This document shows, piece by piece, positions 1 through 64,000 of a DNA stretch of 64,000 nt. Numbering within the stretch: the stretch's first letter is position 1; the number at the start of each line of letters is the position of its first letter. Below the pieces are notes generated by a model, which worked only from the letters and a program-made list of their open reading frames with translations, was not told the DNA's origin and searched no databases. This DNA comes from Rhizobium gallicum bv. gallicum R602sp (GTDB taxonomy: Bacteria; Pseudomonadota; Alphaproteobacteria; Rhizobiales; Rhizobiaceae): the NCBI RefSeq assembly GCF_000816845.1, contig NZ_CP006877.1, positions 3,970,501 through 4,034,500 of the forward strand, read 5' to 3'. The position numbers and the translations under genes are program-made.

Positions 1-2380
1 GGACGCGTTTGACCGAACCTGGCGCCAGATGAAACCAATCGTCGGCTGCGCGGTAATTCGGGACATCAAGGTGTACGGACTGCGCAAAGCGATCGGCCTG
101 CAGCTCAAGGGTCCAGTTCCCGCCATCTTCTACCGCCTTCACAACGATCGCGGCATCGTGAAACGCCTTCGACCGTCCGAGCGGGAAATGGAATGCTTCG
201 GCAAGCAGGCCGCCATCGGCGGAGCGCAGCCGCGCGACGGTTACGTCATGGGAAGGCGGACCGAAACGGAAAGCATAGGTCGTGTCGAAAAATGCACCGA
301 AGAGCTCGGTCGCGGCGAGCTTTTCGGTGGATCTTGGCGCAAGTATCAGTGCTTGGCTGCCGCCGACGGCTCTCTGCTTGCCGTCCCGCAGGCAGACGAT
401 TTCAAGCTCAACCGGCAAGCTTTCGCCGGTTTCGTTGATGACATGCACGTCAAGGCCGTTCGTGCCCTCGTCCGTCAGCAGCACTTGAATCGGGCGGAAG
501 ACGCGGCGCATGGCAAACCAGACCGGTTTCGGCTCGCCGGTGGAATCGACAACACCCCAACCGGGACCAGGCAGAATATCCTGAAGCGTCCAGACAAGTG
601 CACCGTTGCAGTTTGAACCCTTGCGCCGCCATTCGGCGAAGGTTTCCGTCAGAACCTCGCCCGTCACGGCGCGGGACAAATCGAGATAGCGCTCCGGATT
701 TTCCCGGCGCAGCGCCGCTGGGTCGACATGATAAAGTTCCTTCAGGTAGAAGTCGCGAACATCCTCGAAATCCCAGGAGGCGCCACGATCCCGCGGAACG
801 CGAGCTTTCCACAGCGGACTATGGACTGCCGGGACATCCAGATGCCGCTGCAATGTTTTTTGTTGCGGTGCATGGGCAAAGGCGAGGGTTTCTGCAGCAA
901 ACCGGACGTCGGCGCGGCGAGCATCCTCCAGCGGGCGCATATAGGCACCAATGCCGTAATAGTGCGTAACGCCGGTATTTGGCGAGAAAGGCATGGCCCC
1001 ACCGTGAGGGGAGTTCGGCACGTAGGGCACGTCGGGGCGCATACGCTCTGCAATCGCCGGGATGACGTCCTCCGTCAGCGGTCCGCGCCAGAATTCCTGC
1101 GGCAACCCGAGCATTGCCGCCTGTTGATAAATCTCGCTTCCGCCGCAAAGGACCGCGAGCGAAGGAGAAGCCTGCACTCCATGGATAAAACCCTCGACTT
1201 CGGCATGAACGTGGCCCGTGAAGGCCTTATCGCTTCGCGGGTAGTCGAAATTGGCGAACATGAAGTCCTGCCAGACAAGAATGCCGAGCTCGTCGCAAAG
1301 CTCGAAGAACTCTGGCGTCTCATAAGCCATCGTGCCGCCAATGCGGATCATGTTCATACCGGCGAAGGCAGCAAGGCGCAGAAAGGGCTCGTAGTTTGCG
1401 CGCGAACCCGGCAGGCGAACGATATCGGCCGTCGTCCAGACAGCACCGCGGCAGAAGACGGGCTCGCCATTTACCCGAAGGCCGAACCCGTCGCCGTCGA
1501 CGCCACGATCGATTTCAATCCGGCGGAAGCCGGTCCTTCCGAGCGAGTATTCGGCGCCGTCCGAAACGAGCGTCAGTTCGTAAAGATGCGGGAGACCGTG
1601 CGTATGCGGCCACCAAGGCGTGACCTCCGGCAGCTTGAGGATCGCCGAATAATGATTTCCGCCGATCTTCTCAAAGCCTTGCTCCACCTCTCCACAGCGA
1701 AGCAGCATGTCGGGATTTTCGGCATCCGCGTGCAACGAAACGCTGAGGCGGCCAACGCCATTTTCCAGCACAGCCCGGATCGAGACATTATCGATCGACA
1801 TCACACTGCGGCGAACAAGCGTGATCGGCCGCCACGGCCCGACAGCATGAATTTCGGGGCACCAGCCAGGCATGTGCCCAAGCAGCGTCGTACGAAAGTT
1901 CTTGAGCCCCTGCGGCGCGATCATCTGAGGACGCCAGCGGGCGCGGGCTCCGGGCTCGCTCAGACGGGGACCGAGCGCACGAAAACAAAGGACCAGGTCA
2001 TCGCCGCCCAAAAGCGTGACGGGGATTTCATGCGCCGTGAACATGCTCTCGGAAGAGAGGATTTCCTGCCCGTTCAGAAAGACATGGCAGAGCGTCGCAA
2101 GCCCTGCGAAACGAAGGATAACCTCGCCAGGCTCGGCGTCGAAAAGCCGGCAGACGTACCAGGCGTCTTTCGTATTCAGGGGCTCCGGATTCTCGCGATC
2201 GAAGAGACCGGCGCGCTCCAAAGCGTCAGCCACAGTGCCGGGAACAGGTGCTGCTATGAACCTCGAAGACGGCGGGATGTCATGCGGCGTCAAGCAAGCT
2301 CCCGGTTCCGTCAGGACCAGATTCCAGCCTTCGGAAAGCAGGGTCTCTTCCGCACCGACGCTCGCCAACCGCCCCCCCAT
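1..2380 (-). CDS. Glycoside hydrolase family 2 protein, beta-mannosidase-like (3' end outside window)
   Basis: The frame is open from the ATG at 2380 to the window edge, giving about 793 residues without the C-terminal end. The N-terminal sugar-binding part (residues about 10-180) contains GTVADALERAGLF and DAWYVCRLF, typical of GH2 mannosidases. The (beta/alpha)8 part carries LCGGSEIYQQ (Glu416, candidate acid/base) and RFAAETLAFA (Glu497, candidate nucleophile). GH2 enzymes hydrolyse beta-glycosides with retention. No signal peptide is visible, so it probably acts in the cytoplasm. It starts 16 bp after the DUF1839 gene and has a GGGAG-type ribosome site, so it looks like the last gene of the carrier-protein operon. 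Exact sugar specificity is inferred, not seen. Confidence 0.85.
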   Translation of the reverse strand, partial: MGGRLASVGAEETLLSEGWNLVLTEPGACLTPHDIPPSSRFIAAPVPGTVADALERAGLFDRENPEPLNTKDAWYVCRLFDAEPGEVILRFAGLATLCHVFLNGQEILSSESMFTAHEIPVTLLGGDDLVLCFRALGPRLSEPGARARWRPQMIAPQGLKNFRTTLLGHMPGWCPEIHAVGPWRPITLVRRSVMSIDNVSIRAVLENGVGRLSVSLHADAENPDMLLRCGEVEQGFEKIGGNHYSAILKLPEVTPWWPHTHGLPHLYELTLVSDGAEYSLGRTGFRRIEIDRGVDGDGFGLRVNGEPVFCRGAVWTTADIVRLPGSRANYEPFLRLAAFAGMNMIRIGGTMAYETPEFFELCDELGILVWQDFMFANFDYPRSDKAFTGHVHAEVEGFIHGVQASPSLAVLCGGSEIYQQAAMLGLPQEFWRGPLTEDVIPAIAERMRPDVPYVPNSPHGGAMPFSPNTGVTHYYGIGAYMRPLEDARRADVRFAAETLAFAHAPQQKTLQRHLDVPAVHSPLWKARVPRDRGASWDFEDVRDFYLKELYHVDPAALRRENPERYLDLSRAVTGEVLTETFAEWRRKGSNCNGALVWTLQDILPGPGWGVVDSTGEPKPVWFAMRRVFRPIQVLLTDEGTNGLDVHVINETGESLPVELEIVCLRDGKQRAVGGSQALILAPRSTEKLAATELFGAFFDTTYAFRFGPPSHDVTVARLRSADGGLLAEAFHFPLGRSKAFHDAAIVVKAVEDGGNWTLELQADRFAQSVHLDVPNYRAADDWFHLAPGSVKRV

Positions 2381-2396
2381 GCTCAAGCTCCCGGTA

Positions 2397-3359
2397 TCAA
2401 AGCCGATCGGAAATCGAAGTCATCATGGCATCCCATGCATCTGCCGCCGGATCAAGCGCCGCCTGCAATGGCTCGAACTTCTTGCGCGTGACGGCGCGGG
2501 CAAGCTGAAACTGCACCGACTTCGCCACTTCGGAGATGCGCCGGGCATTCTCTTCAGCCTGCGCGAACCTGCCCGCAGAAAGCCACGCGAGGTGATCTGC
2601 GGCCAACTCGAAATTGGCGCCGAACTGGCGCAAGGTGTTGAAGGCATATTTGTGGAAGAAGCCGAAAGGGCGCTCGGCGACAACTTCCACCTGCTGCGGA
2701 AATTGCTTGGAAAAGGCACGGATCGGGTTTTCGGCAGGCCGGCGCGAGAAATGGACCTTGAAAAGACGGTGCGCCACATCGCCGATATAGTTTTCGCCTG
2801 CAAACGCCTCCGGAAGTTTTGCAAATTCCGTATAGGGCAGGAAGGGTGAATCCTCGTCCTTCAGATGCATTTGGAAGAGACCGTCGAAGTCCTCGCCCTC
2901 AAGCTGGAAATAGCCGGCATTGTGAAAATACTCAACGCGCTTGGCAGCAATATCCAGCCGGTTGATGGCGACGGTCGTCTTGCCGTGTTCGGAACGATAG
3001 GCCGTACCGTGGGTATCCGGCATATAGAAGGAGTCCATTTCGATCAGGCAAAGTCGGCCGCGCCTGATCTGTGTTTCGACGTGACGCTCGACGCGGTCAA
3101 AGATCGCGAGTTCGGTGACACGGATGCCGTAAAGCGCCTCGAGGTCTTCGAGCGGTACCTTGAAGAAGGTGAATTGATCGCCCTCGAAATCCTGCGTCAG
3201 CGTAAAGCCGAGCATCGCTTCAGGCGGCAGCCTGAGCGTGTTCAGCACTTCGATCCAGAGGTCGATATAGCAGTTGGTTTCCGGCCACATGCGTTCATTG
3301 GAATGCAGCGCATGCTGGCGGTAGCCATCTGGACGGATGGCCGGGAAAACGCAGGACAT
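2397..3359 (-). CDS. DUF1839 family protein
   Basis: This 320-residue protein begins MSCVFPAIRPDGY and matches what I know of the DUF1839 family, whose members lack an assigned reaction. The ATG at 3359 lies 8 bp after the stop of the amino acid:carrier-protein ligase; an upstream in-frame GTG at 3515 would overlap that gene and is unlikely. The protein is rich in aromatic and acidic residues, has no membrane segment or signal peptide, and contains conserved-looking blocks such as YIDLWIEVLNTL and EDFDGLFQMHLKDEDSPFLPY. Genomic position between the ligase and a glycosidase suggests it uses the aminoacyl-carrier protein, perhaps as the transferase or cyclising enzyme. That role is inference only. 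Confidence 0.8.
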   Translation of the reverse strand: MSCVFPAIRPDGYRQHALHSNERMWPETNCYIDLWIEVLNTLRLPPEAMLGFTLTQDFEGDQFTFFKVPLEDLEALYGIRVTELAIFDRVERHVETQIRRGRLCLIEMDSFYMPDTHGTAYRSEHGKTTVAINRLDIAAKRVEYFHNAGYFQLEGEDFDGLFQMHLKDEDSPFLPYTEFAKLPEAFAGENYIGDVAHRLFKVHFSRRPAENPIRAFSKQFPQQVEVVAERPFGFFHKYAFNTLRQFGANFELAADHLAWLSAGRFAQAEENARRISEVAKSVQFQLARAVTRKKFEPLQAALDPAADAWDAMMTSISDRL

Positions 3360-3367
3360 CGAACCGC

Positions 3368-4276
3368 TCAGCCCCACAGGGTCTTGCGCACATTCGCCGG
3401 CCATTCCGTCACGTCGAGCCCGTGATGATGGAACAGCGCAAGCGCGATGCGCTCGAGACCGAAGCCGACGCATGCAGTGTGCGCGACGCTGCCGTCCTCC
3501 AGGTTCAGGTCCCACTTCTGGCCGAAGGAGTCCTGATGATAGTTAAAGCTCATGCAGGCTGTCGGCTTGGCAGCCGACGTGATCGGGATCAGCAGCTCGA
3601 ACTTCAGGTTCTGATCACGCTGGTTGTTGACCATCATCTTGCCGCCGCGGCCGAAAAATGGATCGTTGGCGACGTCGATGACGACTTCGAGGCCGAGCTG
3701 CTTCATCATCTCGACGCCGCGATCCATCCAGCGCTGACGGAAGTCGGTCACATGGCTTTCGGTGCCCATGCAGACATATTCGCGCATGCGGAAAAGCTGC
3801 TGGCGGGCGGGATCCTTCGACGGTTCATGACGAAAGCAATAGGACTGCAGGTCGAAGAGGCTGCCCTTCGCAGGTAGATTGCCCCGCTTGGCGATTGTCG
3901 GATAGAGCGGATAGCAGGCAGCCGGCGTCAGCACGATATTGGTTGCTTCCTGGCCCTTCGTCCAATCGTCGCCGACTTCCATGCACTGCAGCAGGTTCAT
4001 GTGATCGAGTTCACTGCCGCAGAAGCTGTGGACGGTGCCCGCAAGCTGGGGGAAGCTTTTCATGTAGCCGCTCTTTTCGAAAAGCGCGCGGTTCATGCCC
4101 GGCGGGAAGCGCATGGCTTCTGCGCCATCCGCACCGCCAAACTTGTCGATCAGGCGCTCGAAGGCGGTGATCACGTCTTCGAACTGCCCGCTACGGCCGT
4201 AAAGACCGTCGACGCCAGTATCGATCAGTAGACCGGATTCGAAGAGCCGGTCTAGAAACGAAGTCTGCATATCCAT
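3368..4276 (-). CDS. Amino acid--[acyl-carrier-protein] ligase (class II aaRS-like)
   Basis: The 302-residue protein is a truncated, SerRS-like class II synthetase core without a tRNA-binding domain. Family members activate a small amino acid (glycine or alanine) with ATP and load it on the phosphopantetheine arm of a neighbouring carrier protein. Motif 2 is visible as [20 protein letters not shown] and motif 3 as [12 protein letters not shown]. The zinc ligands known from the Bradyrhizobium enzyme (Cys131, Glu176, Cys279) line up here as Cys121, Glu166 and Cys269 with a constant offset of 10. The ATG at 4276 has GGGG 8 bases upstream; a GTG at 4285 overlapping the ACAD stop is the alternative start. 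The substrate amino acid cannot be read from sequence. Confidence 0.9.
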
Positions 4277-4281
4277 GACTG

Positions 4282-5463
4282 TCACCCCAGTAGGCTAGTG
4301 TCCTGCTTGTGGACGAGAAGCATGCTCGACGTGTTGCCGAGGATGCGGTCATTCGAGATCATGAGCTGTGCGGAATGAGCGTCGCGCAAATGCCGGCCAA
4401 GGCTGAAGGGCGTACCGTTCTTGTAGCCCACGATTCCGCAGATCAGCATGGCGTGGTTGACAATCTCCAGGATCGTTTCCGATGAAGCGATCTTCACGTT
4501 GTTCATGGCCACCGCAAAGCCCATCGAGGAGAGCTTGTCCGGATCGGACTTGGCATCTTCGTAAGCCTTGAGACCCGCCACGACGTTCGACTTCACCATC
4601 TGCAGCAGGGTGGAGACTTCGGCGAGCCGCAGCGCACCGGGGGGCGGAACACCAGGAGACTTGCGGGCTGCGGCACGCACGAAGGCCTGCGCGCGGGAGA
4701 CGGCGTCGACCGCAATGCCATACCAGACGCCGCTCCAGAGCAGATGCGACGAAGCGAGCATCGACTGTGCGGCGATTTCGGCGAAAGGCTTCGGCAGGAT
4801 CTGAACGGCAGGCGCTTGCCCCTTGAAGAGGAAGCCGTCGGAGCATGTGCCGCGCATACCCAGCGTGTTCCAGATATGCGTGCGCTCGAGTGTGTACTGA
4901 TCCTTGAGAAACGCCGTCAGGACCTGATCCGAGGGTGCTGCGTCCGGATGGCTGCGAGAGGTTATGAGGATGGCATCGGCATGCGAGCCGTAGGAGATCA
5001 CGGTCGCGTCCTTTTCGAGACGGCAGCTGTCGCCGCTGACCTCGATGGCGCAGATGCTGTTGCGCAGATTGCCGCCGATCCCGCCTTCGGTCGTCGCCGA
5101 TGCAATCAAGAGCTGCTCGGCGGCGATGCGCCGCATGAAGCCAGCATGCCATTCACTTTCGGTGCCGTGCTCGACCAAGCTTGAAAGCTTGATGTGGTGC
5201 ATGGCGAAGACCATCGCACTTGCGGCGCAAGCCTGGCCAAGAACGGAGCAGAGTTCGGCGACTTCGGTCGTCGATGCCCCCTCGCCACCTAGGTGGCGCG
5301 GCACTTGAATGCCGAGCAGGCGCTCGGCTTTCATCGCATCGACGGCCTCGCATGGAAAGCGGCCTTCGGCGTCGACAGCGTCGGCATATTTCGCGGCGAT
5401 CTCGGCAACGCGCGCCGTTCTGACGGTAAAATTCTGTTCCGTGATCTTGACCGGAAAGTTCAT
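4282..5463 (-). CDS. Acyl-CoA dehydrogenase-like flavoprotein acting with carrier protein
   Basis: The 393-residue protein has the acyl-CoA dehydrogenase fold: an alpha-helical N-terminal part, a middle FAD/substrate strand region with [13 protein letters not shown], and a C-terminal helical part with [13 protein letters not shown]. At the place of the usual catalytic glutamate (EGT in MCAD) the sequence is ILGNTSS, so the canonical base is missing. The ATG at 5463 overlaps the carrier-protein stop as TGATG, a sign of translational coupling; a GTG one codon earlier is possible. Related ACAD-like enzymes oxidise aminoacyl groups held on carrier proteins, for example in prolyl- to pyrrolyl-carrier-protein conversion. 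Context suggests a loaded aminoacyl-carrier protein as substrate; the product is unknown. Confidence 0.85.
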
Positions 5464-5714
5464 CACGCGACCTTCCGGTTGTCCTTGATGATATCGACGG
5501 TCGTTTCGATCGCGGAGATGCTGGCAAAGGACTTGCGATTGAGGAGATTGTCGGGGAATTCGATATCGAAGGCTTCTTCGATGCCAAGCATGAGCTGCAC
5601 GGAAGCAAAGGATGTCAGACCGGCCGCATAGAGATCGGCATCGTCGGCTAGCTGATCGATCGAAACAGGAAGCTTGCCGAATTTGGCGAGCAGTTCACGG
5701 ATAGTCTTGTTCAT
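5463..5714 (-). CDS. Acyl/aminoacyl carrier protein of the ligase cluster
   Basis: This is an 83-residue acidic helical carrier protein. The phosphopantetheine site is Ser35 in AAGLTSFASVQL, where the common DSL motif is replaced by TSF. Helix II/III features follow: LGIEEAFDIEFPDNLLNRKSF, as in stand-alone carrier proteins. The ATG at 5714 has GGAGG 9 bases upstream; the TTG at 5723 sits directly against that ribosome site and is rejected. It is the first gene of the operon and is translationally coupled to the ACAD-like gene. In Agrobacterium and Bradyrhizobium the neighbouring synthetase-like ligase aminoacylates such a protein in place of tRNA. The 255 bp upstream hold no gene and presumably the promoter. 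Confidence 0.9.
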   Translation of the reverse strand: MNKTIRELLAKFGKLPVSIDQLADDADLYAAGLTSFASVQLMLGIEEAFDIEFPDNLLNRKSFASISAIETTVDIIKDNRKVA

Positions 5715-5978
5715 CCTTAGCAACCTCCAAGATTGTCATGATCCCGAGTGGCGATTATCGCCTTCATCATGAGCGTTCTTTTAGGCCGGAAAACAAAACA
5801 TTCCGCTAACTTGTCTGGTTAAATATGAGGAAGACTCGCAGTTAAAATTTTAGGGAGTACCTTGTCTCGATGGCTTTTATCTTTTTCTTGACAGACACTT
5901 AGGCGTTACTCCTGCCTCAGGCGCCAAGATTGGTGTCCAGGCTGAAAGTGCAGAAATGATACGCCGCGTGTCTTCACG

Positions 5979-7031
5979 TCACTCGGAAGGCGGGTAGGAA
6001 TGTTCTGCGCCATGGTAATCCAACACGGAAAAACAACCGTCCGCCGTCTTCCGGACAGAATTTTCGCCAATCACTGCCTTTCCGTGGCCACCCGGGATAT
6101 CAAGGATATAGGCCGGCTGACAAAGGCCCGAGATGCGGCCGCGCAGCGAAGAAACGATCTTCTGGCCTTCTTCGATCGTCAGCCGGAAATGGCTGGTGCC
6201 GGGCGCCAGATCGGGATGATGCAAGTAGTAAGGCTTGATGCGCGTCTCGACGAATGTCTTCATCAGGTCCGCCAGAACGCCGGCATCGTCGTTGACGCCC
6301 TTCAAGAGCACGGACTGACTGATCATGACGATCCCGGCATCGATGATTCGGCCACAGGCTGCACGGGCTTCGATCGTCATTTCGCGCGGATGGTTGGCAT
6401 GGAGCGCGATATAAGTCGTCTTGCCGCTCGCTTTCAACGCGGCGATCAACGTCGCATCGATCCTCTGCGGATCGACCACGGGCACGCGTGTATGGAACCG
6501 GACAATCTTCACGTGATCGATGGCCGCAAGCTCCCGCATGATCTCCTCCAGCCGCCGCGGCGAAAGGACGAGCGGATCGCCGCCTGTAAGGATCACCTCC
6601 CAGATCTCCGGATGGCCGCGGATATAGTCGAAAGCAGCCCTCATCGCCGCCGGATCGAGCGTACCGAGACCTTGGGGACCGACCATCTCCCGCCTGAAGC
6701 AGAAGCGGCAATAAACCGGACAGACATGCACGGCCTTCAACAGCACGCGATCCGGATAGCGATGCACAATGCCTTCAACCGGGCTGTGCGCATGATCACC
6801 GATAGGGTCGGCGCGCTCTTCAGCTGTTACGACAAGCTCGGCTGCATCCGGCACGAATTGACGCGCGATCGGATCGTCGACGTCGGCTCGATCGATCAAC
6901 TTGGCGACGGTCGGCGTCAGGGCGATCGCATATCGTGCAGCGACCTCTTCCAGTGCCAGCCGGTCGCGATCGGCCAACAGCCTGGCTTTCGACAGGTCAT
7001 CGACGCTTTTGATCGGCCGGACGATATTCAT
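5979..7031 (-). CDS. epmB: EF-P beta-lysylation protein EpmB (lysine 2,3-aminomutase-like)
   Basis: The 350-residue protein is a radical-SAM enzyme of the lysine 2,3-aminomutase family. The cluster-binding cysteines are Cys104, Cys108 and Cys111 in CPVYCRFC, followed by the glycine motif ILTGGDPL. A C-terminal PGGHGKAV block supplies the likely pyridoxal-phosphate lysine. It converts alpha-lysine to beta-lysine for attachment to elongation factor P. The ATG at 7031 overlaps the epmA stop as TGATG, so the two are translationally coupled; an upstream in-frame start at 7058 would lie inside epmA. The neighbours epmA and efp settle the role in EF-P modification rather than lysine catabolism. Confidence 0.92.
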   Translation of the reverse strand: MNIVRPIKSVDDLSKARLLADRDRLALEEVAARYAIALTPTVAKLIDRADVDDPIARQFVPDAAELVVTAEERADPIGDHAHSPVEGIVHRYPDRVLLKAVHVCPVYCRFCFRREMVGPQGLGTLDPAAMRAAFDYIRGHPEIWEVILTGGDPLVLSPRRLEEIMRELAAIDHVKIVRFHTRVPVVDPQRIDATLIAALKASGKTTYIALHANHPREMTIEARAACGRIIDAGIVMISQSVLLKGVNDDAGVLADLMKTFVETRIKPYYLHHPDLAPGTSHFRLTIEEGQKIVSSLRGRISGLCQPAYILDIPGGHGKAVIGENSVRKTADGCFSVLDYHGAEHSYPPSE

Positions 7032-8092
7032 CAGCGATACTCCGCAACCGGCGCCCACAGCACCTGGTCGATGCGCGAGGCTCCTGTCGCCAGCATGACC
7101 AGCCGGTCGAAGCCGAGCGCGATGCCGCTTGCCTCTGGCATGATCGAAAGCGCATCGAGGAAATCCTCGTCGATCGGGTAGCGTTCGCCATAGACGCGCG
7201 CTTTTTCTGCCATCTCGAGCTCAAAGCGGCGGCGTTGTTCTGTCGCATTGGTGAGTTCGCCGAAGCCGTTCGCCAGTTCAACGCCGCAGGCATAGAGCTC
7301 GAAACGCTCCGCAACCCGCGGATCGCGTGGCGAGGGACGGGCGAGCGCCGCTTCGGAAACCGGGTACTCATCCAGAATGGTCACGCAGCCGAAACCGAGG
7401 TGGGGTTCTATCTTTTCAACCAGGACGCGGCTGAAGAGGTCCGCCCAGCCGTCGTCGGCCGAGACGCGCATACCGTTCCGGCGTAGTTCACAAGCCAGAT
7501 ATTCTCGATCCGTCGAACCATCGGCGGCGACCGACGCCAACAGGTCGATGCCGGCATAGCGCTCGAACGCCTCTGCGACGCTGATGCGTTCAGGTCCGGC
7601 GAAGGGGTCGGTTTCGGCGCCCCGATAGGTCAGCTTCGGCGTCTCCACGGTTTCTGCGGCCAGCGCCAGAATCCGCACGCAGTCCATCATCAGCGTTTCA
7701 TAGCTTTCGCCGACGCGATACCATTCCAGCATCGTGAATTCGGGATGATGGAATGGGCCGCGTTCGCGATTGCGATAGACATGCGCGAAGCAGGCGATGC
7801 GCTGCTCACCGGCCGCGAGCAGCTTCTTGCAGGCAAATTCCGGTGAGGTGTGCAGATAGAAGGAAGTCGCCTGCCCGTCCGTCGTCAGCGCCTCGGTTGC
7901 AAAAGCGTGCAGATGTGCCTCGTTGCCGGGCGAAACCTGCAGCGTGGCCGTATCTACCTCGATGAAATCCTCGCGCGCGAAGTAGCCGCGCAGCGCCACC
8001 TGGATCGCGTTCCGCCCAATCAGGAAGGGGCGGCGGTCCGCGTGGACGCTGGGGGTCCACCAAGGAGACGCTTTGGCGCTGGTAAGGTTCAT
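7031..8092 (-). CDS. epmA: EF-P--(R)-beta-lysine ligase EpmA
   Basis: The 353-residue protein is the short LysRS paralogue (PoxA/GenX) that joins beta-lysine to elongation factor P. It has only the class II catalytic core: motif 2 appears as RNRERGPFHHPEFTMLEWYR and motif 3 as ALGFDRLVMLATGA, and there is no N-terminal anticodon-binding domain. The N-terminal strand LIGRNAIQVALRGYFAREDF resembles the E. coli enzyme. It is divergent from efp across a 151-bp gap and coupled to epmB downstream. No epmC-like hydroxylase was seen, as is common outside the enterics. Confidence 0.93.
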   Translation of the reverse strand: MNLTSAKASPWWTPSVHADRRPFLIGRNAIQVALRGYFAREDFIEVDTATLQVSPGNEAHLHAFATEALTTDGQATSFYLHTSPEFACKKLLAAGEQRIACFAHVYRNRERGPFHHPEFTMLEWYRVGESYETLMMDCVRILALAAETVETPKLTYRGAETDPFAGPERISVAEAFERYAGIDLLASVAADGSTDREYLACELRRNGMRVSADDGWADLFSRVLVEKIEPHLGFGCVTILDEYPVSEAALARPSPRDPRVAERFELYACGVELANGFGELTNATEQRRRFELEMAEKARVYGERYPIDEDFLDALSIMPEASGIALGFDRLVMLATGASRIDQVLWAPVAEYR

Positions 8093-8243
8093 TCTGAGCT
8101 TTCATCACCGGGCCCGCCAACGCGAGGGCTGGCGTTTTGCCGGATTTTAGGTTAGTTGCGCCCCAACGAAAAACAATTGGCGTCATCGGGACCATCCAGA
8201 CAATCCCTCTACGACGCCAAAAGCCGAGTGACAAGGAAGTCTT

Positions 8244-8813
8244 ATGGTCAAGGTCATCGCCTCTTCGGTCCGCAAGGGCAACGTTCTCGACGTAGACGGC
8301 AAACTCTACGTCGTTCTCACCGCGCAGAACTTTCACCCCGGCAAGGGTACGCCGGTCACCCAGGTCGACATGCGCCGCATCGTCGACGGCGTAAAGGTTT
8401 CCGAGCGCTGGCGCACGACCGAGCAGGTCGAGCGCGCCTTCGTTGAGGATGTGAACTTCCAGTATCTCTATGAAGACGGCGAAGGTTTCCACTTCATGAA
8501 CCCGGCGACCTACGATCAGGTTGTCGTCGACAACGAAACGATGGGCGACCAGAAGGCCTACCTCCAGGAAGGCATGACCTGCATTCTGTCGATGCATGAA
8601 GGCATTCCGCTGGCACTCGAGCTGCCGCGTCACGTCACGCTCGAGATCACCGAGACGGAACCGGTCGTCAAGGGCCAGACGGCGTCGTCCTCTTATAAGC
8701 CAGCGATGCTTTCGAACGGCGTGCGCACCCTGGTTCCGCCGCATATCAACGCAGGCACGCGCGTCGTTATCGCAACTGAAGACAACTCCTACGTCGAACG
8801 CGCCAAGGATTGA
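8244..8813 (+). CDS. efp: Translation elongation factor P
   Basis: The 189-residue protein is a full-length EF-P with KOW-like domain I and two OB domains. The modified residue is Lys34 in the loop NFHPGKGTP, identical in position to E. coli Lys34, which fits beta-lysylation by the adjacent epmA/epmB. EF-P binds the ribosome between the P and E sites and relieves stalling at proline runs. A GGAAG sequence lies shortly before the ATG. It is transcribed divergently from epmAB and ends at a strong hairpin terminator. Confidence 0.96.
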
Positions 8814-8836
8814 TCCTTCGGACACATCAGACAGAT

Positions 8837-8863
8837 AGGCCGGCCTAACGCCGGCCTTTCTGT
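8837..8863 (+). terminator. Rho-independent terminator of efp
   Basis: An 8-bp perfect GC-rich stem (8837-8844 with 8850-8857) and a five-base loop are followed by TTCTGTCTT. It separates efp from the convergent SIS-domain gene. Confidence 0.8.
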
Positions 8864-8868
8864 CTTGA

Positions 8869-9597
8869 TTACAGATGCGGGTTGCGCGGCCGGTATTTTT
8901 TCACCAGCCGCTGATTGACCTCCGCAGCTCCCGGCATGTTGGCGCTGAGATAGACTGGTGCGTCGCCGGACTTCGAAAGCGCAGAGGCAACTTCAGCGAA
9001 GATTGCGTTTAGCACTGTTGCTCCGACAGCCGTCGACACCGGGCCCACCTTGAGACCGCTTCCAGCCAGATCGAGCACGGCATCGCCGGGCGGCAAGCCG
9101 TTATCCAGCACGACATCGGCGATATCCGCGAGCCGGCGGCGGCCATTGGCAATCGCGCTCGAATAGGCAACCGAGGTAACAGCGATCACCTTGGCGCCGA
9201 TCTCGCGGCCATAGTCCGCAGCCTCGATTGGTGCGGCATTCACACCCGAGTTCGAAGCAATGATGATGACGTCGCCTGGCTGCATGCCGTAGCGCTCCAG
9301 CACCGGCCGAACGAGGCCTTGCGTGCGTTCATAGACCGAGCTGATGACCGCCCCCTCATGGAGCATCGCGGAGCCGATGAGAACCGGCACGGTGAACGCA
9401 AGACCGCCGGCGCGATAATGCACCTCCTCGGCCAGCATATGCGAATGGCCCGTGCCGAAGACGTAAACGCGCTTGTCATGACGCGCCGCATCGAGAATGA
9501 CTGCTGCGGCCTTCTCCATGGGTTCGGCAAGGCTTTTCCTCAAAGCCTCAAGACGGCCGATCAGATTGGAGAAATAGGCATCCGTAACCGCCGTCAT
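8869..9597 (-). CDS. SIS domain protein of the amino-sugar operon
   Basis: The 242-residue protein has one SIS (sugar isomerase) domain: [20 protein letters not shown] near residue 45, then [17 protein letters not shown] near 112, typical of phosphosugar binding. It resembles the UPF0309 group of SIS proteins without a proven reaction. It lies 15 bp downstream of nagA in a four-gene operon and has GAGGA about 6 bases before the ATG. A role with N-acetylglucosamine-6-phosphate, or as an accessory isomerase or sensor, is likely from context. There is no MurQ-type etherase signature that I recognise. Confidence 0.8.
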
Positions 9598-9612
9598 GGC
9601 ATTTCCTCTGCT

Positions 9613-10767
9613 TCAGGCCGCTTCGCCGTCGATCCACGCGGCGTTGACTTCGACCGCATCCGTCAGATGCACGAGGTCGGCGCGCGCTCCCGGCGAAAGA
9701 TGGCCATAACCATCGAGCCGGAGAAACCGGGCCGGATAAAGTGTTGCCATGCGCAGCGCCTCGGCAAGCGTCAGATCGAGATAGGTGACGCCATAGCGGA
9801 TGGTCGACGCCATATCGACATCCGATCCGGCAAGTGTGCCGTCCGCAAGCACCAGCTTCGAGCAGAAGCCCCCCTTCTCACGCCGCACGGTGCGACCGTT
9901 GAGCGTGAAGCTATCCTTTCGGGAGCCAACCAGCGACATGGCATCCGTCACGAAGAAGAGCTTGCCCTCCCCGCGCTTGGCGCGAAGTGCAGTGCGTAGC
10001 GCTTTTGGATCGACATGATGGCCGTCGGCGATGATGCCGCACCACGTCGACGGATGGTCGATTGCCGCGCCAACCAGACCAGGTGCGCGGTGACCCATCT
10101 GGCTCATGGCGTTGAAAAGATGGGTGACGCCGCGTACACCAGCATCGAAACGCTCTTCTGCAGCTTCGCTCGAACAATCCGAATGGCCGATGCTGACGAT
10201 GATGCCAGCCTCGCTCAGTTCGCGAACTTGAGCGACCGTCACCTGTTCGGCCGCCATCGTCACGAGCAGCGTACCGATTGCCTCACGGGCGCGAATGAAA
10301 GCTTTGACATCCTTGTCTTCGACCGGGCGCATCAGTTCGGCCAGGTGCGCCCCCTTGCGGGCAGGCGCCAGATGTGGACCTTCCAGATGAAGACCGGCCA
10401 CGCCCCGATGGGTTTTAACCGCATCCTTTGCGGCCTCGATCGCAGCCGCCGTCGCATCCGCCGTATCGGTGATCAGGGTTGGAAGCAGCGCCGTCGTGCC
10501 GTAGCGCCGGTGACCTTCGGCAATGATACACATCGAAGCTGCCGACGGCTCATCGTTCAGCATACGCCCGCCACCGCCATTCACCTGCGCATCGACGAAA
10601 CCTGCCGAAAGCACACCGCCGTCAAGCAAGATCGTCTCGCCTTCGGGCAAACCGTTGCACGAGACAATGGCCTCGACCCGGCCATTGGCAACGATCAGCG
10701 CCTTTTCGTCGTGGAACTTCTCGCCGTCGAAGATCCGGGCACCGGTGAAGATCTTGCGGAGTATCAT
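9613..10767 (-). CDS. nagA: N-acetylglucosamine-6-phosphate deacetylase
   Basis: The 384-residue amidohydrolase removes acetate from GlcNAc-6-phosphate in the cytoplasm, giving glucosamine-6-phosphate. Family blocks are the GGVLSAGFVDAQVNGGGG strand near residue 50, GLHLEGPHLAPARKGAH with the metal-binding glutamate, SIGHSDC and THLFNAMSQM with metal-binding histidines, and the catalytic aspartate region FFVTDAM. The ATG overlaps the stop of the upstream SIS deaminase by four bases (ATGA), indicating coupling. Length is normal for the family. Confidence 0.95.
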   Translation of the reverse strand: MILRKIFTGARIFDGEKFHDEKALIVANGRVEAIVSCNGLPEGETILLDGGVLSAGFVDAQVNGGGGRMLNDEPSAASMCIIAEGHRRYGTTALLPTLITDTADATAAAIEAAKDAVKTHRGVAGLHLEGPHLAPARKGAHLAELMRPVEDKDVKAFIRAREAIGTLLVTMAAEQVTVAQVRELSEAGIIVSIGHSDCSSEAAEERFDAGVRGVTHLFNAMSQMGHRAPGLVGAAIDHPSTWCGIIADGHHVDPKALRTALRAKRGEGKLFFVTDAMSLVGSRKDSFTLNGRTVRREKGGFCSKLVLADGTLAGSDVDMASTIRYGVTYLDLTLAEALRMATLYPARFLRLDGYGHLSPGARADLVHLTDAVEVNAAWIDGEAA

Positions 10768-11795
10768 ATCGTCTCCGTGACTTTGAGCAGGTTTGCCGGC
10801 TTGTCTGGATCAAAACCCTTGCGGCGTGTAACTGACTCGATCAGGCGATAGTAGACGAGAAGCGACACGAGCGGATCGAGTAGGCCGTTGCCCGTCGTCG
10901 GCACGAGCAGATTGACGCCGGAAAGCGGCTGCGCCGAGAACGGTACGGTCGTTGCGCCGAGCCTCTGTAATCGCTCGAGTGCCTGAACGTTGTTGGCATA
11001 GGCCGCATCGTCGGGCATGAAGGCGACGATCGGGAAACCCGGCTGAACGAGGCGCATCGGGCCATGCATCAGCTCTGCCAGCGAGAAGGCTTCCGCGTGA
11101 AGGCCGGAGGTTTCCTTGGCTTTCAGAGCGGCCTCGAGCGCGATCGCAAAAGCTGGCCCGCGGCCTGCCGTATAAAGCGAGGTTGCATTGAAGAGCACGT
11201 CTTCTGCACCAGCCGTATCGATACCAGCAGTCGCCGACAGAGCCTCGGGCAACCTCTCCAATGAGGCTTGCAGATCGGCCGTACCGCCAATTGCAGCCGT
11301 GACACCGGCGAGCGCGGCAACCGAGGCGATGAAGGACTTGGTCGCGGCAACACTCTTTTCCGCACCTGCATTGAGGTCCAGAACGATATCTGCCTGCTTT
11401 GCAAGCGGGCTGTCGGTGACGTTCACAACGGCGATCGTCGTCGCGCCGCCACGCTTGGCAGCATCCTGAAGGGCAACGATATCTGGGCTGGCGCCGGATT
11501 GCGAAACAGTGAAGTGAACACCATCCTTCAACTGTAGAGCCGTACCATAGACGGAAGCGATCGACGGGCCGACGGAAGCAACGGGAATACCGGCAGTGAT
11601 CTCGAAGAGATATTTGAAGAAGGTTGCGGCATGGTCTGAAGATCCGCGCGCTGCCGTCGTTACCACGCTCGGGCGAACCGAGGAAAACAGCTTGGCGATT
11701 TCGGCGAAAACCGGCTTCTCCTTTTGAAGGAGCGTCGCGACCACGTCCGGCGACTGGCCCGCCTCCTGCAGCATCAGCGACTGGTTCTCACTCAT
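10764..11795 (-). CDS. Glucosamine-6-phosphate deaminase of the SIS type (GlmS isomerase-domain-like)
   Basis: The 343-residue protein has two SIS domains like the isomerase half of GlmS but no glutaminase domain. Signatures are VTTAARGSSDHAATFFKYLF, VSQSGASPDIVALQDAAKRG, and the second-domain region GRGPAFAIALEAALKAKETS followed by AEAFSLAELMHGP. Stand-alone proteins of this kind usually deaminate glucosamine-6-phosphate to fructose-6-phosphate (NagB-II) in amino-sugar catabolism. It is coupled by ATGA overlaps to the GntR gene upstream and to nagA downstream, which supports that role over cell-wall amino-sugar synthesis. Confidence 0.88.
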   Translation of the reverse strand: MSENQSLMLQEAGQSPDVVATLLQKEKPVFAEIAKLFSSVRPSVVTTAARGSSDHAATFFKYLFEITAGIPVASVGPSIASVYGTALQLKDGVHFTVSQSGASPDIVALQDAAKRGGATTIAVVNVTDSPLAKQADIVLDLNAGAEKSVAATKSFIASVAALAGVTAAIGGTADLQASLERLPEALSATAGIDTAGAEDVLFNATSLYTAGRGPAFAIALEAALKAKETSGLHAEAFSLAELMHGPMRLVQPGFPIVAFMPDDAAYANNVQALERLQRLGATTVPFSAQPLSGVNLLVPTTGNGLLDPLVSLLVYYRLIESVTRRKGFDPDKPANLLKVTETI

Positions 11796-12565
11796 AGGTC
11801 ATCTCCAATTTTCAGTTCGGCCACGAAATCATAGGCATCGCCGCGGTAGTGCGAACGGGTGTATTCAACGACGCGCTGGTCTTCCAGGCGCGAAATCCGT
11901 TCGATCAAGAGTGCTGGCGCACCGGTCTTTACATTCAGCATCGAGGCTGATGAAGGATCGAGCGTCACGGCGGTCAGCCGCTGCAGCGCCCGCACCGGCT
12001 TGTGGCCGTTTGCGGCCAGCGCATCATAAAGCGATCCCTCGCCACCGGCACTGCCGCCGAGGAACTTGACCGGCACAACCGCCCTCTCGATCGCCAGCGG
12101 CAAACCATCCGCAAGGCGCAGACGATCCAGGCGCAGAACGGCCTCATCTTGGCCAAGTCCGAGAAGGAAGGATTCTTCCGGCGATGGCGAATTGATCGTG
12201 CGGGACAATATCCTTGCCGCCGGCGAACGGCCGCGTGAGCGCATATCGGCCGAGAAAGACGAAAGACGCCAGAGCGGCTGCTCCATGCGCTCCACCTTAC
12301 TGGAAACGAAGGTACCGCTGCCGTGACGCGATTCCAATGCGCCGGAGGCCATCAGATCACGATAAGCGGTTCGCACCGTCACGCGGCCGAGCTTCAGAGC
12401 TTCGGCGAGATCGCGCTCTCCGGGAAGGGCTGCACCCGGCTTGAGTAGGCCTTCCTGAATGAGGCCGGTCAACACCAGTGCGAGCCGCCTGTAGAGCGGT
12501 CCCGTCATCGTTTCGTCGCGCAGACCGCGGGCATTGAGCTCCGCTATCAGACTGGTTCTATCCAT
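11792..12565 (-). CDS. GntR/HutC family repressor of the amino-sugar operon
   Basis: The 257-residue protein has an N-terminal winged helix (PGERDLAEALKLGRVTVRTAYRDL in two blocks near residues 50-75) and a C-terminal UTRA ligand domain ending with ERISRLEDQRVVEYTRSHYRGDAYDF. UTRA members of the NagR/NagQ type sense amino-sugar phosphates. The ATG at 12565 is preferred; a GTG at 12595 would add ten residues. It heads the operon and is coupled to the deaminase gene by a 4-base overlap. The repeated TAGAACC boxes over its start suggest autoregulation. Confidence 0.85.
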   Translation of the reverse strand: MDRTSLIAELNARGLRDETMTGPLYRRLALVLTGLIQEGLLKPGAALPGERDLAEALKLGRVTVRTAYRDLMASGALESRHGSGTFVSSKVERMEQPLWRLSSFSADMRSRGRSPAARILSRTINSPSPEESFLLGLGQDEAVLRLDRLRLADGLPLAIERAVVPVKFLGGSAGGEGSLYDALAANGHKPVRALQRLTAVTLDPSSASMLNVKTGAPALLIERISRLEDQRVVEYTRSHYRGDAYDFVAELKIGDDL

Positions 12566-12593
12566 GGAATAACCATAGAACCTATTTAGAACC
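12554..12593. promoter_or_regulatory. Candidate GntR operator: three GGTTCTA boxes
   Basis: Three copies of one 7-bp box are present: GGTTCTA at 12554-12560 and its reverse complement TAGAACC at 12576-12582 and 12587-12593. The first two form an 8-bp inverted repeat with a 13-bp spacer; the last two are direct repeats 11 bp apart, one helical turn. The boxes overlap the start of the regulator gene, so binding would repress the whole operon. Assignment to this regulator is inferred. Confidence 0.55.
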
Positions 12594-12676
12594 ACTTTTC
12601 AAGCTGAATCTCAGCCGCAAGATGAAAACCCTCGTGGCGGCACGAAGGTCTATGAGTGATCGGATGTCCGCGAAGA

Positions 12677-13699
12677 TCAGCTTTTCGTGAAGATGTAATC
12701 CGTTTCCTGCCGCAGCACCTCGCCTGGGCGCAGCACCGCATTTGGAAAGCCCTCGTGATTGATCGCATCCGGCCAAACCTGCGTTTCGAGGCAGAAGCCG
12801 GCGAAGGGCCCGTATTTCCGCCCCCCGATGCCCGCGACCGCAACGTCGAGCTTGAAACCGGCATAGAACTGTATGCCCGGTTCGGTGGTTCTAACCTCCA
12901 GCGAGACACCGGAGTTGACGCTGCGTGCCAGTACGACGGAGCGCTTGGCCGTGCGTTCCGTCGAAAGGCAGAAATTGTGGTCGTAAAACGCCTGCTCGCC
13001 GTCTGCAAACCGCTTCATCGGGGCCATTTCGCGGAAGTCGAAAACCGTGCCTTCGACCTGTCGGATCTCGCCGGTCGGGATTTGTATCTCGTCAGTCGGT
13101 AGATAATGATCGGCAGCGATCATGATATCGTGGCCGAGCGCATCTTCGCGGCCGTCGAGATTGAAATACGCGTGCTGGCAAAGATTGGCGAGCGTCGGCT
13201 GGTCGGTGGTCGTCTCGTAGACGACCGAGAATTCGCCATGGCCATGCACACGGTAAGTCGCCTGGACCGTGCAGTTGCCTGGATAGCCTGCGCGACCATC
13301 CGGGTCGACGATCTTTAAGACGACACGGTCGGCATCGTGCTCGACGATCGTCCAGTTGCGCTTGGCGATATTGTCGCTGCCGCCGTGCAGATGCGAAACG
13401 CCCTTTTCATTGAGCTCGAGCTGATAGGCCTTGCCGTCGAGGGTAAACTTGCCACCGCCGATGCGGTTGGCACAGCGGCCGGGCGTTGCACCAAAATAGG
13501 AGGAATGGGAGGGATAGCTGGCAAAGTCGTCGAAGCCGAGCAGGAGAGGCGCATCATGGCCGTCGAGCCGCAGATCCTGGATGACTGCCCCCCAAGTCAT
13601 GATCTTGGCTGTAAGGCCGCCGCCCTTGATCTCGACGCGATAGACGGTTTCGCCGTCTTTCGTCGTCCCGAAAACTTCCCGTTCGAGCTTTTCCGACAT
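12677..13699 (-). CDS. Galactose mutarotase / aldose 1-epimerase
   Basis: The 340-residue cytoplasmic enzyme interconverts alpha and beta anomers of aldohexoses. Family features are GARCANRIGGGKF-like substrate contacts (read here as TPGRCANRIGGGKFTLDGK), the histidine in KGVSHLHGG, the catalytic histidine region NLCQHAYFNLDG, and a C-terminal glutamate in GFCLETQVWPDAIN. The ATG at 13699 is internal to a longer open frame whose N-terminal part overlaps metA and is not coding. It stands alone, 110 bp upstream of the amino-sugar operon. Confidence 0.92.
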   Translation of the reverse strand: MSEKLEREVFGTTKDGETVYRVEIKGGGLTAKIMTWGAVIQDLRLDGHDAPLLLGFDDFASYPSHSSYFGATPGRCANRIGGGKFTLDGKAYQLELNEKGVSHLHGGSDNIAKRNWTIVEHDADRVVLKIVDPDGRAGYPGNCTVQATYRVHGHGEFSVVYETTTDQPTLANLCQHAYFNLDGREDALGHDIMIAADHYLPTDEIQIPTGEIRQVEGTVFDFREMAPMKRFADGEQAFYDHNFCLSTERTAKRSVVLARSVNSGVSLEVRTTEPGIQFYAGFKLDVAVAGIGGRKYGPFAGFCLETQVWPDAINHEGFPNAVLRPGEVLRQETDYIFTKS

Positions 13700-13820
13700 C
13701 GTTCGCCATCCCAAATCTGTGTTGGTTTCAGGCCCGCGAACCTGCCTCCATTTGTTGAGGACCGCAACCGTCAAACACAAAAAGAAACGCCGCCGCAACG
13801 AGGTCAGCGGCGGCTGCAGT

Positions 13821-14744
13821 TCAGATTTTTGTACCGATCTCGTCGAGATTATAGGGCGTCGTCTGGTAGATTTCGTTGATCCAATTGCCAAAGAGCAGAT
13901 GCGCATGGCTGCGCCAGCGGTTCTGCGGTGCGAGCGACGGATCGTTATGCGGGAAATAATTATGCGGCATCTTGATCGGCACGCCGGCATTCACGTCGCG
14001 GAAATATTCATCGGAAAGCGATGTGGAATCGTATTCCACATGATTGAACATGTAGAGCCGCTTGCCTTTTTTCTCGTGCACGAGACACACGCCCATCTCA
14101 TCGGATTCCATGAGGATTTCGAGGCTTGAGGACTTGTCGATATCGGCCCGCCGGACCTCGGTCCAGCGCGAAACCGGCACTTCGAAGTTATCGGAAAATC
14201 CATTGAGGTAGACGGATGAAGGCTTGAGGTTCTTATGGCGATAGACGCCGAACGCCTTTTCCTTCAGCTCGTACTTCGGAACCTTGTGGAAATGGTAGAT
14301 CGCCGCCATCGCGCCCCAGCAGACATTCATGCTCGAATGAACGTTCGTCTCGGTCCAATCCAAGATCTTCTTCATCTCCGTCCAATAGGTCACGTCCTCG
14401 TAAGGCAGCGTTTCGATCGGTGCGCCAGTAATGATGAAGCCGTCGAACTTGCGATGCCTTACCTCCTCCCAGGTCTGGTAGAAAGCAAGCAGATGGTCTT
14501 CGGATGTGTTCTTGGCCCTATGGTTGCCAATGCGGATCAGCGAGAGCTCCACCTGAAGCGGCGAGGCGCCCACAAGTCGCGCCATCTGCAACTCCGTCTT
14601 GACCTTGTTCGGCATGAGATTGAGAAGCCCGATCTGCAAAGGGCGGATATCCTGACGGATCGCCGCCGTTTCGGTCATCACCCGCACGCCCTCATGAACG
14701 AGGGTCTCGAAAGCGGGCAGAGTATCGGGGATCTTGATGGGCAT
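13821..14744 (-). CDS. metA: Homoserine O-acetyltransferase (MetA family)
   Basis: The 307-residue protein catalyses the first committed step of methionine synthesis. The catalytic triad falls at the E. coli positions: Cys142 in NVCWGAMAA, and His235 and Glu237 in FNHVEYDS. Residue 111 is glutamate ([11 protein letters not shown]), the residue that marks acetyl-CoA use, whereas glycine marks succinyl-CoA use. The enzyme is therefore read as an acetyltransferase despite the MetA fold. The ATG at 14744 is chosen over a GTG at 14753. Expression is under the SAM-II riboswitch and terminator just upstream. Confidence 0.95.
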
Positions 14745-14780
14745 TGCGGTCACTCAACAAAACAAAAGGTACCGGCAAAT

Positions 14781-14812
14781 AAAAAACCGGCGGCGAAAGA
14801 ATCGCTACCGGT
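14781..14812 (-). terminator. Leader terminator of metA (riboswitch expression platform)
   Basis: On the minus strand, ACCGG at 14812-14808 pairs with CCGGT at 14790-14786, with an inner GCGA/TCGC pairing, followed by six or more T. It lies between the SAM-II aptamer and metA, so SAM binding can be coupled to premature termination. Confidence 0.75.
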
Positions 14813-14822
14813 CCGCACGCGG

Positions 14823-14876
14823 CCCTTTAGCGACTTATTTAACGTGGCTGCAAGCCGGCCGGCCAAATCACCACGG
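14823..14876 (-). promoter_or_regulatory. SAM-II riboswitch upstream of metA
   Basis: The minus strand matches the alphaproteobacterial metA (SAM-II) motif: CCGTGGTGATTTG, a variable GC loop, TTGCAGCCACGTTAAATAAG and GCTAAAGGG. CGTGG pairs with CCACG as P1, and the 3' GCTAAAG forms the pseudoknot part. The class binds S-adenosylmethionine and lowers expression of methionine synthesis genes. It is about 80 bases upstream of the metA start. Confidence 0.93.
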
Positions 14877-15039
14877 AGAACCCTAAATAGCGCCGCAGCC
14901 CACGCGAATCAATCGCAATTGTGAAGGGCGCGCGTTGAACCAAGGTAACTCACGCGTTAATGACTGGTAGAATCTGTTGATGGACAGGGCGCGTCACCAT
15001 GTTAATCAAGCATCATCATGGTCCGCATGGAAGGACATA

Positions 15040-16875
15040 ATGGCAGACGACGTCGAAGGCAGGCCGAGCATTCAAGGGCAGGATAGAGTAGGTTACGATC
15101 TGAGCCTCGGATACCGCCTGAAACTGATGTTTGCGGCATTCTGGGATTCCAAGGTCCGTGGAAAGATTCTGCTACTCGCCTCGATCTTGCTCGCGGTGAT
15201 CCTGGCGACGGCCTATGGCCAGGTCATTCTGAACCGCTGGAACGCACCGTTCTACGATTCCCTGCAGCGCCGCGACGTCGGCGAATTCTTCCATCAGCTC
15301 CAGGTCTTCGCATTGATTGCCGGTTCACTTTTGCTCATGAACGTCGGCCAGGCGTGGCTCAACCAGATGACCGCGCTTTATATGCGCGAAGGTCTGACCC
15401 GCGATCTCGTGGATCACTGGCTGAAGCGCAAGCGTGCGCTGCGTCTCGCCTCAACCGGCCTGATCGGGGTCAATCCGGATCAGCGGCTGCATGAAGACGC
15501 CCGCAACCTTGCAGAAAGCACAACCGGCCTCACGCTCGGCCTCATCCAGTCGACAATCCTGCTCGTCAGTTTCATCGGCGTTCTCTGGGAGCTTTCGAGC
15601 GGCTTCGTCTTCCATTTTCGCACCTACGCCTTTGCCATTCCGGGCTATATGGTCTGGGCCGCGATCTTCTATGCGGCATCCGCCTCGATCCTCAGCCAGA
15701 TCGTCGGCCGCAAGTTGGTGATCTTGAATGCCGACCGCTTCTCCAAGGAAGCGGAGCTTCGCTTTTCGCTGATGCATGCCAACGAGAATATGCCGGCGAT
15801 TACCGTGGCCCGCGGCGAGGAAAACGAACGCCGGCGGATCAATGAGGATATCACTTCGGTACTTGCCATCCTGAAGCGGCTGACCATGGCCAGCACTAAC
15901 CTCACCTGGGTTTCGGCCGGTTACGGCTGGCTGGTCATCGTCGTCCCGATCATCGTCGCGGCTCCCGCCTATTTTTCAGGCAGCCTGACCTTCGGCGAAC
16001 TGATGATGTCCGTCGGCGCCTTCAACCAGGTGAATACCGCCCTGCGCTGGTATGTTGCCAATTTCACCGCGATCGCCGAGTGGCGCGCCACGCTGATGCG
16101 CGTGACCGATTTCCGCCATGCCTTGCACGGCATGGACGAACCCATCAATCCAAAGAATGCGATCACCTACGAGGATAACGCTGATACGCTCACCCTCAAG
16201 AATCTCATGATCGCCGCCAAGCTCGGCGAAGAGATCGATCTGTGCGGCGGCTTTGCCGTCGCCGAGACGGATGTCACGATCAGAGCCGGCGAGAAGGTCA
16301 TGATCAACGGCGACCATAATGTGAACCGCAAGCTCCTGTTCCAGGCGCTTGCAGGCCTCTGGCCCTGCGGCAGCGGCAAGATAGGGCTGCCGCCCGCCGA
16401 CGGCACGGTTTTCGTTCCAGAAGTGGCCTATGTGCCCGGTGGCACGTTGCGCGAAGCGCTGTCTTTCCCGGAACCGGTGGACACCTACAAGAGCGAGGAC
16501 GTCGAAGCAGCGCTTCAGAAAGCCGGCCTTAGCCACCTCATTGCGCGTCTCGATACGCGGGCCCGCTGGGATAAGATGCTCGATTCCGACGAGCAGAAGG
16601 GGATCGGTTTTGCCCGCTTGCTGCTGGCCCGGCCGCGCTGGATCATCTTCGACGAAGTGCTGGAAGGTCTTGAGCCGGAATCGCAATCAACCCTGATGGC
16701 GCTGCTGGCGACGCTATCCGATTCCACCATGATTTATATCGGACGTTCCGAGGCCTACCTCGAAACCTTCAATCCGCGCGAGTTGCATTTGCATCCACTG
16801 GCGGCGCAGATCGAGCAGTCGGCCTCCCCGGCAGCAGGAACTGGCACGGCACACGCACCTGCACCGGTCATCTGA
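15040..16875 (+). CDS. SbmA/BacA-like ABC transporter with a degenerate ATPase domain
   Basis: The 611-residue protein has an SbmA/BacA-like membrane domain (about six helices in residues 30-350; family block YGQVILNRWNAPFYDSLQRR) fused to an ABC ATPase part, as in YddA/BclA proteins that import peptides. The Walker A region reads INGDHNVNRK (residues 422-431) instead of the glycine-rich GxxGxGKS/T loop, and the signature is LDSDEQKGIG (514-523). Walker B keeps FDE at 537-539. ATP hydrolysis is thus doubtful. The start at 15040 has GGAAGGA 6 bases upstream; an earlier ATG at 14977 lacks this. It is a single gene, divergent from metA. Confidence 0.88.
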   Translation: MADDVEGRPSIQGQDRVGYDLSLGYRLKLMFAAFWDSKVRGKILLLASILLAVILATAYGQVILNRWNAPFYDSLQRRDVGEFFHQLQVFALIAGSLLLMNVGQAWLNQMTALYMREGLTRDLVDHWLKRKRALRLASTGLIGVNPDQRLHEDARNLAESTTGLTLGLIQSTILLVSFIGVLWELSSGFVFHFRTYAFAIPGYMVWAAIFYAASASILSQIVGRKLVILNADRFSKEAELRFSLMHANENMPAITVARGEENERRRINEDITSVLAILKRLTMASTNLTWVSAGYGWLVIVVPIIVAAPAYFSGSLTFGELMMSVGAFNQVNTALRWYVANFTAIAEWRATLMRVTDFRHALHGMDEPINPKNAITYEDNADTLTLKNLMIAAKLGEEIDLCGGFAVAETDVTIRAGEKVMINGDHNVNRKLLFQALAGLWPCGSGKIGLPPADGTVFVPEVAYVPGGTLREALSFPEPVDTYKSEDVEAALQKAGLSHLIARLDTRARWDKMLDSDEQKGIGFARLLLARPRWIIFDEVLEGLEPESQSTLMALLATLSDSTMIYIGRSEAYLETFNPRELHLHPLAAQIEQSASPAAGTGTAHAPAPVI

Positions 16876-16959
16876 ACGTCGCAGTACCATCCGTTCGTAC
16901 CAATGCAAGAGCTGCGCGATCTGACAAAAGGCGGAAGCCTTTCCTCTTCAGGACGGAAC

Positions 16960-18786
16960 CTAGCCCTCCAGCTCTTCGCGCAGCATTTCAAGCTCCAACC
17001 ATTCTTCTTCCATCTTCGTCAGGCTATCGCGCAGCTTTTCCATCTCCGCCGCAAGCCGGTTGAAGGTGGCAGTATCTTTGCTGAAGAGATCGGGATCGGC
17101 CATCTTCTCTTCGCGCCTGGCGATTTCAGCTTCTGCCTTGGCCATTTCCTTGGGCAGGGTTTCGAGCGCGAATTTCTGCTTGTAGGAGAGCTTGCCTTTG
17201 CTCTTCGAGGCATCTGCCACAGAAGCAGCCGACTCAGCTTTCGGCTTCTCCGCGGTCTTTTCGATCTTCTTCCGCTCCTCCATTGCGCCCTTGCGCTGGG
17301 CAAGCATATCGGAATAACCGCCGGCATATTCGATCCAGCGCCCATCAGGCGCGTCGGGGACGGCGGGCGCAATTGTCGAGGTCACCGTGCGGTCGAGGAA
17401 GTCTCGGTCGTGGCTCACGAGGATGACCGTGCCCGGGAAGCCGGCGACGATTTCCTGCAGCAGGTCCAGCGTCTCGAGATCGAGGTCGTTGGTGGGTTCA
17501 TCGAGGATCAGAAGGTTGGTCGGGCGCGCAAGGATGCGCGCCAGCATCAGCCGCGCGCGCTCGCCGCCTGACAGGTTCCTGATCGGCGTGCGCGCCTGCT
17601 CCGGCTGGAAGAGGAACTCCTTCATGTAGCCGGTGACGTGGCGTTGCTCCCCGTTCACCAGCAGGTTCTCGCCGCGCCCGTCGGTCAGGTAGTGCGCGAG
17701 CGTATCCTCCAGATTGAGATCTTCGCGCTTCTGGTCGAGCGTTGCAATCTCGAGATTGGTCCCGAGCTTCACCGTGCCGCTGTCCGGCGAAAGCTGTCCC
17801 GTCAGCATCTTCAGAATCGTCGTCTTGCCCGCGCCGTTTGGTCCGACCAGACCGATGCAATCGCCGCGATGGACGCGGATGGAGAACGGCGCAACAATTT
17901 GACGGTCATCGAAAGTCTTGGCGATCTTTTCCGCTTCGATCACCAGCTTGCCGGATTCCTGCGCATCGGACAGCGCAGCCTGCACGGTCCCCTGCGGCCC
18001 CTTGTGGCCACGATGCTGCGAGCGCATGGTCTGCAACTCGCCGAGGCGGCGCATGTTGCGCTTGCGCCGAGCGGTTACGCCATAGCGCAGCCAGTGCTCC
18101 TCGCGTTCAATCGCCTTGCCGAGCTTGTGCTGCTCCAGTTCTTCCGCCTCAAGCACCTGATCGCGCCAGGCTTCGAAATTGGCAAAGCCACGATCGAGCC
18201 GCCGCGACATTCCCCTGTCGAGCCAGACGGTCGCCGTGGAGACCTTTTCGAGGAAACGGCGGTCGTGGGAGATCATGACCAGCGCGCTGCGGCTTTTCTG
18301 GAGTTCGCCTTCAAGCCATTCAATGGTCGGAAGGTCGAGATGGTTCGTCGGCTCATCAAGCAGGAGAATATCCGGTTCAGGCGCCAGCACGCGGGCAAGC
18401 GCTACGCGTCGCGCTTCGCCGCCGGAGAGGTTTGTCGGGTCCTCTTCGCCAGTGAGGCCAAGATGCGAGAGGAGGTAGGTCACGCGATAAGGGTCATCGC
18501 CCGGCCCAAGACCGGCTTCCGCATAAGCCTGCACCGTCTTGAAACCGGCGAAATCCGGTGCCTGCTCCAAATAGCGCACCGTCGAGGATGGATGGCGGAA
18601 AACCTCGCCCGATTGCGATTCAACGATTCCGGCCGCAATCTTCAGAAGGGTCGATTTGCCCGACCCGTTACGGCCGACCAGACAGATCTTATCGCCCGGC
18701 TCGACCTGCAAGGCCGCGCCGGCCAAGAGAGGCGTTCCGCCGAAGCTTAGGAAGATATCGTCGAGTTTCAGGATGGGAGGGGCCAA
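16960..18786 (-). CDS. ABC-F family ATPase, Uup-like
   Basis: The 608-residue soluble protein has two ABC domains and no membrane segments. Walker A is GRNGSGKST near residue 38 and GPNGAGKTT near 316; signatures LSGGEARRVALARVL and LSGGERARLMLARIL; Walker B LLLDEPTNHLD and LILDEPTNDLD. A lysine/glutamate-rich linker and coiled-coil tail from about residue 510 (KAEAEIARREEKMADP) fits the Uup group, which acts on ribosomes or branched DNA. The start is a TTG at 18786 with GGAG 8 bases upstream, only 3 bp after the thiamine pyrophosphokinase stop, so the two are co-transcribed. Confidence 0.9.
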   Translation of the reverse strand: MAPPILKLDDIFLSFGGTPLLAGAALQVEPGDKICLVGRNGSGKSTLLKIAAGIVESQSGEVFRHPSSTVRYLEQAPDFAGFKTVQAYAEAGLGPGDDPYRVTYLLSHLGLTGEEDPTNLSGGEARRVALARVLAPEPDILLLDEPTNHLDLPTIEWLEGELQKSRSALVMISHDRRFLEKVSTATVWLDRGMSRRLDRGFANFEAWRDQVLEAEELEQHKLGKAIEREEHWLRYGVTARRKRNMRRLGELQTMRSQHRGHKGPQGTVQAALSDAQESGKLVIEAEKIAKTFDDRQIVAPFSIRVHRGDCIGLVGPNGAGKTTILKMLTGQLSPDSGTVKLGTNLEIATLDQKREDLNLEDTLAHYLTDGRGENLLVNGEQRHVTGYMKEFLFQPEQARTPIRNLSGGERARLMLARILARPTNLLILDEPTNDLDLETLDLLQEIVAGFPGTVILVSHDRDFLDRTVTSTIAPAVPDAPDGRWIEYAGGYSDMLAQRKGAMEERKKIEKTAEKPKAESAASVADASKSKGKLSYKQKFALETLPKEMAKAEAEIARREEKMADPDLFSKDTATFNRLAAEMEKLRDSLTKMEEEWLELEMLREELEG

Positions 18787-18789
18787 AAA

Positions 18790-19440
18790 TCAGACTCCGG
18801 AAAAATCATGGGGGCGGGCAAGGACGATCGCCCGGCCGCTGCCGAGCGTAAAACGAACCTTGCCTTCCGCGATGTTGGAAATGGTACGCGAGGAGCCGAA
18901 GGGCAAATGAAAATCGATGAGCGGATACCGGGCATTCTCGATATAAAGACCATGCAGTTCGCTGAATCCGGACACCGAAAAGAGGCTGTTCCTCGGCAAA
19001 TCGAGCTCAATTTTGCCAGCGAGAAGCGGCACGGCCTCCTCCGTTCCGGAGGTCAACAGAATGTCGAAGCCCTGTTCGGCAAGGCTGACGGCGTAAAGCA
19101 GGAGCTGCAGCGCGTGGTCCGAGCGCTCGCCACCGAGCGCACCGGCAAGGACAAGTCGCCGTGCGCCGCGCGCAATCGCATCCGACACAGCGATTTCACC
19201 ATCCGTTGCGGCCTTGGCGGCAGGGTAGGGCTGTTTCGGGACATGCGGAAATGCGCCCTCCAGATCCGGCGGCGTGGAATCGAAATCCCCGACCCAGAGC
19301 TCCGGCACCACGCCAAGCGCTGCTGCATGCCGCATACCGCCGTCGGCGGCGATGAAGCGGCTGCCTGAAACGGCAGAACGCAGGCGCTCGGTCAGGACGA
19401 GTTCGCCGCCGAGCAGGATCGTGAAAGTGGATTGGCTCAT
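18790..19440 (-). CDS. thiN: Thiamine pyrophosphokinase
   Basis: The 216-residue protein transfers pyrophosphate from ATP to thiamine, giving TPP. Visible motifs are FIAADGGMRHAAALGVVPEL, WVGDFDST, and AATDGEIAVSDAIARGA, followed by LGGERSDHALQLL, as in the TPK catalytic domain. The C-terminal beta domain includes GLYIENARYPL. ATG at 19440 is chosen; another ATG at 19452 would add four residues, and neither has a strong ribosome site. It is divergent from the TPP-riboswitch-controlled thiamine importer, so uptake and activation of thiamine are adjacent. Confidence 0.92.
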   Translation of the reverse strand: MSQSTFTILLGGELVLTERLRSAVSGSRFIAADGGMRHAAALGVVPELWVGDFDSTPPDLEGAFPHVPKQPYPAAKAATDGEIAVSDAIARGARRLVLAGALGGERSDHALQLLLYAVSLAEQGFDILLTSGTEEAVPLLAGKIELDLPRNSLFSVSGFSELHGLYIENARYPLIDFHLPFGSSRTISNIAEGKVRFTLGSGRAIVLARPHDFSGV

Positions 19441-19540
19441 GGCATTGCCCATAGCGCAAAGCAGGGGCCAAGGGAAAGGGGCTACAGTCAGCGCGCTTCG
19501 CCCTTGTCATAAAGCCTTCATGGCGATACATCTGCCGATG

Positions 19541-19638
19541 CTCTAACGGGGTGCCTGGATGTCCGCAAGGATGCCGGCTGAGAGGCATCGAGCCAACCCG
19601 CGGAACCTGATCCGGTTAACACCGGCGGAGGGATTAGA
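19541..19638 (+). promoter_or_regulatory. TPP riboswitch (THI element)
   Basis: Conserved TPP-aptamer blocks occur in order: ACGGGGTGCC at 19546-19555, GGCTGAGAGGC at about 19575-19586, AACCCGCGGAACCTGATC, and CCGGTTAACACCGGCGGAGGGA at the 3' side (split here by position: 19612-19633). The class binds thiamine pyrophosphate and represses the genes below. It ends 61 bases before the thiB start. Confidence 0.96.
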
Positions 19639-19698
19639 CGCGTGACATTCGGCAACGCCCTTTTCCCAATCAAAAGAAACTCAAGGAGGAGGCGCGCC

Positions 19699-20721
19699 AT
19701 GTCCGGCCGCACATCGATCATCTCTTCGCTGACCGCAGCATTTTTCGCCGCGACGCTCGGCTTGTCTGCCGCGTACGGCGCTGAAAAGACGCTCACCATA
19801 TACACTTACGAAAGTTTCACGTCCGAATGGGGACCCGGGCCGAAGGTCAAGGACGCTTTCGAGAAGACATGCGGCTGCACGGTCAATTTCGTCAGCGTCG
19901 CCGATGGCGTCGCCCTGCTTTCGCGTTTGAAGCTCGAGGGAGCTTCGACCAAGGCCGACATCGTCCTCGGCATCGACACGAACCTCGTCACCGAAGCCAA
20001 GGAGACCGGCCTGTTCGACGCAAGTGGTGTCGATGTCGGCGCGCTGAAGGTGCCGGGCGGCTTCGTGGACGATGTCTTCGTTCCCTACGACTACGGTCAC
20101 TTCGCGATCATCTACGATACACAAACGATCAAGGACCCGCCTCAGAGCATGAAGGATCTGGTCGAAGGTGATCCTTCGCAGAAGCTCGTCATCGAAGATC
20201 CGCGAACCTCGACGCCGGGCCTCGGCCTGCTGCTCTGGGTCAAATCCATTTACGGCGACAAGGCGCCGGAAGCCTGGGGCAAGCTCAAGAACCGCATCCT
20301 GACGGTCACGCCCGGCTGGTCCGAGGCCTATGGCCTGTTCACCAAGGGCGAGGCGCCGATGGTGCTGTCTTATACCACATCCCCCGCCTATCACATGGTG
20401 ACTGAGAATACCGATCGCTACCAGGCCGCAGCCTTCTCGGAAGGCCACTATATCCAAATCGAAGTCGCGGGCCTTTTGAAGAATGCTCCGGACAAGGATC
20501 TTGCCCGCGACTTCCTGGAGTTCATGATGACGCCCGGCTTCCAGGATACCATCCCGACGAACAACTGGATGATGCCCGTTTCCGCGACCTCCAAGCCGCT
20601 GCCGGATGCCTTTAGCAAGCTCGTCAATCCTGCCAAGACCTTCTTGATGAGCTCCGACGAGGTCGCCAGGAGCCGCAAGGCCTGGATCGACGAGTGGCTT
20701 GCGGCGATGAGCATGAACTGA
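19699..20721 (+). CDS. thiB: Thiamine ABC transporter, periplasmic substrate-binding protein
   Basis: The 340-residue protein starts with a signal peptide (residues 1-28, cleavage probably after AAYGA) and continues with [20 protein letters not shown], the typical ThiB start. Other family blocks are [20 protein letters not shown] and [15 protein letters not shown]. It binds thiamine or its phosphates in the periplasm. ATG at 19699 has AAGGAGGAGG upstream; the longer frame from 19642 is rejected. Stop and thiP start overlap as TGATG. Regulation is by the TPP riboswitch upstream. Confidence 0.95.
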
Positions 20722-22358
20722 TGCTGCAGACCGCAGCCGAACGGCAGCGTGCATTGACTGGCGGGGCGATCAGCCTCGCCGCCGTCACGTTGTTTGTCGG
20801 CCTTGCGGCGTTCTCGTTGCTTTTTGCCGGAGGCGGCGCGGCCATCGTCGGCATTCTTTTCGATCCATATATTCTGCGTGTGCTGCGCTTCACGCTGCTG
20901 CAGGCGCTCCTTTCGACCGCGCTTTCCATCGCCTTCGCGATTCCGGTCGCACGCGCGCTCGCACGCCAGCCGCATTTTCCAGGACGCATCTGGATCATCC
21001 GCCTGATGGCGGTTCCTATGGGGCTGCCGGTTCTGATCGGCGCACTCGGCATGATCGGGATATGGGGCAGGCATGGGCTGTTGAACTGGCTTATGATGAA
21101 CATCGGGCTTGACGAACCGGTGAGCATCTATGGGTTAACCGGCATCCTTCTCGCCCATGTCTTCTTCAACCTACCGCTTGCCTGCCGCCTGATGCTTGCA
21201 GGTCTCGAACGCGTGCCCGCCGAATACTGGCTGATGGCGAGCACCCTCGGCATGCGGCCCCGCTCGGTCTTCCGCTTCATTGAATGGCCGGCGATCCGCC
21301 CGCTTATTCCCGGGATAGCCGGATTGGTCTTCATGCTCTGCGCCACCAGCTTCACGTTGGTGCTAACCCTCGGTGGCGGCCCGGCAGCAACCACGATCGA
21401 GGTCGCGATCTACCAGTCGCTCCGTTTCGATTTCGACCCCGGCCGCGCAATCGCGTTGTCGCTCCTGCAGATCGCGCTGACGGCGATGATCCTCGGCGCG
21501 ATGGCACTTTTTCCGCCTGCCGGAGATGAGGGCCTGACCGAAGGCCAAGACATCAAGCGGCTTGATGGCAAAGGGCCATGTGCCAGATTGGCCGACAGCC
21601 TGCTTTTGCTGATCGCCGTTCTCTTCCTCGGTCTTCCCCTTGTGTCGATCATCGCCGCCGGGTTGCACGCCGATCTCATAAAGCTGCTGCAGGAGCCGAT
21701 CTTCTGGCAGTCAGCCGGGATGAGCTTGGCGATCTCGCTTTCGGCCGCCCTGCTCTCGATCATCCTTTCGATAGCCATGATTCGTGCCCGGCATGCAATC
21801 TTATCGAAGCGGCGGCGCGGCGTTACCGACAGGTCCTTTTTCACAGCCATGGGCGGTGCTTCATCGATGGTGCTGCTCGTGCCTCCAATCGTACTCGCAA
21901 CCGGGTGGTTCATGGCACTGCGGCCCTTTGGCGATGCGACGCGCTTTGCGGCCGTGCTCGTCGTTCTCATCAATATGCTCATGGCACTTCCCTTTGTCAT
22001 GCGCGTACTGGAGCCGGCCTATATTGTGCATCAGCGCCGGACGCAGAAACTGGCCGCAAGCTTGGGGATTGCGCACGCGGCTCGATTGAGATTGATCGAT
22101 TGGCCGGGCTTGAAGAAGCCGCTGCTCACCGCCTTGTCGTTCGCAATGGCGCTCTCGCTCGGCGATCTCGGCGCCGTTGCTCTCTTCGGTTCTGAAGGTT
22201 TGGTGACATTGCCCTGGCTCGTCTACAGCCGCATGGGCAGCTACCGGACGAACGATGCCGACGGCCTTGCGCTGATCCTCGGCATCATTTGCCTGCTGCT
22301 GACAATCGCCGGAACAGCGGGCCAGCCGAGACGGGAGAATGGCGATGGCGATCGCTAA
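20721..22358 (+). CDS. thiP: Thiamine ABC transporter, permease
   Basis: The 545-residue inner-membrane protein has about twelve hydrophobic helices in two halves, each with an EAA-type loop: EYWLMASTLGMRPRSVFRF near residue 165 and KLAASLGIAHAARLRLIDWP near 440. This duplicated layout is characteristic of ThiP and the related FbpB group. It forms the channel of the thiamine importer with ThiQ. It is translationally coupled to thiB at the 5' end and overlaps thiQ by 14 bp at the 3' end. Confidence 0.94.
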   Translation: MLQTAAERQRALTGGAISLAAVTLFVGLAAFSLLFAGGGAAIVGILFDPYILRVLRFTLLQALLSTALSIAFAIPVARALARQPHFPGRIWIIRLMAVPMGLPVLIGALGMIGIWGRHGLLNWLMMNIGLDEPVSIYGLTGILLAHVFFNLPLACRLMLAGLERVPAEYWLMASTLGMRPRSVFRFIEWPAIRPLIPGIAGLVFMLCATSFTLVLTLGGGPAATTIEVAIYQSLRFDFDPGRAIALSLLQIALTAMILGAMALFPPAGDEGLTEGQDIKRLDGKGPCARLADSLLLLIAVLFLGLPLVSIIAAGLHADLIKLLQEPIFWQSAGMSLAISLSAALLSIILSIAMIRARHAILSKRRRGVTDRSFFTAMGGASSMVLLVPPIVLATGWFMALRPFGDATRFAAVLVVLINMLMALPFVMRVLEPAYIVHQRRTQKLAASLGIAHAARLRLIDWPGLKKPLLTALSFAMALSLGDLGAVALFGSEGLVTLPWLVYSRMGSYRTNDADGLALILGIICLLLTIAGTAGQPRRENGDGDR

Positions 22359-23064
22359 TCAAGACGAGATCGAAATGCAGGACGTGCGCTTGATGCTCGG
22401 CACGCACGCTTTCCATTTCGATTCCCGTCTGCCGGCCGGCCGGATCATCGCGGTGAGCGGGCCTTCCGGCGCCGGGAAGTCAACCTTTCTCAATCTGCTT
22501 GCCGGTTTTGAAAGACCTGACAGCGGCCGCATTTTGATGCACGGCGCTGATGTGACGGCCGCCTATCCGGCGGAACGTCCGGTCTCGGTCGTCTTCCAGG
22601 ACAACAATCTCTTTGCCCATCTTGATATCTTTACCAATGTCGGCCTGGGGATCGATCCGGCGTTGAAGCTTGCCGCCCAAGACCGGAGAAAAATTTCCCA
22701 AGCGCTTGAGAAGGTCGGTCTCGCCAATTTCGAACGGCGTATGCCCGCAACGCTTTCCGGTGGAGAGCGGCAGCGAGCCGCATTTGCGCGCGCGCTCGTG
22801 CGAAAGCGCGCCGTTCTGCTGCTGGATGAACCTTTTGCAGCGCTTGACCCGGGCTTGCGCGCAGGCATGGCCGAACTGCTGCTTGGTATGCACATGGAAA
22901 CCGAAAACACGGTGATCATGGTTTCGCATGATCCCGACGAGGTGCGCCGGATCGCCGATTACGGTGTCTTTATCGATAAAGGCGCGATCGTTCTTGCCGC
23001 GCCACTCACCGAGTATCTCGCGCGGGAAGATATGCCCGCGCTAAGGCGATTTCTGCACGGCTGA
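22345..23064 (+). CDS. thiQ: Thiamine ABC transporter, ATP-binding protein
   Basis: The 239-residue ABC ATPase shows Walker A GPSGAGKST near residue 35, Q-loop VFQDNNLFAHLDIFTNVGLG, signature LSGGERQRAAFARAL, Walker B LLLDEPFAALDPGLR, and the H-loop VSHDPDEV. It energises thiamine import with ThiP. ATG at 22345 is chosen since GGGAG lies 7 bases before it; the ATG at 22339 is too close to that site. It is the last gene of the riboswitch-controlled operon. Confidence 0.94.
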   Translation: MAIANQDEIEMQDVRLMLGTHAFHFDSRLPAGRIIAVSGPSGAGKSTFLNLLAGFERPDSGRILMHGADVTAAYPAERPVSVVFQDNNLFAHLDIFTNVGLGIDPALKLAAQDRRKISQALEKVGLANFERRMPATLSGGERQRAAFARALVRKRAVLLLDEPFAALDPGLRAGMAELLLGMHMETENTVIMVSHDPDEVRRIADYGVFIDKGAIVLAAPLTEYLAREDMPALRRFLHG

Positions 23065-23343
23065 CGAATCTCATACTTGCGATGGCACTTTCGCCACAAT
23101 TTCATCCGAGCGAAAGATCGCCCTAACGACGCCACGCTTGCTAAAATACAACGGCGCTACAATTAAACAGAGTCTCGCTATGCAACCGATGCGGAAATCA
23201 GTTACAGCAATGGCTTGTGTCTTCCCGCTGTGCAGTGCGAGAACCGGGATGGACGACTGTTGAACCCCGTTGGAAGCGGCCGGATCGGACATGCGGCAAA
23301 CCGGCCGAAAAGCAAGATGACTCGGAGAGCCAGACTGGACAGC

Positions 23344-24861
23344 ATGACGACGTGGAAACGCCCCGCGCCCTCCAGTAACGTGCTTTCTGCGCCCTACCGG
23401 TGGAGCCGCCATGCGCTGCTTGTGTCTGCGGCCGCAGTCGCGCTCAATGGCTGCCAGTCGATTCTCGAGCAATCCTATCAGCCGACGGTCTCGCCCTCTG
23501 CCAGCCCACAGATCGTCGATGAAGTGCAGAAGAACGATCCGCGTGCCGCCATGGGCGCGCGCGAACATCCGCGTATCGTTGCAAGCTACGGCGGCGAATA
23601 CAAGGACGCCAAGACTGAACGCCTCGTTGCGCGCATTGCCGGTGCGCTAACGGCGGTTTCGGAAAATCCGAGCCAGTCCTACCGAATCACGATTTTGAAT
23701 TCGCCGGCAATCAACGCTTTCGCGCTGCCGGGCGGCTATCTCTATGTGACCCGAGGTCTGCTGGCGCTTGCCAACGACGCTTCCGAAGTCGCGGCTGTGC
23801 TGTCGCATGAAATGGGTCACGTTACGGCCAATCACGGCATCGAACGCCAGAAGCGCGAAGAGGCGGAGGTCATCGCGAGCCGCGTCGTCGCCGAGGTTTT
23901 GTCGAGCGACATCGCCGGCAAACAGGCGCTTGCCCGCGGTAAGCTGCGTCTCGCCGCCTTCTCGCGCCAGCAGGAACTGCAGGCCGATGTGATCGGCGTG
24001 CGCATGCTCGGTGAAGCGGGCTACGATCCTTACGCCGCCACTCGCTTCCTCGATTCCATGGCGGCCTATAGTCGCTTCATGTCGGCCGATCCTGAGGCCG
24101 ATCAAAGCCTGGACTTCCTTTCGAGCCACCCGAACTCGGTGCAGCGTATCGAGCTTGCGCGCGATCACGCCCGCGCCTTCGGCCAGGAAGGGACGGTCGG
24201 AGACAAGGGCCGGGGCTATTATCTCGATGGCATCGACGGTCTTCTCTATGGCGACAGTCCGGAGGAAGGCTATGTTCGTGGCCAGACCTTCCTGCACGGT
24301 GGTCTCGGCATTCGCTTCGACGTGCCGCCGGATTTCAGCATCGACAATAAAGTCGAAGCCGTCATGGCCACCGGTCCGGGAGACGTGGCGATCCGCTTCG
24401 ACGGGGTTGCCGACAGCGACAACCAAAGCTTGACGAACTACATATCGAGCGGCTGGGTCACCGGCCTCGATCCTTCGACGATCCGGCCGATCACCGTCAA
24501 CGGCATGGAAGCGGCAACGGCCCGTGCAACCGCGGATCGCTGGGATTTCGACGTGACCGTGGTGCGCAACAACTCGCAGATCTTCCGCTTCTTGACCGCC
24601 GTTCCAAAGGGCAGTGCCGTCCTGCAGCCGACGGCAGACGTACTGCGCGCCAGCTTCCGCCGCATGACACCGCAAGAGGCGGCAACGCTGAAGCCTCTGA
24701 GAATCCGCGTCATCAGCGTGCGTCCCGGCGAAAACGTCGCAACGCTGGCGGCCCGAATGCTGGGCACGGATCGTAAGCTCGACCTCTTCAAATTGATCAA
24801 TGCCCTGCCAACTGGCGGCACGGTCTCGCCCGGCGACCGCGTGAAAATCATTTCCGAATAA
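23344..24861 (+). CDS. M48 family metalloprotease, putative lipoprotein with C-terminal LysM-like part
   Basis: The 505-residue protein begins with a basic N-terminus, a hydrophobic stretch and the lipobox-like ALNGCQS, so it is likely a lipoprotein facing the periplasm. The M48 zinc site is SHEMGHVTANHG with the third ligand in RQQELQADVIGVRML. The C-terminal part ends with RVISVRPGENVATLAARMLG and SPGDRVKIIS, which looks like a LysM-type repeat as in BepA/YfgC-like proteases. The role is probably outer-membrane protein quality control. Starts at 23215 and 23317 are also open but lengthen the protein before the signal. Confidence 0.87.
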   Translation: MTTWKRPAPSSNVLSAPYRWSRHALLVSAAAVALNGCQSILEQSYQPTVSPSASPQIVDEVQKNDPRAAMGAREHPRIVASYGGEYKDAKTERLVARIAGALTAVSENPSQSYRITILNSPAINAFALPGGYLYVTRGLLALANDASEVAAVLSHEMGHVTANHGIERQKREEAEVIASRVVAEVLSSDIAGKQALARGKLRLAAFSRQQELQADVIGVRMLGEAGYDPYAATRFLDSMAAYSRFMSADPEADQSLDFLSSHPNSVQRIELARDHARAFGQEGTVGDKGRGYYLDGIDGLLYGDSPEEGYVRGQTFLHGGLGIRFDVPPDFSIDNKVEAVMATGPGDVAIRFDGVADSDNQSLTNYISSGWVTGLDPSTIRPITVNGMEAATARATADRWDFDVTVVRNNSQIFRFLTAVPKGSAVLQPTADVLRASFRRMTPQEAATLKPLRIRVISVRPGENVATLAARMLGTDRKLDLFKLINALPTGGTVSPGDRVKIISE

Positions 24862-24884
24862 AAAGAACCCGGCTTTCGCCGGGC
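24860..24884 (-). terminator. Terminator shared by the M48 gene and rpoH2
   Basis: CCCGGC (24868-24873) pairs with GCCGGG (24878-24883) around TTTC. On the minus strand the stem is followed by TTCTTTTTATT, so it works best as the end of rpoH2; it may also stop the M48 transcript. Confidence 0.65.
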
Positions 24885-24911
24885 CAGTTTGTGCTGCTGG
24901 AAGTAAGAGCT

Positions 24912-25775
24912 CTAGGCGTGAGCCGCCATATGGGGATCCGCGCTGACAAGCGCGCTGCGCAACTTTTCCATGGCGCGGCTTTCGATCTGGCGAACGCGTT
25001 CCTTTGAAATTCCGAGATCGGCGCCGAGTTCTTCGAGCGTCGCACCTTCTTCGGCAAGGCGGCGTGCCGCAATGATCTTCATTTCGCGCTCATTGAGATG
25101 TTTCAGCGCCGATGTCAGCCAGATACGGCGACGTTCGCCATCGATCATGTTGGAAACCTGCTCGTCCGGCAACGGATCGTCGCTGACAAGGAAATCCATC
25201 TTCTCCGCGCTGTCGGCATCGCCGGAAACCGAAGGCGCCTGCAGCGAGGCGTCATTGCCGGAAAGGCGCGCATCCATCGTCTGGACGTCGGCGAGGCTGA
25301 CACCCAGGGCAGCCGCGATCTCCTGATGGATGGATTGAAGGGTGAGATGCGAGTCGCCTCTGGCAAGTTTGGCGCGCAGGCGACGCAGATTGAAGAAGAG
25401 GGCCTTTTGGGCGGAGCTCGTACCGCCGCGGACAATCGACCAGTTGCGCAGGATATAATCCTGAATCGACGCACGAATCCACCAGCTTGCGTAGGTAGAG
25501 AAGCGCACCTCGCGTTCCGGCTCAAAGCGGGCAGCCGCTTCAAGGAGACCGACATAACCTTCCTGGACAAGATCGCTCATCGGCAGACCGAAGTTGCGAA
25601 ACTTGCCCGCCATCGAAATGACGAGACGCATGTGAGCCATCGCGATCTGGTTGCGGGCACCGCGATCCTCATTGTCCTTCCAGCGAATAGCGAGATCATG
25701 TTCTTCTTCGCGAGCAAGATAGGGAGCCGCCATGGCGATTTTGATCATGCGCCGGTCTGCAGACATGTTCTTCAT
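24912..25775 (-). CDS. rpoH2: RNA polymerase sigma-32 factor RpoH2
   Basis: The 287-residue sigma-70-family factor matches rhizobial RpoH2 rather than RpoH1 by its start MKNMSADRRMIKIAMAAPYL. Region 2 includes MRLVISMAGKFRNFGLPMSD and FSTYASWWIRASIQDYILRN; region 4 has LNEREMKIIAARRL and the helix-turn-helix LEELGADLGISKERVRQIE. It directs a heat/oxidative stress regulon. ATG at 25775 has GGAG 7 bases upstream. A perfect EcfG-type promoter lies about 290 bases upstream, so it is likely part of the general stress cascade, with a long leader. Confidence 0.94.
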   Translation of the reverse strand: MKNMSADRRMIKIAMAAPYLAREEEHDLAIRWKDNEDRGARNQIAMAHMRLVISMAGKFRNFGLPMSDLVQEGYVGLLEAAARFEPEREVRFSTYASWWIRASIQDYILRNWSIVRGGTSSAQKALFFNLRRLRAKLARGDSHLTLQSIHQEIAAALGVSLADVQTMDARLSGNDASLQAPSVSGDADSAEKMDFLVSDDPLPDEQVSNMIDGERRRIWLTSALKHLNEREMKIIAARRLAEEGATLEELGADLGISKERVRQIESRAMEKLRSALVSADPHMAAHA

Positions 25776-25874
25776 AATCGGTCTCCTAAAAATCAGGCCT
25801 CGTGCCCTTGAAGAAAACAATCAGGTTACTCCCGGACCAAGCTGCCCGGATCAATCCAGCGTGTGAATGCATAA

Positions 25875-25909
25875 AGGCCCCGCTCCTGGATTTTTCAGGA
25901 GGAGGCCCT
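25875..25909 (-). other. Hairpin in the rpoH2 leader
   Basis: A 14-base imperfect inverted repeat (25875-25888 and 25896-25909) with a 7-base loop lies about 100 bases before the rpoH2 start. On the minus strand it reads CTCCTG-AAAAATC-CAGGAG at the top. It could be a stabilising or attenuating leader structure; it does not cover the ribosome site. Confidence 0.4.
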
Positions 25910-26067
25910 ATCTCTTTGTCATATGCAGGTAAGGTTGGACCCGATTCTTCAAGTTGCCGGCCTGGCAAATTGTGGAAGGCATGATCCGCTCCTCATCGAA
26001 CGTTGACAGGATGCGAACGTTCGATCAGGCAGATATTTCCCGATGCAATCCGCACGTACAGTGTCTA

Positions 26068-26092
26068 AACGCGGCTGGCCGGAAAAAGTTCC
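26068..26092 (-). promoter_or_regulatory. EcfG/RpoE2-type promoter of rpoH2
   Basis: On the minus strand GGAAC (26092-26088) is followed after exactly 16 bases by CGTT (26071-26068), the full consensus of alphaproteobacterial general-stress (EcfG/RpoE2) promoters. Transcription would begin near 26060 and give a leader of about 285 bases before rpoH2. Confidence 0.8.
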
Positions 26093-26093
26093 A

Positions 26094-26121
26094 CAAAAAA
26101 ACCCGGCTCGCAGGCCGGGCT
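26094..26121 (-). terminator. Terminator of carD
   Basis: On the minus strand GCCCGGC-CTGCGA-GCCGGGT is followed by seven T. It sits only a few bases before the GGAAC element of the rpoH2 promoter, insulating rpoH2 from carD transcription. Confidence 0.85.
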
Positions 26122-26146
26122 TTTTGTTAAGGAAAACAATGCAGTA

Positions 26147-26719
26147 TTAAGCGGCTTCGTCCTGCGAATCGTCTTCTTCGATTGCCTTGCCGCGCTTCGG
26201 ACCCTTGTTGAGATTCATCTCGACGAGACGAACAGCTTCGGTTTCCGACATCTTGTTCACTGCGGCGATTTCGCGCGCCATGCGATCGAGCGCCGCTTCA
26301 TAGAGCTGACGCTCGGAATAGGACTGCTCGGGCTGATTTTCAGCGCGATAGAGGTCGCGAACGACTTCTGCGATGGAAATCAGGTCACCGGAGTTGATCT
26401 TGGCATCATATTCCTGCGCACGGCGGGACCACATGGTGCGCTTGACACGTGCCTTACCCTGCACGACCTTCAGGGCGCGCTCGACGAAATCGGTTTCCGA
26501 GAGCTTGCGCATGCCGATGCTCATTGCCTTGGCAACCGGAACTTTCAAGCGCATCTTGTCCTTATCGAAATCGATAACGAAAAGCTCGAGCTTCATGCCG
26601 GCGACTTCTTGCTCTTCGATAGCCGTGATGTTACCGACGCCGTGAGCGGGGTATACGATCGATTCGCCGGTCTTGAAGCCATGGCGTGCTGCTGAAGGTT
26701 TTTTCTGCTGGGTCGTCAT
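26147..26719 (-). CDS. CarD family transcription factor
   Basis: The 190-residue protein has the CarD/CdnL arrangement: an N-terminal RNA polymerase-interaction Tudor-like domain (FKTGESIVYPAHGVGNITAI near residue 18 onward) and a helical C-terminal DNA-contact part (ERALKVVQGKARVKRTMWSR). CdnL-type proteins bind the polymerase beta subunit and stabilise open complexes, often at ribosomal promoters. A lysine-rich then acidic tail (KGPKRGKAIEEDDSQDEA) follows. ATG at 26719 is used; a TTG at 26728 is less likely. It is monocistronic, with its own terminator. Confidence 0.9.
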   Translation of the reverse strand: MTTQQKKPSAARHGFKTGESIVYPAHGVGNITAIEEQEVAGMKLELFVIDFDKDKMRLKVPVAKAMSIGMRKLSETDFVERALKVVQGKARVKRTMWSRRAQEYDAKINSGDLISIAEVVRDLYRAENQPEQSYSERQLYEAALDRMAREIAAVNKMSETEAVRLVEMNLNKGPKRGKAIEEDDSQDEAA

Positions 26720-27118
26720 ACTAATCAAAAACTCCCTGTTACGCGTCCGGCAGCGGCCGGCGCCGGGTCAGTCAGGCCCGGTTGAGACGGATCAGCTCCG
26801 TCGGGTGACTTCACTCTGGTCCCACCAGACAGAAGCAAAAGATCTCCTTGCGCGCGATCAATGATCGAACAGCTCAAGGCGTTGATATCTCACGGGGAAC
26901 CGCGTACGGATTTCTTTTGCTTTCGTGATGGTTTTGGGCACGCTTCGTGCCTCAAATGGATCAGTGTGGCGAACCTATCATAAAAATATGAGGAAATCAA
27001 TAATTTGCTTAACGTGAGTCATGTGGGCAACACATGGCACCCATATCAGCAGAGCATCTTATAAACGTTTACGCCCGCCTTCGGCCCCTATTTCAGGGCT
27101 ACACCGGCAAAATGTTCG
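26720..27118. other. 399-bp intergenic region between carD and fdxA
   Basis: No convincing gene is seen. It should hold the carD promoter. Small hairpins are present: GGCACG-CTT-CGTGCC at 26937-26951 and CATGTG-GGCAA-CACATG near 27020-27036. Neither has a T-run typical of a terminator. Confidence 0.5.
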
Positions 27119-27457
27119 TCAATCGCCGGAACCGGGTTTTTCGCTGAAGTACTTCTCGAACTTGCCGGCCTCTCCGTCCATTTCCTTGGCTTCCGCCATC
27201 GGTTCTTTCTTGACGGTGATGTTGGGCCAGCTGCTGGCATATTCAGCATTGATCTTGAGCCACTTGTCGAGCCCGGGCTCGGTATCCGGCTTGATGGCCT
27301 CGGCGGGACATTCCGGTTCGCAGACACCACAGTCGATGCACTCATCCGGGTGGATGACGAGGAAATTTTCGCCCTCATAGAAGCAGTCGACAGGGCATAC
27401 TTCCACGCAGTCGGTATATTTGCAGCGAATGCAATTGTCGGTCACGACATAGGTCAT
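27119..27457 (-). CDS. fdxA: Seven-iron ferredoxin FdxA
   Basis: The 112-residue protein carries one [3Fe-4S] and one [4Fe-4S] site: [18 protein letters not shown] near the N-terminus and [16 protein letters not shown] from about residue 39. The C-terminal extension of about 50 residues is normal for this family. It transfers electrons in the cytoplasm; its partner is not evident from neighbours. ATG at 27457 has GGAG 6 bases upstream; the longer open frame to 27583 is rejected. Confidence 0.95.
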
Positions 27458-27651
27458 GAAGAACTCCAGGATTTTCACGCAAGCGGGGCCGGGCAACCTG
27501 GAACGTCGCGCCTTTCCCCTGGCCGGAGGACAGCGTGGACAGGCTTGGGAGGCAAGCACACTGTCCGGCAAGTTGACTGTCACGTATCGGCTTTGTGGTC
27601 GAATTTCAAGAATAAACGATCTGTCGATCAGGCCCTGATGGACAGAGTTTT

Positions 27652-28056
27652 CTAATCCTCGTCCGACATCAGTCTGTCGACTGCGCGCCGCTCCTTTTTC
27701 GTCGGCCGGCCGGCGCCCGTCGAACGGATGGCCTGCTCGTAGGGCGTGAGACGTTTTGTCTCACCCTGAGGCGGCGTCAGATCCTCGTAAAGTAGTTTTG
27801 CTTCTTCGAAGGGCCCGCGCCTCTCGCCTGATGCCTTCACGATCAGAACCACATCCCGCCGATCCAGCGTCAGCTCGACACGGTCACCCGCCTTCACGGT
27901 CTGGCTGGGTTGTTGGACGCGCTCGCCATTGATGCGAACGTGGCCTGACTGGATGTGGCCTTGCGCCAGAGAGCGAGATTTCACCATGCGCGTGAAAAAC
28001 AGCCACTTGTCGATGCGCTGACGCGAACCGCTTCCTGGCTGTGTCTCCCCGCTCAT
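27652..28056 (-). CDS. S4-domain RNA-binding protein, Hsp15-like
   Basis: The 134-residue basic protein has an S4 domain at residues about 13-60 ([20 protein letters not shown], then [20 protein letters not shown]). Hsp15 relatives bind 50S subunits stalled with peptidyl-tRNA. The C-terminal half is charged ([19 protein letters not shown]). It starts 3 bp after the helicase stop, so both are co-transcribed, suggesting a joint role in RNA metabolism. Confidence 0.9.
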
Positions 28057-28059
28057 AGG

Positions 28060-31000
28060 CTACTTCTTCATCTGCTCCTTCAAGGCAGCGAGCTTTGCGA
28101 AAGGAGAATCCGGATCAATCGGCTTTTCCTTGCGCGGCGCCTTTGCCTCGAAGCGCAACGGCTGCGAGCCGTTGCGATTGTTGTTGCGGTCGTTGCGATC
28201 CTTGCGGTCGCCGCGATCCTGACGATCGCCCCGCTGCTCGTTGCGATCGCCCCGAGCCTGGTGCGGCTTGCCGCCGTCGCGGCCGCGTTCGTGGCGTTTG
28301 CCGTCCCGGCCTTCGCCACGATTGCCTTCTGCGCCTTCACCCCCGCCGTGGCGGCGGTTGCCCTGCTGCTGACGGTCACCGCCGCGGCGTTCCCCGGGAC
28401 TGCGTGCTTGGCGATGGTTGTCGTTGCGTCCGCCAAGACGCCACAAAAGGACAGGTTTCGGTTCGACAGGTTCAGCGGCTTCCGCAGATTCAGCCGCGGA
28501 TGCTTCGCTCGCCGCGGCCTCGACAGCCGGTTTTTCTTCTGCAGCCGGCGCTGCGGAAGCAGCTTCTTCCGATGTGCTGTCGGCATCGTCATGATCGGCT
28601 TTTTCGGCGGCCTCTTCCCCAGAGGTTTCGGCTGCCGGGGCAGCGGAAGCATCGTGGGCAGCAAGATGAGTTGCTGCATCCTCGGCCGTCACGGCATCGG
28701 CGCGATAGCCAAGGCCCTTGAGGATCTCTTCCATGTCCTCCAGCGTCGCGCCGAGGATCGAAAGCATCGCAGTGGTGGTCGTGAAGCGGCGGCCATCATA
28801 AGCGCCTTCCGGCCGGTTCGCCTGACCCGGCTTCCACTGCAGCAACGGACGGATGATATCCGCAAGCCGCTCGAGAATATCGATGCGAACGGCACGCTTG
28901 CCGAGAAACCGGAAACCAGCGAGCTTATAGAACGTGCGCTCGAAGCCCGGATCGGTCACGACGGACGTGCGGCCGGCAGCCAGCACCGGAATGAGATCGC
29001 CGTAGCCCGGTTTTTCAAGGCCGTCATTTTTCAAGGCCCAGAGCAGCGTGATGAGTTCAGCCGGAGCCGGCTTCAAAAGCGCAGGGACGAAAATGTGGTA
29101 GGCGCCGAAGCGAACACCATAACGGCGCATGGAAGCGCGCGCGTCCTGATCCAGCGACTTCACCTCTTCCGTCACATCGCGGCGGAAGAGCACACCGAGA
29201 TTTTCGACGAGCTGGAAGGCGAGGCCCTTGGCAAGGCCCTGTAGGTCCTCAGCACGCGAAAGATCATCGAGCGGCTTCAAAACCGTGCTGATATGGTGAT
29301 TGACGAAGCGTTCGACGCGGGCTGCAACGTGCTCGCGCGCGTTGCCCGTCAGCTGTTCGTCGGCAAGCAGGATGACGCGAGGACGCATGACGTGCTCGCT
29401 GCCCGCAAGGCGAGCAACCGGATCGCCGATCCACCGGATGAGGCCGTCGGCGCTGATCGCCAGATCGCTGTTGCCTGCAGCATGGAGGCGCGCGGCGCGC
29501 GCCTCGAATTCCAGGGCAAGCGCCTTTTGCGATGCCGTTTGGATCGCCTTGGCGTCCGATCCGTCCGCACCCGAAATTGGGGTAAACCGGAACCCGGACA
29601 ACTGCCCCACATGATGTCCTTCAACAAAGACATCGCCATTCACACTGATTTCAGCTTCCAGCATCGCATTCTCTCTCAGGCGCTTCATGAGCACAGATGT
29701 CCTGCGATCAACAAAGCGTTTCGTCAACCTTTCATGTAACGCATCGGACAATCGATCCTCGATTTCCCGCGTCTTTTCCTGCCAGTGTGTCGGATCGGCA
29801 AGCCATCCGGGCCGATTCGACACATAAGTCCATGTTCTTATCTGCGCGATTCGCGCCGAAAGCGTGTCAATTTCGCCATCCGTGCGATCGGCTCTTTGCA
29901 CCTGCTCTGCGAGAAACTGCTCGTTCACCGTGCCATAGCGCACAAGATCGGAAAAGAGCGTCGAGATCAGGTCAGCATGCTGTGCAGGGGTGATACGCCG
30001 ATAATCAGGCAGCGCGCAAGTTTCCCAAAGCTTCTCCACGCGCTGCGGATTTGTAGCCAGATCTACGATTTCCGGATAGCGCGTCAGGTGTTCAAGCGCT
30101 TGCTGGTCGACGGCGGGCAAAGCCCGCGTCAAACCTTCAGCGCTCGGCGGACGTTCAAGACTGGCCCGCAATGATTGTATCGACGAGAAATCAAGCTCTT
30201 TCGTGCGCCACTGCAAGACCCTGACATTGTCGAATTCGTGCGCTTCTATCCGCTGCGCCAATTCCTCATCGAACGGCTGCACTTGGCCTGTTACGCCGAA
30301 TGTACCGTCACGCACGTGGCGGCCGGCACGTCCGGCAACCTGGCCGAGTTCGGCAGGATTGAGATTGCGGAACTGATAGCCGTCGAACTTGCGGTCCTGC
30401 GCGAACGCCACGTGATCGACATCGAGATTGAGGCCCATGCCGATCGCATCGGTCGCGACGAGATATTCAACATCGCCGGCCTGATAGAGCGCAACTTGAG
30501 AATTTCGGGTGCGGGGACTGAGGGCACCGAGAACAACCGCAGCACCCCCTCGCTGACGGCGGATCAATTCGGCAATGGCGTAGACCTCATCTGCCGAAAA
30601 GGCGACGATCACCGAGCGCTGAGGAAGACGGGTGATCTTCTTTTGACCCGCGTAGAAGAGGTGCGAAAGCCGCGGCCTCTCAACGACCGTGATGCCCGGC
30701 AGGAGTTGCTGCAGGATCGGCCGCATCGTGTCGGCCCCTAAAAGCAGCGTTTCGTCGCGGCCTCGCAAATGCAAAATACGGTCGGTGAAGATGTGGCCGC
30801 GCTCGAGGTCGCCTGCAAGCTGGACCTCATCGATCGCGACAAAGGCGGCCTTGGTTTCGCGCGGCATGGCTTCGACCGTGCAAACCGAAAAGCGCGCAGT
30901 CGGCGGCGAGATCTTCTCCTCGCCGGTCACGAGGGCGACATTCTGCACTCCCACCTTTTCGACGACACGCGTATAGACTTCACGTGCCAGCAAACGCAGC

Positions 31001-31134
31001 GGCAGGCCGATCACGCCGGTGCCGTGGGCTACCATGCGCTCGATGGCGTAATGGGTCTTGCCCGTATTGGTGGGGCCGAGCACCGCGGTCACGCCGCGCC
31101 CGCTCAGTATCATGGGCTGCGATGTCAGTGTCAT
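28060..31134 (-). CDS. Suv3-like superfamily 2 helicase with long basic disordered tail
   Basis: The 1024-residue protein has an SF2 helicase core: Walker A VLGPTNTGKTHYAIERM near residue 20, the DEVQ box AFVAIDEVQLAGD, and the C-terminal motif VGQVAGRAGRHVRDG near 270. It resembles mitochondrial Suv3 and the rhizobial MgpS protein. From about residue 830 it is an alanine/glutamate-rich segment (EKADHDDADSTSEEAA) and then a repeat-rich RGD/RNDR tract (GERRGGDRQQQGNRRHGG and further), ending with KAPRKEKPIDPDSPFAKLAA. The tail probably binds RNA. It leads an operon with the S4 protein; the ribosome site is weak. Confidence 0.88.
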   Translation of the reverse strand: MTLTSQPMILSGRGVTAVLGPTNTGKTHYAIERMVAHGTGVIGLPLRLLAREVYTRVVEKVGVQNVALVTGEEKISPPTARFSVCTVEAMPRETKAAFVAIDEVQLAGDLERGHIFTDRILHLRGRDETLLLGADTMRPILQQLLPGITVVERPRLSHLFYAGQKKITRLPQRSVIVAFSADEVYAIAELIRRQRGGAAVVLGALSPRTRNSQVALYQAGDVEYLVATDAIGMGLNLDVDHVAFAQDRKFDGYQFRNLNPAELGQVAGRAGRHVRDGTFGVTGQVQPFDEELAQRIEAHEFDNVRVLQWRTKELDFSSIQSLRASLERPPSAEGLTRALPAVDQQALEHLTRYPEIVDLATNPQRVEKLWETCALPDYRRITPAQHADLISTLFSDLVRYGTVNEQFLAEQVQRADRTDGEIDTLSARIAQIRTWTYVSNRPGWLADPTHWQEKTREIEDRLSDALHERLTKRFVDRRTSVLMKRLRENAMLEAEISVNGDVFVEGHHVGQLSGFRFTPISGADGSDAKAIQTASQKALALEFEARAARLHAAGNSDLAISADGLIRWIGDPVARLAGSEHVMRPRVILLADEQLTGNAREHVAARVERFVNHHISTVLKPLDDLSRAEDLQGLAKGLAFQLVENLGVLFRRDVTEEVKSLDQDARASMRRYGVRFGAYHIFVPALLKPAPAELITLLWALKNDGLEKPGYGDLIPVLAAGRTSVVTDPGFERTFYKLAGFRFLGKRAVRIDILERLADIIRPLLQWKPGQANRPEGAYDGRRFTTTTAMLSILGATLEDMEEILKGLGYRADAVTAEDAATHLAAHDASAAPAAETSGEEAAEKADHDDADSTSEEAASAAPAAEEKPAVEAAASEASAAESAEAAEPVEPKPVLLWRLGGRNDNHRQARSPGERRGGDRQQQGNRRHGGGEGAEGNRGEGRDGKRHERGRDGGKPHQARGDRNEQRGDRQDRGDRKDRNDRNNNRNGSQPLRFEAKAPRKEKPIDPDSPFAKLAALKEQMKK

Positions 31135-31256
31135 TGTCCATGCAAGTGAGGCGGGGGAGCCTCGAGGTCAAGTGCGCTCCGTTCCCGAAGCAGACAACAC
31201 ATGGACAGCCGGCCGGCTAAACGCAAGAGCCGTCTTCCAAAATCAGCTGCAAACTT

Positions 31257-31650
31257 GATTCAGGAAATGCCGCTAAGTGACTGTTTTAAGATTCGGAACA
31301 GCGTGAGAACGAATCAGCGACGAATCGGCGACCCGCGGTGATTCAGCTTTTGTTCACGGCTAAGTATTGGTTTTGAATCAGTTTTTCCTACTAGATGCTG
31401 ATTTGGCATCAGGCGCTGGATAGCGCGAAATGCTGCTCGGGTTAACGTTCTTTCCCGAGAGCGAATATGGACGAGAAACAGCTGGGAAAATTGCCGGGAA
31501 TTGAGGCTGCGGCCGAATCCGGAACGATCGGCGGCCAATCCCAAGGGCAATGTTTGCGTCAGGTTTCGGAAGCCGGATTCATATTCGACGAACGCTTCAC
31601 GCGATCGCATTAACATTTCGATCAAATCCGGAACGAATCGCTGACGAATC
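31257..31650. other. Cluster of ten GANTC (CcrM) sites in noncoding DNA
   Basis: GANTC occurs at 31257, 31290, 31311, 31322, 31340, 31375, 31515, 31576, 31635 and 31646. That is ten sites in 394 bp, against one to two expected by chance at this base composition. GANTC is the target of the cell-cycle methylase CcrM. The stretch lies upstream of the helicase and the DUF3309 gene; no recognised gene covers it. Confidence 0.75.
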
Positions 31651-31705
31651 GGCGACATCGCGATTTTCCCGGTTCGTTCACCGCAACATATTGTATTGAA
31701 TTCGA
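31307..31705. repeat. Pair of about 75-bp direct repeats
   Basis: Copies start at 31307 and 31631 (offset 324 bp) and align without gaps: both begin GAACGAATC, share GACGAATCGGCGAC, then GTTCAC and a TATTG block. Each copy opens with two 11-bp units of the form ACGAATCNNNG in tandem, so two GANTC sites sit one helical turn apart. Function unknown. Confidence 0.7.
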
Positions 31706-31853
31706 ATTTTAACCATAGAACCACGACGACGCGTTGGTCGCCCGGTACTGCCATCGACGGTCCTTTTAACGATTGACGCTTCTCTTGATCACCGTTCTTG
31801 ACCCCCGTCCTAAGCAGAAAACCGGTGCCGCCTGCATATTGGGAGCTTAGCCG

Positions 31854-31878
31854 GGAACAAAAATCGCGGATGCGTGTT
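31854..31878 (+). promoter_or_regulatory. Candidate EcfG-type promoter for the DUF3309 gene
   Basis: GGAAC at 31854-31858 is followed after 16 bases by TGTT (31875-31878). This is one base from the full GGAAC-N16-CGTT consensus seen before rpoH2. It lies about 43 bases before the small DUF3309 gene. Confidence 0.5.
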
Positions 31879-31920
31879 TATTGTCCATTCGGACTTACGA
31901 TGAGTTGAAGGAATCGCAAC

Positions 31921-32076
31921 ATGCTCGGAACGATACTTCTCATTATCCTTATTCTGCTTTTGATTGGTGCTCTCCCGAATTGGGGATACAGCCGTGGTTG
32001 GGGCTATGGACCTTCCGGGGGTTTGGGGCTAGTTCTCATCATCATAATTATCCTTGTCTTAATGGGCCGGATTTAA
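31921..32076 (+). CDS. DUF3309 family small membrane protein
   Basis: A 51-residue protein reads MLGTILLIILILLLIGALP, then NWGYSRGWGYGPSGGLG, then a second hydrophobic stretch LVLIIIIILVLMGRI. This two-helix pattern with a W/Y/G-rich middle is typical of DUF3309 proteins, which are common in rhizobia and often stress-induced. AAGGA lies 8 bases before the ATG. A candidate EcfG promoter is upstream, and the glycine-zipper gene follows after 26 bp. Function is unknown. Confidence 0.9.
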   Translation: MLGTILLIILILLLIGALPNWGYSRGWGYGPSGGLGLVLIIIIILVLMGRI

Positions 32077-32102
32077 CGGCTAGGTAACTGGGAGTGAAAG
32101 TC

Positions 32103-32369
32103 ATGATGAAAAAAATTGCGATTGTAGCCGCCCTTGTAGGCGCCCTTGCATCCTGCACGCCGACGGAAAGAGGGACGGCCATTGGCGCTGGTACCGGCGC
32201 AATCATTGGCGGTGCTGTTAGCGACAGTTGGGGTGGCGCTGCAGTCGGTGCGGTTGCTGGCGGCCTTGCTGGTGCTCTTATCGGCCAGTCCGTGGAACGC
32301 CGCGGCTACTGCGTCTATCGCGACCGCTACGGTCGCCGCTACGAAGCACGCTGCCCGCGCCGTTACTAA
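32103..32369 (+). CDS. Glycine-zipper outer-membrane lipoprotein
   Basis: The 88-residue protein has a lipoprotein signal (MMKKIAIVAALVGALASC, lipidated Cys18) and a glycine-zipper segment (GTAIGAGTGAIIGGAV, then WGGAAVGAVAGGLAGALIG) expected to insert in a membrane. The C-terminus is tyrosine/arginine-rich (YRDRYGRRYEARCPRRY). Proteins of this type are small envelope lipoproteins, often stress related. ATG at 32103 has GGGAG 8 bases upstream; a GTG at 32094 is an alternative. It probably forms one transcript with the DUF3309 gene and ends at a strong terminator. Confidence 0.88.
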   Translation: MMKKIAIVAALVGALASCTPTERGTAIGAGTGAIIGGAVSDSWGGAAVGAVAGGLAGALIGQSVERRGYCVYRDRYGRRYEARCPRRY

Positions 32370-32390
32370 GTATTGCCGTTAAAATGAAAG

Positions 32391-32425
32391 CAAACGGGCG
32401 CCATCGGCGCCCGTTTGTTGTTGCG
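32391..32425 (+). terminator. Terminator after the glycine-zipper gene
   Basis: A 12-bp perfect stem (32391-32402 with 32406-32417) with a 3-base ATC loop is followed by TTGTTG. Confidence 0.8.
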
Positions 32426-32610
32426 TGTCATCAAAAGCATGTCGACGACCGGTCGCGAAGGTCAAATTCTACTCCACCACAGGGGTGAGCGATATTCCTT
32501 CCACAACACGGCAACGGTTGCCGTTCAGGCAAGGAATGCCTCCATGGTTCAGATCATTTTGAATGCCGCTGTCGCCGATCTCGTTGCAGCAGCGTTACGC
32601 ACGATAGCTT

Positions 32611-32655
32611 CTGGTACGCTTTGCGCCGGCGACAGCCGTCCGCAAAGCGTACCAG
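32611..32655. repeat. 15-bp perfect inverted repeat near phbB
   Basis: CTGGTACGCTTTGCG at 32611-32625 is mirrored exactly at 32641-32655 with a 15-base spacer. It lies 32 bp beyond the phbB stop in a 317-bp stretch without a recognised gene. No T-run follows on either strand, so it may be an mRNA 3'-end hairpin of phbB, an operator or a relic. Confidence 0.6.
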
Positions 32656-32686
32656 TCAGGGCAAATATCAGGCGTCCGCGCGGCAA

Positions 32687-33412
32687 CTAAACGAAGAACT
32701 GCCCGCCGTTCGCCGAAAGCGTCGAGCCGGTGATAAAGCCGGCATCGTCGGAGATGAGAAAGGCAACGCAGCGCGCGACCTCCTCCGGCTCGCCAAGGCG
32801 CCCGACCGGAATCTGGGGAATGATCCGCTCGTTGAGCACTTTCTCCGGAACCGCAAGAACCATTTCCGTGCCGATATAGCCAGGGCAGACGGCGTTCACC
32901 GTAATGTTCTTCGCTGCCCCCTCCTGGGCAAGTGCTTTCGTAAAGCCGAGATCACCCGCCTTGGCAGCCGAATAGTTCACCTGCCCCATCTGACCCTTTT
33001 GGCCATTGATGGAAGAGATGTTGACGATGCGTCCGAAGCTGCGGTCGCGCATCCCGCCCCAGACGTGGTGCGTCATGTTGAAGAGGCCGGTAAGGTTTGT
33101 ATTGATGACCTCATGCCATTGCTGCGGCGTCATCTTGTGAAACATTGCGTCGCGCGTAATGCCGGCATTGTTGACCAGCACTTCGATGCCGCCGAGTTCT
33201 GCCTCCACCTTTGCGACCCCTTCGCCGCAAGCGACGTAATCGGAAACATCCCACTTGAAGACCGGGATGCCGGTTACGTCATGGAAGGCCCTCGCCTTCT
33301 CGTCGTTGCCGGCGTAACTGGCGGCGACCTTATAGCCCGCATTCCTAAGTGCCATCGAAATGGCGGCACCGATGCCGCGCGTGCCACCGGTGACCAAAAC
33401 CACTCTGCTCAT
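32687..33412 (-). CDS. phbB: Acetoacetyl-CoA reductase
   Basis: The 241-residue short-chain dehydrogenase reduces acetoacetyl-CoA to (R)-3-hydroxybutyryl-CoA with NADPH for polyhydroxybutyrate synthesis. Seen are the nucleotide motif VTGGTRGIGAAI, the NNAG motif (EVLVNNAGITRD), catalytic Ser in IVNISSINGQKGQMG and the YSAAKAG Tyr/Lys pair. The substrate-specific QMGQVNYSAAK sequence is characteristic of PhbB. GGGGAG lies 6 bases upstream of the ATG. It follows phbA after 65 bp; both are divergent from phaR. Confidence 0.95.
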   Translation of the reverse strand: MSRVVLVTGGTRGIGAAISMALRNAGYKVAASYAGNDEKARAFHDVTGIPVFKWDVSDYVACGEGVAKVEAELGGIEVLVNNAGITRDAMFHKMTPQQWHEVINTNLTGLFNMTHHVWGGMRDRSFGRIVNISSINGQKGQMGQVNYSAAKAGDLGFTKALAQEGAAKNITVNAVCPGYIGTEMVLAVPEKVLNERIIPQIPVGRLGEPEEVARCVAFLISDDAGFITGSTLSANGGQFFV

Positions 33413-33477
33413 GCTTCGCTCCCCTCTCGGTCATTCGCCTTTGATCAGGCGCTCTCGAATTATCAATCGCATACTAT

Positions 33478-34659
33478 TCAAAATGCCTCGAAGCACATGG
33501 CGACACCCATGCCGCCACCGATGCAAAGTGTCGCAAGACCCTTCTTGGCACTGCGCCGCTTCATTTCGAACAGCAGCGTGTTGAGAACCCGCGCTCCGGA
33601 CGCACCGATCGGATGACCGATCGCGATTGCGCCGCCATTGACGTTGACGATCGCCGGATCCCAGCCAAGATCCTTGTTCACAGCGCAAGCTTGAGCGGCA
33701 AAGGCCTCGTTCGCCTCGACCAGGTCGAGATCGCCTACGGACCAGCCAGCCTTCTCAAGCGCCCTGCGCGACGCAGGGATCGGGCCAGTACCCATCACTT
33801 GAGGATCCACACCAGCCGTCGCCCAGGAAACGATGCGTGCCAGCGGCTGGATGCCGCGCCTTTCGGCCTCCGCTTCCGTCATCAGGATCGCGGCTGCCGC
33901 GCCGTCATTGAGGCCCGACGCATTGCCAGCCGTCACCGTGCCCTCTTTGTCGAAAGCCGGACGAAGCTTGCCCATTGAATCGAGTGTTGCACCGTGACGG
34001 ATATACTCGTCCGCATCCACGGTGACATCGCCCTTGCGTGTCTGGATGACGAAGGGAACGATCTCATCCTTGAAGCGGCCTTCCTTCTGGGCCGCTTCCG
34101 CCTTGTTCTGAGAGGAAACCGCAAACTGATCCTGGTCGTCGCGGGAAAGTTGCCACTGGCGGGCGACGTTCTCGGCGGTGATGCCCATGTGGTAGCCGTA
34201 AAAAGCGTCTGTCAGGCCGTCCTTGATCATGGTGTCGACCATCTTCATGTCGCCCATCTTCGTACCGCCACGCAGATGCGCGGCATGCGGAGCCATTGAC
34301 ATCGATTCCTGGCCGCCGGCGACTATGATCTTCGCATCCCCCAGCGCGATCTGCTGCATTCCCAGAGCGACCGCCCGAAGGCCCGAACCGCAAAGCTGGT
34401 TGACGCTCCAGGCGGTAGCCTCGTTCGGAACGCCCGCTTTTATGGCGGCCTGGCGCGCTGGATTTTGGCCTTCGCCTGCTTGCAGCACCTGGCCAAGGAT
34501 AACCTCGTCGACCTCGGCTGCGTCGACGCCTGCGCGTTCTAGCGCAGCTTTGAGGGCGGCAGCCCCAAGCTCATGCGCCGGAACCGTGGCGAATGCACCA
34601 TTGAAAGAGCCGACCGCTGTGCGGGCCGCGCTGGCGATGACGATGGATGAACTGCTCAT
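33478..34659 (-). CDS. phbA: Acetyl-CoA acetyltransferase (beta-ketothiolase)
   Basis: The 393-residue thiolase condenses two acetyl-CoA to acetoacetyl-CoA, the first step to polyhydroxybutyrate. The nucleophilic cysteine is in [15 protein letters not shown] (near residue 90), and the C-terminal active-site blocks are [17 protein letters not shown] and [16 protein letters not shown] at 34659 has GGAGG 5 bases upstream; the longer frame from 34686 is not needed. It is the first gene of phbAB. Confidence 0.96.
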
Positions 34660-34896
34660 AAAGGCCTCCTCGTTTTCCTTCAGCATACATAGGTCGAAAC
34701 TGGCAAAGCTTCAGCCCTAAGTCAAACGAGAAGGCGACTGCGGTGATTTTCGCTGCGGCTTGCGAATGTGCGAATTATCCCTTTTCTCAAAGGGGTTGCC
34801 GCATCGCACAAAGAGATTGTCACCAGGCTTCTTTTGCGTCTACAGTCTGTTACGGAGGAATATCCATGACAATCAGACGGGGTTCAGGAGACTGAT

Positions 34897-35469
34897 ATGG
34901 CGAAGAACGAGGGTCAAATAGTCATCAAGAAATACGCCAACCGCCGCCTCTACAATACAGGCACCAGCACCTATGTGACGTTGGAAGATCTGGCGGAGAT
35001 GGTGAAGAGGGGAGAGGATTTTACCGTACAGGACGCAAAGAGCGGTGATGACATCACACATTCCGTTTTGACCCAGATCATTTTCGAACAGGAATCAAAA
35101 ACCGGAAATACGCTGCTGCCGATTTCCTTCCTGCGCCAGCTCATCACTTATTACGGCGATCAGATGCAGATGGTCGTTCCGAGCTTTCTTGAACATTCCA
35201 TGCGCGCCTTCACCGAACAGCAGGCGCAGATGCGCGAACAGGTGAACCGCGCCTTCGGCGAGTCACCGCTCGGCAAGAACCTGCAGCTGCCGATTCAGAT
35301 GGTCGAGGACCAGGTCCGCCGCAACACCGAGATGTTTCAGAAGGCCATGCAGATGTTCTCTCCCTTCATGACACCTCCCGCCAAGGAAACGAAGAAGGCC
35401 GAGGCGAAGGATATCGACGAGTTGAAGGAACAGCTGCGCGCCCTGCAGAACAAGCTCGACAATCTCTAA
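34897..35469 (+). CDS. phaR: Polyhydroxyalkanoate synthesis repressor PhaR
   Basis: The 190-residue regulator has the PhaR N-terminal DNA-binding domain (VIKKYANRRLYNTGTSTYVT near residue 9 onward) and the PHB accumulation regulatory domain (TQIIFEQESKTGNTLLPISF, then LRQLITYYGDQMQMVVPSFL). The C-terminal ends in a lysine/glutamate coiled segment. PhaR binds both polymer and DNA and controls phasin and carbon flow; rhizobia also call it AniA. AGGAG lies 7 bases before the ATG. It is divergent from phbAB; TTGTCA-N18-TACAGT at about 34818-34847 is a plausible promoter. Confidence 0.95.
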   Translation: MAKNEGQIVIKKYANRRLYNTGTSTYVTLEDLAEMVKRGEDFTVQDAKSGDDITHSVLTQIIFEQESKTGNTLLPISFLRQLITYYGDQMQMVVPSFLEHSMRAFTEQQAQMREQVNRAFGESPLGKNLQLPIQMVEDQVRRNTEMFQKAMQMFSPFMTPPAKETKKAEAKDIDELKEQLRALQNKLDNL

Positions 35470-35472
35470 GGT

Positions 35473-35880
35473 TCAAAGCCCGATCGAAACATCGCGGCCG
35501 GCACTGCGGATCGAGACTGCAAACCCGCCGATCACGTCGATCAATGCAATCGTCATCAAGATGAAGAAGACCTGTGTTGCCGCATCCTGGACGAGAAGGA
35601 ACTCGACCAGGAAGGCGATGAAAACCAGCATCGACAACATGTGATTGACAAGGCTGCCGGATCCATTGCGGGTGGCCTTCAATATCTCGAAGAACAGGAT
35701 GACCAGCGCCACGACGATGAAGAGATCGCCGAGCGCCATGCTCCAGATCGCACCGGAGATCATCGAAAGCACCATGATGTCATGCTGGAGCGCGGGAATG
35801 CCTCCGCCACCCATCAAACCGGCCATCGTCATGTTGTAAAGAATAAACGGGATTACCATCAGCGGCATTACAGCGATCAT
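35473..35880 (-). CDS. Four-helix membrane protein of unknown function
   Basis: The 135-residue protein has about four hydrophobic segments (MPLMVIPFILYNMTMAGLM, DLFIVVALVILFFEILKA, LSMLVFIAFLVEFLLVQ, and TQVFFILMTIALIDVIGGFA). I do not recognise a named family beyond small rhizobial inner-membrane proteins. ATG at 35880 is used; an earlier frame to 35937 adds a basic, non-hydrophobic leader. It is convergent with phaR (3 bp between stops). Confidence 0.75.
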   Translation of the reverse strand: MIAVMPLMVIPFILYNMTMAGLMGGGGIPALQHDIMVLSMISGAIWSMALGDLFIVVALVILFFEILKATRNGSGSLVNHMLSMLVFIAFLVEFLLVQDAATQVFFILMTIALIDVIGGFAVSIRSAGRDVSIGL

Positions 35881-35965
35881 TGAGCCATGTCCCCTATTTC
35901 GACGGGAATACTGCAGCAGATCACAGCACCACTTCAAGGCATGGGAAGTACAATAGTGCTCAAAA

Positions 35966-35996
35966 GCAAAAAGGCCGGCGTTGAAGCCGGCCTTTT
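35966..35996 (-). terminator. Terminator of rpmF
   Basis: A 9-bp stem (35971-35979 with 35986-35994) around TTCAAC on the minus strand is followed by TTTTTG. Confidence 0.85.
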
Positions 35997-36026
35997 CAAT
36001 CCTGGCTGTGCCAGATTTTGGGAGCT

Positions 36027-36212
36027 TTATGCGCTTTCCTTCGGCGTCAGAACCTGGCGGCCACGATACATACCGGTCTTCAGATCGATATGGTGCGGGC
36101 GGCGCAGTTCGCCGGAATTCTTGTCTTCCACGTAGGTCGGAGCCTTCAGGGCGTCTGCAGAACGGCGCATACCGCGCTTGGACGGGCTCGTTTTTCTCTT
36201 CGGTACAGCCAT
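36027..36212 (-). CDS. rpmF: Ribosomal protein L32
   Basis: The 61-residue basic protein begins [18 protein letters not shown], the invariant L32 start, followed by a short core [20 protein letters not shown]. It lacks the four-cysteine zinc site found in some L32 proteins. GGAG lies 8 bases before the ATG. It ends at a strong terminator and is alone in its transcript. Confidence 0.97.
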
Positions 36213-36367
36213 TTTACGTACTCCAATTCACAGGCAACACATTCCCGGCCAAGCTGGCGGCCGAAACGGACGTATCGCGATTTCGGAAATTTTGCGCGCT
36301 TATACATGCCTTGCGGGTGGTTGACCAGTCCCCAAACAGATTTTTTGCGATTCTCGTGAATTCAAGC

Positions 36368-37015
36368 TCAGAGCTCGTCTTTCGGCACGATCCAGGGCTC
36401 GGCTTGGGCCGCAGCTTCCCACTTCAGCCAGGCAGGATGCGCCTTTAACGCCGCCATATAGTTCAACGTGTCGCTGGCAGTTACAAGGTCATAGGTATCG
36501 AAGCGGCTGACGACCGGCGCAAACATCGCGTCGGCGGCCGAAAATTCGCCAAACAGAAACGGTCCGCCCGAGCGGCCGCGCAACTCGCGGAAAATGGTTT
36601 CGATCCGCACGACATCATCCATTACGCCATCCGCAGGTGCGATCTTGCCTCGCTCGCGCCGGATATTCATCGGACAGGCGCCTCTGAGCGCTCGGAAACC
36701 CGAAAGCATCTCCATCGAGACCGAACGCGCCACCGCGCGCTGTGCGCGATCCTCGGGCCAAAGCCCCGCCTCGGGATGGAGCTCGGAGACGTAGTCGATG
36801 ATCGAGAGCGATTCCCATACCCGCAGGCTGCCATGGAATAGAACCGGCACCCTGCCCGTGGGAGAGATCTCCCTGATGCGCGGATTGCCTGCGGGAAAAT
36901 CAAAGGGGATCAGAATTTCTTCGAACGCAATGCCCGTTGCTTCCATCGCAATCCATGGCCGGAACGACCATGAGGAGTAGTTCTTGTTTCCGATATAGAG
37001 GGTTAGGCTGTCCAT
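36368..37015 (-). CDS. Glutathione S-transferase family protein
   Basis: The 215-residue protein has an N-terminal thioredoxin-like GST domain (LYIGNKNYSSWSFRPWIAME, with the Ser of SSWS as likely glutathione-activating residue; PTGRVPVLFHG cis-proline; VWESLSIIDYVSE) and a helical C-terminal domain (FGEFSAADAMFAPVVSR). The NKNYSSWS start marks a bacterial GST subgroup without well-defined substrate. No operon partner is evident. Confidence 0.9.
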   Translation of the reverse strand: MDSLTLYIGNKNYSSWSFRPWIAMEATGIAFEEILIPFDFPAGNPRIREISPTGRVPVLFHGSLRVWESLSIIDYVSELHPEAGLWPEDRAQRAVARSVSMEMLSGFRALRGACPMNIRRERGKIAPADGVMDDVVRIETIFRELRGRSGGPFLFGEFSAADAMFAPVVSRFDTYDLVTASDTLNYMAALKAHPAWLKWEAAAQAEPWIVPKDEL

Positions 37016-37089
37016 GAAGCATCCCTAAATTGATTTCGGGGCCGAATTTAGCGGCGCCCGGCTAACGCGACCAATGAATAATTCATGCC

Positions 37090-37800
37090 TCAATCATAAA
37101 GACATCTGATGTAATCGCCGGAACCTTGAGCGCGGCGCTCGATGACTGAGGCAAGCGTGCGAAGGCCGCGGCGGGGCTTTCCGGCGTTTCGGTCGATCGG
37201 GTTCGGGAGAGAAACGGCCAAAAGCGCTGCTTGGCGTCGCGAGAGCTTGGAAGCCGGTACCTTGAAATGATAGCGCGCCGCCGCCTCGATGCCGTAGATA
37301 CCCGGTCCCCACTCCGCAATGTTGAGATAGATCTCCATCAGCCGGCGTTTGGTCCAGACGAGGTCAGAGGCGACCGCCAGCGGCAGTTCAAGTGCCTTGC
37401 GCACAAAGGAGCGTCCATTCCACAGAAACAGGTTCTTTGCCGTCTGCATCGGGATTGTGCTGCCGCCGCGGGTCGCTTCGCCGTCGAGGGTCTCTGCGAC
37501 CAGCTCCTGCATTTCACCCCAGTCGACCCCGCCGTGGAAACAGTATTGACCATCCTCCGACATCATCACGGACTGAACGAGAACCGGCGAGATGTCGTCC
37601 AAAGAGACCCATTGCCGGTCGTAGCCGCGCAGGAGCACGATGTCGCGCAACATCAGCGTCGAGACGGGATGAATAAAAGGGATCAGATAAACAAAGATCA
37701 GAACATAAGGCAGGACCAGAAATCCGGCGGTCGCAAGGACGATGCGCGTCATGATCGACCGGCTGCGCAGCCAAGCGAACAAACGGCGATGAGCCGGCAT
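37090..37800 (-). CDS. mtgA: Monofunctional peptidoglycan glycosyltransferase
   Basis: The 236-residue protein has one N-terminal membrane anchor ([20 protein letters not shown]) and a GT51 domain: catalytic Glu in [55 protein letters not shown] and [11 protein letters not shown]. It polymerises lipid II into glycan strands at the periplasmic face. ATG at 37800 is preferred; a GTG at 37854 would add 18 residues. It is divergent from ispA. Confidence 0.94.
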
Positions 37801-37972
37801 CGCAATGCTGTCCTCTCTTTCCGGCGATATGTCCAATATGTGTATGCCCAACACCTGTTCCCTCCGCTCTCATAGCGTTTGCTGGTCGTGAAGGCCAGAT
37901 GCAAAGGAAATCTTGCTGTGATCATTGACAATTCCGTTGCAACGGCGCCACTGCTCATGCCAAAGAGCGCGC

Positions 37973-38887
37973 ATGGTCGCGAGCTCCGAAGCCTTCGATA
38001 TCCGTTTGAAGACCAACGCCCAAGAGATCGAGGCGTTGCTGGACGCGCTGCTTTCCAATGACGTGCGAGAGGATGAGATTGCCCGCCCTGAAAGCCTGAG
38101 GGCGGCGATGCACTATGCGGTGCTGAACGGTGGCAAGCGGCTTCGCCCATTTCTCGTCGTGGAGAGCGCGCTGCTCCTGGGCGGAGACAAAGAGGCGGCC
38201 TTGAGAGTGGGTGCAGCACTTGAATGCATTCACTGCTATTCGCTCGTTCATGACGATCTTCCAGCGATGGACGATGACAAGCTACGCCGCGGCAAACCGA
38301 CGCTGCACATAGCCTTCGACGAGGCGACCGCGATCCTTGCAGGAGACAGCCTTCTGACCTACGCCTTCGACATTATCGCCGCCGACGAGACGGGACTTCC
38401 AGAGCAAAGCAAGGTGGCGCTGGTCCTTGCGCTTGCGCGCAGCGCTGGCCTGGGCGGAATGGCTGGCGGACAGGCACTGGATCTTGCTGCGGAAAAAAAC
38501 ACACCGGATGAACGCGGCATCGTTACATTGCAGGCTATGAAGACGGGAGCGTTAATCCGCTTTGCTTGCGAAGCAGGCGCGATGATCGCCGGCGCCTCGA
38601 GCGACGATCGCAAGCGCCTGCGCGCTTTCGGCGAAAAGATCGGTCTTGCCTTCCAGCTCGCCGACGATCTTCTTGATGTCACATCAGACGCCGCCACCAT
38701 GGGCAAGGCGACCGGCAAGGACGTGGGCCGCGGCAAAGGTACTCTCGTCTCTCTGCGTGGTATCGGATGGGCCGAAGCCGAGCTCCGACGCCACGTCGAG
38801 GATGCGACACAGCTGTTGGAGCCTTACGGCGATGCCGCTGCGACGCTCGCCGCCACCGCGCGTTTTGTTGCCGCTCGAAAAAGCTGA
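37973..38887 (+). CDS. ispA: Short-chain polyprenyl diphosphate synthase (farnesyl diphosphate synthase type)
   Basis: The 304-residue prenyltransferase elongates allylic diphosphates with isopentenyl diphosphate. The first aspartate-rich motif is YSLVHDDLPAMDDDKLRRGK, the second FQLADDLLDVTSD; NGGKRLRPFLV supplies diphosphate-binding arginines. The DDxxxxD first motif with the two-residue insert is typical of bacterial FPP/GGPP synthases. Product length cannot be fixed from sequence. ATG at 37973 is used; the frame is open upstream to 37925. It is convergent with ispG, another isoprenoid gene. Confidence 0.9.
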   Translation: MVASSEAFDIRLKTNAQEIEALLDALLSNDVREDEIARPESLRAAMHYAVLNGGKRLRPFLVVESALLLGGDKEAALRVGAALECIHCYSLVHDDLPAMDDDKLRRGKPTLHIAFDEATAILAGDSLLTYAFDIIAADETGLPEQSKVALVLALARSAGLGGMAGGQALDLAAEKNTPDERGIVTLQAMKTGALIRFACEAGAMIAGASSDDRKRLRAFGEKIGLAFQLADDLLDVTSDAATMGKATGKDVGRGKGTLVSLRGIGWAEAELRRHVEDATQLLEPYGDAAATLAATARFVAARKS

Positions 38888-38933
38888 CGCAGCAGCGGCA
38901 GGCGAGACACCTGTCGGCATCTAGCGGCTGAGC

Positions 38934-40184
38934 TCATTCAGCAGCGGTCTTTTGACCGAAGCGCCTTTCGATATAGTCGATGACAAGCGCCTCGAAATCC
39001 GAAGCAATGTTCGGCCCGCGCAACGTCAGCGTCTTCTTGCCATCAATGAAAACGGGCGCGGCCGGCGTCTCGCCGGTGCCAGGCAGCGAAATGCCGATAT
39101 CGGCATGCTTGCTTTCGCCCGGCCCGTTGACGATGCAGCCCATCACCGCGACGTTCAGGGCTTCCACGCCCGGATATTTCTCCCGCCAGACCGGCATGTT
39201 CTTGCGGATATCGTTTTGAATATTCTGCGCCAGTTCCTGGAAAACCGTCGATGTCGTTCGGCCGCAGCCGGGACAGGCAGCGACCACCGGCACGAACTGC
39301 CGGAAACCCATAACCTGCAGCAGTTCCTGTGCCACCTGCACTTCGCGTGTACGATCGCCATTCGGCTCCGGCGTCAGCGAAACGCGGATCGTATCGCCGA
39401 TGCCGTGCTGCAGAACGTAGCCCATGGCAGCCGACGAAGCGACGACGCCCTTGGTGCCCATTCCTGCTTCCGTGAGTCCGAGATGCAGCGCATGGTCCGA
39501 GCGCTCGGAAAGCATGGAATAGACAGCGATCAGATCCTGGACCTGACTGACCTTGGCCGACAGGATAATGCGGTTTCGCGGCAGGCCGATTTCTTCGGCA
39601 AGGGTGGCCGAGATCAATGCCGATTGCACGATCGCCTCGCGCGTCACCTGACGAGCCGAAAGCGGCGAACCCGCCTCGGCATTCTTGTCCATCAGCGCCG
39701 TCAGCAAGTCCTGGTCGAGCGAACCCCAGTTGACGCCGATACGCACCGGTTTGTCATAGCGGACCGCTGTCTCGATGATTTCGGCGAACTGCTTGTCCTT
39801 CTTGTCCTTGAAACCGACATTGCCAGGATTGATGCGGTATTTCGCCAATGCTTCGGCGCAGGCCGGATGATCGGCAAGCAGCTTGTGGCCGATATAGTGG
39901 AAATCGCCGATAAGCGGCACATCCATGCCGAGGCGCAGGAGCCGCTCGCGAATCTTCGGAACGGCAGCAGCGCTTTCGTCACGATCGACGGTGATGCGCA
40001 CGAGCTCCGACCCCGCCTTGAAGAGGGCGGCAACCTGCGCAACCGTGGAATCGATATCCGCCGTATCGGTATTTGTCATTGACTGCACGACAACCGGCGC
40101 ACCGCCGCCGACGACGACGCCGCCCACGTCGACCGCGACGGAAGCGCGGCGCGGTTTCGGATCAAAATCGGTAGGTGAGGACAT
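38934..40184 (-). CDS. ispG: 4-hydroxy-3-methylbut-2-en-1-yl diphosphate synthase (IspG/GcpE)
   Basis: The 416-residue iron-sulfur enzyme performs the penultimate step of the MEP isoprenoid pathway. The N-terminal TIM barrel includes [16 protein letters not shown] and [18 protein letters not shown]; the C-terminal cluster cysteines lie in [10 protein letters not shown] and [12 protein letters not shown]. Length and architecture are those of the bacterial enzyme. A short unassigned gap of 46 bp separates it from ispA. Confidence 0.97.
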
Positions 40185-40278
40185 AGATAGAGCTCTTGAA
40201 CCCTTAAATTCGTGCCTTTCAGGTGGATCATACCCGCTTTCTTGTCAACGCCCAAAGCATCACTTTTGCTTGGCTGAC

Positions 40279-41472
40279 CTAGTGCCCGCCGCCGGAGATG
40301 CCGTCCGCGTAGCGGGCAAGCTTCGAAAAGATCAGCACCACGACCAGCAGGACGGGCAGCGCCATGAAGACGGCGCTAAAGCCGACATGCTCGGCTGCAA
40401 AGCCGATTGCAGAGGGTGCAACCAGCATGCCGGAATAGCCCATGGTCGTGACGACCGAAAGGCCGATCCCGGCCTTCAGGCCAGGGACATTGCCTGCCGC
40501 GGAAAAGGCGATCGGCACCATGTTCGAAATGCCGATGCCACAAAAGGCAAAGCCGACAATGGCAAGCTCGGCATTCGGCGCAAGGGCTGCGATCAGCATG
40601 CCGGCGATGGCAAAGAGGGTGCAGACGCGCAGCGTCTTGACGCCGCCGAGCTTGTCGCGCACCAGATCGCCGGCGAAACGCATGATTGCCATTGTCAGCG
40701 AGAAGGCCGCAAACCCGAAACCGGAAAGAGCAACGGATGCATTCATTTCCTGGCGGAGATAGAGCGCACCCCAGTCGAGCACGGCACCTTCCGGAACCAT
40801 CGAAAAGAGCGCCATGAGCCCGAGCAACCATGGCAGAGGCGTCATCGGCAGGCGTGTTTTTTCTTTCTTCTCATCCGGATGCGGCGGATCGGCAAGGATC
40901 ATCGGCCAGGCGATCACGAGGAAAACCAACGTGAGCACGGTAGCGAGCTGCGCATGGCCAAGAACGCCGAGCTTGGCGATGACGAAGCCGCCAAGGCCCG
41001 AACCGATCAGGCCGCCAAGGCTCCAGAAGGCATGGCAGGACGACATGATCGCCCGGCGCATCGACTTCTCGACGGCAACGGCGTTGGCGTTCATTGCGAC
41101 GTCCATTGCGCCGATGAACCCACCAAACAGGAAGAGCGCGATTGCGCCGGTAACAATATTCGGCGCCACCGTCAGCGCCAGAAGAATTGGCAGTACACAG
41201 GCCGCGGTTGCCCGCGACACCACGTGCGAGCCATGCTTGGCGATCTGCGCCCCGGCAATCGGCATCAATGTCAATGACCCAAGGCCGAACACCAGGATCA
41301 TCAGCCCGAGCTGGAATTTCGTCAGTTCCAGACGCTCCGCGAAATCCGGAATCTTCGGAGCCCAGCAGCCGACGACAAAGCCGTTCATCAGGAAGAGCAG
41401 CGACACCGCAACCCTGCTCTTCGGCAGGAAGCCACGCCGCACCCCTTGGGCCACATTCATCGGATTATCCAT
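40279..41472 (-). CDS. MFS transporter, YbjJ/FucP-like
   Basis: The 397-residue protein has about 12 membrane helices. It begins after a short basic leader with SRVAVSLLFLMNGFVVGCWA and has GAQIAKHGSHVVSRATA as the loop 2-3 motif. Helix 4-5 includes FGGFIGAMDVAMNANAVAVE. This resembles the YbjJ-type major facilitator proteins, often sugar or alcohol exporters; the substrate is unknown. ATG at 41472 has a GGGA element 5 bases upstream. The DeoR regulator gene ends 54 bp upstream in the same direction, so the regulator probably controls it. Confidence 0.85.
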   Translation of the reverse strand: MDNPMNVAQGVRRGFLPKSRVAVSLLFLMNGFVVGCWAPKIPDFAERLELTKFQLGLMILVFGLGSLTLMPIAGAQIAKHGSHVVSRATAACVLPILLALTVAPNIVTGAIALFLFGGFIGAMDVAMNANAVAVEKSMRRAIMSSCHAFWSLGGLIGSGLGGFVIAKLGVLGHAQLATVLTLVFLVIAWPMILADPPHPDEKKEKTRLPMTPLPWLLGLMALFSMVPEGAVLDWGALYLRQEMNASVALSGFGFAAFSLTMAIMRFAGDLVRDKLGGVKTLRVCTLFAIAGMLIAALAPNAELAIVGFAFCGIGISNMVPIAFSAAGNVPGLKAGIGLSVVTTMGYSGMLVAPSAIGFAAEHVGFSAVFMALPVLLVVVLIFSKLARYADGISGGGH

Positions 41473-41526
41473 TGTATTCCCGTCTCCTCCTGCAGTCGGC
41501 CCCTTAAGGATCCGACTCAAAGTTAT

Positions 41527-42309
41527 TCATCGCGCCTTGCGCGCCTTGACAGTCCGGCAGCCCCGCTCGCGATAGGCCGCAAGCAGCGCCTCGTCGGCAT
41601 CGTCCTCCACGACGAGGCATTCGCAATGGGCGACGGGCAGGACGCCGTGCGGCGCCGCTGTACTGAATTTATCCGAGGTTACTGCAACCAGCACCTTCCG
41701 GCTTCGCGACGTCGCGAACCGCTTGAACTCGGCGTCCTCGAAACCGAATGTCGTGACGCCCGCTTCCAGATCGATGCCGCAGGCGCCGAGAATGCAAAGG
41801 TCTGGCGAGATCTGCTCCATGTCCCGCATTGCCTTGGCGCCGAGTGCGCCGCCCACCTGCCGGTCGACCATTCCGCCGATCAGGATGACATCGACGCCGC
41901 CGTTGTCTATCAGCGCTGCGGCAATTGCCGGAGCATTCGTCGCAGCCGTCAGCGCCATGTCTGATGGAAGGGCTTTGGCAATCGCCAGATTGGTGCTTCC
42001 CGCATCAAAAAATATCGTCGACCCGGGCGTAATCTGCGAGACGGCGGCTTGGGCCAGCAGTTGTTTGCGATCGAGGGCAATTCCCATTCGCTGCTTGAGG
42101 CTCCCGCCGGCAGGCGAAACCGGCAGCGCACCGCCATAGACCCGCTCACAGAGCCCGGCAGCTGCCATCTCGCGCAGATCGCGTCGGATCGTATCTTCGG
42201 AAACCCCGAATTCCAGCGCGAGTTCAGCCGCAAGCACACGGCCGTTCGCCTGAAGCTTGCCGGATATGATGTTCTGCCGCTCCTTCAACAGCATCTCGGT
42301 CGTATTCAT
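41527..42309 (-). CDS. DeoR family transcriptional regulator
   Basis: The 260-residue protein has an N-terminal DeoR helix-turn-helix (ERQNIISGKLQANGRVLAAE, then LALEFGVSEDTIRRDLREM) and a C-terminal sugar-phosphate-sensing domain (IFFDAGSTNLAIAKAL, VILIGGMVDRQVGGALG, SDKFSTAAPHGVLPVA). Such regulators usually repress sugar catabolic or transport genes in the absence of a phosphosugar. It probably controls the MFS gene downstream and itself; a GAACGTGCA direct repeat lies in the region upstream. Confidence 0.9.
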   Translation of the reverse strand: MNTTEMLLKERQNIISGKLQANGRVLAAELALEFGVSEDTIRRDLREMAAAGLCERVYGGALPVSPAGGSLKQRMGIALDRKQLLAQAAVSQITPGSTIFFDAGSTNLAIAKALPSDMALTAATNAPAIAAALIDNGGVDVILIGGMVDRQVGGALGAKAMRDMEQISPDLCILGACGIDLEAGVTTFGFEDAEFKRFATSRSRKVLVAVTSDKFSTAAPHGVLPVAHCECLVVEDDADEALLAAYRERGCRTVKARKAR

Positions 42310-42343
42310 GCCTGTTTAGCTCGCATTTGGCGCCATATTCTGA

Positions 42344-42372
42344 GAACGTGCATAAACGTATATGAACGTGCA
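42344..42372. promoter_or_regulatory. Candidate DeoR operator: direct repeat GAACGTGCA
   Basis: GAACGTGCA occurs at 42344-42352 and 42364-42372, 20 bp apart (close to two helical turns), 35 bp before the DeoR start and within the 238-bp gap shared with the divergent amino acid importer. Direct repeats of this kind are common DeoR-family sites. Link to this regulator is inferred. Confidence 0.5.
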
Positions 42373-42547
42373 CACAATAGGCACGGCCACACGTTTTCTG
42401 ACAGCCTGAAACAAGCCGCGTCAAAATCCAGCCAAATGAGAAAAATATTCGCAGTCGCCCAATTTCTTTGCAGTTTTCTACGCTTCGCCACGCCCTATTT
42501 TCTGCAATCTATCTGTCATCCAATTTCTCCCACATGGACCCGCAAAC

Positions 42548-43321
42548 ATGAAACTCCTCAAGACCATCGCTGCCGCGGCCTTTATCTCGGCCACTGCCTT
42601 CGTCTCCGCCCAGGCCGGCGAAAATCTCAACGCCATCAAGTCCGCAGGCGTTTTCAAGATCGGTACGGAGGGCACCTATGCGCCATTCACCTACCATGAC
42701 GAAAGCGGCAAGCTCGTGGGGTTCGACGTCGAAATCGGCGAAGCGATTGCCGCCAAGATCGGCGTCAAGGCCGAGTTCGTTGAAGGCAAGTGGGACGGCC
42801 TGATTGCCGGCCTCGACGCCAAGCGCTACGACACCGTCATCAACCAGGTCGGCATCACCGAAGCCCGCAAGCAGAAGTACGACTTCTCCGAGCCCTATAT
42901 CGCCTCCAAGGCGGTGCTCATCGCCCGTGCAGACGACGACAGCATCAAGAGCTTCGCCGACCTGAAGGGCAAGAAATCTGCCCAGTCGTTGACAAGCAAC
43001 TTCGGCAAGCTCGCCGAGCAATCCGGCGCAGAGCTCATCGGCACCGAAGGCTTCGACCAATCGATCCAGCTCGTGCTGACCGGCCGCGCCGATGCAACGA
43101 TCAATGACAGCCTCTCTTTCCTGGACTTCAAGAAGCACAAGCCGGACGCAAATGTGAAGATTGCGGCCGAGCAGGAAAACGCCGACTACTCCGGCATCAT
43201 CATCCGCAAGAAAGAGCCGGAACTGCTCGAGGCGATCAACAAGGCACTGGCAGACATCAAGGCAGACGGCACCTACAAGAAGATCGCCGATAAATATTTC
43301 GGCCAGGACGTATCGAAGTAA
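42548..43321 (+). CDS. Polar amino acid/cystine ABC transporter, substrate-binding protein
   Basis: The 257-residue periplasmic protein has a signal peptide (MKLLKTIAAAAFISATAFVS, cleavage after AQA near residue 23) and the SBP family 3 fold: KSAGVFKIGTEGTYAPFTYH, GFDVEIGEAIAAKIGVKAEF, and GLIAGLDAKRYDTVINQVGI with the Arg/Asp contacts to the amino acid backbone. It resembles FliY/TcyJ cystine-binding proteins. It is the first gene of a three-gene importer. The ribosome site is weak. Confidence 0.9.
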   Translation: MKLLKTIAAAAFISATAFVSAQAGENLNAIKSAGVFKIGTEGTYAPFTYHDESGKLVGFDVEIGEAIAAKIGVKAEFVEGKWDGLIAGLDAKRYDTVINQVGITEARKQKYDFSEPYIASKAVLIARADDDSIKSFADLKGKKSAQSLTSNFGKLAEQSGAELIGTEGFDQSIQLVLTGRADATINDSLSFLDFKKHKPDANVKIAAEQENADYSGIIIRKKEPELLEAINKALADIKADGTYKKIADKYFGQDVSK

Positions 43322-43376
43322 GCGCTTCGAAAGGGCGGTTTCCTGCCGCTGGCACATCCTCTATATCTGCTGAAGA

Positions 43377-43402
43377 GCGTCCAGCGAAAAGCCGCTGGAC
43401 GC
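43377..43402 (+). other. Hairpin between substrate-binding protein and permease genes
   Basis: A 9-bp perfect stem (43377-43385 with 43394-43402) and 8-base loop lie in the 104-bp gap. No T-run follows, so it is more likely an RNA-stabilising or partial-attenuation element that raises binding-protein over permease levels. Confidence 0.6.
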
Positions 43403-43425
43403 CCTTTCATTAAGGAAACACACCT

Positions 43426-44106
43426 GTGCCGCACTGGCTTCAACTGATGGCGGAATCGCTCCCCACGCTTTTGTGGGCCGGCCTGATCTTCACCATACCG
43501 CTGACCCTGCTCTCCTTCGTCTTCGGCCTGGCGCTCGGGCTGGTGACCGCCGTGGCACGCCTCTTCGGCCCGGCTCCCATCGCCTCAATCGCGCGGTTCT
43601 ACGTCTGGGTCATCCGCGGCACGCCGCTGCTCGTGCAGCTCTTCGTCATCTTCTACGGCCTGCCGAGCCTCGGCATTCTGCTCGACGCCTTTTCGGCGGC
43701 TCTGATCGGCTTCACGCTGAACATCGGCGCTTACAGCTCCGAAATCATCCGGGCGGTCATCTCCTCCGTTTCGAAGGGACAATGGGAAGCTGCCTATTCG
43801 ATCGGCATGAACTGGCGGCAGGCGATGAGCCGCACGATCTTGCCGCAGGCCGGTCGTGTCGCCGTGCCGCCGCTTTCAAATACCTTCATTTCATTGGTCA
43901 AGGATACGTCGCTGGCGGCGGCAATCACCGTGCCGGAGCTTTTCCAGGCTGCACAGCGCATCGTTGCGACAACCTATGAGCCGCTGATCCTTTATATCGA
44001 GGCAGCGCTGATCTACCTCGTTTTGAGCTCCGTGCTCTCAGCGCTGCAGGTACGGCTCGAGCGCCGCTTCGCGCGCTACGGCGGCATGCTGGAGGCAAAT
44101 GCATGA
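43426..44106 (+). CDS. Polar amino acid/cystine ABC transporter, permease
   Basis: The 226-residue inner-membrane protein has about five helices and the HisMQ-type region (FYVWVIRGTPLLVQLFVIFY and the EAA-like loop QWEAAYSIGMNWRQAMSRTI). It resembles TcyL/YecS permeases. The GTG start has AAGGA 9 bases upstream. Its stop overlaps the ATPase ATG by four bases, indicating translational coupling. Confidence 0.92.
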   Translation: MPHWLQLMAESLPTLLWAGLIFTIPLTLLSFVFGLALGLVTAVARLFGPAPIASIARFYVWVIRGTPLLVQLFVIFYGLPSLGILLDAFSAALIGFTLNIGAYSSEIIRAVISSVSKGQWEAAYSIGMNWRQAMSRTILPQAGRVAVPPLSNTFISLVKDTSLAAAITVPELFQAAQRIVATTYEPLILYIEAALIYLVLSSVLSALQVRLERRFARYGGMLEANA

Positions 44107-44864
44107 TCGAGCTTTCCAACATCGAAAAGCGCTTCGGTGATGCCATCATCCTAAAGGATATCAGCATCCGCATCCCCGAAGGCACCGTCACTGCCCTCGT
44201 GGGTCCCTCCGGCGGCGGCAAGAGCACGCTGCTTCGCTGCATCAACCTGCTTGAGATTCCGACAGCTGGTTCGATCCGGATTGGCGAAGAGACGCTGGAT
44301 TTTGTGCCGGGAAGGAGGCTTGGTTGGCAAGCGATCCAGAAGATCCGCCGCCAGACGGGCATGGTCTTCCAGAATTTCCAGCTCTTCCCACATCAAACCG
44401 CGATCGAAAACGTCATGGAAGGCTTAGTGACGGTCCTGAAATGGCCGAAAGAAAGGGCGCACGCCCGCGCTATGGAACTGCTCACCAAGGTCGACATGGC
44501 GCATAAGGCGGATGCCTGGCCCTCGACACTTTCCGGCGGCCAGCAGCAGCGCGTCGCGATCGCCCGTGCGTTGGCTCCGTCGCCGCGCGTCCTTCTCTGT
44601 GACGAGCCGACTTCGGCACTCGATCCCGAACTTTCGGCGGAAGTCGTCGATGTTCTCGGCCGGCTGGCCAGCGAAGGCACGACCATGGTCATGGCGACAC
44701 ATGATCTGCGGCTCGCCTCGAAGATCGCCCACAACGTCGTGTTTCTGGAAGCCGGAAACGTCGTCGAAACCGGCACGGCGAAGTCCATCTTCACGGCGCC
44801 GGAACGCGAGCGCACCAAACGCTTCATCTCGACGATCAACGCCGCACATACCTACGATATCTAG
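44103..44864 (+). CDS. Polar amino acid/cystine ABC transporter, ATP-binding protein
   Basis: The 253-residue ATPase has Walker A GPSGGGKST near residue 37, Q-loop GMVFQNFQLFPHQTAIENVM, signature LSGGQQQRVAIARAL, Walker B LLCDEPTSALDPEL and H-loop MATHDLRLAS. It fits the GlnQ/TcyN group. It completes the importer with the two upstream genes. The 468 bp downstream carry no recognised gene. Confidence 0.94.
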   Translation: MIELSNIEKRFGDAIILKDISIRIPEGTVTALVGPSGGGKSTLLRCINLLEIPTAGSIRIGEETLDFVPGRRLGWQAIQKIRRQTGMVFQNFQLFPHQTAIENVMEGLVTVLKWPKERAHARAMELLTKVDMAHKADAWPSTLSGGQQQRVAIARALAPSPRVLLCDEPTSALDPELSAEVVDVLGRLASEGTTMVMATHDLRLASKIAHNVVFLEAGNVVETGTAKSIFTAPERERTKRFISTINAAHTYDI

Positions 44865-45332
44865 ACTACGCCTAGGACCGGCTGACCCGTTTCACAATAT
44901 CGAGGATTGCGTGCGTTATCGTCGCTCGATCTCCGCGTTGGATTGGGTGATCTGTATCGTGGATGGATCGAGCACGTTCATCCATTCATCCATCCATTTC
45001 CACACAATAAGTCCGGTGGTCCGCGAGCCACTCATCACGTCCATGAATCGATGGCATCTGACCGATTCATAAGTGTCGTTGCACGCGTACTAGGCGGACC
45101 GGCGGCTCTGTGAAAAATAGCAGTCCCGGCACCACGCCCGATCAAGTTCGCTATTGAGGAACTAAAATCTAGGTAGTGAGGTATGGATGGCGAATCTTTT
45201 CCGGTCCCCAAACCCACGAAACCGTGATTACTTTCAGCTCTGTCCAGCAATAGCGGCCCTTATGCTTACTTGAATATTATGCACATCACGGGCGAAAAAG
45301 GTCTGAGTGATCTTTGACTTTGGGAGGACGCG
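44865..45332. other. 468-bp intergenic region after the amino acid importer
   Basis: No convincing gene, RNA or terminator is seen. A short imprecise tandem of TCCAT/CATC units (GTTCATCCATTCATCCATCC, about 44977-44996) is present. The base composition looks lower in GC than the neighbours. It should contain the promoter of the methyltransferase gene. Confidence 0.5.
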
Positions 45333-46139
45333 ATGACAGTTCCAACGCTGGATCGCGGGTTTGGCCGTGTGGCTTTCGGGGCCGATCCGTCCAATTATCA
45401 TGCTGCCCGCCCGCGCTATCCTGAAGAGACATGGCAGCTGTTGCGCGAGCGTTCTGACCTTGGACCCGGCATTGATATTCTGGAGATCGGCGCTGGTACT
45501 GGGCTTGCAACGGCAGAATTGCTGGCGCACAAGCCGCGGCTGCTGGCAGCGGTTGAACCTGACATGAGGCTGGCAGAGTTCCTGCGAACCTCGATCGCGG
45601 TTGACTGCCTGCAGGTGCTCGCGCTGCCCTTTGAAGACGTAAACCTGGAGCCTGCCTCGTTCGACCTGGTTGCAAGTGCGACGGCGTTTCACTGGCTGGA
45701 CGCTGCGCCTGCTCTGAAACGAATTCATGGATTGCTGCGACCAGGCGGGGCCGTCGCCCTTTGGTGGAACGTCTTTGGCGATGAAAGTCGGCCCGATCCC
45801 TTTCATGATGCCACCAGGCATTTGTTTGTAGGCCATCGTGCCAGCCTGTCAGCGGGTGGGCCCGACAGTTCTCCTTATGCGCTTGATGGGGATGCACGAA
45901 TTCGGGAGATCACAGATGCTGGGTTCATACCCGATCCTCCTGAATTTATCCGCTGGACATTGAGGCTTGATGCGTCCGGCGTACGCAGCCTTTATGCCAC
46001 GTACTCTAATGTTTCCGCCCTTGCGCCTACAGAGCGGGCCCATCTGCTCGATGCCTTGGCCGAAATTGTTAAGGGGCAGTTTGCGGGCCGCGTAGATCGC
46101 AACATGACAACTGCAATCTATACCGCCCGGCCCGCTTAG
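45333..46139 (+). CDS. Class I SAM-dependent methyltransferase
   Basis: The 268-residue protein has the SAM-binding motif I ILEIGAGTGLATAELLAHKP near residue 49, the acidic motif AAVEPDMRLAEFL, motif II-like SFDLVASATAFHWLDAAPAL and HGLLRPGGAVALWW. The FGADPSNYHAARPRYPEETW start is shared by a group of small-molecule methyltransferases of unknown substrate. GGGAGG lies 6 bases before the ATG. It is a lone gene flanked by a noncoding stretch, so the role is open. Confidence 0.88.
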   Translation: MTVPTLDRGFGRVAFGADPSNYHAARPRYPEETWQLLRERSDLGPGIDILEIGAGTGLATAELLAHKPRLLAAVEPDMRLAEFLRTSIAVDCLQVLALPFEDVNLEPASFDLVASATAFHWLDAAPALKRIHGLLRPGGAVALWWNVFGDESRPDPFHDATRHLFVGHRASLSAGGPDSSPYALDGDARIREITDAGFIPDPPEFIRWTLRLDASGVRSLYATYSNVSALAPTERAHLLDALAEIVKGQFAGRVDRNMTTAIYTARPA

Positions 46140-46315
46140 CTCCAGACAAGCGCTGCCGGTTGGGACGCTTTTCCGGGATGAAAAGATAGGATTTCGTGCG
46201 ATCCAGCTCCGACGGCTCAAACGCTTGCCCGCTAGAGGGCCGCCCCGAGAATGACTTTTCGGCTACGGTTTTAAGCGTCAGACTTCACCACTCGGCCCCG
46301 CGCCACGGCACTCGT

Positions 46316-46876
46316 TTACTTCGAGCGCGCCGCTTTCAGCGCATTGCCCCACCAGGCCAGCTGATCGAGCTGCTTGCCGGCGGCATCGACAAGGTGCTGG
46401 TAGTCGTTGAGACTTTTACCTTCCCTGGCAACACCGATATATTCGGGCAGAGAAATATGGACGCCCGTCTTCACCGAAGCCGCGCCCATTTCTACGAAGA
46501 TCACGCGAAGCTGTTCGACGGCACGCGCAGCACCGACACCGCCATACCCAACGAAGGCAACCGGTTTGTGGATGAATTCACCGAGGTCGATGGCATTCTT
46601 GAGCACGGCCGTCGGGCCGTGATTGTATTCGGCAACGGTGAAGATAAAGGCGTCGAACTCGCGCAGCTTCTTCTTCCAGCGCTCCGCCGTCTCGCTCTCA
46701 GCTTCCAGCGCACGTGCTTCACCGAAGAATGCCATGGGGTAGTCGAGGAGATCGAGCACCTCGACCTCAAATTCCGGCCGCCGCCCGGCAATCTCGGCAA
46801 TCCACTTCGCCGGATGATCGGCAAAGCGGCCGATGCGTGTGCTTCCGACGATTACTGCAATCTTGAGGTTGTTCAT
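46316..46876 (-). CDS. NADPH-dependent FMN reductase family protein
   Basis: The 186-residue flavodoxin-like protein has the FMN phosphate loop IVGSTRIGRFADHPAKW near residue 9, the segment VAEYNHGPTAVLKNAIDLGE and KPVAFVGYGGVGAARAVEQL, as in YieF/ChrR/ArsH-type quinone or FMN reductases. It is probably a soluble oxidoreductase in oxidative defence. It lies between the methyltransferase and pyc with its own promoter region shared with neither. Confidence 0.9.
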   Translation of the reverse strand: MNNLKIAVIVGSTRIGRFADHPAKWIAEIAGRRPEFEVEVLDLLDYPMAFFGEARALEAESETAERWKKKLREFDAFIFTVAEYNHGPTAVLKNAIDLGEFIHKPVAFVGYGGVGAARAVEQLRVIFVEMGAASVKTGVHISLPEYIGVAREGKSLNDYQHLVDAAGKQLDQLAWWGNALKAARSK

Positions 46877-46904
46877 TTTCGGCCTTTCCTGTCCATTACA
46901 CGAA

Positions 46905-46926
46905 AGGGCGGCCCAGGGGCCGCCCT
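46905..46926 (-). terminator. Terminator of pyc
   Basis: A 10-bp perfect stem (46905-46914 with 46917-46926) with a 2-base loop is followed on the minus strand by TTTCG. It sits between pyc and the FMN reductase gene. Confidence 0.75.
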
Positions 46927-46943
46927 AGCCTTTCGGCTTCCGG

Positions 46944-50408
<3,465 letters not shown>

Positions 50409-50537
50409 TGCGCTCTCCTCACGGCATCGAAACGGGCAATGCTGCACCCGCGAAGAAAATTCTTAACGCGCCGTTACAGAAAGTTCAATTTCCCTTGCGA
50501 AATAGAATTTCCCAAATGCGAGGGGTCGCGGGCTAAA

Positions 50538-51278
50538 TTAGATAACGAGCCCGTGCCGGAAAGCCAGCGCCACCGCCTGCTGGCGGTTCTTGGCCTTCAG
50601 CTTGTCCTGCAGCCCATTCATATACCAATCGACCGTGTGGTTCGATATGCTGAGCACCTTGCTGATCTCCATCGAGGTCAGGCCGTCGGCTAAATAGTGC
50701 AGGATTTCGAGCTCGCGGCGCGTCAGCGGCATTTTGAGCAACGAAGCGCTTTCGAGTGCCTTCGCTTCGCCCTTGAGATCAAGCAGCCGCCAGAACGCTT
50801 TGCGGGCAACAGTTTCGAACAATGACATCTCCACCGGCGACAATTCGACAGGCTCGCCGCCGACGCTCAAGTTTCCGAGCACGCCGCTCTTGCCGTGAAT
50901 GGGGAAGATGTAACCGTCGCGCAGGCCGTGGGCATCGGCATCCCTCATCATCTGTTCCATTCGCCGCTGGTGCGGATCGCGGCGGTAGGCGGCTAGGCTT
51001 TCCTTCCATCGAAATGGCCTTTGCGCCTGCGCCAGATACCGGACTGTTGGATCTATGAGGACATATTTTTTTGCAACATATGTTTGCGGCCACTTCTCGG
51101 GCCAATGCCCGGCAAGTACGAGACCCCAGGGATCTTGGCTCTGCTTCAAATGACGCAGCAATCCATAATATTCGAAGCCATAGGAATGAACGATCCGCCG
51201 AAGTTCCTCAACGACGGTTTCGGGCTTCGTGCATTCCTCTATGACGACGAGCAATTGAACCAAAGAATGAATATTCAC
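50538..51278 (-). CDS. LuxR-family regulator with conserved autoinducer-binding residues
   Basis: The 246-residue protein has an N-terminal autoinducer-binding domain and a C-terminal LuxR helix-turn-helix (LTRRELEILHYLADGLTSME, then SKVLSISNHTVDWYMNGLQD). The lactone-binding residues of TraR (Trp57, Tyr61, Asp70, Pro71, Trp85) appear at Trp63, Tyr67, Asp76, Pro77 and Trp91 with a constant offset of six. A GTG at 51278 preceded by AAGGGG is the chosen start; a GTG at 51332 adds 18 residues. No luxI-type synthase lies in the window, so it may be a solo receptor. Confidence 0.85.
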   Translation of the reverse strand: MNIHSLVQLLVVIEECTKPETVVEELRRIVHSYGFEYYGLLRHLKQSQDPWGLVLAGHWPEKWPQTYVAKKYVLIDPTVRYLAQAQRPFRWKESLAAYRRDPHQRRMEQMMRDADAHGLRDGYIFPIHGKSGVLGNLSVGGEPVELSPVEMSLFETVARKAFWRLLDLKGEAKALESASLLKMPLTRRELEILHYLADGLTSMEISKVLSISNHTVDWYMNGLQDKLKAKNRQQAVALAFRHGLVI

Positions 51279-51583
51279 AAAAAGCCCCTTGCCCGGCAAT
51301 GGGCGATCGGTGAAGTCCGTCGACCGAACCACCTGAACGCGGCAACGACGGTCTTCAATTAAAAAACTGGCTTCATATAAAGTTTATGGATTGCTAAAGC
51401 TTGGTTTAAATACAAGTGGAAATTGTTGCACTCCCCGATCGGTTGAGCAGCTTTGCGCTGCGGTTATCCTGTCGCATCTTGCAAAAACACGTCACCTGAA
51501 TGCGCCGTTAATCGTCGGTTCAGGTGTCTTTTCATAGCATCGCGCCATCCCGTTCTTTGCAGATGCACACAAGAGGTACCGCC

Positions 51584-53347
51584 GTGTCATTATTCAAGGT
51601 CTATGCAAGAGCTTTGCGCTACCTTGGCGCCTACAAGCTCCGCGTATCCCTGGTGGTCGTAGCAAACATTGTTCTGGCTGCGATCACGATTGCGGAGCCT
51701 GTTCTGTTTGGTCGCATCATCGATGCCATTTCAGGCAATGGCGAGGTCAAGCCCATTCTGTTCATGTGGGCCGGATTTGCCGTCTTCAATACGATCGCCT
51801 TCGTTCTAGTCGCCCGCGAGGCGGACAGGCTGGCCCATGGCCGGCGCGCGACTTTGCTGACGGAAGCATTTGGCCGCATCATCTCGATGCCGCTCTCCTG
51901 GCATCACCAGCGCGGCACGTCGAACGCGTTGCACACGCTGCTGCGCGCTTGCGAAACGCTCTTCGGCCTCTGGCTCGAATTCATGCGTAACCATCTCTCG
52001 ACCGCCGTCGCCATTGCGCTTCTGGTGCCGACTGCCATGGCCATGGACTTGAGATTGTCCGGCGTGCTGGTCGTGCTTGGTCTTGCCTACTGGCTCATCG
52101 GCCGTCTGGTCATGAGCCGCACGAAGGACGGACAGGCTTCGGTCGAGAACCACTATCACACCGTTTTCTCGCATGTGAGCGACTCGATCAGCAACGTTTC
52201 GGTACTGCACAGCTACAACCGCATCGAAGCGGAAACCAAAGCGCTCAAGGGCTTTGCCGACCGTCTGCTGCAGGCTCAGTACCCGGTCCTCGACTGGTGG
52301 GCCCTTGCCGGTGCTTTGAACCGAATGGCATCGACCATCGCCATGATGATCATCCTTGTGATCGGCACGCTTCTGGTGCAGGCCGGCGAACTGCGGATCG
52401 GTGACGTCATCGCCTTCATCGGCTTTGCAAACCTTTTGATCTCGCGCCTCGACCAGATGCGCCAGTTCGCTACGCAGATTTTCGAAGCCCGCGCGAAGCT
52501 TGAAGACTTCTATACACTCGAAGATTCTGTTCGCGAGCGCGAAGAACCGGCGGGCAACGCCGACATCAAGGATGTCAAGGGCGAAGTCGAATTCCGCGAC
52601 GTATCCTTCGGCTTCGGCAACTCGTCGCAGGGCCTGCACAATGTCTCCTTCTCGGTGAAGGCTGGCCAGACAGTCGCGATCGTAGGCCCGACAGGTGCGG
52701 GTAAGACGACGCTCGTCAATCTGCTGCAGCGCGTCTACGATCCAGACAGCGGCCAGATCCTGGTGGATAGCCACGACATCACCAAGGTCACCCGCAGATC
52801 GCTGCGCCGTTATATCGCCACCGTGTTCCAGGATGCGGGTCTGCTGAACCGTTCGATCAGCGACAATATCCGCCTTGGCCGCGAAGGTGCCAGCGAAGAA
52901 GAGATGCGCCGTGCTGCCGAAGCGGCAGCCGCGGCCGACTTCATCGAAACGCGCGAGGAACAGTATGACACGCATGTCGGCGAACGTGGCAACAGGCTCT
53001 CGGGCGGGGAGCGCCAGCGCGTAGCCATCGCCCGCGCCATCCTCAAGGATGCACCGATCCTGGTTCTCGACGAGGCGACCAGCGCGCTGGACGTGGAGAC
53101 CGAGAATCGCGTGAAGGCTGCGATCGACAACCTTCGCCAGAACCGCACCACCTTCATCATCGCGCACCGCCTCTCGACGGTTCGTGAGGCAGACAAGGTG
53201 CTCTTCCTCGACAATGGCCGGATCGTCGAACAGGGCAGTTTCGATGAACTCAGCCACAGCAACGGCCGCTTTGCAGCGCTGCTTCGCGCCAGCGGTATCC
53301 TGACGGACGAGGAAGTCCGCAAGGCTCATACGACCGAAGCCGCTTAA
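51584..53347 (+). CDS. ndvA: Cyclic beta-1,2-glucan ABC exporter NdvA/ChvA
   Basis: The 587-residue inner-membrane protein fuses six helices (residues about 20-310) to an ABC domain: Walker A GPTGAGKTTLVNLLQRVYDP, signature RLSGGERQRVAIARAI, Walker B LVLDEATSALD and H-loop AHRLSTVREAD. It moves cyclic beta-1,2-glucan to the periplasm. The start MSLFKVYARALRYLG matches NdvA starts; it is GTG at 51584 with AGAGGT 7 bases upstream. ndvB lies 5 kb away on the other strand with opgC. Confidence 0.95.
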   Translation: MSLFKVYARALRYLGAYKLRVSLVVVANIVLAAITIAEPVLFGRIIDAISGNGEVKPILFMWAGFAVFNTIAFVLVAREADRLAHGRRATLLTEAFGRIISMPLSWHHQRGTSNALHTLLRACETLFGLWLEFMRNHLSTAVAIALLVPTAMAMDLRLSGVLVVLGLAYWLIGRLVMSRTKDGQASVENHYHTVFSHVSDSISNVSVLHSYNRIEAETKALKGFADRLLQAQYPVLDWWALAGALNRMASTIAMMIILVIGTLLVQAGELRIGDVIAFIGFANLLISRLDQMRQFATQIFEARAKLEDFYTLEDSVREREEPAGNADIKDVKGEVEFRDVSFGFGNSSQGLHNVSFSVKAGQTVAIVGPTGAGKTTLVNLLQRVYDPDSGQILVDSHDITKVTRRSLRRYIATVFQDAGLLNRSISDNIRLGREGASEEEMRRAAEAAAAADFIETREEQYDTHVGERGNRLSGGERQRVAIARAILKDAPILVLDEATSALDVETENRVKAAIDNLRQNRTTFIIAHRLSTVREADKVLFLDNGRIVEQGSFDELSHSNGRFAALLRASGILTDEEVRKAHTTEAA

Positions 53348-53370
53348 CCAGCTTCGAGAATCGAAATTGC

Positions 53371-53401
53371 AAGGCCGGAGGGAAACTTCCGGCCTTTTTT
53401 T
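53371..53401 (+). terminator. Terminator of ndvA
   Basis: A 9-bp stem (53371-53379 with 53388-53396) is followed by seven T. Confidence 0.9.
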
Positions 53402-53850
53402 CGGGTTAGAAATTCGGGATGCGCTGCAAGTGAGATCGTTGCCGGAATGCACCCAAGACCGTATATCCGAGTTCGTGCCTGAGGTGGCTCGCCCTGCACT
53501 GGTCTTCCGAGGGTTGCTCGGATAGGCGGTAGCCAACCCGCGCATCAGAGCTTGATCAACGACGTCCTTGAGTTCCGCCTCCACCGATGCGCGACTATCA
53601 TCCTCGGCCGTTCGTTCGAGCGGGTGGTTATCTGCGCCAAAATCATTGACAGCGGACATTAGAGCGGTGTCCCGCTTCCATATTGACTGAGCTGCCTTTT
53701 GCAGTGCCGAGCACTGGAGGACATGACGGGGGATGCCAACTATACCCCTACGGCCGCCGTCCTACGCCTCGCGCCACCTCTTGCCAGGGGTGTTTCCCGG
53801 ACGCGCGGCATGTAAACTGATAGCCATCTAAGCCGAGGGAGGTAACGCCG
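53402..53850. other. 449-bp stretch with a doubtful minus-strand frame
   Basis: A minus-strand frame opens at 53659 (MSAVNDFGADNHPLERTAED) and runs without a stop far into the antisense of ndvA, so its own 3' end is missing. The first 80 codons may be the relic of a small gene. Nothing else is recognised here. Confidence 0.4.
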
Positions 53851-54189
53851 ATGTCCCGATTTCTTGCCGTTTACACTATGAAGCCCGAAGACCTCGCATC
53901 GTTTCGAAGCCTGCCTAAAGCCCAGCAGGATGCAGTTGATGCTGTGGGCATACCACAGTGGGCGGCGTGGGAGGAACGTAATGCTGCGTTCATCCTTGAT
54001 CGCGGTGGTATGGTGGGCAAGACAACTCGTGTGACAAAGGACGGGGTGGCCGAAGCCGGGAATCCATTCTGCGGCTATCTGGTAGTCGAAGCGGAAACCG
54101 CTGATGCCGCCGCACGGATGTTCCAGGACCATCCGCACCTCACAGTGTTTCCTGGTGACGGCGTAGATATCATGCCTTTTCTAACTTGA
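53851..54189 (+). CDS. YCII-related small protein
   Basis: The 112-residue protein reads MSRFLAVYTMKPEDLASFRS and ends with CGYLVVEAETADAAARMFQD and HPHLTVFPGDGVDIMPFLT. The last part, a strand followed by AADAAAR and HPHL, is typical of YCII/DGPF-type ferredoxin-like folds. Function is unknown. GGGAGG lies upstream of the ATG. Its 3' end abuts an IS66 relic on the other strand. Confidence 0.75.
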   Translation: MSRFLAVYTMKPEDLASFRSLPKAQQDAVDAVGIPQWAAWEERNAAFILDRGGMVGKTTRVTKDGVAEAGNPFCGYLVVEAETADAAARMFQDHPHLTVFPGDGVDIMPFLT

Positions 54190-54626
54190 ACTCCTTGAGG
54201 ATGAGGCGGATGCTCCTGCCGGGAACAGGATTACCCGGCCGCGCGCGATCAATCGCGGCCCCCTTCCTCAGCATCTTCCCGGTGTCGAAGAGATCATCGA
54301 GCTGGAAAGCCGTCTCGACAACCATTGCCGCGAACTCCATGGCATCCTGCAGCTCAGGGCAAGCTGGTTTTGACCTGTCGCGCCAGTGTTCGCCAGGACG
54401 AAAGATGGTTGGCCTTCAGAGCGTGGCGTTCCGCTCCTTCGTTCACAGTCACGCCCGGACGCAAGCTCTCTGACACGATCTGCGCCTTGACCTCGTCCGG
54501 CCAACGGCGATGAGCCTCACGTTCGTGAAGCGTCGCCCGTGCCAGAGCAACGCTCGGTCTGGGTCCAGCCGAGGGCACTACGCTTATTCCTGATCGCAGG
54601 CCTGAAATCGCGTGAGATCTGATCAT
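54170..54626 (-). pseudogene. Relic of an IS66-type transposase accessory gene (TnpA)
   Basis: Residues HRRWPDEVKAQIVSESLRPG and VTVNEGAERHALKANHLSSW match the IS66 TnpA DNA-binding start. The frame stops at TSLP* and continues one frame over with ELQDAMEFAAMVVE, fitting a small deletion at a once continuous LPAPE sequence. The rest (FQLDDLFDTGKMLRKGAAID) runs to a stop at 54170, overlapping the neighbouring gene's 3' end. No tnpB or tnpC was seen nearby, so the element is dead. Confidence 0.7.
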
Positions 54627-54678
54627 CCAGCGTCTCCTGTGGGGCTTACCGTTCAGGAGGGTTTTTCAATGCGCTTCT

Positions 54679-54727
54679 TACCGATCGGGAAGTCCTTCGG
54701 CAGGGATAAAACGTACCGATCGGGAAG
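54679..54727. repeat. 14-bp direct repeats downstream of the IS66 relic
   Basis: TACCGATCGGGAAG occurs at 54679-54692 and 54714-54727, period 35 bp, in a stretch without a gene (54627-54874). The copies may be IS remnants or a binding site. Confidence 0.55.
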
Positions 54728-54874
54728 CTTTGCCGTGCAAAGCAGTGCGACCTTCGGCCTTGTTTGGACTTTGTTCAGTGACGGCTGACGAACTGGGAAA
54801 CGAAATAGGCTGAGTAACCTCAGACGGGTCTCATTGCCCTGATGCTGTGACAGCTGCGGCGGTGGTTTATCGGG

Positions 54875-55198
54875 TCAGAGGCGACGTCGACTTCTGCCTT
54901 GCCGCGCGCGGCTTTCGGATAAAGCGCGCAACTGATGTCTCTCTACTAGAGCGGCTTGAACCGCAGCCTGGAAGGACAAGACGCGCTCCCGGATCTTCTC
55001 CTCGCGCAAGCCACATCGCGCAAGCTCGTCCGCCAGCAAACGGCACTCGGCTTTCCAGAACGCGACCGCCGGTTCTCCATGCAAATCATCAAGCGTCGCG
55101 GCGCAGCGTTCGATATCGCCGGGCTGGGGGATGCTTGGAAATATCACGATTTCGCTTGCGGTCAGCGCGGCGAGAGGGGTGTCGAAAGAAGATGCCAT
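54875..55198 (-). CDS. DUF6074 family small protein
   Basis: The 107-residue protein has the rhizobial DUF6074 pattern: a hydrophobic FPSIP start, DIERCAATLDDLHGEPAVAF, WKAECRLLADELARCGL and IRERVLSFQAAVQAALVERH. No function is known. ATG at 55198 is used, but METWIDS at 55219 in the same frame is an equal choice; neither has a clear ribosome site. It lies in a small accessory patch between ndvA and the MFS gene. Confidence 0.75.
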   Translation of the reverse strand: MASSFDTPLAALTASEIVIFPSIPQPGDIERCAATLDDLHGEPAVAFWKAECRLLADELARCGLREEKIRERVLSFQAAVQAALVERHQLRALSESRARQGRSRRRL

Positions 55199-55305
55199 CG
55201 AATCAATCCATGTTTCCATCAGACTGTTAGGCTTGTGTTGGTTAACGTTTACCTTCTCTCGCGGAATAATGCCGTTGGTGACCGACTGAACGGACCTAAA
55301 GCCAC

Positions 55306-55334
55306 AGTCCCAGCAGCCGGGTTCTGCTGGGACT
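55306..55334 (-). terminator. Hairpin after the MFS transporter gene
   Basis: An 11-bp perfect stem (55306-55316 with 55324-55334) with a 7-base loop lies 14 bp beyond the MFS stop. The T-run is poor, so termination is likely but not certain. Confidence 0.6.
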
Positions 55335-55347
55335 TTGGCTTGCGTTG

Positions 55348-56661
55348 TTAGGATTGCGCGCGCTGTTGCACAGTTCCGCTCTCTTCGGAAGAAATCTGTG
55401 TACGCGACATCACGCGTCCGACCACGAGCACAAGCAGCGCGGCGGCAGCCAGGCACGCGGCAAGAAAGAACATCGGCGCAATCGTGCTTCCCGTACTGTC
55501 CTTGATCCAGGGCACGACGTTCTGGGCGACAAAGCCGCCGAGATTGCCGACGGAGTTGATTGCGGCGAGCCCGGCCGCCGCACCAGCGCCTCTCAGAAAG
55601 CGTGACGGCAGGCTCCAGAAAACCGGCTGGCCGGCGAAGATGCCCGCTGCAGCGATGCAGAGAAATGCGAACTGGACACCATGGTCCGGAATAACAGCAG
55701 AAAGGACAAGGCATATGGCGCCCAGCATTGCCGGAATAACGATATAAGGCGTCTTCGAAGCTGCCCTGTCTGCCATCGACGGGACGATGTAAAGCGCCAC
55801 CGCCACGAGGACCCAGGGTATGATGTTCAGAAAGCCGTTGGCCGTATTGCTGACGCCGAATTCCTTGACGATGGTCGGGAGCCAATAGCTGAGGCCGTAG
55901 GCTGCAAGAGGAAAGCCGACGTAGCACAGTGCCATCAGAAGTACCTTCGGATTGATGAGCGCCTTGAAGCCATTCTCCGCGTTCTTGTCCATGTCTGCAT
56001 TTTCCGCCTCAATCCTGCGTTTGAGCCAGCTCTTCTCCGCATCGCTCAGGAAGTTCGCATCCTCTGGGCGATCCGACAGGTAAAGCAGCGTGACCACGCC
56101 TGCCACGACGGCGGGAATACCCGTCGCGATGAACACCCATTGCCAGCCGGCGATGCCATAAAGCCCGTCGAGATCGAGCAGCATGCCGCCCAGCGGCGCG
56201 CCGACGGCATTGGCAAGGGCGCTGAAGATCATGAACAGTCCGACCATCGTGCCGCGATAGGCGGACGGATACCAAAGTGTCAGCAGATAAAGGACGCCTG
56301 GAAAGAAACCGGCTTCGCAGGCGCCAAGAAGAAAGCGGAGAATGTAGAACATCGTCGCATTCTGCGTGTAGGCCAGGGCAATCGTAACTGCGCCCCACGA
56401 GAGCAAAATCCGCGCAAACCATTTGCTGGCTCCGTACCGCTCGAGCAGCAGATTGCTCGGGACTTCAAACAGGAAATAACCGATGAAGAAGAGCGAGGCG
56501 CCGAGGCCGTAGGCATATTCGCTCATGCCAAGCGCTCCGACCATTTCCAGCTTGGCGAAGCTGACATTTTGGCGATCGATGTAGGCGATGAGATAAAGAA
56601 TGCCTAAGAACGGCATGAGCCGCCACGTGATTTTGGCGATCAGTTGCTTTTCGTCGACCAT
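55348..56661 (-). CDS. MFS transporter, anion:cation symporter (ACS) family
   Basis: The 437-residue protein has 12 helices. Helix 1 reads MPFLGILYLIAYIDRQNVSFAKL (cited as two blocks: MPFLGILYLIAYIDR and QNVSFAKLEM), the signature start of ACS carriers, followed by GYFLFEVPSNLLLERYGASK and RFLLGACEAGFFPGVLYLLT. Such carriers import organic anions such as tartrate, phthalate or glucarate; the substrate here is unknown. ATG at 56661 has GAGGAG upstream. It stands 155 bp downstream of opgC and is a separate transcript. Confidence 0.9.
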   Translation of the reverse strand: MVDEKQLIAKITWRLMPFLGILYLIAYIDRQNVSFAKLEMVGALGMSEYAYGLGASLFFIGYFLFEVPSNLLLERYGASKWFARILLSWGAVTIALAYTQNATMFYILRFLLGACEAGFFPGVLYLLTLWYPSAYRGTMVGLFMIFSALANAVGAPLGGMLLDLDGLYGIAGWQWVFIATGIPAVVAGVVTLLYLSDRPEDANFLSDAEKSWLKRRIEAENADMDKNAENGFKALINPKVLLMALCYVGFPLAAYGLSYWLPTIVKEFGVSNTANGFLNIIPWVLVAVALYIVPSMADRAASKTPYIVIPAMLGAICLVLSAVIPDHGVQFAFLCIAAAGIFAGQPVFWSLPSRFLRGAGAAAGLAAINSVGNLGGFVAQNVVPWIKDSTGSTIAPMFFLAACLAAAALLVLVVGRVMSRTQISSEESGTVQQRAQS

Positions 56662-56762
56662 GAGTTTCTCCTCGGGCAATTGCATCTGGGCGGGAATAGA
56701 TACGGCAGGCTCGCCATCATCAATTGCCGGCCGGTGGCCGAACTGCAGGCGAAAGCCGATTG

Positions 56763-56800
56763 ATCAAAACCGGCTGGCGGTGTCGCCAGCCGGTTTTGAT
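56763..56800 (-). terminator. Terminator of opgC
   Basis: A 17-bp perfect inverted repeat (56763-56779 with 56784-56800) with a 4-base loop; the minus-strand 3' arm ends in TTTTGAT. Confidence 0.8.
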
Positions 56801-56816
56801 ATCGCATAAGAGAGAG

Positions 56817-58046
56817 CTATTTGTCGCGATAGAGCTTTCGGCCATCACCGACGCGGACGGCGACGGGAACGGAAGCACCACGCCCCATCGACCTGGCCTT
56901 CACGGTACCGTCGATGCGTTTGCGCTCGAGGTGGTAGGCATAAGCAAACTGACCGGAGATGCCTGCGACGACAAAGAGCGCACCGATCATCTGGTCATGA
57001 TTGGTAATGTAGAGCAGCACTTGGCCCGCCATCGCAAGGATTGTCCCTGCGACAAAGATATTGAGCGAGTGACGGCCAATGATGGTTAGCGGATGATCCG
57101 ACGGACGGCGCAGGATACGAGACAGCACGGGAATATTGATAACGAGGTAGCTGAGCGCCAACACATGCAGCAGCCGCGGCAGGGACAGGAAAGTCTTGTC
57201 GAAACCGGTAAGGACAGGCGGCATGCCAAGCGCTGCCAGTACATTGCCGAGGTCCCACAGGTGACCGACAACCCAAGCAAAGGACAGCGCTACGTAGCCG
57301 GAAGCCAGCACGAACAAAATCGGGTGCTCCGGCAGCTTGCCGCCACGCTTGACATGCATGATGCCGACGGCGCCGATCGTGAACAAGAACTGCCACGAGA
57401 GTGGATTGAGGAACCAGTAGTCGGCGATGAGCATGTTGTGCGGCGCGATCTGATAGATGCCCGCAAACAGCCACACAGCACCCGAAACACCAAGCGCCAG
57501 AAGCGGATGTGCCGAGTAAAGAAGCAAGATGACTGGTACCATGAGCATCAGCGCGCCGTACATCGGCAATATGTTGTTGTAGCCGATCTGGTGGCCGAGC
57601 AGAAGCAAAGCGGGTATTCCCTGCGTCAAGTTCATCAAGACGGCGAGGATATTGATTTCCACGAGCAATCCCGGCCGGTGGAACAGCGAGGCGCCGCAAA
57701 TGAACAGCGCGAGCGTTATGAAGGTCGTGATCATATGGGCGAGATAGAGGGTGAAGGCACGCTTGATCGCCTTCTTCGCCATGTCTAGTCGCCCGCCGAC
57801 CTTGAAGCCGGAGCCATAGGCCAGTCCGACCGCAATGCCCGAGATCAGCACGAATGCTTCCGCGGCGTCGGAGAAGCCGAAATTCTTCGTCGTCGCATAC
57901 TCGAATATCTGGCCGGGAACATGATTGATGAAAATCGTGATGAGGGCAAGGCCACGCAGAACATCAAGCCTCGTGTCGCGCGCCGGTCGCACTGCTGATT
58001 GAGGCAAGCGCTCAGCGCCGATGGCGTTTTCCGGCGTAGCCGCCAT
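56817..58046 (-). CDS. opgC: OpgC: succinyl transferase of cyclic beta-glucans
   Basis: The 409-residue membrane protein has about ten helices. It begins with TRLDVLRGLALITIFINHVP, the acyltransferase-3-like start, followed by FSDAAEAFVLISGIAVGLAY. In Rhizobium etli OpgC adds succinyl groups to cyclic beta-1,2-glucans at the periplasmic face, giving them charge. ATG at 58046 has AGGAG 7 bases upstream. It lies directly downstream (98 bp) of ndvB, the glucan synthase. Confidence 0.92.
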   Translation of the reverse strand: MAATPENAIGAERLPQSAVRPARDTRLDVLRGLALITIFINHVPGQIFEYATTKNFGFSDAAEAFVLISGIAVGLAYGSGFKVGGRLDMAKKAIKRAFTLYLAHMITTFITLALFICGASLFHRPGLLVEINILAVLMNLTQGIPALLLLGHQIGYNNILPMYGALMLMVPVILLLYSAHPLLALGVSGAVWLFAGIYQIAPHNMLIADYWFLNPLSWQFLFTIGAVGIMHVKRGGKLPEHPILFVLASGYVALSFAWVVGHLWDLGNVLAALGMPPVLTGFDKTFLSLPRLLHVLALSYLVINIPVLSRILRRPSDHPLTIIGRHSLNIFVAGTILAMAGQVLLYITNHDQMIGALFVVAGISGQFAYAYHLERKRIDGTVKARSMGRGASVPVAVRVGDGRKLYRDK

Positions 58047-58144
58047 GATGTTTCTCCTGTTTCGATCTGCAAACGCGGTTGCAGCCAAAAAGTTTCACCT
58101 TTTGGCTGCAACGAATCGCCGGAGTGTGAGCGTCGAAAATGCTG

Positions 58145-61100
58145 CTATCCGACCGAATATCCCTCATGGGGAGTGGCGACTTCGCTGTCATTGATGACCA
58201 CAGTGTAGCCGTCCGGTTGGGACGATTTTGAGACAGAAATGCGATATTTCACACCTGAGTGTTCAATCTCTGCCGAAAAGCCGTCCCAACCGCTCGGCAG
58301 TGCCGGACGAACAAAAATCCGACCGTTTTTCAAACGGATACCGAGGATCCCTTCGACTGCGGCCCGATAGAGCCAGCCCGCGGAACCCGTATACCACGTC
58401 CACCCGCCGCGGCCCTTGAGCGCACCTTCGCCATAGACGTCGGCAGCCACCGTATAAGGCTCGACTCGATAGTGCTCGGCCGAAGCTTTGTCGCGCGAAT
58501 GGGTGATCGGGTTCAAGAGTTCGAAGCAGGCCATTGCATCGTCGCCCCGGTTGAGCTCAGCAAGCGCCATAACCACCCAGGTGGCCGCATGCGTGTACTG
58601 GCCGCCATTCTCGCGAACACCCGGAGGATAGGCTTTGATATAACCTGGATCCCTGATCGACGTGGCAAAAGGCGGGGTAAATAGGCGGATGATTCGCGCT
58701 TCTTTGTCCACAAGGCGGTTCAAAACCGCGTCCATGGCCTTGACCGCGTGATCCGGGTTACCTTCGCCGGAAAGCACGCTCCAGGATTGCGCGATCGAAT
58801 CGATCTGGCATTCCAGGCTTTCCTTCGAACCGAGCAGGCTGCCGTCGTCGAATGTGCCTCGGCGATAATAGCCGCCATCCCAACCTTTACTTTCGAGCGC
58901 GGCCTTCAGTGCACCGAGATGTTTCGTCCAGCGCTCGACGCGAGCACCGTCGCCCCGCTCTTGCGCATAGGGAATGAAGGACCGCAGCGCGCCTGCCAAG
59001 AACCAGCCGAGCCAGACGCTTGTGCCCTGGCCGTTGATGCCGACGCGGTTCATGCCGTCGTTCCAGTCGCCGCCCATGATCAGCGGCAGCCCGTTTGAGC
59101 CCTTGCGCTTGATCGCGAGATCAAGTGCCAAGGCGGCATGCTCGTAGATGCTGGCCTTGTCGTCCGAGACTTCCGGACGATAGAAGGAGTCGTGCTGGCC
59201 TTCGAGCAACGCCGGGCCCTCGAGGAACGGCAATTCCTCGTCAAGCACGCTCTTGTCGCCCGTTGCGCTGCAATAGTGATGGATCGCATAGGCGAGCCAG
59301 ACCACGTCGTCCGAAATCAATGTACGGACACCCGCGCCGGTTCCCGGCAGCCACCAATGCTGGACATCGCCCTCGCGGAACTGCCTGGAGGCAGCGTTGA
59401 CGATCTGGTTGCGCGCGAGCGATGGCTCCTGAAGCACGAAAGCCAGCGTATCCTGCAACTGATCGCGGAAGCCAAAGGCGCCACTTGCCTGATAGAAGGC
59501 CGACCGTGCCATGATGCGACAGCCAAGGCTCTGATAGGGCAGCCAGGCATTGACGAGATTGTTCATGGCCTGGTTCGGCGTCGAAATCTGAACCTTGCCC
59601 GTAAAGCTCTGCCAGAAATCGCGGTTTGCCTGAACCGTGTCCTCGACAGAGATCTTGCGGATCTCGGCGATCAAGGTTTGGGCCTCTTGCCTCGACGCCG
59701 TGTCGCCCAGGAAGAACGTGACGTCACGCTCTTCGCCAACACCGATTTCGATATCGATTGCGAGAGCCGCTGCCGGGTCGCCGTCAAGTTCCGTGGCGCC
59801 GGAAAGCGCAACGGGCGGCTTGAGCGCCTGCGGAGCCCGGATCGTGCCGGCCTTGCCGATGAACTCGCGTCTGCTTGTGGTGAAGCTCGACGGCTTCACG
59901 CTGGCGGCAAAGAAGGATACCCGGTTCGAGAAGTCGATGCTGTACTGGTTGGCGGCAAGAAGTGCGCCGGTTTCCTCGTCACGGGATGAGAGGATGAAGG
60001 GCACCGAGCGCTGTGCGTTGTTGCCGAGAACCCACTCGACATAGCCATAGAGCCGCAGCTTGCGCGCCGTAGTGCCCATGTTGCGCAACCGGACGCGCTG
60101 CAGCTTGACCGGCCTCAGGCGATCGACCGTCTGTGTCACTTCGAGCGCGATATCGTTCTGCTCGCTGGAGAAGACGGAGTAGCCGAGACCATGGCGTGCC
60201 TCAAAGCGGACATCGCTCCGCTGCGAAAGCCCAGCAAATGGCGTCATCAGAGCGCCACTTTCAAGGTCGGTGACGTAAATCGCCTCGCCTGAGCGATTGA
60301 CGACGGCATCGTTCGACCAGGAGGTCAGCTGATAGTCGCGCGAGTTGACGCTCCAGGTGAAACCCGCGCCCTCCGCAGACACATGGAAGCCGAACTTCTC
60401 GTTCGAGATCACGTTGATCCAGGGCTGCGGTGTTGCCGTGCCGCCAGCAAGACGGACGACATATTCGCGGCCGTCGCGGGCAAAACCACCGAAGCCGTTC
60501 CAGAAGTCGAGATCGCCTTCCTCCTCGATCACAAGCGCCGACGGCCTGGGCTGCACGACACGCGCCACGCGCTTGACCGGGGTCTTGCGCTGCTCGCGTT
60601 CCATTTCCGGCAGGTCGTCCTTGGAAGGAGGCGCAGAAAGGGCGATGGCGCGGTTGATCTGATCGACGACCTTGCCGTTCTTAGCATGGAAGGTGACGCG
60701 CGAAGCGGCGATCAGGGCATGATAGGTCGCCTCCTCCATCAAATCCTTCCGGACGGCAAAGATATGTTGCCGGAGGCCATCTGCCTGGCCGATGCGGCGC
60801 ACGTTTTCGCACATCTGGTCCACGGCATGCTGCATGTCCTGCGCATAGGAGGATGCACGCTCGTTCATGATGACAAGATCGGCCGTCACGCCACGCGAGC
60901 GCAGATATTCCTCCGCCAGCAATGCCTCGCGAACGATATCAAGATCCATGTCGTCATCGATGCGCAGCATGAAGATCGGGAAGTCGCCGGAGATCGCAAG
61001 CGGCCACAGCGACGATTGTGACTGCATGCCGGCTCGAACTGCCGCAGCATCGGCGCGCAAGTCCATGTCCGGATAGACCAAATGCCGGCCAAGATACTGG

Positions 61101-64000
61101 AAGGCGGCAGCCTGCTGGGACGTCACGCCGACATGGCGCATCTGCACCTGCGTGCGTGTCCAGGCCTGAACAAGCTCGTGATTGAAGGCATCGGCGTGCC
61201 GATAGCGCTCGACAGCCTTGTCCACCTCGTCGCGGCTAGGAGCGGCGATCGTCCAGAAGATCACGCTCACTTTCTTGCCGGCCGGCACACGAACCGTGCG
61301 GCGCAACGAAAGGATCGGATCGAGCGTGAAGCCGTCGGTGCCTGAAAGCGTCGCACCAGGATCGAAGGCTGCGGCATCCGCAAGGCTACGGCCGCGGCCG
61401 AGGAATTTGCGGCGATCGGTCTCGAATTCCGTTTGCCGGGAAGGACCGGCACTGTCGACGATCAGATGGGCAATGCTCATGTTCGGCTCGCCCGGATCGC
61501 GTCTGTTGCGTTCGGCACGGATGACGTCGCCGCGCCTGCCGAATTCCGTCTTCACGAACATGCGGGCGAAAGCCGGATGCGCATTGTCCGTGTCATCCAG
61601 TGTGATCACCGGCTCCAGATAGGAGGTGACTTCGATGAAGCGGTCTTCCGATCCCATGTTGAGAAGCGTCAGCCTGCGGCCTTCCGCATCATGCTCGGTC
61701 GCAACGATGCATTCCAGTTCACTGCTGAGGTCGCCAACAACCTTGGTGAATTCCGCCTTTTCGTCGGCGAAGAGCACATTGACCTTTTCGCCCTCGACAC
61801 TTTTTGGTTCGGCGGTGGCCGACCACCATTCGTTGGTCGCCGTGTCGCGCAGGAAGATGAAGCTTCCCCAGCGGTCTTCCGTCGGGTCGGCTTTCCAGCG
61901 GGTAACGGCCTGGCCGTTCCAGTGTGCGTAGCCTGCACCAGTCGCCGTCAACATCATCGAATAGTGACCGTTGGACAGGAACATGAGTTCGCGATCGCGC
62001 GAAAGCGGATCGGCGATCTTGCGAAGCTCCGGCCGCAGGAGATCTTCCTGGATGCTGGCGGGCGTATCCGATTCGTGCTTGCCGCTCATGACGGGGATGT
62101 CGCGCGGCGCCTTTTCCTGCAGCAACAGTTCGGCTGCTTCGATCACCGGATCGGAGTGGAAGAGCTCACGCAGATGCCCATTGAAAGCGACATTGGCAAC
62201 CGCTGCGATCGACATGCCGTGATGGTGCGCATAGTAGTTATAAACAACAGCGCATTTCTTGCCTTCCGGCACGCGGGTCGGCGTGAAGTCGACGGCATCA
62301 TGGAATCCGAATTTGCCGAGCGCACCGAGCTTGCGCAGGCGCTGCAGATTTTCGAGTGCCCCTGGCGGGTCGTATTGGCTGGCGAGGATCGAGGCATAAG
62401 GCGCGATGACGGCATTGTGGCCGAGGCCGCGCTTCAGGCCAAGCGTAGGCACGCCGAAGTTCGTGTATTGATAGTTGAGGTTATGGTCGCGAGCGTTGAA
62501 GGCCGCTTCCGAAATGCCCCACGGAATACCCAGCTTGCGTCCGTAGTTCATCTGCTCGACCACGACCAGATTGTTTGTCTGGTTGAGAATACCCCCGCCG
62601 CGCTCCTGCATGACGAGCGGCGGCATCAGATATTCGAACATCGAGCCGGACCAAGAGACGAGAGCGCCGCGCGAACCGACCGGCACGACCTGGCGGCCGA
62701 GGCGATACCAATGCTCCGTCGGCAAGTCGCCCTTTGCGATGCCGAAAAGACTGGTCAGCCGGCATTCCGACGCCAAAAGGTCGTAGCAGGCCTGGTCGAG
62801 CTCGCCGCTTTCGACGCGATAGCCGATCGAAAGAAGGCGGCGTTCCGGACGGAACAGGAAGCTGAAATCCATCGAGAAGGCGAGATCGCGGGCCTTGTCG
62901 CGAAGGGCAATCAGCCGCGGCCGCAAAGCATCGATATTTGAAAGGTCGAATGTGCTGTCGGAAATATGCGCTTCGCAAATCTTGACGAGTGCTTCGGCCC
63001 AACGGGTAAGTTCGCCGCTGAGTGCCGACTTCACTTCGTGATCGAGATTTGCCGCAAGCTTCTGGATGTCACGGGCAAGAACCGCAAGGTTGATGACGCG
63101 GATCGAGGCGAACTCGTGCTCGCGCTTAACGGCGGCGAGCGCGTTCTGGAAGCCGACGATCCGTTCTTCCAGGCGGCGGCGGAGCGGACGGACCGTCTTG
63201 CGATCGTCTGGAAGGTCGGCCAGTACTTCGCCGAGGATGCCGGCAGTGTCGCCGACGCCGTCGAGATTGCCCTGCATATGCGCCGACGGGGCCTCGGCCC
63301 AATTGCGGCAAGCCGACGAAACGGCAATAAGGTGACCGGCGAGATTGCCGCTGTCGACAGCCGAAACGTATCGCGGCCCAAGGGTCTGCAGCGTATCGGT
63401 GTGGTACCAGTTAAAGAGGTGGCCACGATACTTCTCCATCTTGTCGATGGTGCCGATCGTCTGCTCCAGCCGCTCGATCGTTTCCTCGAAGGAAAACCAG
63501 CCGAACTGGCGGCCGGAAACGACCGAGAGCAGGTACACGCCGATATTGGTCGGCGAGGTGCGGCTCGCGACGATGACGTGCGGCGTTTCCTGAATGTTAT
63601 CTGGCGGCAGGTAATTCTGTTCTGCCGTGGTGAACGTATCGAAGTAACGCCAGGTGCGGCGCGCGATCTTTCTGAGCTCGCTTGAGACCGAATCGGCGAC
63701 TTCCAGGCGGTCTTCGGTTTCTGCCGACTGGCTGACATACCAGGCAACGAGTGGCGACAAGGTCCACAGCAAGGCAAACGGAATACCGACGAGGAATGCG
63801 TTATCGCCGGGAAGTGCTGCAAAGCCGAGTGCGAGCAGCGCGAGCACCGGGGCGTGCCACATCGCGCCGTAGTAGGAGAGGATCGTTCCCTGCCCGCCCG
63901 CTTGGACGCTGGCAGCAGTGCGCCATTGCAGCATCAATTTATGGCTGACGAGAAGACGGTAGAGCGAGCGGCCGATCGCATCGACCATCATGCAAGCCGT
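58145..64000 (-). CDS. ndvB: Cyclic beta-1,2-glucan synthase NdvB/ChvB (5' end outside window)
   Basis: The frame is open to the window edge, so about 1950 C-terminal residues of a protein usually near 2830 are present. In-window domains are: final membrane helices (LALLALGFAALPGDNAFL and VGIPFALLWTLSPLVAWYV), a glycoamylase-like part (WGISEAAFNARDHNLNYQYT, YNYYAHHHGMSIAAVANVAF), and a C-terminal GH94 phosphorylase-like part (GGDWNDGMNRVGINGQGTSV, SQSRWGKTDC-type core not seen, WTWYTGSAGWLYRAAVEGIL). The enzyme initiates, elongates and cyclises the glucan; the phosphorylase domain limits chain length. Needed for osmoadaptation and nodule invasion. Confidence 0.95.
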   Translation of the reverse strand, partial: TACMMVDAIGRSLYRLLVSHKLMLQWRTAASVQAGGQGTILSYYGAMWHAPVLALLALGFAALPGDNAFLVGIPFALLWTLSPLVAWYVSQSAETEDRLEVADSVSSELRKIARRTWRYFDTFTTAEQNYLPPDNIQETPHVIVASRTSPTNIGVYLLSVVSGRQFGWFSFEETIERLEQTIGTIDKMEKYRGHLFNWYHTDTLQTLGPRYVSAVDSGNLAGHLIAVSSACRNWAEAPSAHMQGNLDGVGDTAGILGEVLADLPDDRKTVRPLRRRLEERIVGFQNALAAVKREHEFASIRVINLAVLARDIQKLAANLDHEVKSALSGELTRWAEALVKICEAHISDSTFDLSNIDALRPRLIALRDKARDLAFSMDFSFLFRPERRLLSIGYRVESGELDQACYDLLASECRLTSLFGIAKGDLPTEHWYRLGRQVVPVGSRGALVSWSGSMFEYLMPPLVMQERGGGILNQTNNLVVVEQMNYGRKLGIPWGISEAAFNARDHNLNYQYTNFGVPTLGLKRGLGHNAVIAPYASILASQYDPPGALENLQRLRKLGALGKFGFHDAVDFTPTRVPEGKKCAVVYNYYAHHHGMSIAAVANVAFNGHLRELFHSDPVIEAAELLLQEKAPRDIPVMSGKHESDTPASIQEDLLRPELRKIADPLSRDRELMFLSNGHYSMMLTATGAGYAHWNGQAVTRWKADPTEDRWGSFIFLRDTATNEWWSATAEPKSVEGEKVNVLFADEKAEFTKVVGDLSSELECIVATEHDAEGRRLTLLNMGSEDRFIEVTSYLEPVITLDDTDNAHPAFARMFVKTEFGRRGDVIRAERNRRDPGEPNMSIAHLIVDSAGPSRQTEFETDRRKFLGRGRSLADAAAFDPGATLSGTDGFTLDPILSLRRTVRVPAGKKVSVIFWTIAAPSRDEVDKAVERYRHADAFNHELVQAWTRTQVQMRHVGVTSQQAAAFQYLGRHLVYPDMDLRADAAAVRAGMQSQSSLWPLAISGDFPIFMLRIDDDMDLDIVREALLAEEYLRSRGVTADLVIMNERASSYAQDMQHAVDQMCENVRRIGQADGLRQHIFAVRKDLMEEATYHALIAASRVTFHAKNGKVVDQINRAIALSAPPSKDDLPEMEREQRKTPVKRVARVVQPRPSALVIEEEGDLDFWNGFGGFARDGREYVVRLAGGTATPQPWINVISNEKFGFHVSAEGAGFTWSVNSRDYQLTSWSNDAVVNRSGEAIYVTDLESGALMTPFAGLSQRSDVRFEARHGLGYSVFSSEQNDIALEVTQTVDRLRPVKLQRVRLRNMGTTARKLRLYGYVEWVLGNNAQRSVPFILSSRDEETGALLAANQYSIDFSNRVSFFAASVKPSSFTTSRREFIGKAGTIRAPQALKPPVALSGATELDGDPAAALAIDIEIGVGEERDVTFFLGDTASRQEAQTLIAEIRKISVEDTVQANRDFWQSFTGKVQISTPNQAMNNLVNAWLPYQSLGCRIMARSAFYQASGAFGFRDQLQDTLAFVLQEPSLARNQIVNAASRQFREGDVQHWWLPGTGAGVRTLISDDVVWLAYAIHHYCSATGDKSVLDEELPFLEGPALLEGQHDSFYRPEVSDDKASIYEHAALALDLAIKRKGSNGLPLIMGGDWNDGMNRVGINGQGTSVWLGWFLAGALRSFIPYAQERGDGARVERWTKHLGALKAALESKGWDGGYYRRGTFDDGSLLGSKESLECQIDSIAQSWSVLSGEGNPDHAVKAMDAVLNRLVDKEARIIRLFTPPFATSIRDPGYIKAYPPGVRENGGQYTHAATWVVMALAELNRGDDAMACFELLNPITHSRDKASAEHYRVEPYTVAADVYGEGALKGRGGWTWYTGSAGWLYRAAVEGILGIRLKNGRIFVRPALPSGWDGFSAEIEHSGVKYRISVSKSSQPDGYTVVINDSEVATPHEGYSVG

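Follow-up and report, generated by a model that had tools for sequence, protein, structure and literature searches.

Carrier-protein loading by relatives of the aaRS-like amino acid:[carrier protein] ligases is known, as two papers record (PMC2922099; PMC9437257), and the latter, a 2022 review, still calls the function of carrier-protein aminoacylation by synthetase relatives unknown. The closest described neighbourhood is that of Agrobacterium (Atu2571, the carrier protein, and Atu2574, which is named in PMC2922099), for which that account gives an ACP, a redox enzyme, a conserved uncharacterized protein and a glycosidase. From such neighbourhoods, Iyer et al. (2010) predicted that the DUF1839 protein transfers an amino acid onto a cell-surface sugar (PMC2922099); the idea of sugar aminoacylation, in print since then, was missed in the preliminary description of the present locus. 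Bll0957 of Bradyrhizobium (3mey) has its ligase fold and zinc ligands in common with the ligase considered here, and its close relatives (L112–L116) differ in having a divergent carrier gene and neither DUF1839 nor GH2. The locus described below is an ortholog of the Agrobacterium neighbourhood, with the same gene set and no basic difference from it.

The locus lies in a window of 64,000 nucleotides from Rhizobium gallicum bv. gallicum R602sp (contig NZ_CP006877.1, positions 3,970,501 to 4,034,500), by whose own numbering all positions are given. Open reading frames and family profiles confirm the four genes first named there, all on the minus strand: those for a carrier protein (5714–5463; 83 aa, phosphopantetheine Ser35; NF005480, and PF00550 with 34 bits against a cutoff of 20.8), an ACAD-superfamily flavoprotein (5466–4282; 394 aa; PF02771 and PF00441), the aaRS-like ligase (4285–3368; 305 aa) and a DUF1839 protein, a candidate BtrH-like acyltransferase (3359–2397; PF08893 with 451.6 bits, cutoff 22.5). 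The tight packing ascribed to them holds good: there is a 4-base overlap at both the carrier protein/ACAD and the ACAD/ligase junctions, followed by an 8-base gap if DUF1839 starts from the ATG at 3359, which gives the 320 residues found in many homologs; the other possible start, a GTG at 3377, would overlap the ligase by 10 bases. Residues of DUF1839 are numbered here from 3374 (a 325-aa reading), such that Cys35 corresponds to Cys30 of the 320-aa form. The preliminary description spoke of a five-gene operon and overlooked the fifth gene as a core member: this encodes a GH2 beta-mannosidase-like protein (2386–2, minus strand, its 3' end outside the window; PF22666 with 43.1 bits, cutoff 27), starts 10 bases beyond DUF1839 and comprises 824 residues, 29 of them outside the window. 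Scans of positions 5400–6200 returned no promoters and two terminator-like sites, with 1.0 of the latter expected.

The order of the genes is strictly conserved. Carrier protein, ACAD, ligase and DUF1839 are co-linear in all 47 fetched DUF1839 loci and GH2 comes next in 46 of them, which places it in the core of the operon; across the 124 loci with all five genes, the successive gaps are of 8 bases or fewer in 121, 115, 110 and 22 cases, a spacing that exceeds chance. The preliminary description had called for a survey of neighbourhoods, holding that its reading would fall if the four genes did not co-occur in other genomes. Among the 297 genomes surveyed, a ligase gene lies beside DUF1839 in 49 of the 49 that encode DUF1839, and, given this constancy, the reading does not fall on that count. 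The converse is looser: ligase and flavoprotein occur without DUF1839 in 15 of the 64 genomes above the ligase cutoff, and the ligase classes that lack DUF1839 have biosynthetic neighbours, such as an AMP-ligase, a TPP enzyme and an aminotransferase. Upstream of the operon, both in the window and in most of the Rhizobium loci shown, stand EpmA and a KamA-like gene, and a link to EF-P was considered; in the remaining fetched families, neither gene was detected next to the operon, and both are treated as neighbours.

The ligase scores 523.4 bits against NF005479, passing the curated cutoff of 357, and aligns with 4h2w and 3mey. Its zinc ligands, Cys124, Glu169 and Cys272 when counted from the GTG at 4285, occupy the same positions in the 3mey alignment and are kept in 62/62 aligned ligases; they had been identified correctly at the outset as Cys121, Glu166 and Cys269, which are the same residues counted from the ATG at 4276. 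The enzyme looks intact and is of the Agrobacterium type, in keeping with the earlier view that it is probably active. The Agrobacterium ortholog reportedly loads alanine. The adjoining gene encodes the carrier protein, which matches 2jq4 ('Atu2571') with an E value of 5.6e-37, and the phosphopantetheine Ser35 is kept in all 58 aligned carrier proteins. Within the carrier-protein-binding stretch of 4h2w, reportedly an engineered ligase, the ligase of the window matches 11 of the 14 residues, and its own second copy matches all 14.

DUF1839 is called papain-like in a 2023 survey (PMC10318531). Cys35 and His151 are present in 50/50 DUF1839 proteins, whereas position 133 is Thr in 49 and Ser in one; the resulting order Cys–Thr/Ser–His is that described in the survey, in which Thr/Ser and His have changed places compared with the usual arrangement, and in this respect DUF1839 differs from BtrH. 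To this we add that DUF1839 seems to resemble BtrH, the ACP:aminoglycoside acyltransferase of butirosin, with which it would share an N-terminal Cys and a carrier-protein donor in addition to the profile. The two profiles score 30.4 in local alignment (150 column shuffles: mean 15.7, maximum 25.6) and 21.0 in global alignment (150 column shuffles: mean 2.2, maximum 11.6), higher than 150/150 shuffles, but with an hhalign probability of only 10–13%. Eight of 12 matches made up the BtrH alignment; L248 and L249, whose start or frame was wrong, entered a single comparison in trimmed form, L253 and L256 were excluded since the reading frame recovered did not encode BtrH, and L223 and L224 were omitted as too distant. 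BtrH_N (PF14399) matches one of the 50 DUF1839 proteins with an E value of 0.0021 (18.7 bits, cutoff 29.7) and none of them above its cutoff; IL11 matches six of the 50 at similar E values, and a PDB profile search with DUF1839 gave five matches, all at chance level. The earlier proposal that DUF1839 is the next acyl handler fits the BtrH likeness.

The GH2 protein matches solved beta-mannosidases (best E value 7.3e-51) and keeps both of the expected catalytic residues, Glu418 and Glu499, in 46/46 sequences; neither it, nor DUF1839, nor the tandem hydrolase described next has an N-terminal hydrophobic stretch, and no export signal is seen in GH2. A co-occurrence profile covering the NF005479 and TIGR03100 families links the operon to a tandem alpha/beta-hydrolase whose elbow bears a cysteine: in one order, this is encoded in 49/49 genomes with DUF1839 against 0/248 without, and in another, in 27/29 against 1/47. 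It adjoins the operon in 90 of 135 loci, and a GT4 gene does so in 36 of the 135; where it lies elsewhere, its neighbours include the genes for Wzx, Wzy, WecG and Wzz in a scan that had no random control set, and a flippase domain or gene and GT4 are also among its neighbours. A Tsukamurella ligase is accompanied by a carrier protein, by a hydrolase of this kind and by several glycosyltransferases. In R. gallicum, the hydrolase gene lies outside the window and was missed in the preliminary description. The protein matches both models of the exosortase-A-associated hydrolases 1 and 2 (TIGR03100/03101), but is a fusion of the two in one protein and falls below both cutoffs; the text of Haft 2006 (PMC1569441) mentions no hydrolase, carrier protein, ligase, TIGR03100 or decarboxylase. 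The link between hydrolase and operon was not found in the open-licence literature, and may be in print elsewhere.

We propose, with a probability of roughly one half, that the operon aminoacylates a precursor of exopolysaccharide or another cell-surface polysaccharide via the carrier protein. The ligase would adenylate a small amino acid and load it onto the carrier protein, as shown in print for the family; the flavoprotein may modify the tethered group, conceivably by oxygenation. By homology, DUF1839, as a papain-fold, BtrH-like enzyme, would take the acyl group on Cys35 and transfer it to a glycoside in the cytoplasm, at either an amino or a hydroxyl group. To judge from co-occurrence and neighbours, GH2 would process that glycoside, the tandem hydrolase with its Cys nucleophile, encoded beside GH2 or elsewhere, would serve the same pathway and a Wzx-type flippase would then export the unit. 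The strict co-linearity of the block, the Agrobacterium-type ligase and carrier protein, the BtrH likeness, the hydrolase co-occurrence and the polysaccharide neighbours all point this way. Against this, polysaccharide genes are missing next to the operon at many loci, the BtrH likeness has a low hhalign probability and stays below the BtrH_N cutoff, the substrate of BtrH itself is a small antibiotic and a Priestia cluster resembles a small-molecule pathway.

The flavoprotein bears on a different reading, implied by the preliminary description, in which it would be a true dehydrogenase, converting the tethered amino acid to a dehydroamino acid or imine in the manner of a prolyl-carrier-protein dehydrogenase, with DUF1839 releasing the product. 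Membership of the ACAD superfamily favours this, as does kinship with the prolyl-carrier-protein dehydrogenases (the RedW model gives 40.6 bits, cutoff 650, and 4irn 51.9 bits). In a profile search against solved structures, dehydrogenases rank first (98.8 bits), and nitrososynthases and DszC, which speak against this reading, come close behind (DnmZ 71.0, 3mxl 65.1 and DszC 64.3 bits). So does the next observation: at the position of the usual catalytic Glu, assigned from our own alignment, the 62 aligned flavoproteins have Ile369 (60) or Val (2), and none has a Glu at the alternative helix position. Yet in the printed alignment the Glu position is occupied by Thr in 7p98, the best solved relative and, by name, an acyl-CoA dehydrogenase; this Glu is, therefore, not indispensable in the superfamily. 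Oxidation of the loaded amino acid, as first suggested, is doubtful, and we regard the dehydrogenase pathway as improbable.

A diffusible product, such as an aminoacyl glycoside or a modified amino acid, is a rather better candidate, if still an unlikely one: DUF1839 would act in BtrH-like fashion on a free acceptor and GH2 on a glycosylated intermediate. The acceptor of BtrH is, after all, an aminoglycoside antibiotic, a small molecule, according to the 2023 survey (PMC10318531); in Priestia, a related ligase, carrier protein and flavoprotein stand near an ATP-grasp ligase, an alanine permease, an alanine racemase and a D-Ala-D-Ala ligase, and the biosynthetic neighbours of the ligase classes without DUF1839 agree with this. 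The DUF1839 class, by contrast, goes with the tandem hydrolase and, hence, with neighbours of the Wzx, Wzy, WecG and Wzz kind. A nonribosomal peptide would survive only within such a small-molecule scheme, no NRPS gene being seen in the annotated DUF1839 loci. That the block is instead hydrolytic, with DUF1839 acting as thioesterase or amidase and GH2 as glycosidase to remove aminoacyl groups or degrade glycans, seems very improbable: most papain-fold enzymes are hydrolases and the GH2 catalytic residues are intact, but the block consistently contains an ATP-using ligase and a carrier protein, GH2 shows no export signal and the distant hydrolases stand among biosynthetic genes.

On five replicons, a second copy of the operon is found behind nif genes. 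For that of R. gallicum IE4872, control by NifA and sigma-54 was considered and is not supported by the site counts: the NifA site TGT-N10-ACA has one match in 18.9 kb, ~9 kb from the carrier gene, and the sigma-54 motif TGGCAC-N5-TTGC, with at most two mismatches, has 26 against 20.7 expected; one sigma-54-like match (two mismatches) lies 23 bases before the carrier gene. A more elaborate scheme can be imagined, in which the ligase, a flavin monooxygenase that oxygenates the tethered amino acid, a BtrH-like Cys transferase and the tandem hydrolase, as a second Cys acyltransferase, form a glycan-aminoacylation machine acting on a lipid-linked EPS repeat ahead of its export, with chromosomal and nif-linked symbiotic-plasmid copies in some rhizobia and a modified sugar that serves in the nodule as well; we consider it speculative and, in its entirety, unlikely. 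One ligase class is now tied to a glycosidase, a BtrH-like transferase and a cysteine hydrolase with polysaccharide neighbours, so that the product can be sought more narrowly among surface glycans; the copies behind nif single out the nodule as a definite site for that search.

Among known systems, Dlt-type D-alanylation resembles this operon in that a stand-alone enzyme activates an amino acid on a small carrier protein and, by inference for the window, in having a surface polymer as the destination. It differs in using an A-domain enzyme as the activator, where the operon uses an aaRS-like one; additionally, a profile search of the block found no MBOAT match in the five genes, and an MBOAT gene adjoins the distant ligases L127–L130. 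With respect to the Agrobacterium account of 2010, the likeness to BtrH, the link to the tandem hydrolase and the nif-linked copy, which are absent from the portion of PMC2922099 considered, are added here, as is the Ile or Val at the ACAD Glu position.

Five genes on the minus strand run from position 5714 to beyond the start of the window and encode, in order, the carrier protein, the acyl-CoA dehydrogenase (ACAD)-like flavoprotein, the aaRS-like amino acid:[carrier protein] ligase, the DUF1839 protein and a β-mannosidase-like GH2 protein. The carrier protein/flavoprotein and flavoprotein/ligase junctions each have a 4-base overlap; DUF1839 starts either at ATG 3359, leaving an 8-base gap after the ligase, or at GTG 3377, giving a 10-base overlap, and GH2 begins 10 bases after DUF1839 and ends 89 bases outside the window. 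The DUF1839 protein is 96% identical to that of R. mongolense. Immediately upstream (5979–8813), the minus strand carries a lysine-2,3-aminomutase-like gene and EpmA, and the plus strand an EF-P-like ORF; the former two adjoin the operon in Rhizobium relatives, but in the other families retrieved they were not found beside it.

The block is a genuine unit. Across 297 genomes of the host's order, the ligase scores above its cutoff in 64 (70 at E 0.001), and these include all 49 that carry DUF1839, the two genes being adjacent by coordinates; in an even sample of the host's class, DUF1839 is present in only 4 of 289 genomes. We retrieved 47 loci with DUF1839. They come from 46 genomes, 44 of the 49 from the order (the host itself contributing two loci) and two from another order. 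In all 47, the four genes from carrier protein to DUF1839 are co-linear, and GH2 comes next in 46 (in L083 only after 2.6 kb), the gene not being found in L110. The block is also plasmid-borne in Azospirillum, Caballeronia and Mycetohabitans.

In addition to the chromosomal block, the host carries a complete operon on a replicon of 507 kb (L071). This copy sits behind nif genes on a symbiotic replicon, as do those found in R. gallicum strains IE4872 and M101, R. acidisoli FH23 and Rhizobium sp. C104 (L217, L218, L219 and L266); on three other inspected plasmids, the block lies away from nif. The nif-linked copy is preceded by nifK, nifN, nifX, fdxB and an ORF whose annotation reads exopolysaccharide production repressor; it is followed by acdS sequence. 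It is not kept everywhere, as both FH23 and C104 have a broken GH2, C104 has a split ligase frame besides, and acdS is fragmented in FH23 and M101. By sequence identity, this copy is a mosaic: the IE4872 ligase is 97.0% identical to the chromosomal ligase of the window and 86.8% to the host's own nif-linked ligase, and its ACP, ACAD and GH2 are 96–98% like the own nif-linked copy.

A protein of ~600 residues, matching exosortase-A-associated hydrolase 2 followed by hydrolase 1 (TIGR03101 and TIGR03100, under both cutoffs), lies near the operon in 90 of 135 DUF1839 loci (the 47 fetched, 80 from Rhizobium and 8 on plasmids); GH2 is present in 134 and GT4 in 36. In the host, this tandem hydrolase (G000:C1 3968584–3970449) and a flippase (G000:C1 3967063–3968577) lie just outside the window, convergent with GH2, and in several Rhizobium, a Wzx-like domain precedes the hydrolase in one fused protein of 1103 aa. 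Requiring a TIGR03100 match with E ≤ 3e-11 in an open frame no shorter than 570 residues, thresholds picked after the tables had been inspected, we found it in 49/49 DUF1839 genomes versus 0/248 others in the host's order, where scoring at most eight candidates per genome means that cases could be missed. With the same limit of eight, dropping the length requirement gave 49/49 versus 4/248 (frames of 187–329 residues), and 48/49 versus 1/248 at E 2e-12. In a second order, with all candidates scored, the figures were 27/29 versus 1/47, the misses being G826 and G870 (67 and 75% complete) and the extra case G825, or 27/29 versus 2/47 with no length limit. Kinship among genomes inflates the significance of this association; inside two families, the contrast is 6/6 versus 0/7 and 4/4 versus 0/7.

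A cysteine elbow suits acyl transfer. In an alignment of 105 tandem hydrolases, 104 of which cover the second half, the elbow Cys (GxCxG) and the His are invariant (104 each) and the Asp is present in 102, and the nucleophile site of the first half is occupied by Gly (80) or Arg (24). Because the Cys is universal and there is no nucleophile in the fused first domain, the TIGR03100-type 'hydrolase' (L131 3585–5450 and relatives) may be a misnamed transferase. CmaE and SyrC-type shuttles carry aminoacyl groups between carrier proteins, in passages that do not name the residue (PMC8748450). Neighbours of those hydrolases that are encoded at a distance from the operon, 65 ORFs picked from a crude gene call at 12 of 18 loci and counted without a random control, include WecG-type transferases (7), Glycos_transf_1 (6), Polysacc_synt, Polysacc_synt_3, Wzy_C and Wzz (3 each), GH5 (5) and GH10 (2).

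A passage of a 2023 survey assigns DUF1839 to the papain-like superfamily, gives its site as Cys-(Thr/Ser)-His and suggests a role in glycan processing (PMC10318531). Our alignment of 50 proteins agrees with this site: Cys35 and His151 are invariant, and residue 133 is Thr in 49 and Ser in one. DUF1839 also resembles, at the level of sequence profiles, the butirosin acyltransferase BtrH, a likeness that we do not extend to family membership. Only one of the 50 (L111) matches BtrH_N (PF14399; E 0.0021, under cutoff), and E-values in this range carry little meaning alone, as IL11 matches six of the same proteins (best E 0.0023) in that scan. Comparison of a profile of 47 DUF1839 proteins with one of eight BtrH_N-family proteins gave a local score of 30.4 versus 15.7 ± 2.8 (mean ± sd; maximum 25.6) for 150 column shuffles, and a global score of 21.0 over 289 columns versus 2.2 ± 2.1 (maximum 11.6), with the N-terminal Cys and an 'LP' strand in register; reversed BtrH scored 11.9 and 12.6, respectively. 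With ten BtrH sequences, a previous comparison reached a local score of 29.6, and four unrelated families gave 17.3–19.8 with DUF1839 and 15.1–24.2 with BtrH. The hhalign probability for the pair is low (8–13%).

In 62 flavoprotein sequences anchored on the conserved RD motif, the classical ACAD Glu position is Ile (60) or Val (2), Ser, Ala, Cys or Thr occupies the alternative helix position, and there is no Glu in the vicinity; His89, His240, Trp243, Trp247 and Asn371 are invariant. Against solved structures, the profile ranks dehydrogenases at the top (7p98, 98.8 bits), followed by nitrososynthases and DszC (71.0 to 64.2 bits), with prolyl-ACP dehydrogenase at 51.9 bits. The missing Glu does not exclude dehydrogenation, since 7p98 itself has Thr there. 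Iyer et al., in a passage of PMC2922099, guessed at a monooxygenase, and we lean that way, short of proof.

The 15 ligase genomes that lack DUF1839 (L112–L126) present another context. The flavoprotein precedes the ligase in all 15, a carrier gene is detectable in 11 and divergent every time, and neighbours include an AMP-ligase, SDR, TPP enzyme, class-IV aminotransferase, Cys/Met PLP enzyme, HTS and a polysaccharide flippase-like protein; in L125 and L126, the Cys/Met PLP enzyme and an HTS-like acyltransferase lie immediately 3' of the ligase, and the AMP-ligase, SDR and TPP enzyme occur in other loci. The carrier-binding stretch of wild-type Bll0957 (3mey) is identical to that of the L112–L116 ligases. 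The 4h2w variant has an Agrobacterium-like carrier protein as its partner chain, and the 14 residues of its stretch are all matched by the L071 ligase and 11 of them by the ligase of the window. If 4h2w is an engineered graft, as we take it to be, the two ligases studied in vitro represent separate gene contexts, and DUF1839 and GH2 occur in just one of these.

More distant ligases (L127–L130; 28–30% identity) adjoin an MBOAT gene, with an ORF of 85–87 aa in three of the four loci (that of L128 matches PP-binding at cutoff), possibly a Dlt-like system with an aaRS-like activator. On a Priestia megaterium plasmid (L213), ligase, carrier protein, ACAD and AcpS occur with ComX, ATP-grasp, alanine permease, alanine racemase and D-Ala-D-Ala ligase, which looks like an alanine-derived product plus self-protection. 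On a Tsukamurella plasmid (L214), ligase and carrier protein lie amid glycosyltransferases, a flippase-type gene and a TIGR03100/03101-like protein, with no ACAD annotated within 18.9 kb.

Carrier-protein loading by relatives of the ligase is already described in passages of PMC9437257 and PMC2922099. A note added in proofs to the latter lists an ACP, a redox enzyme, the uncharacterized Atu2574, a glycosidase and liposaccharide genes as a gene set, with Atu2574 predicted to carry out amide transfer to a cell-surface sugar. Our best explanation, in which the carrier-protein-loaded aminoacyl group is passed to a sugar of a cell-surface or extracellular polysaccharide precursor, is that of PMC2922099, sharpened by the likeness to BtrH, the replacement of the Glu, the link to the tandem hydrolase and the split of the ligases into two classes.
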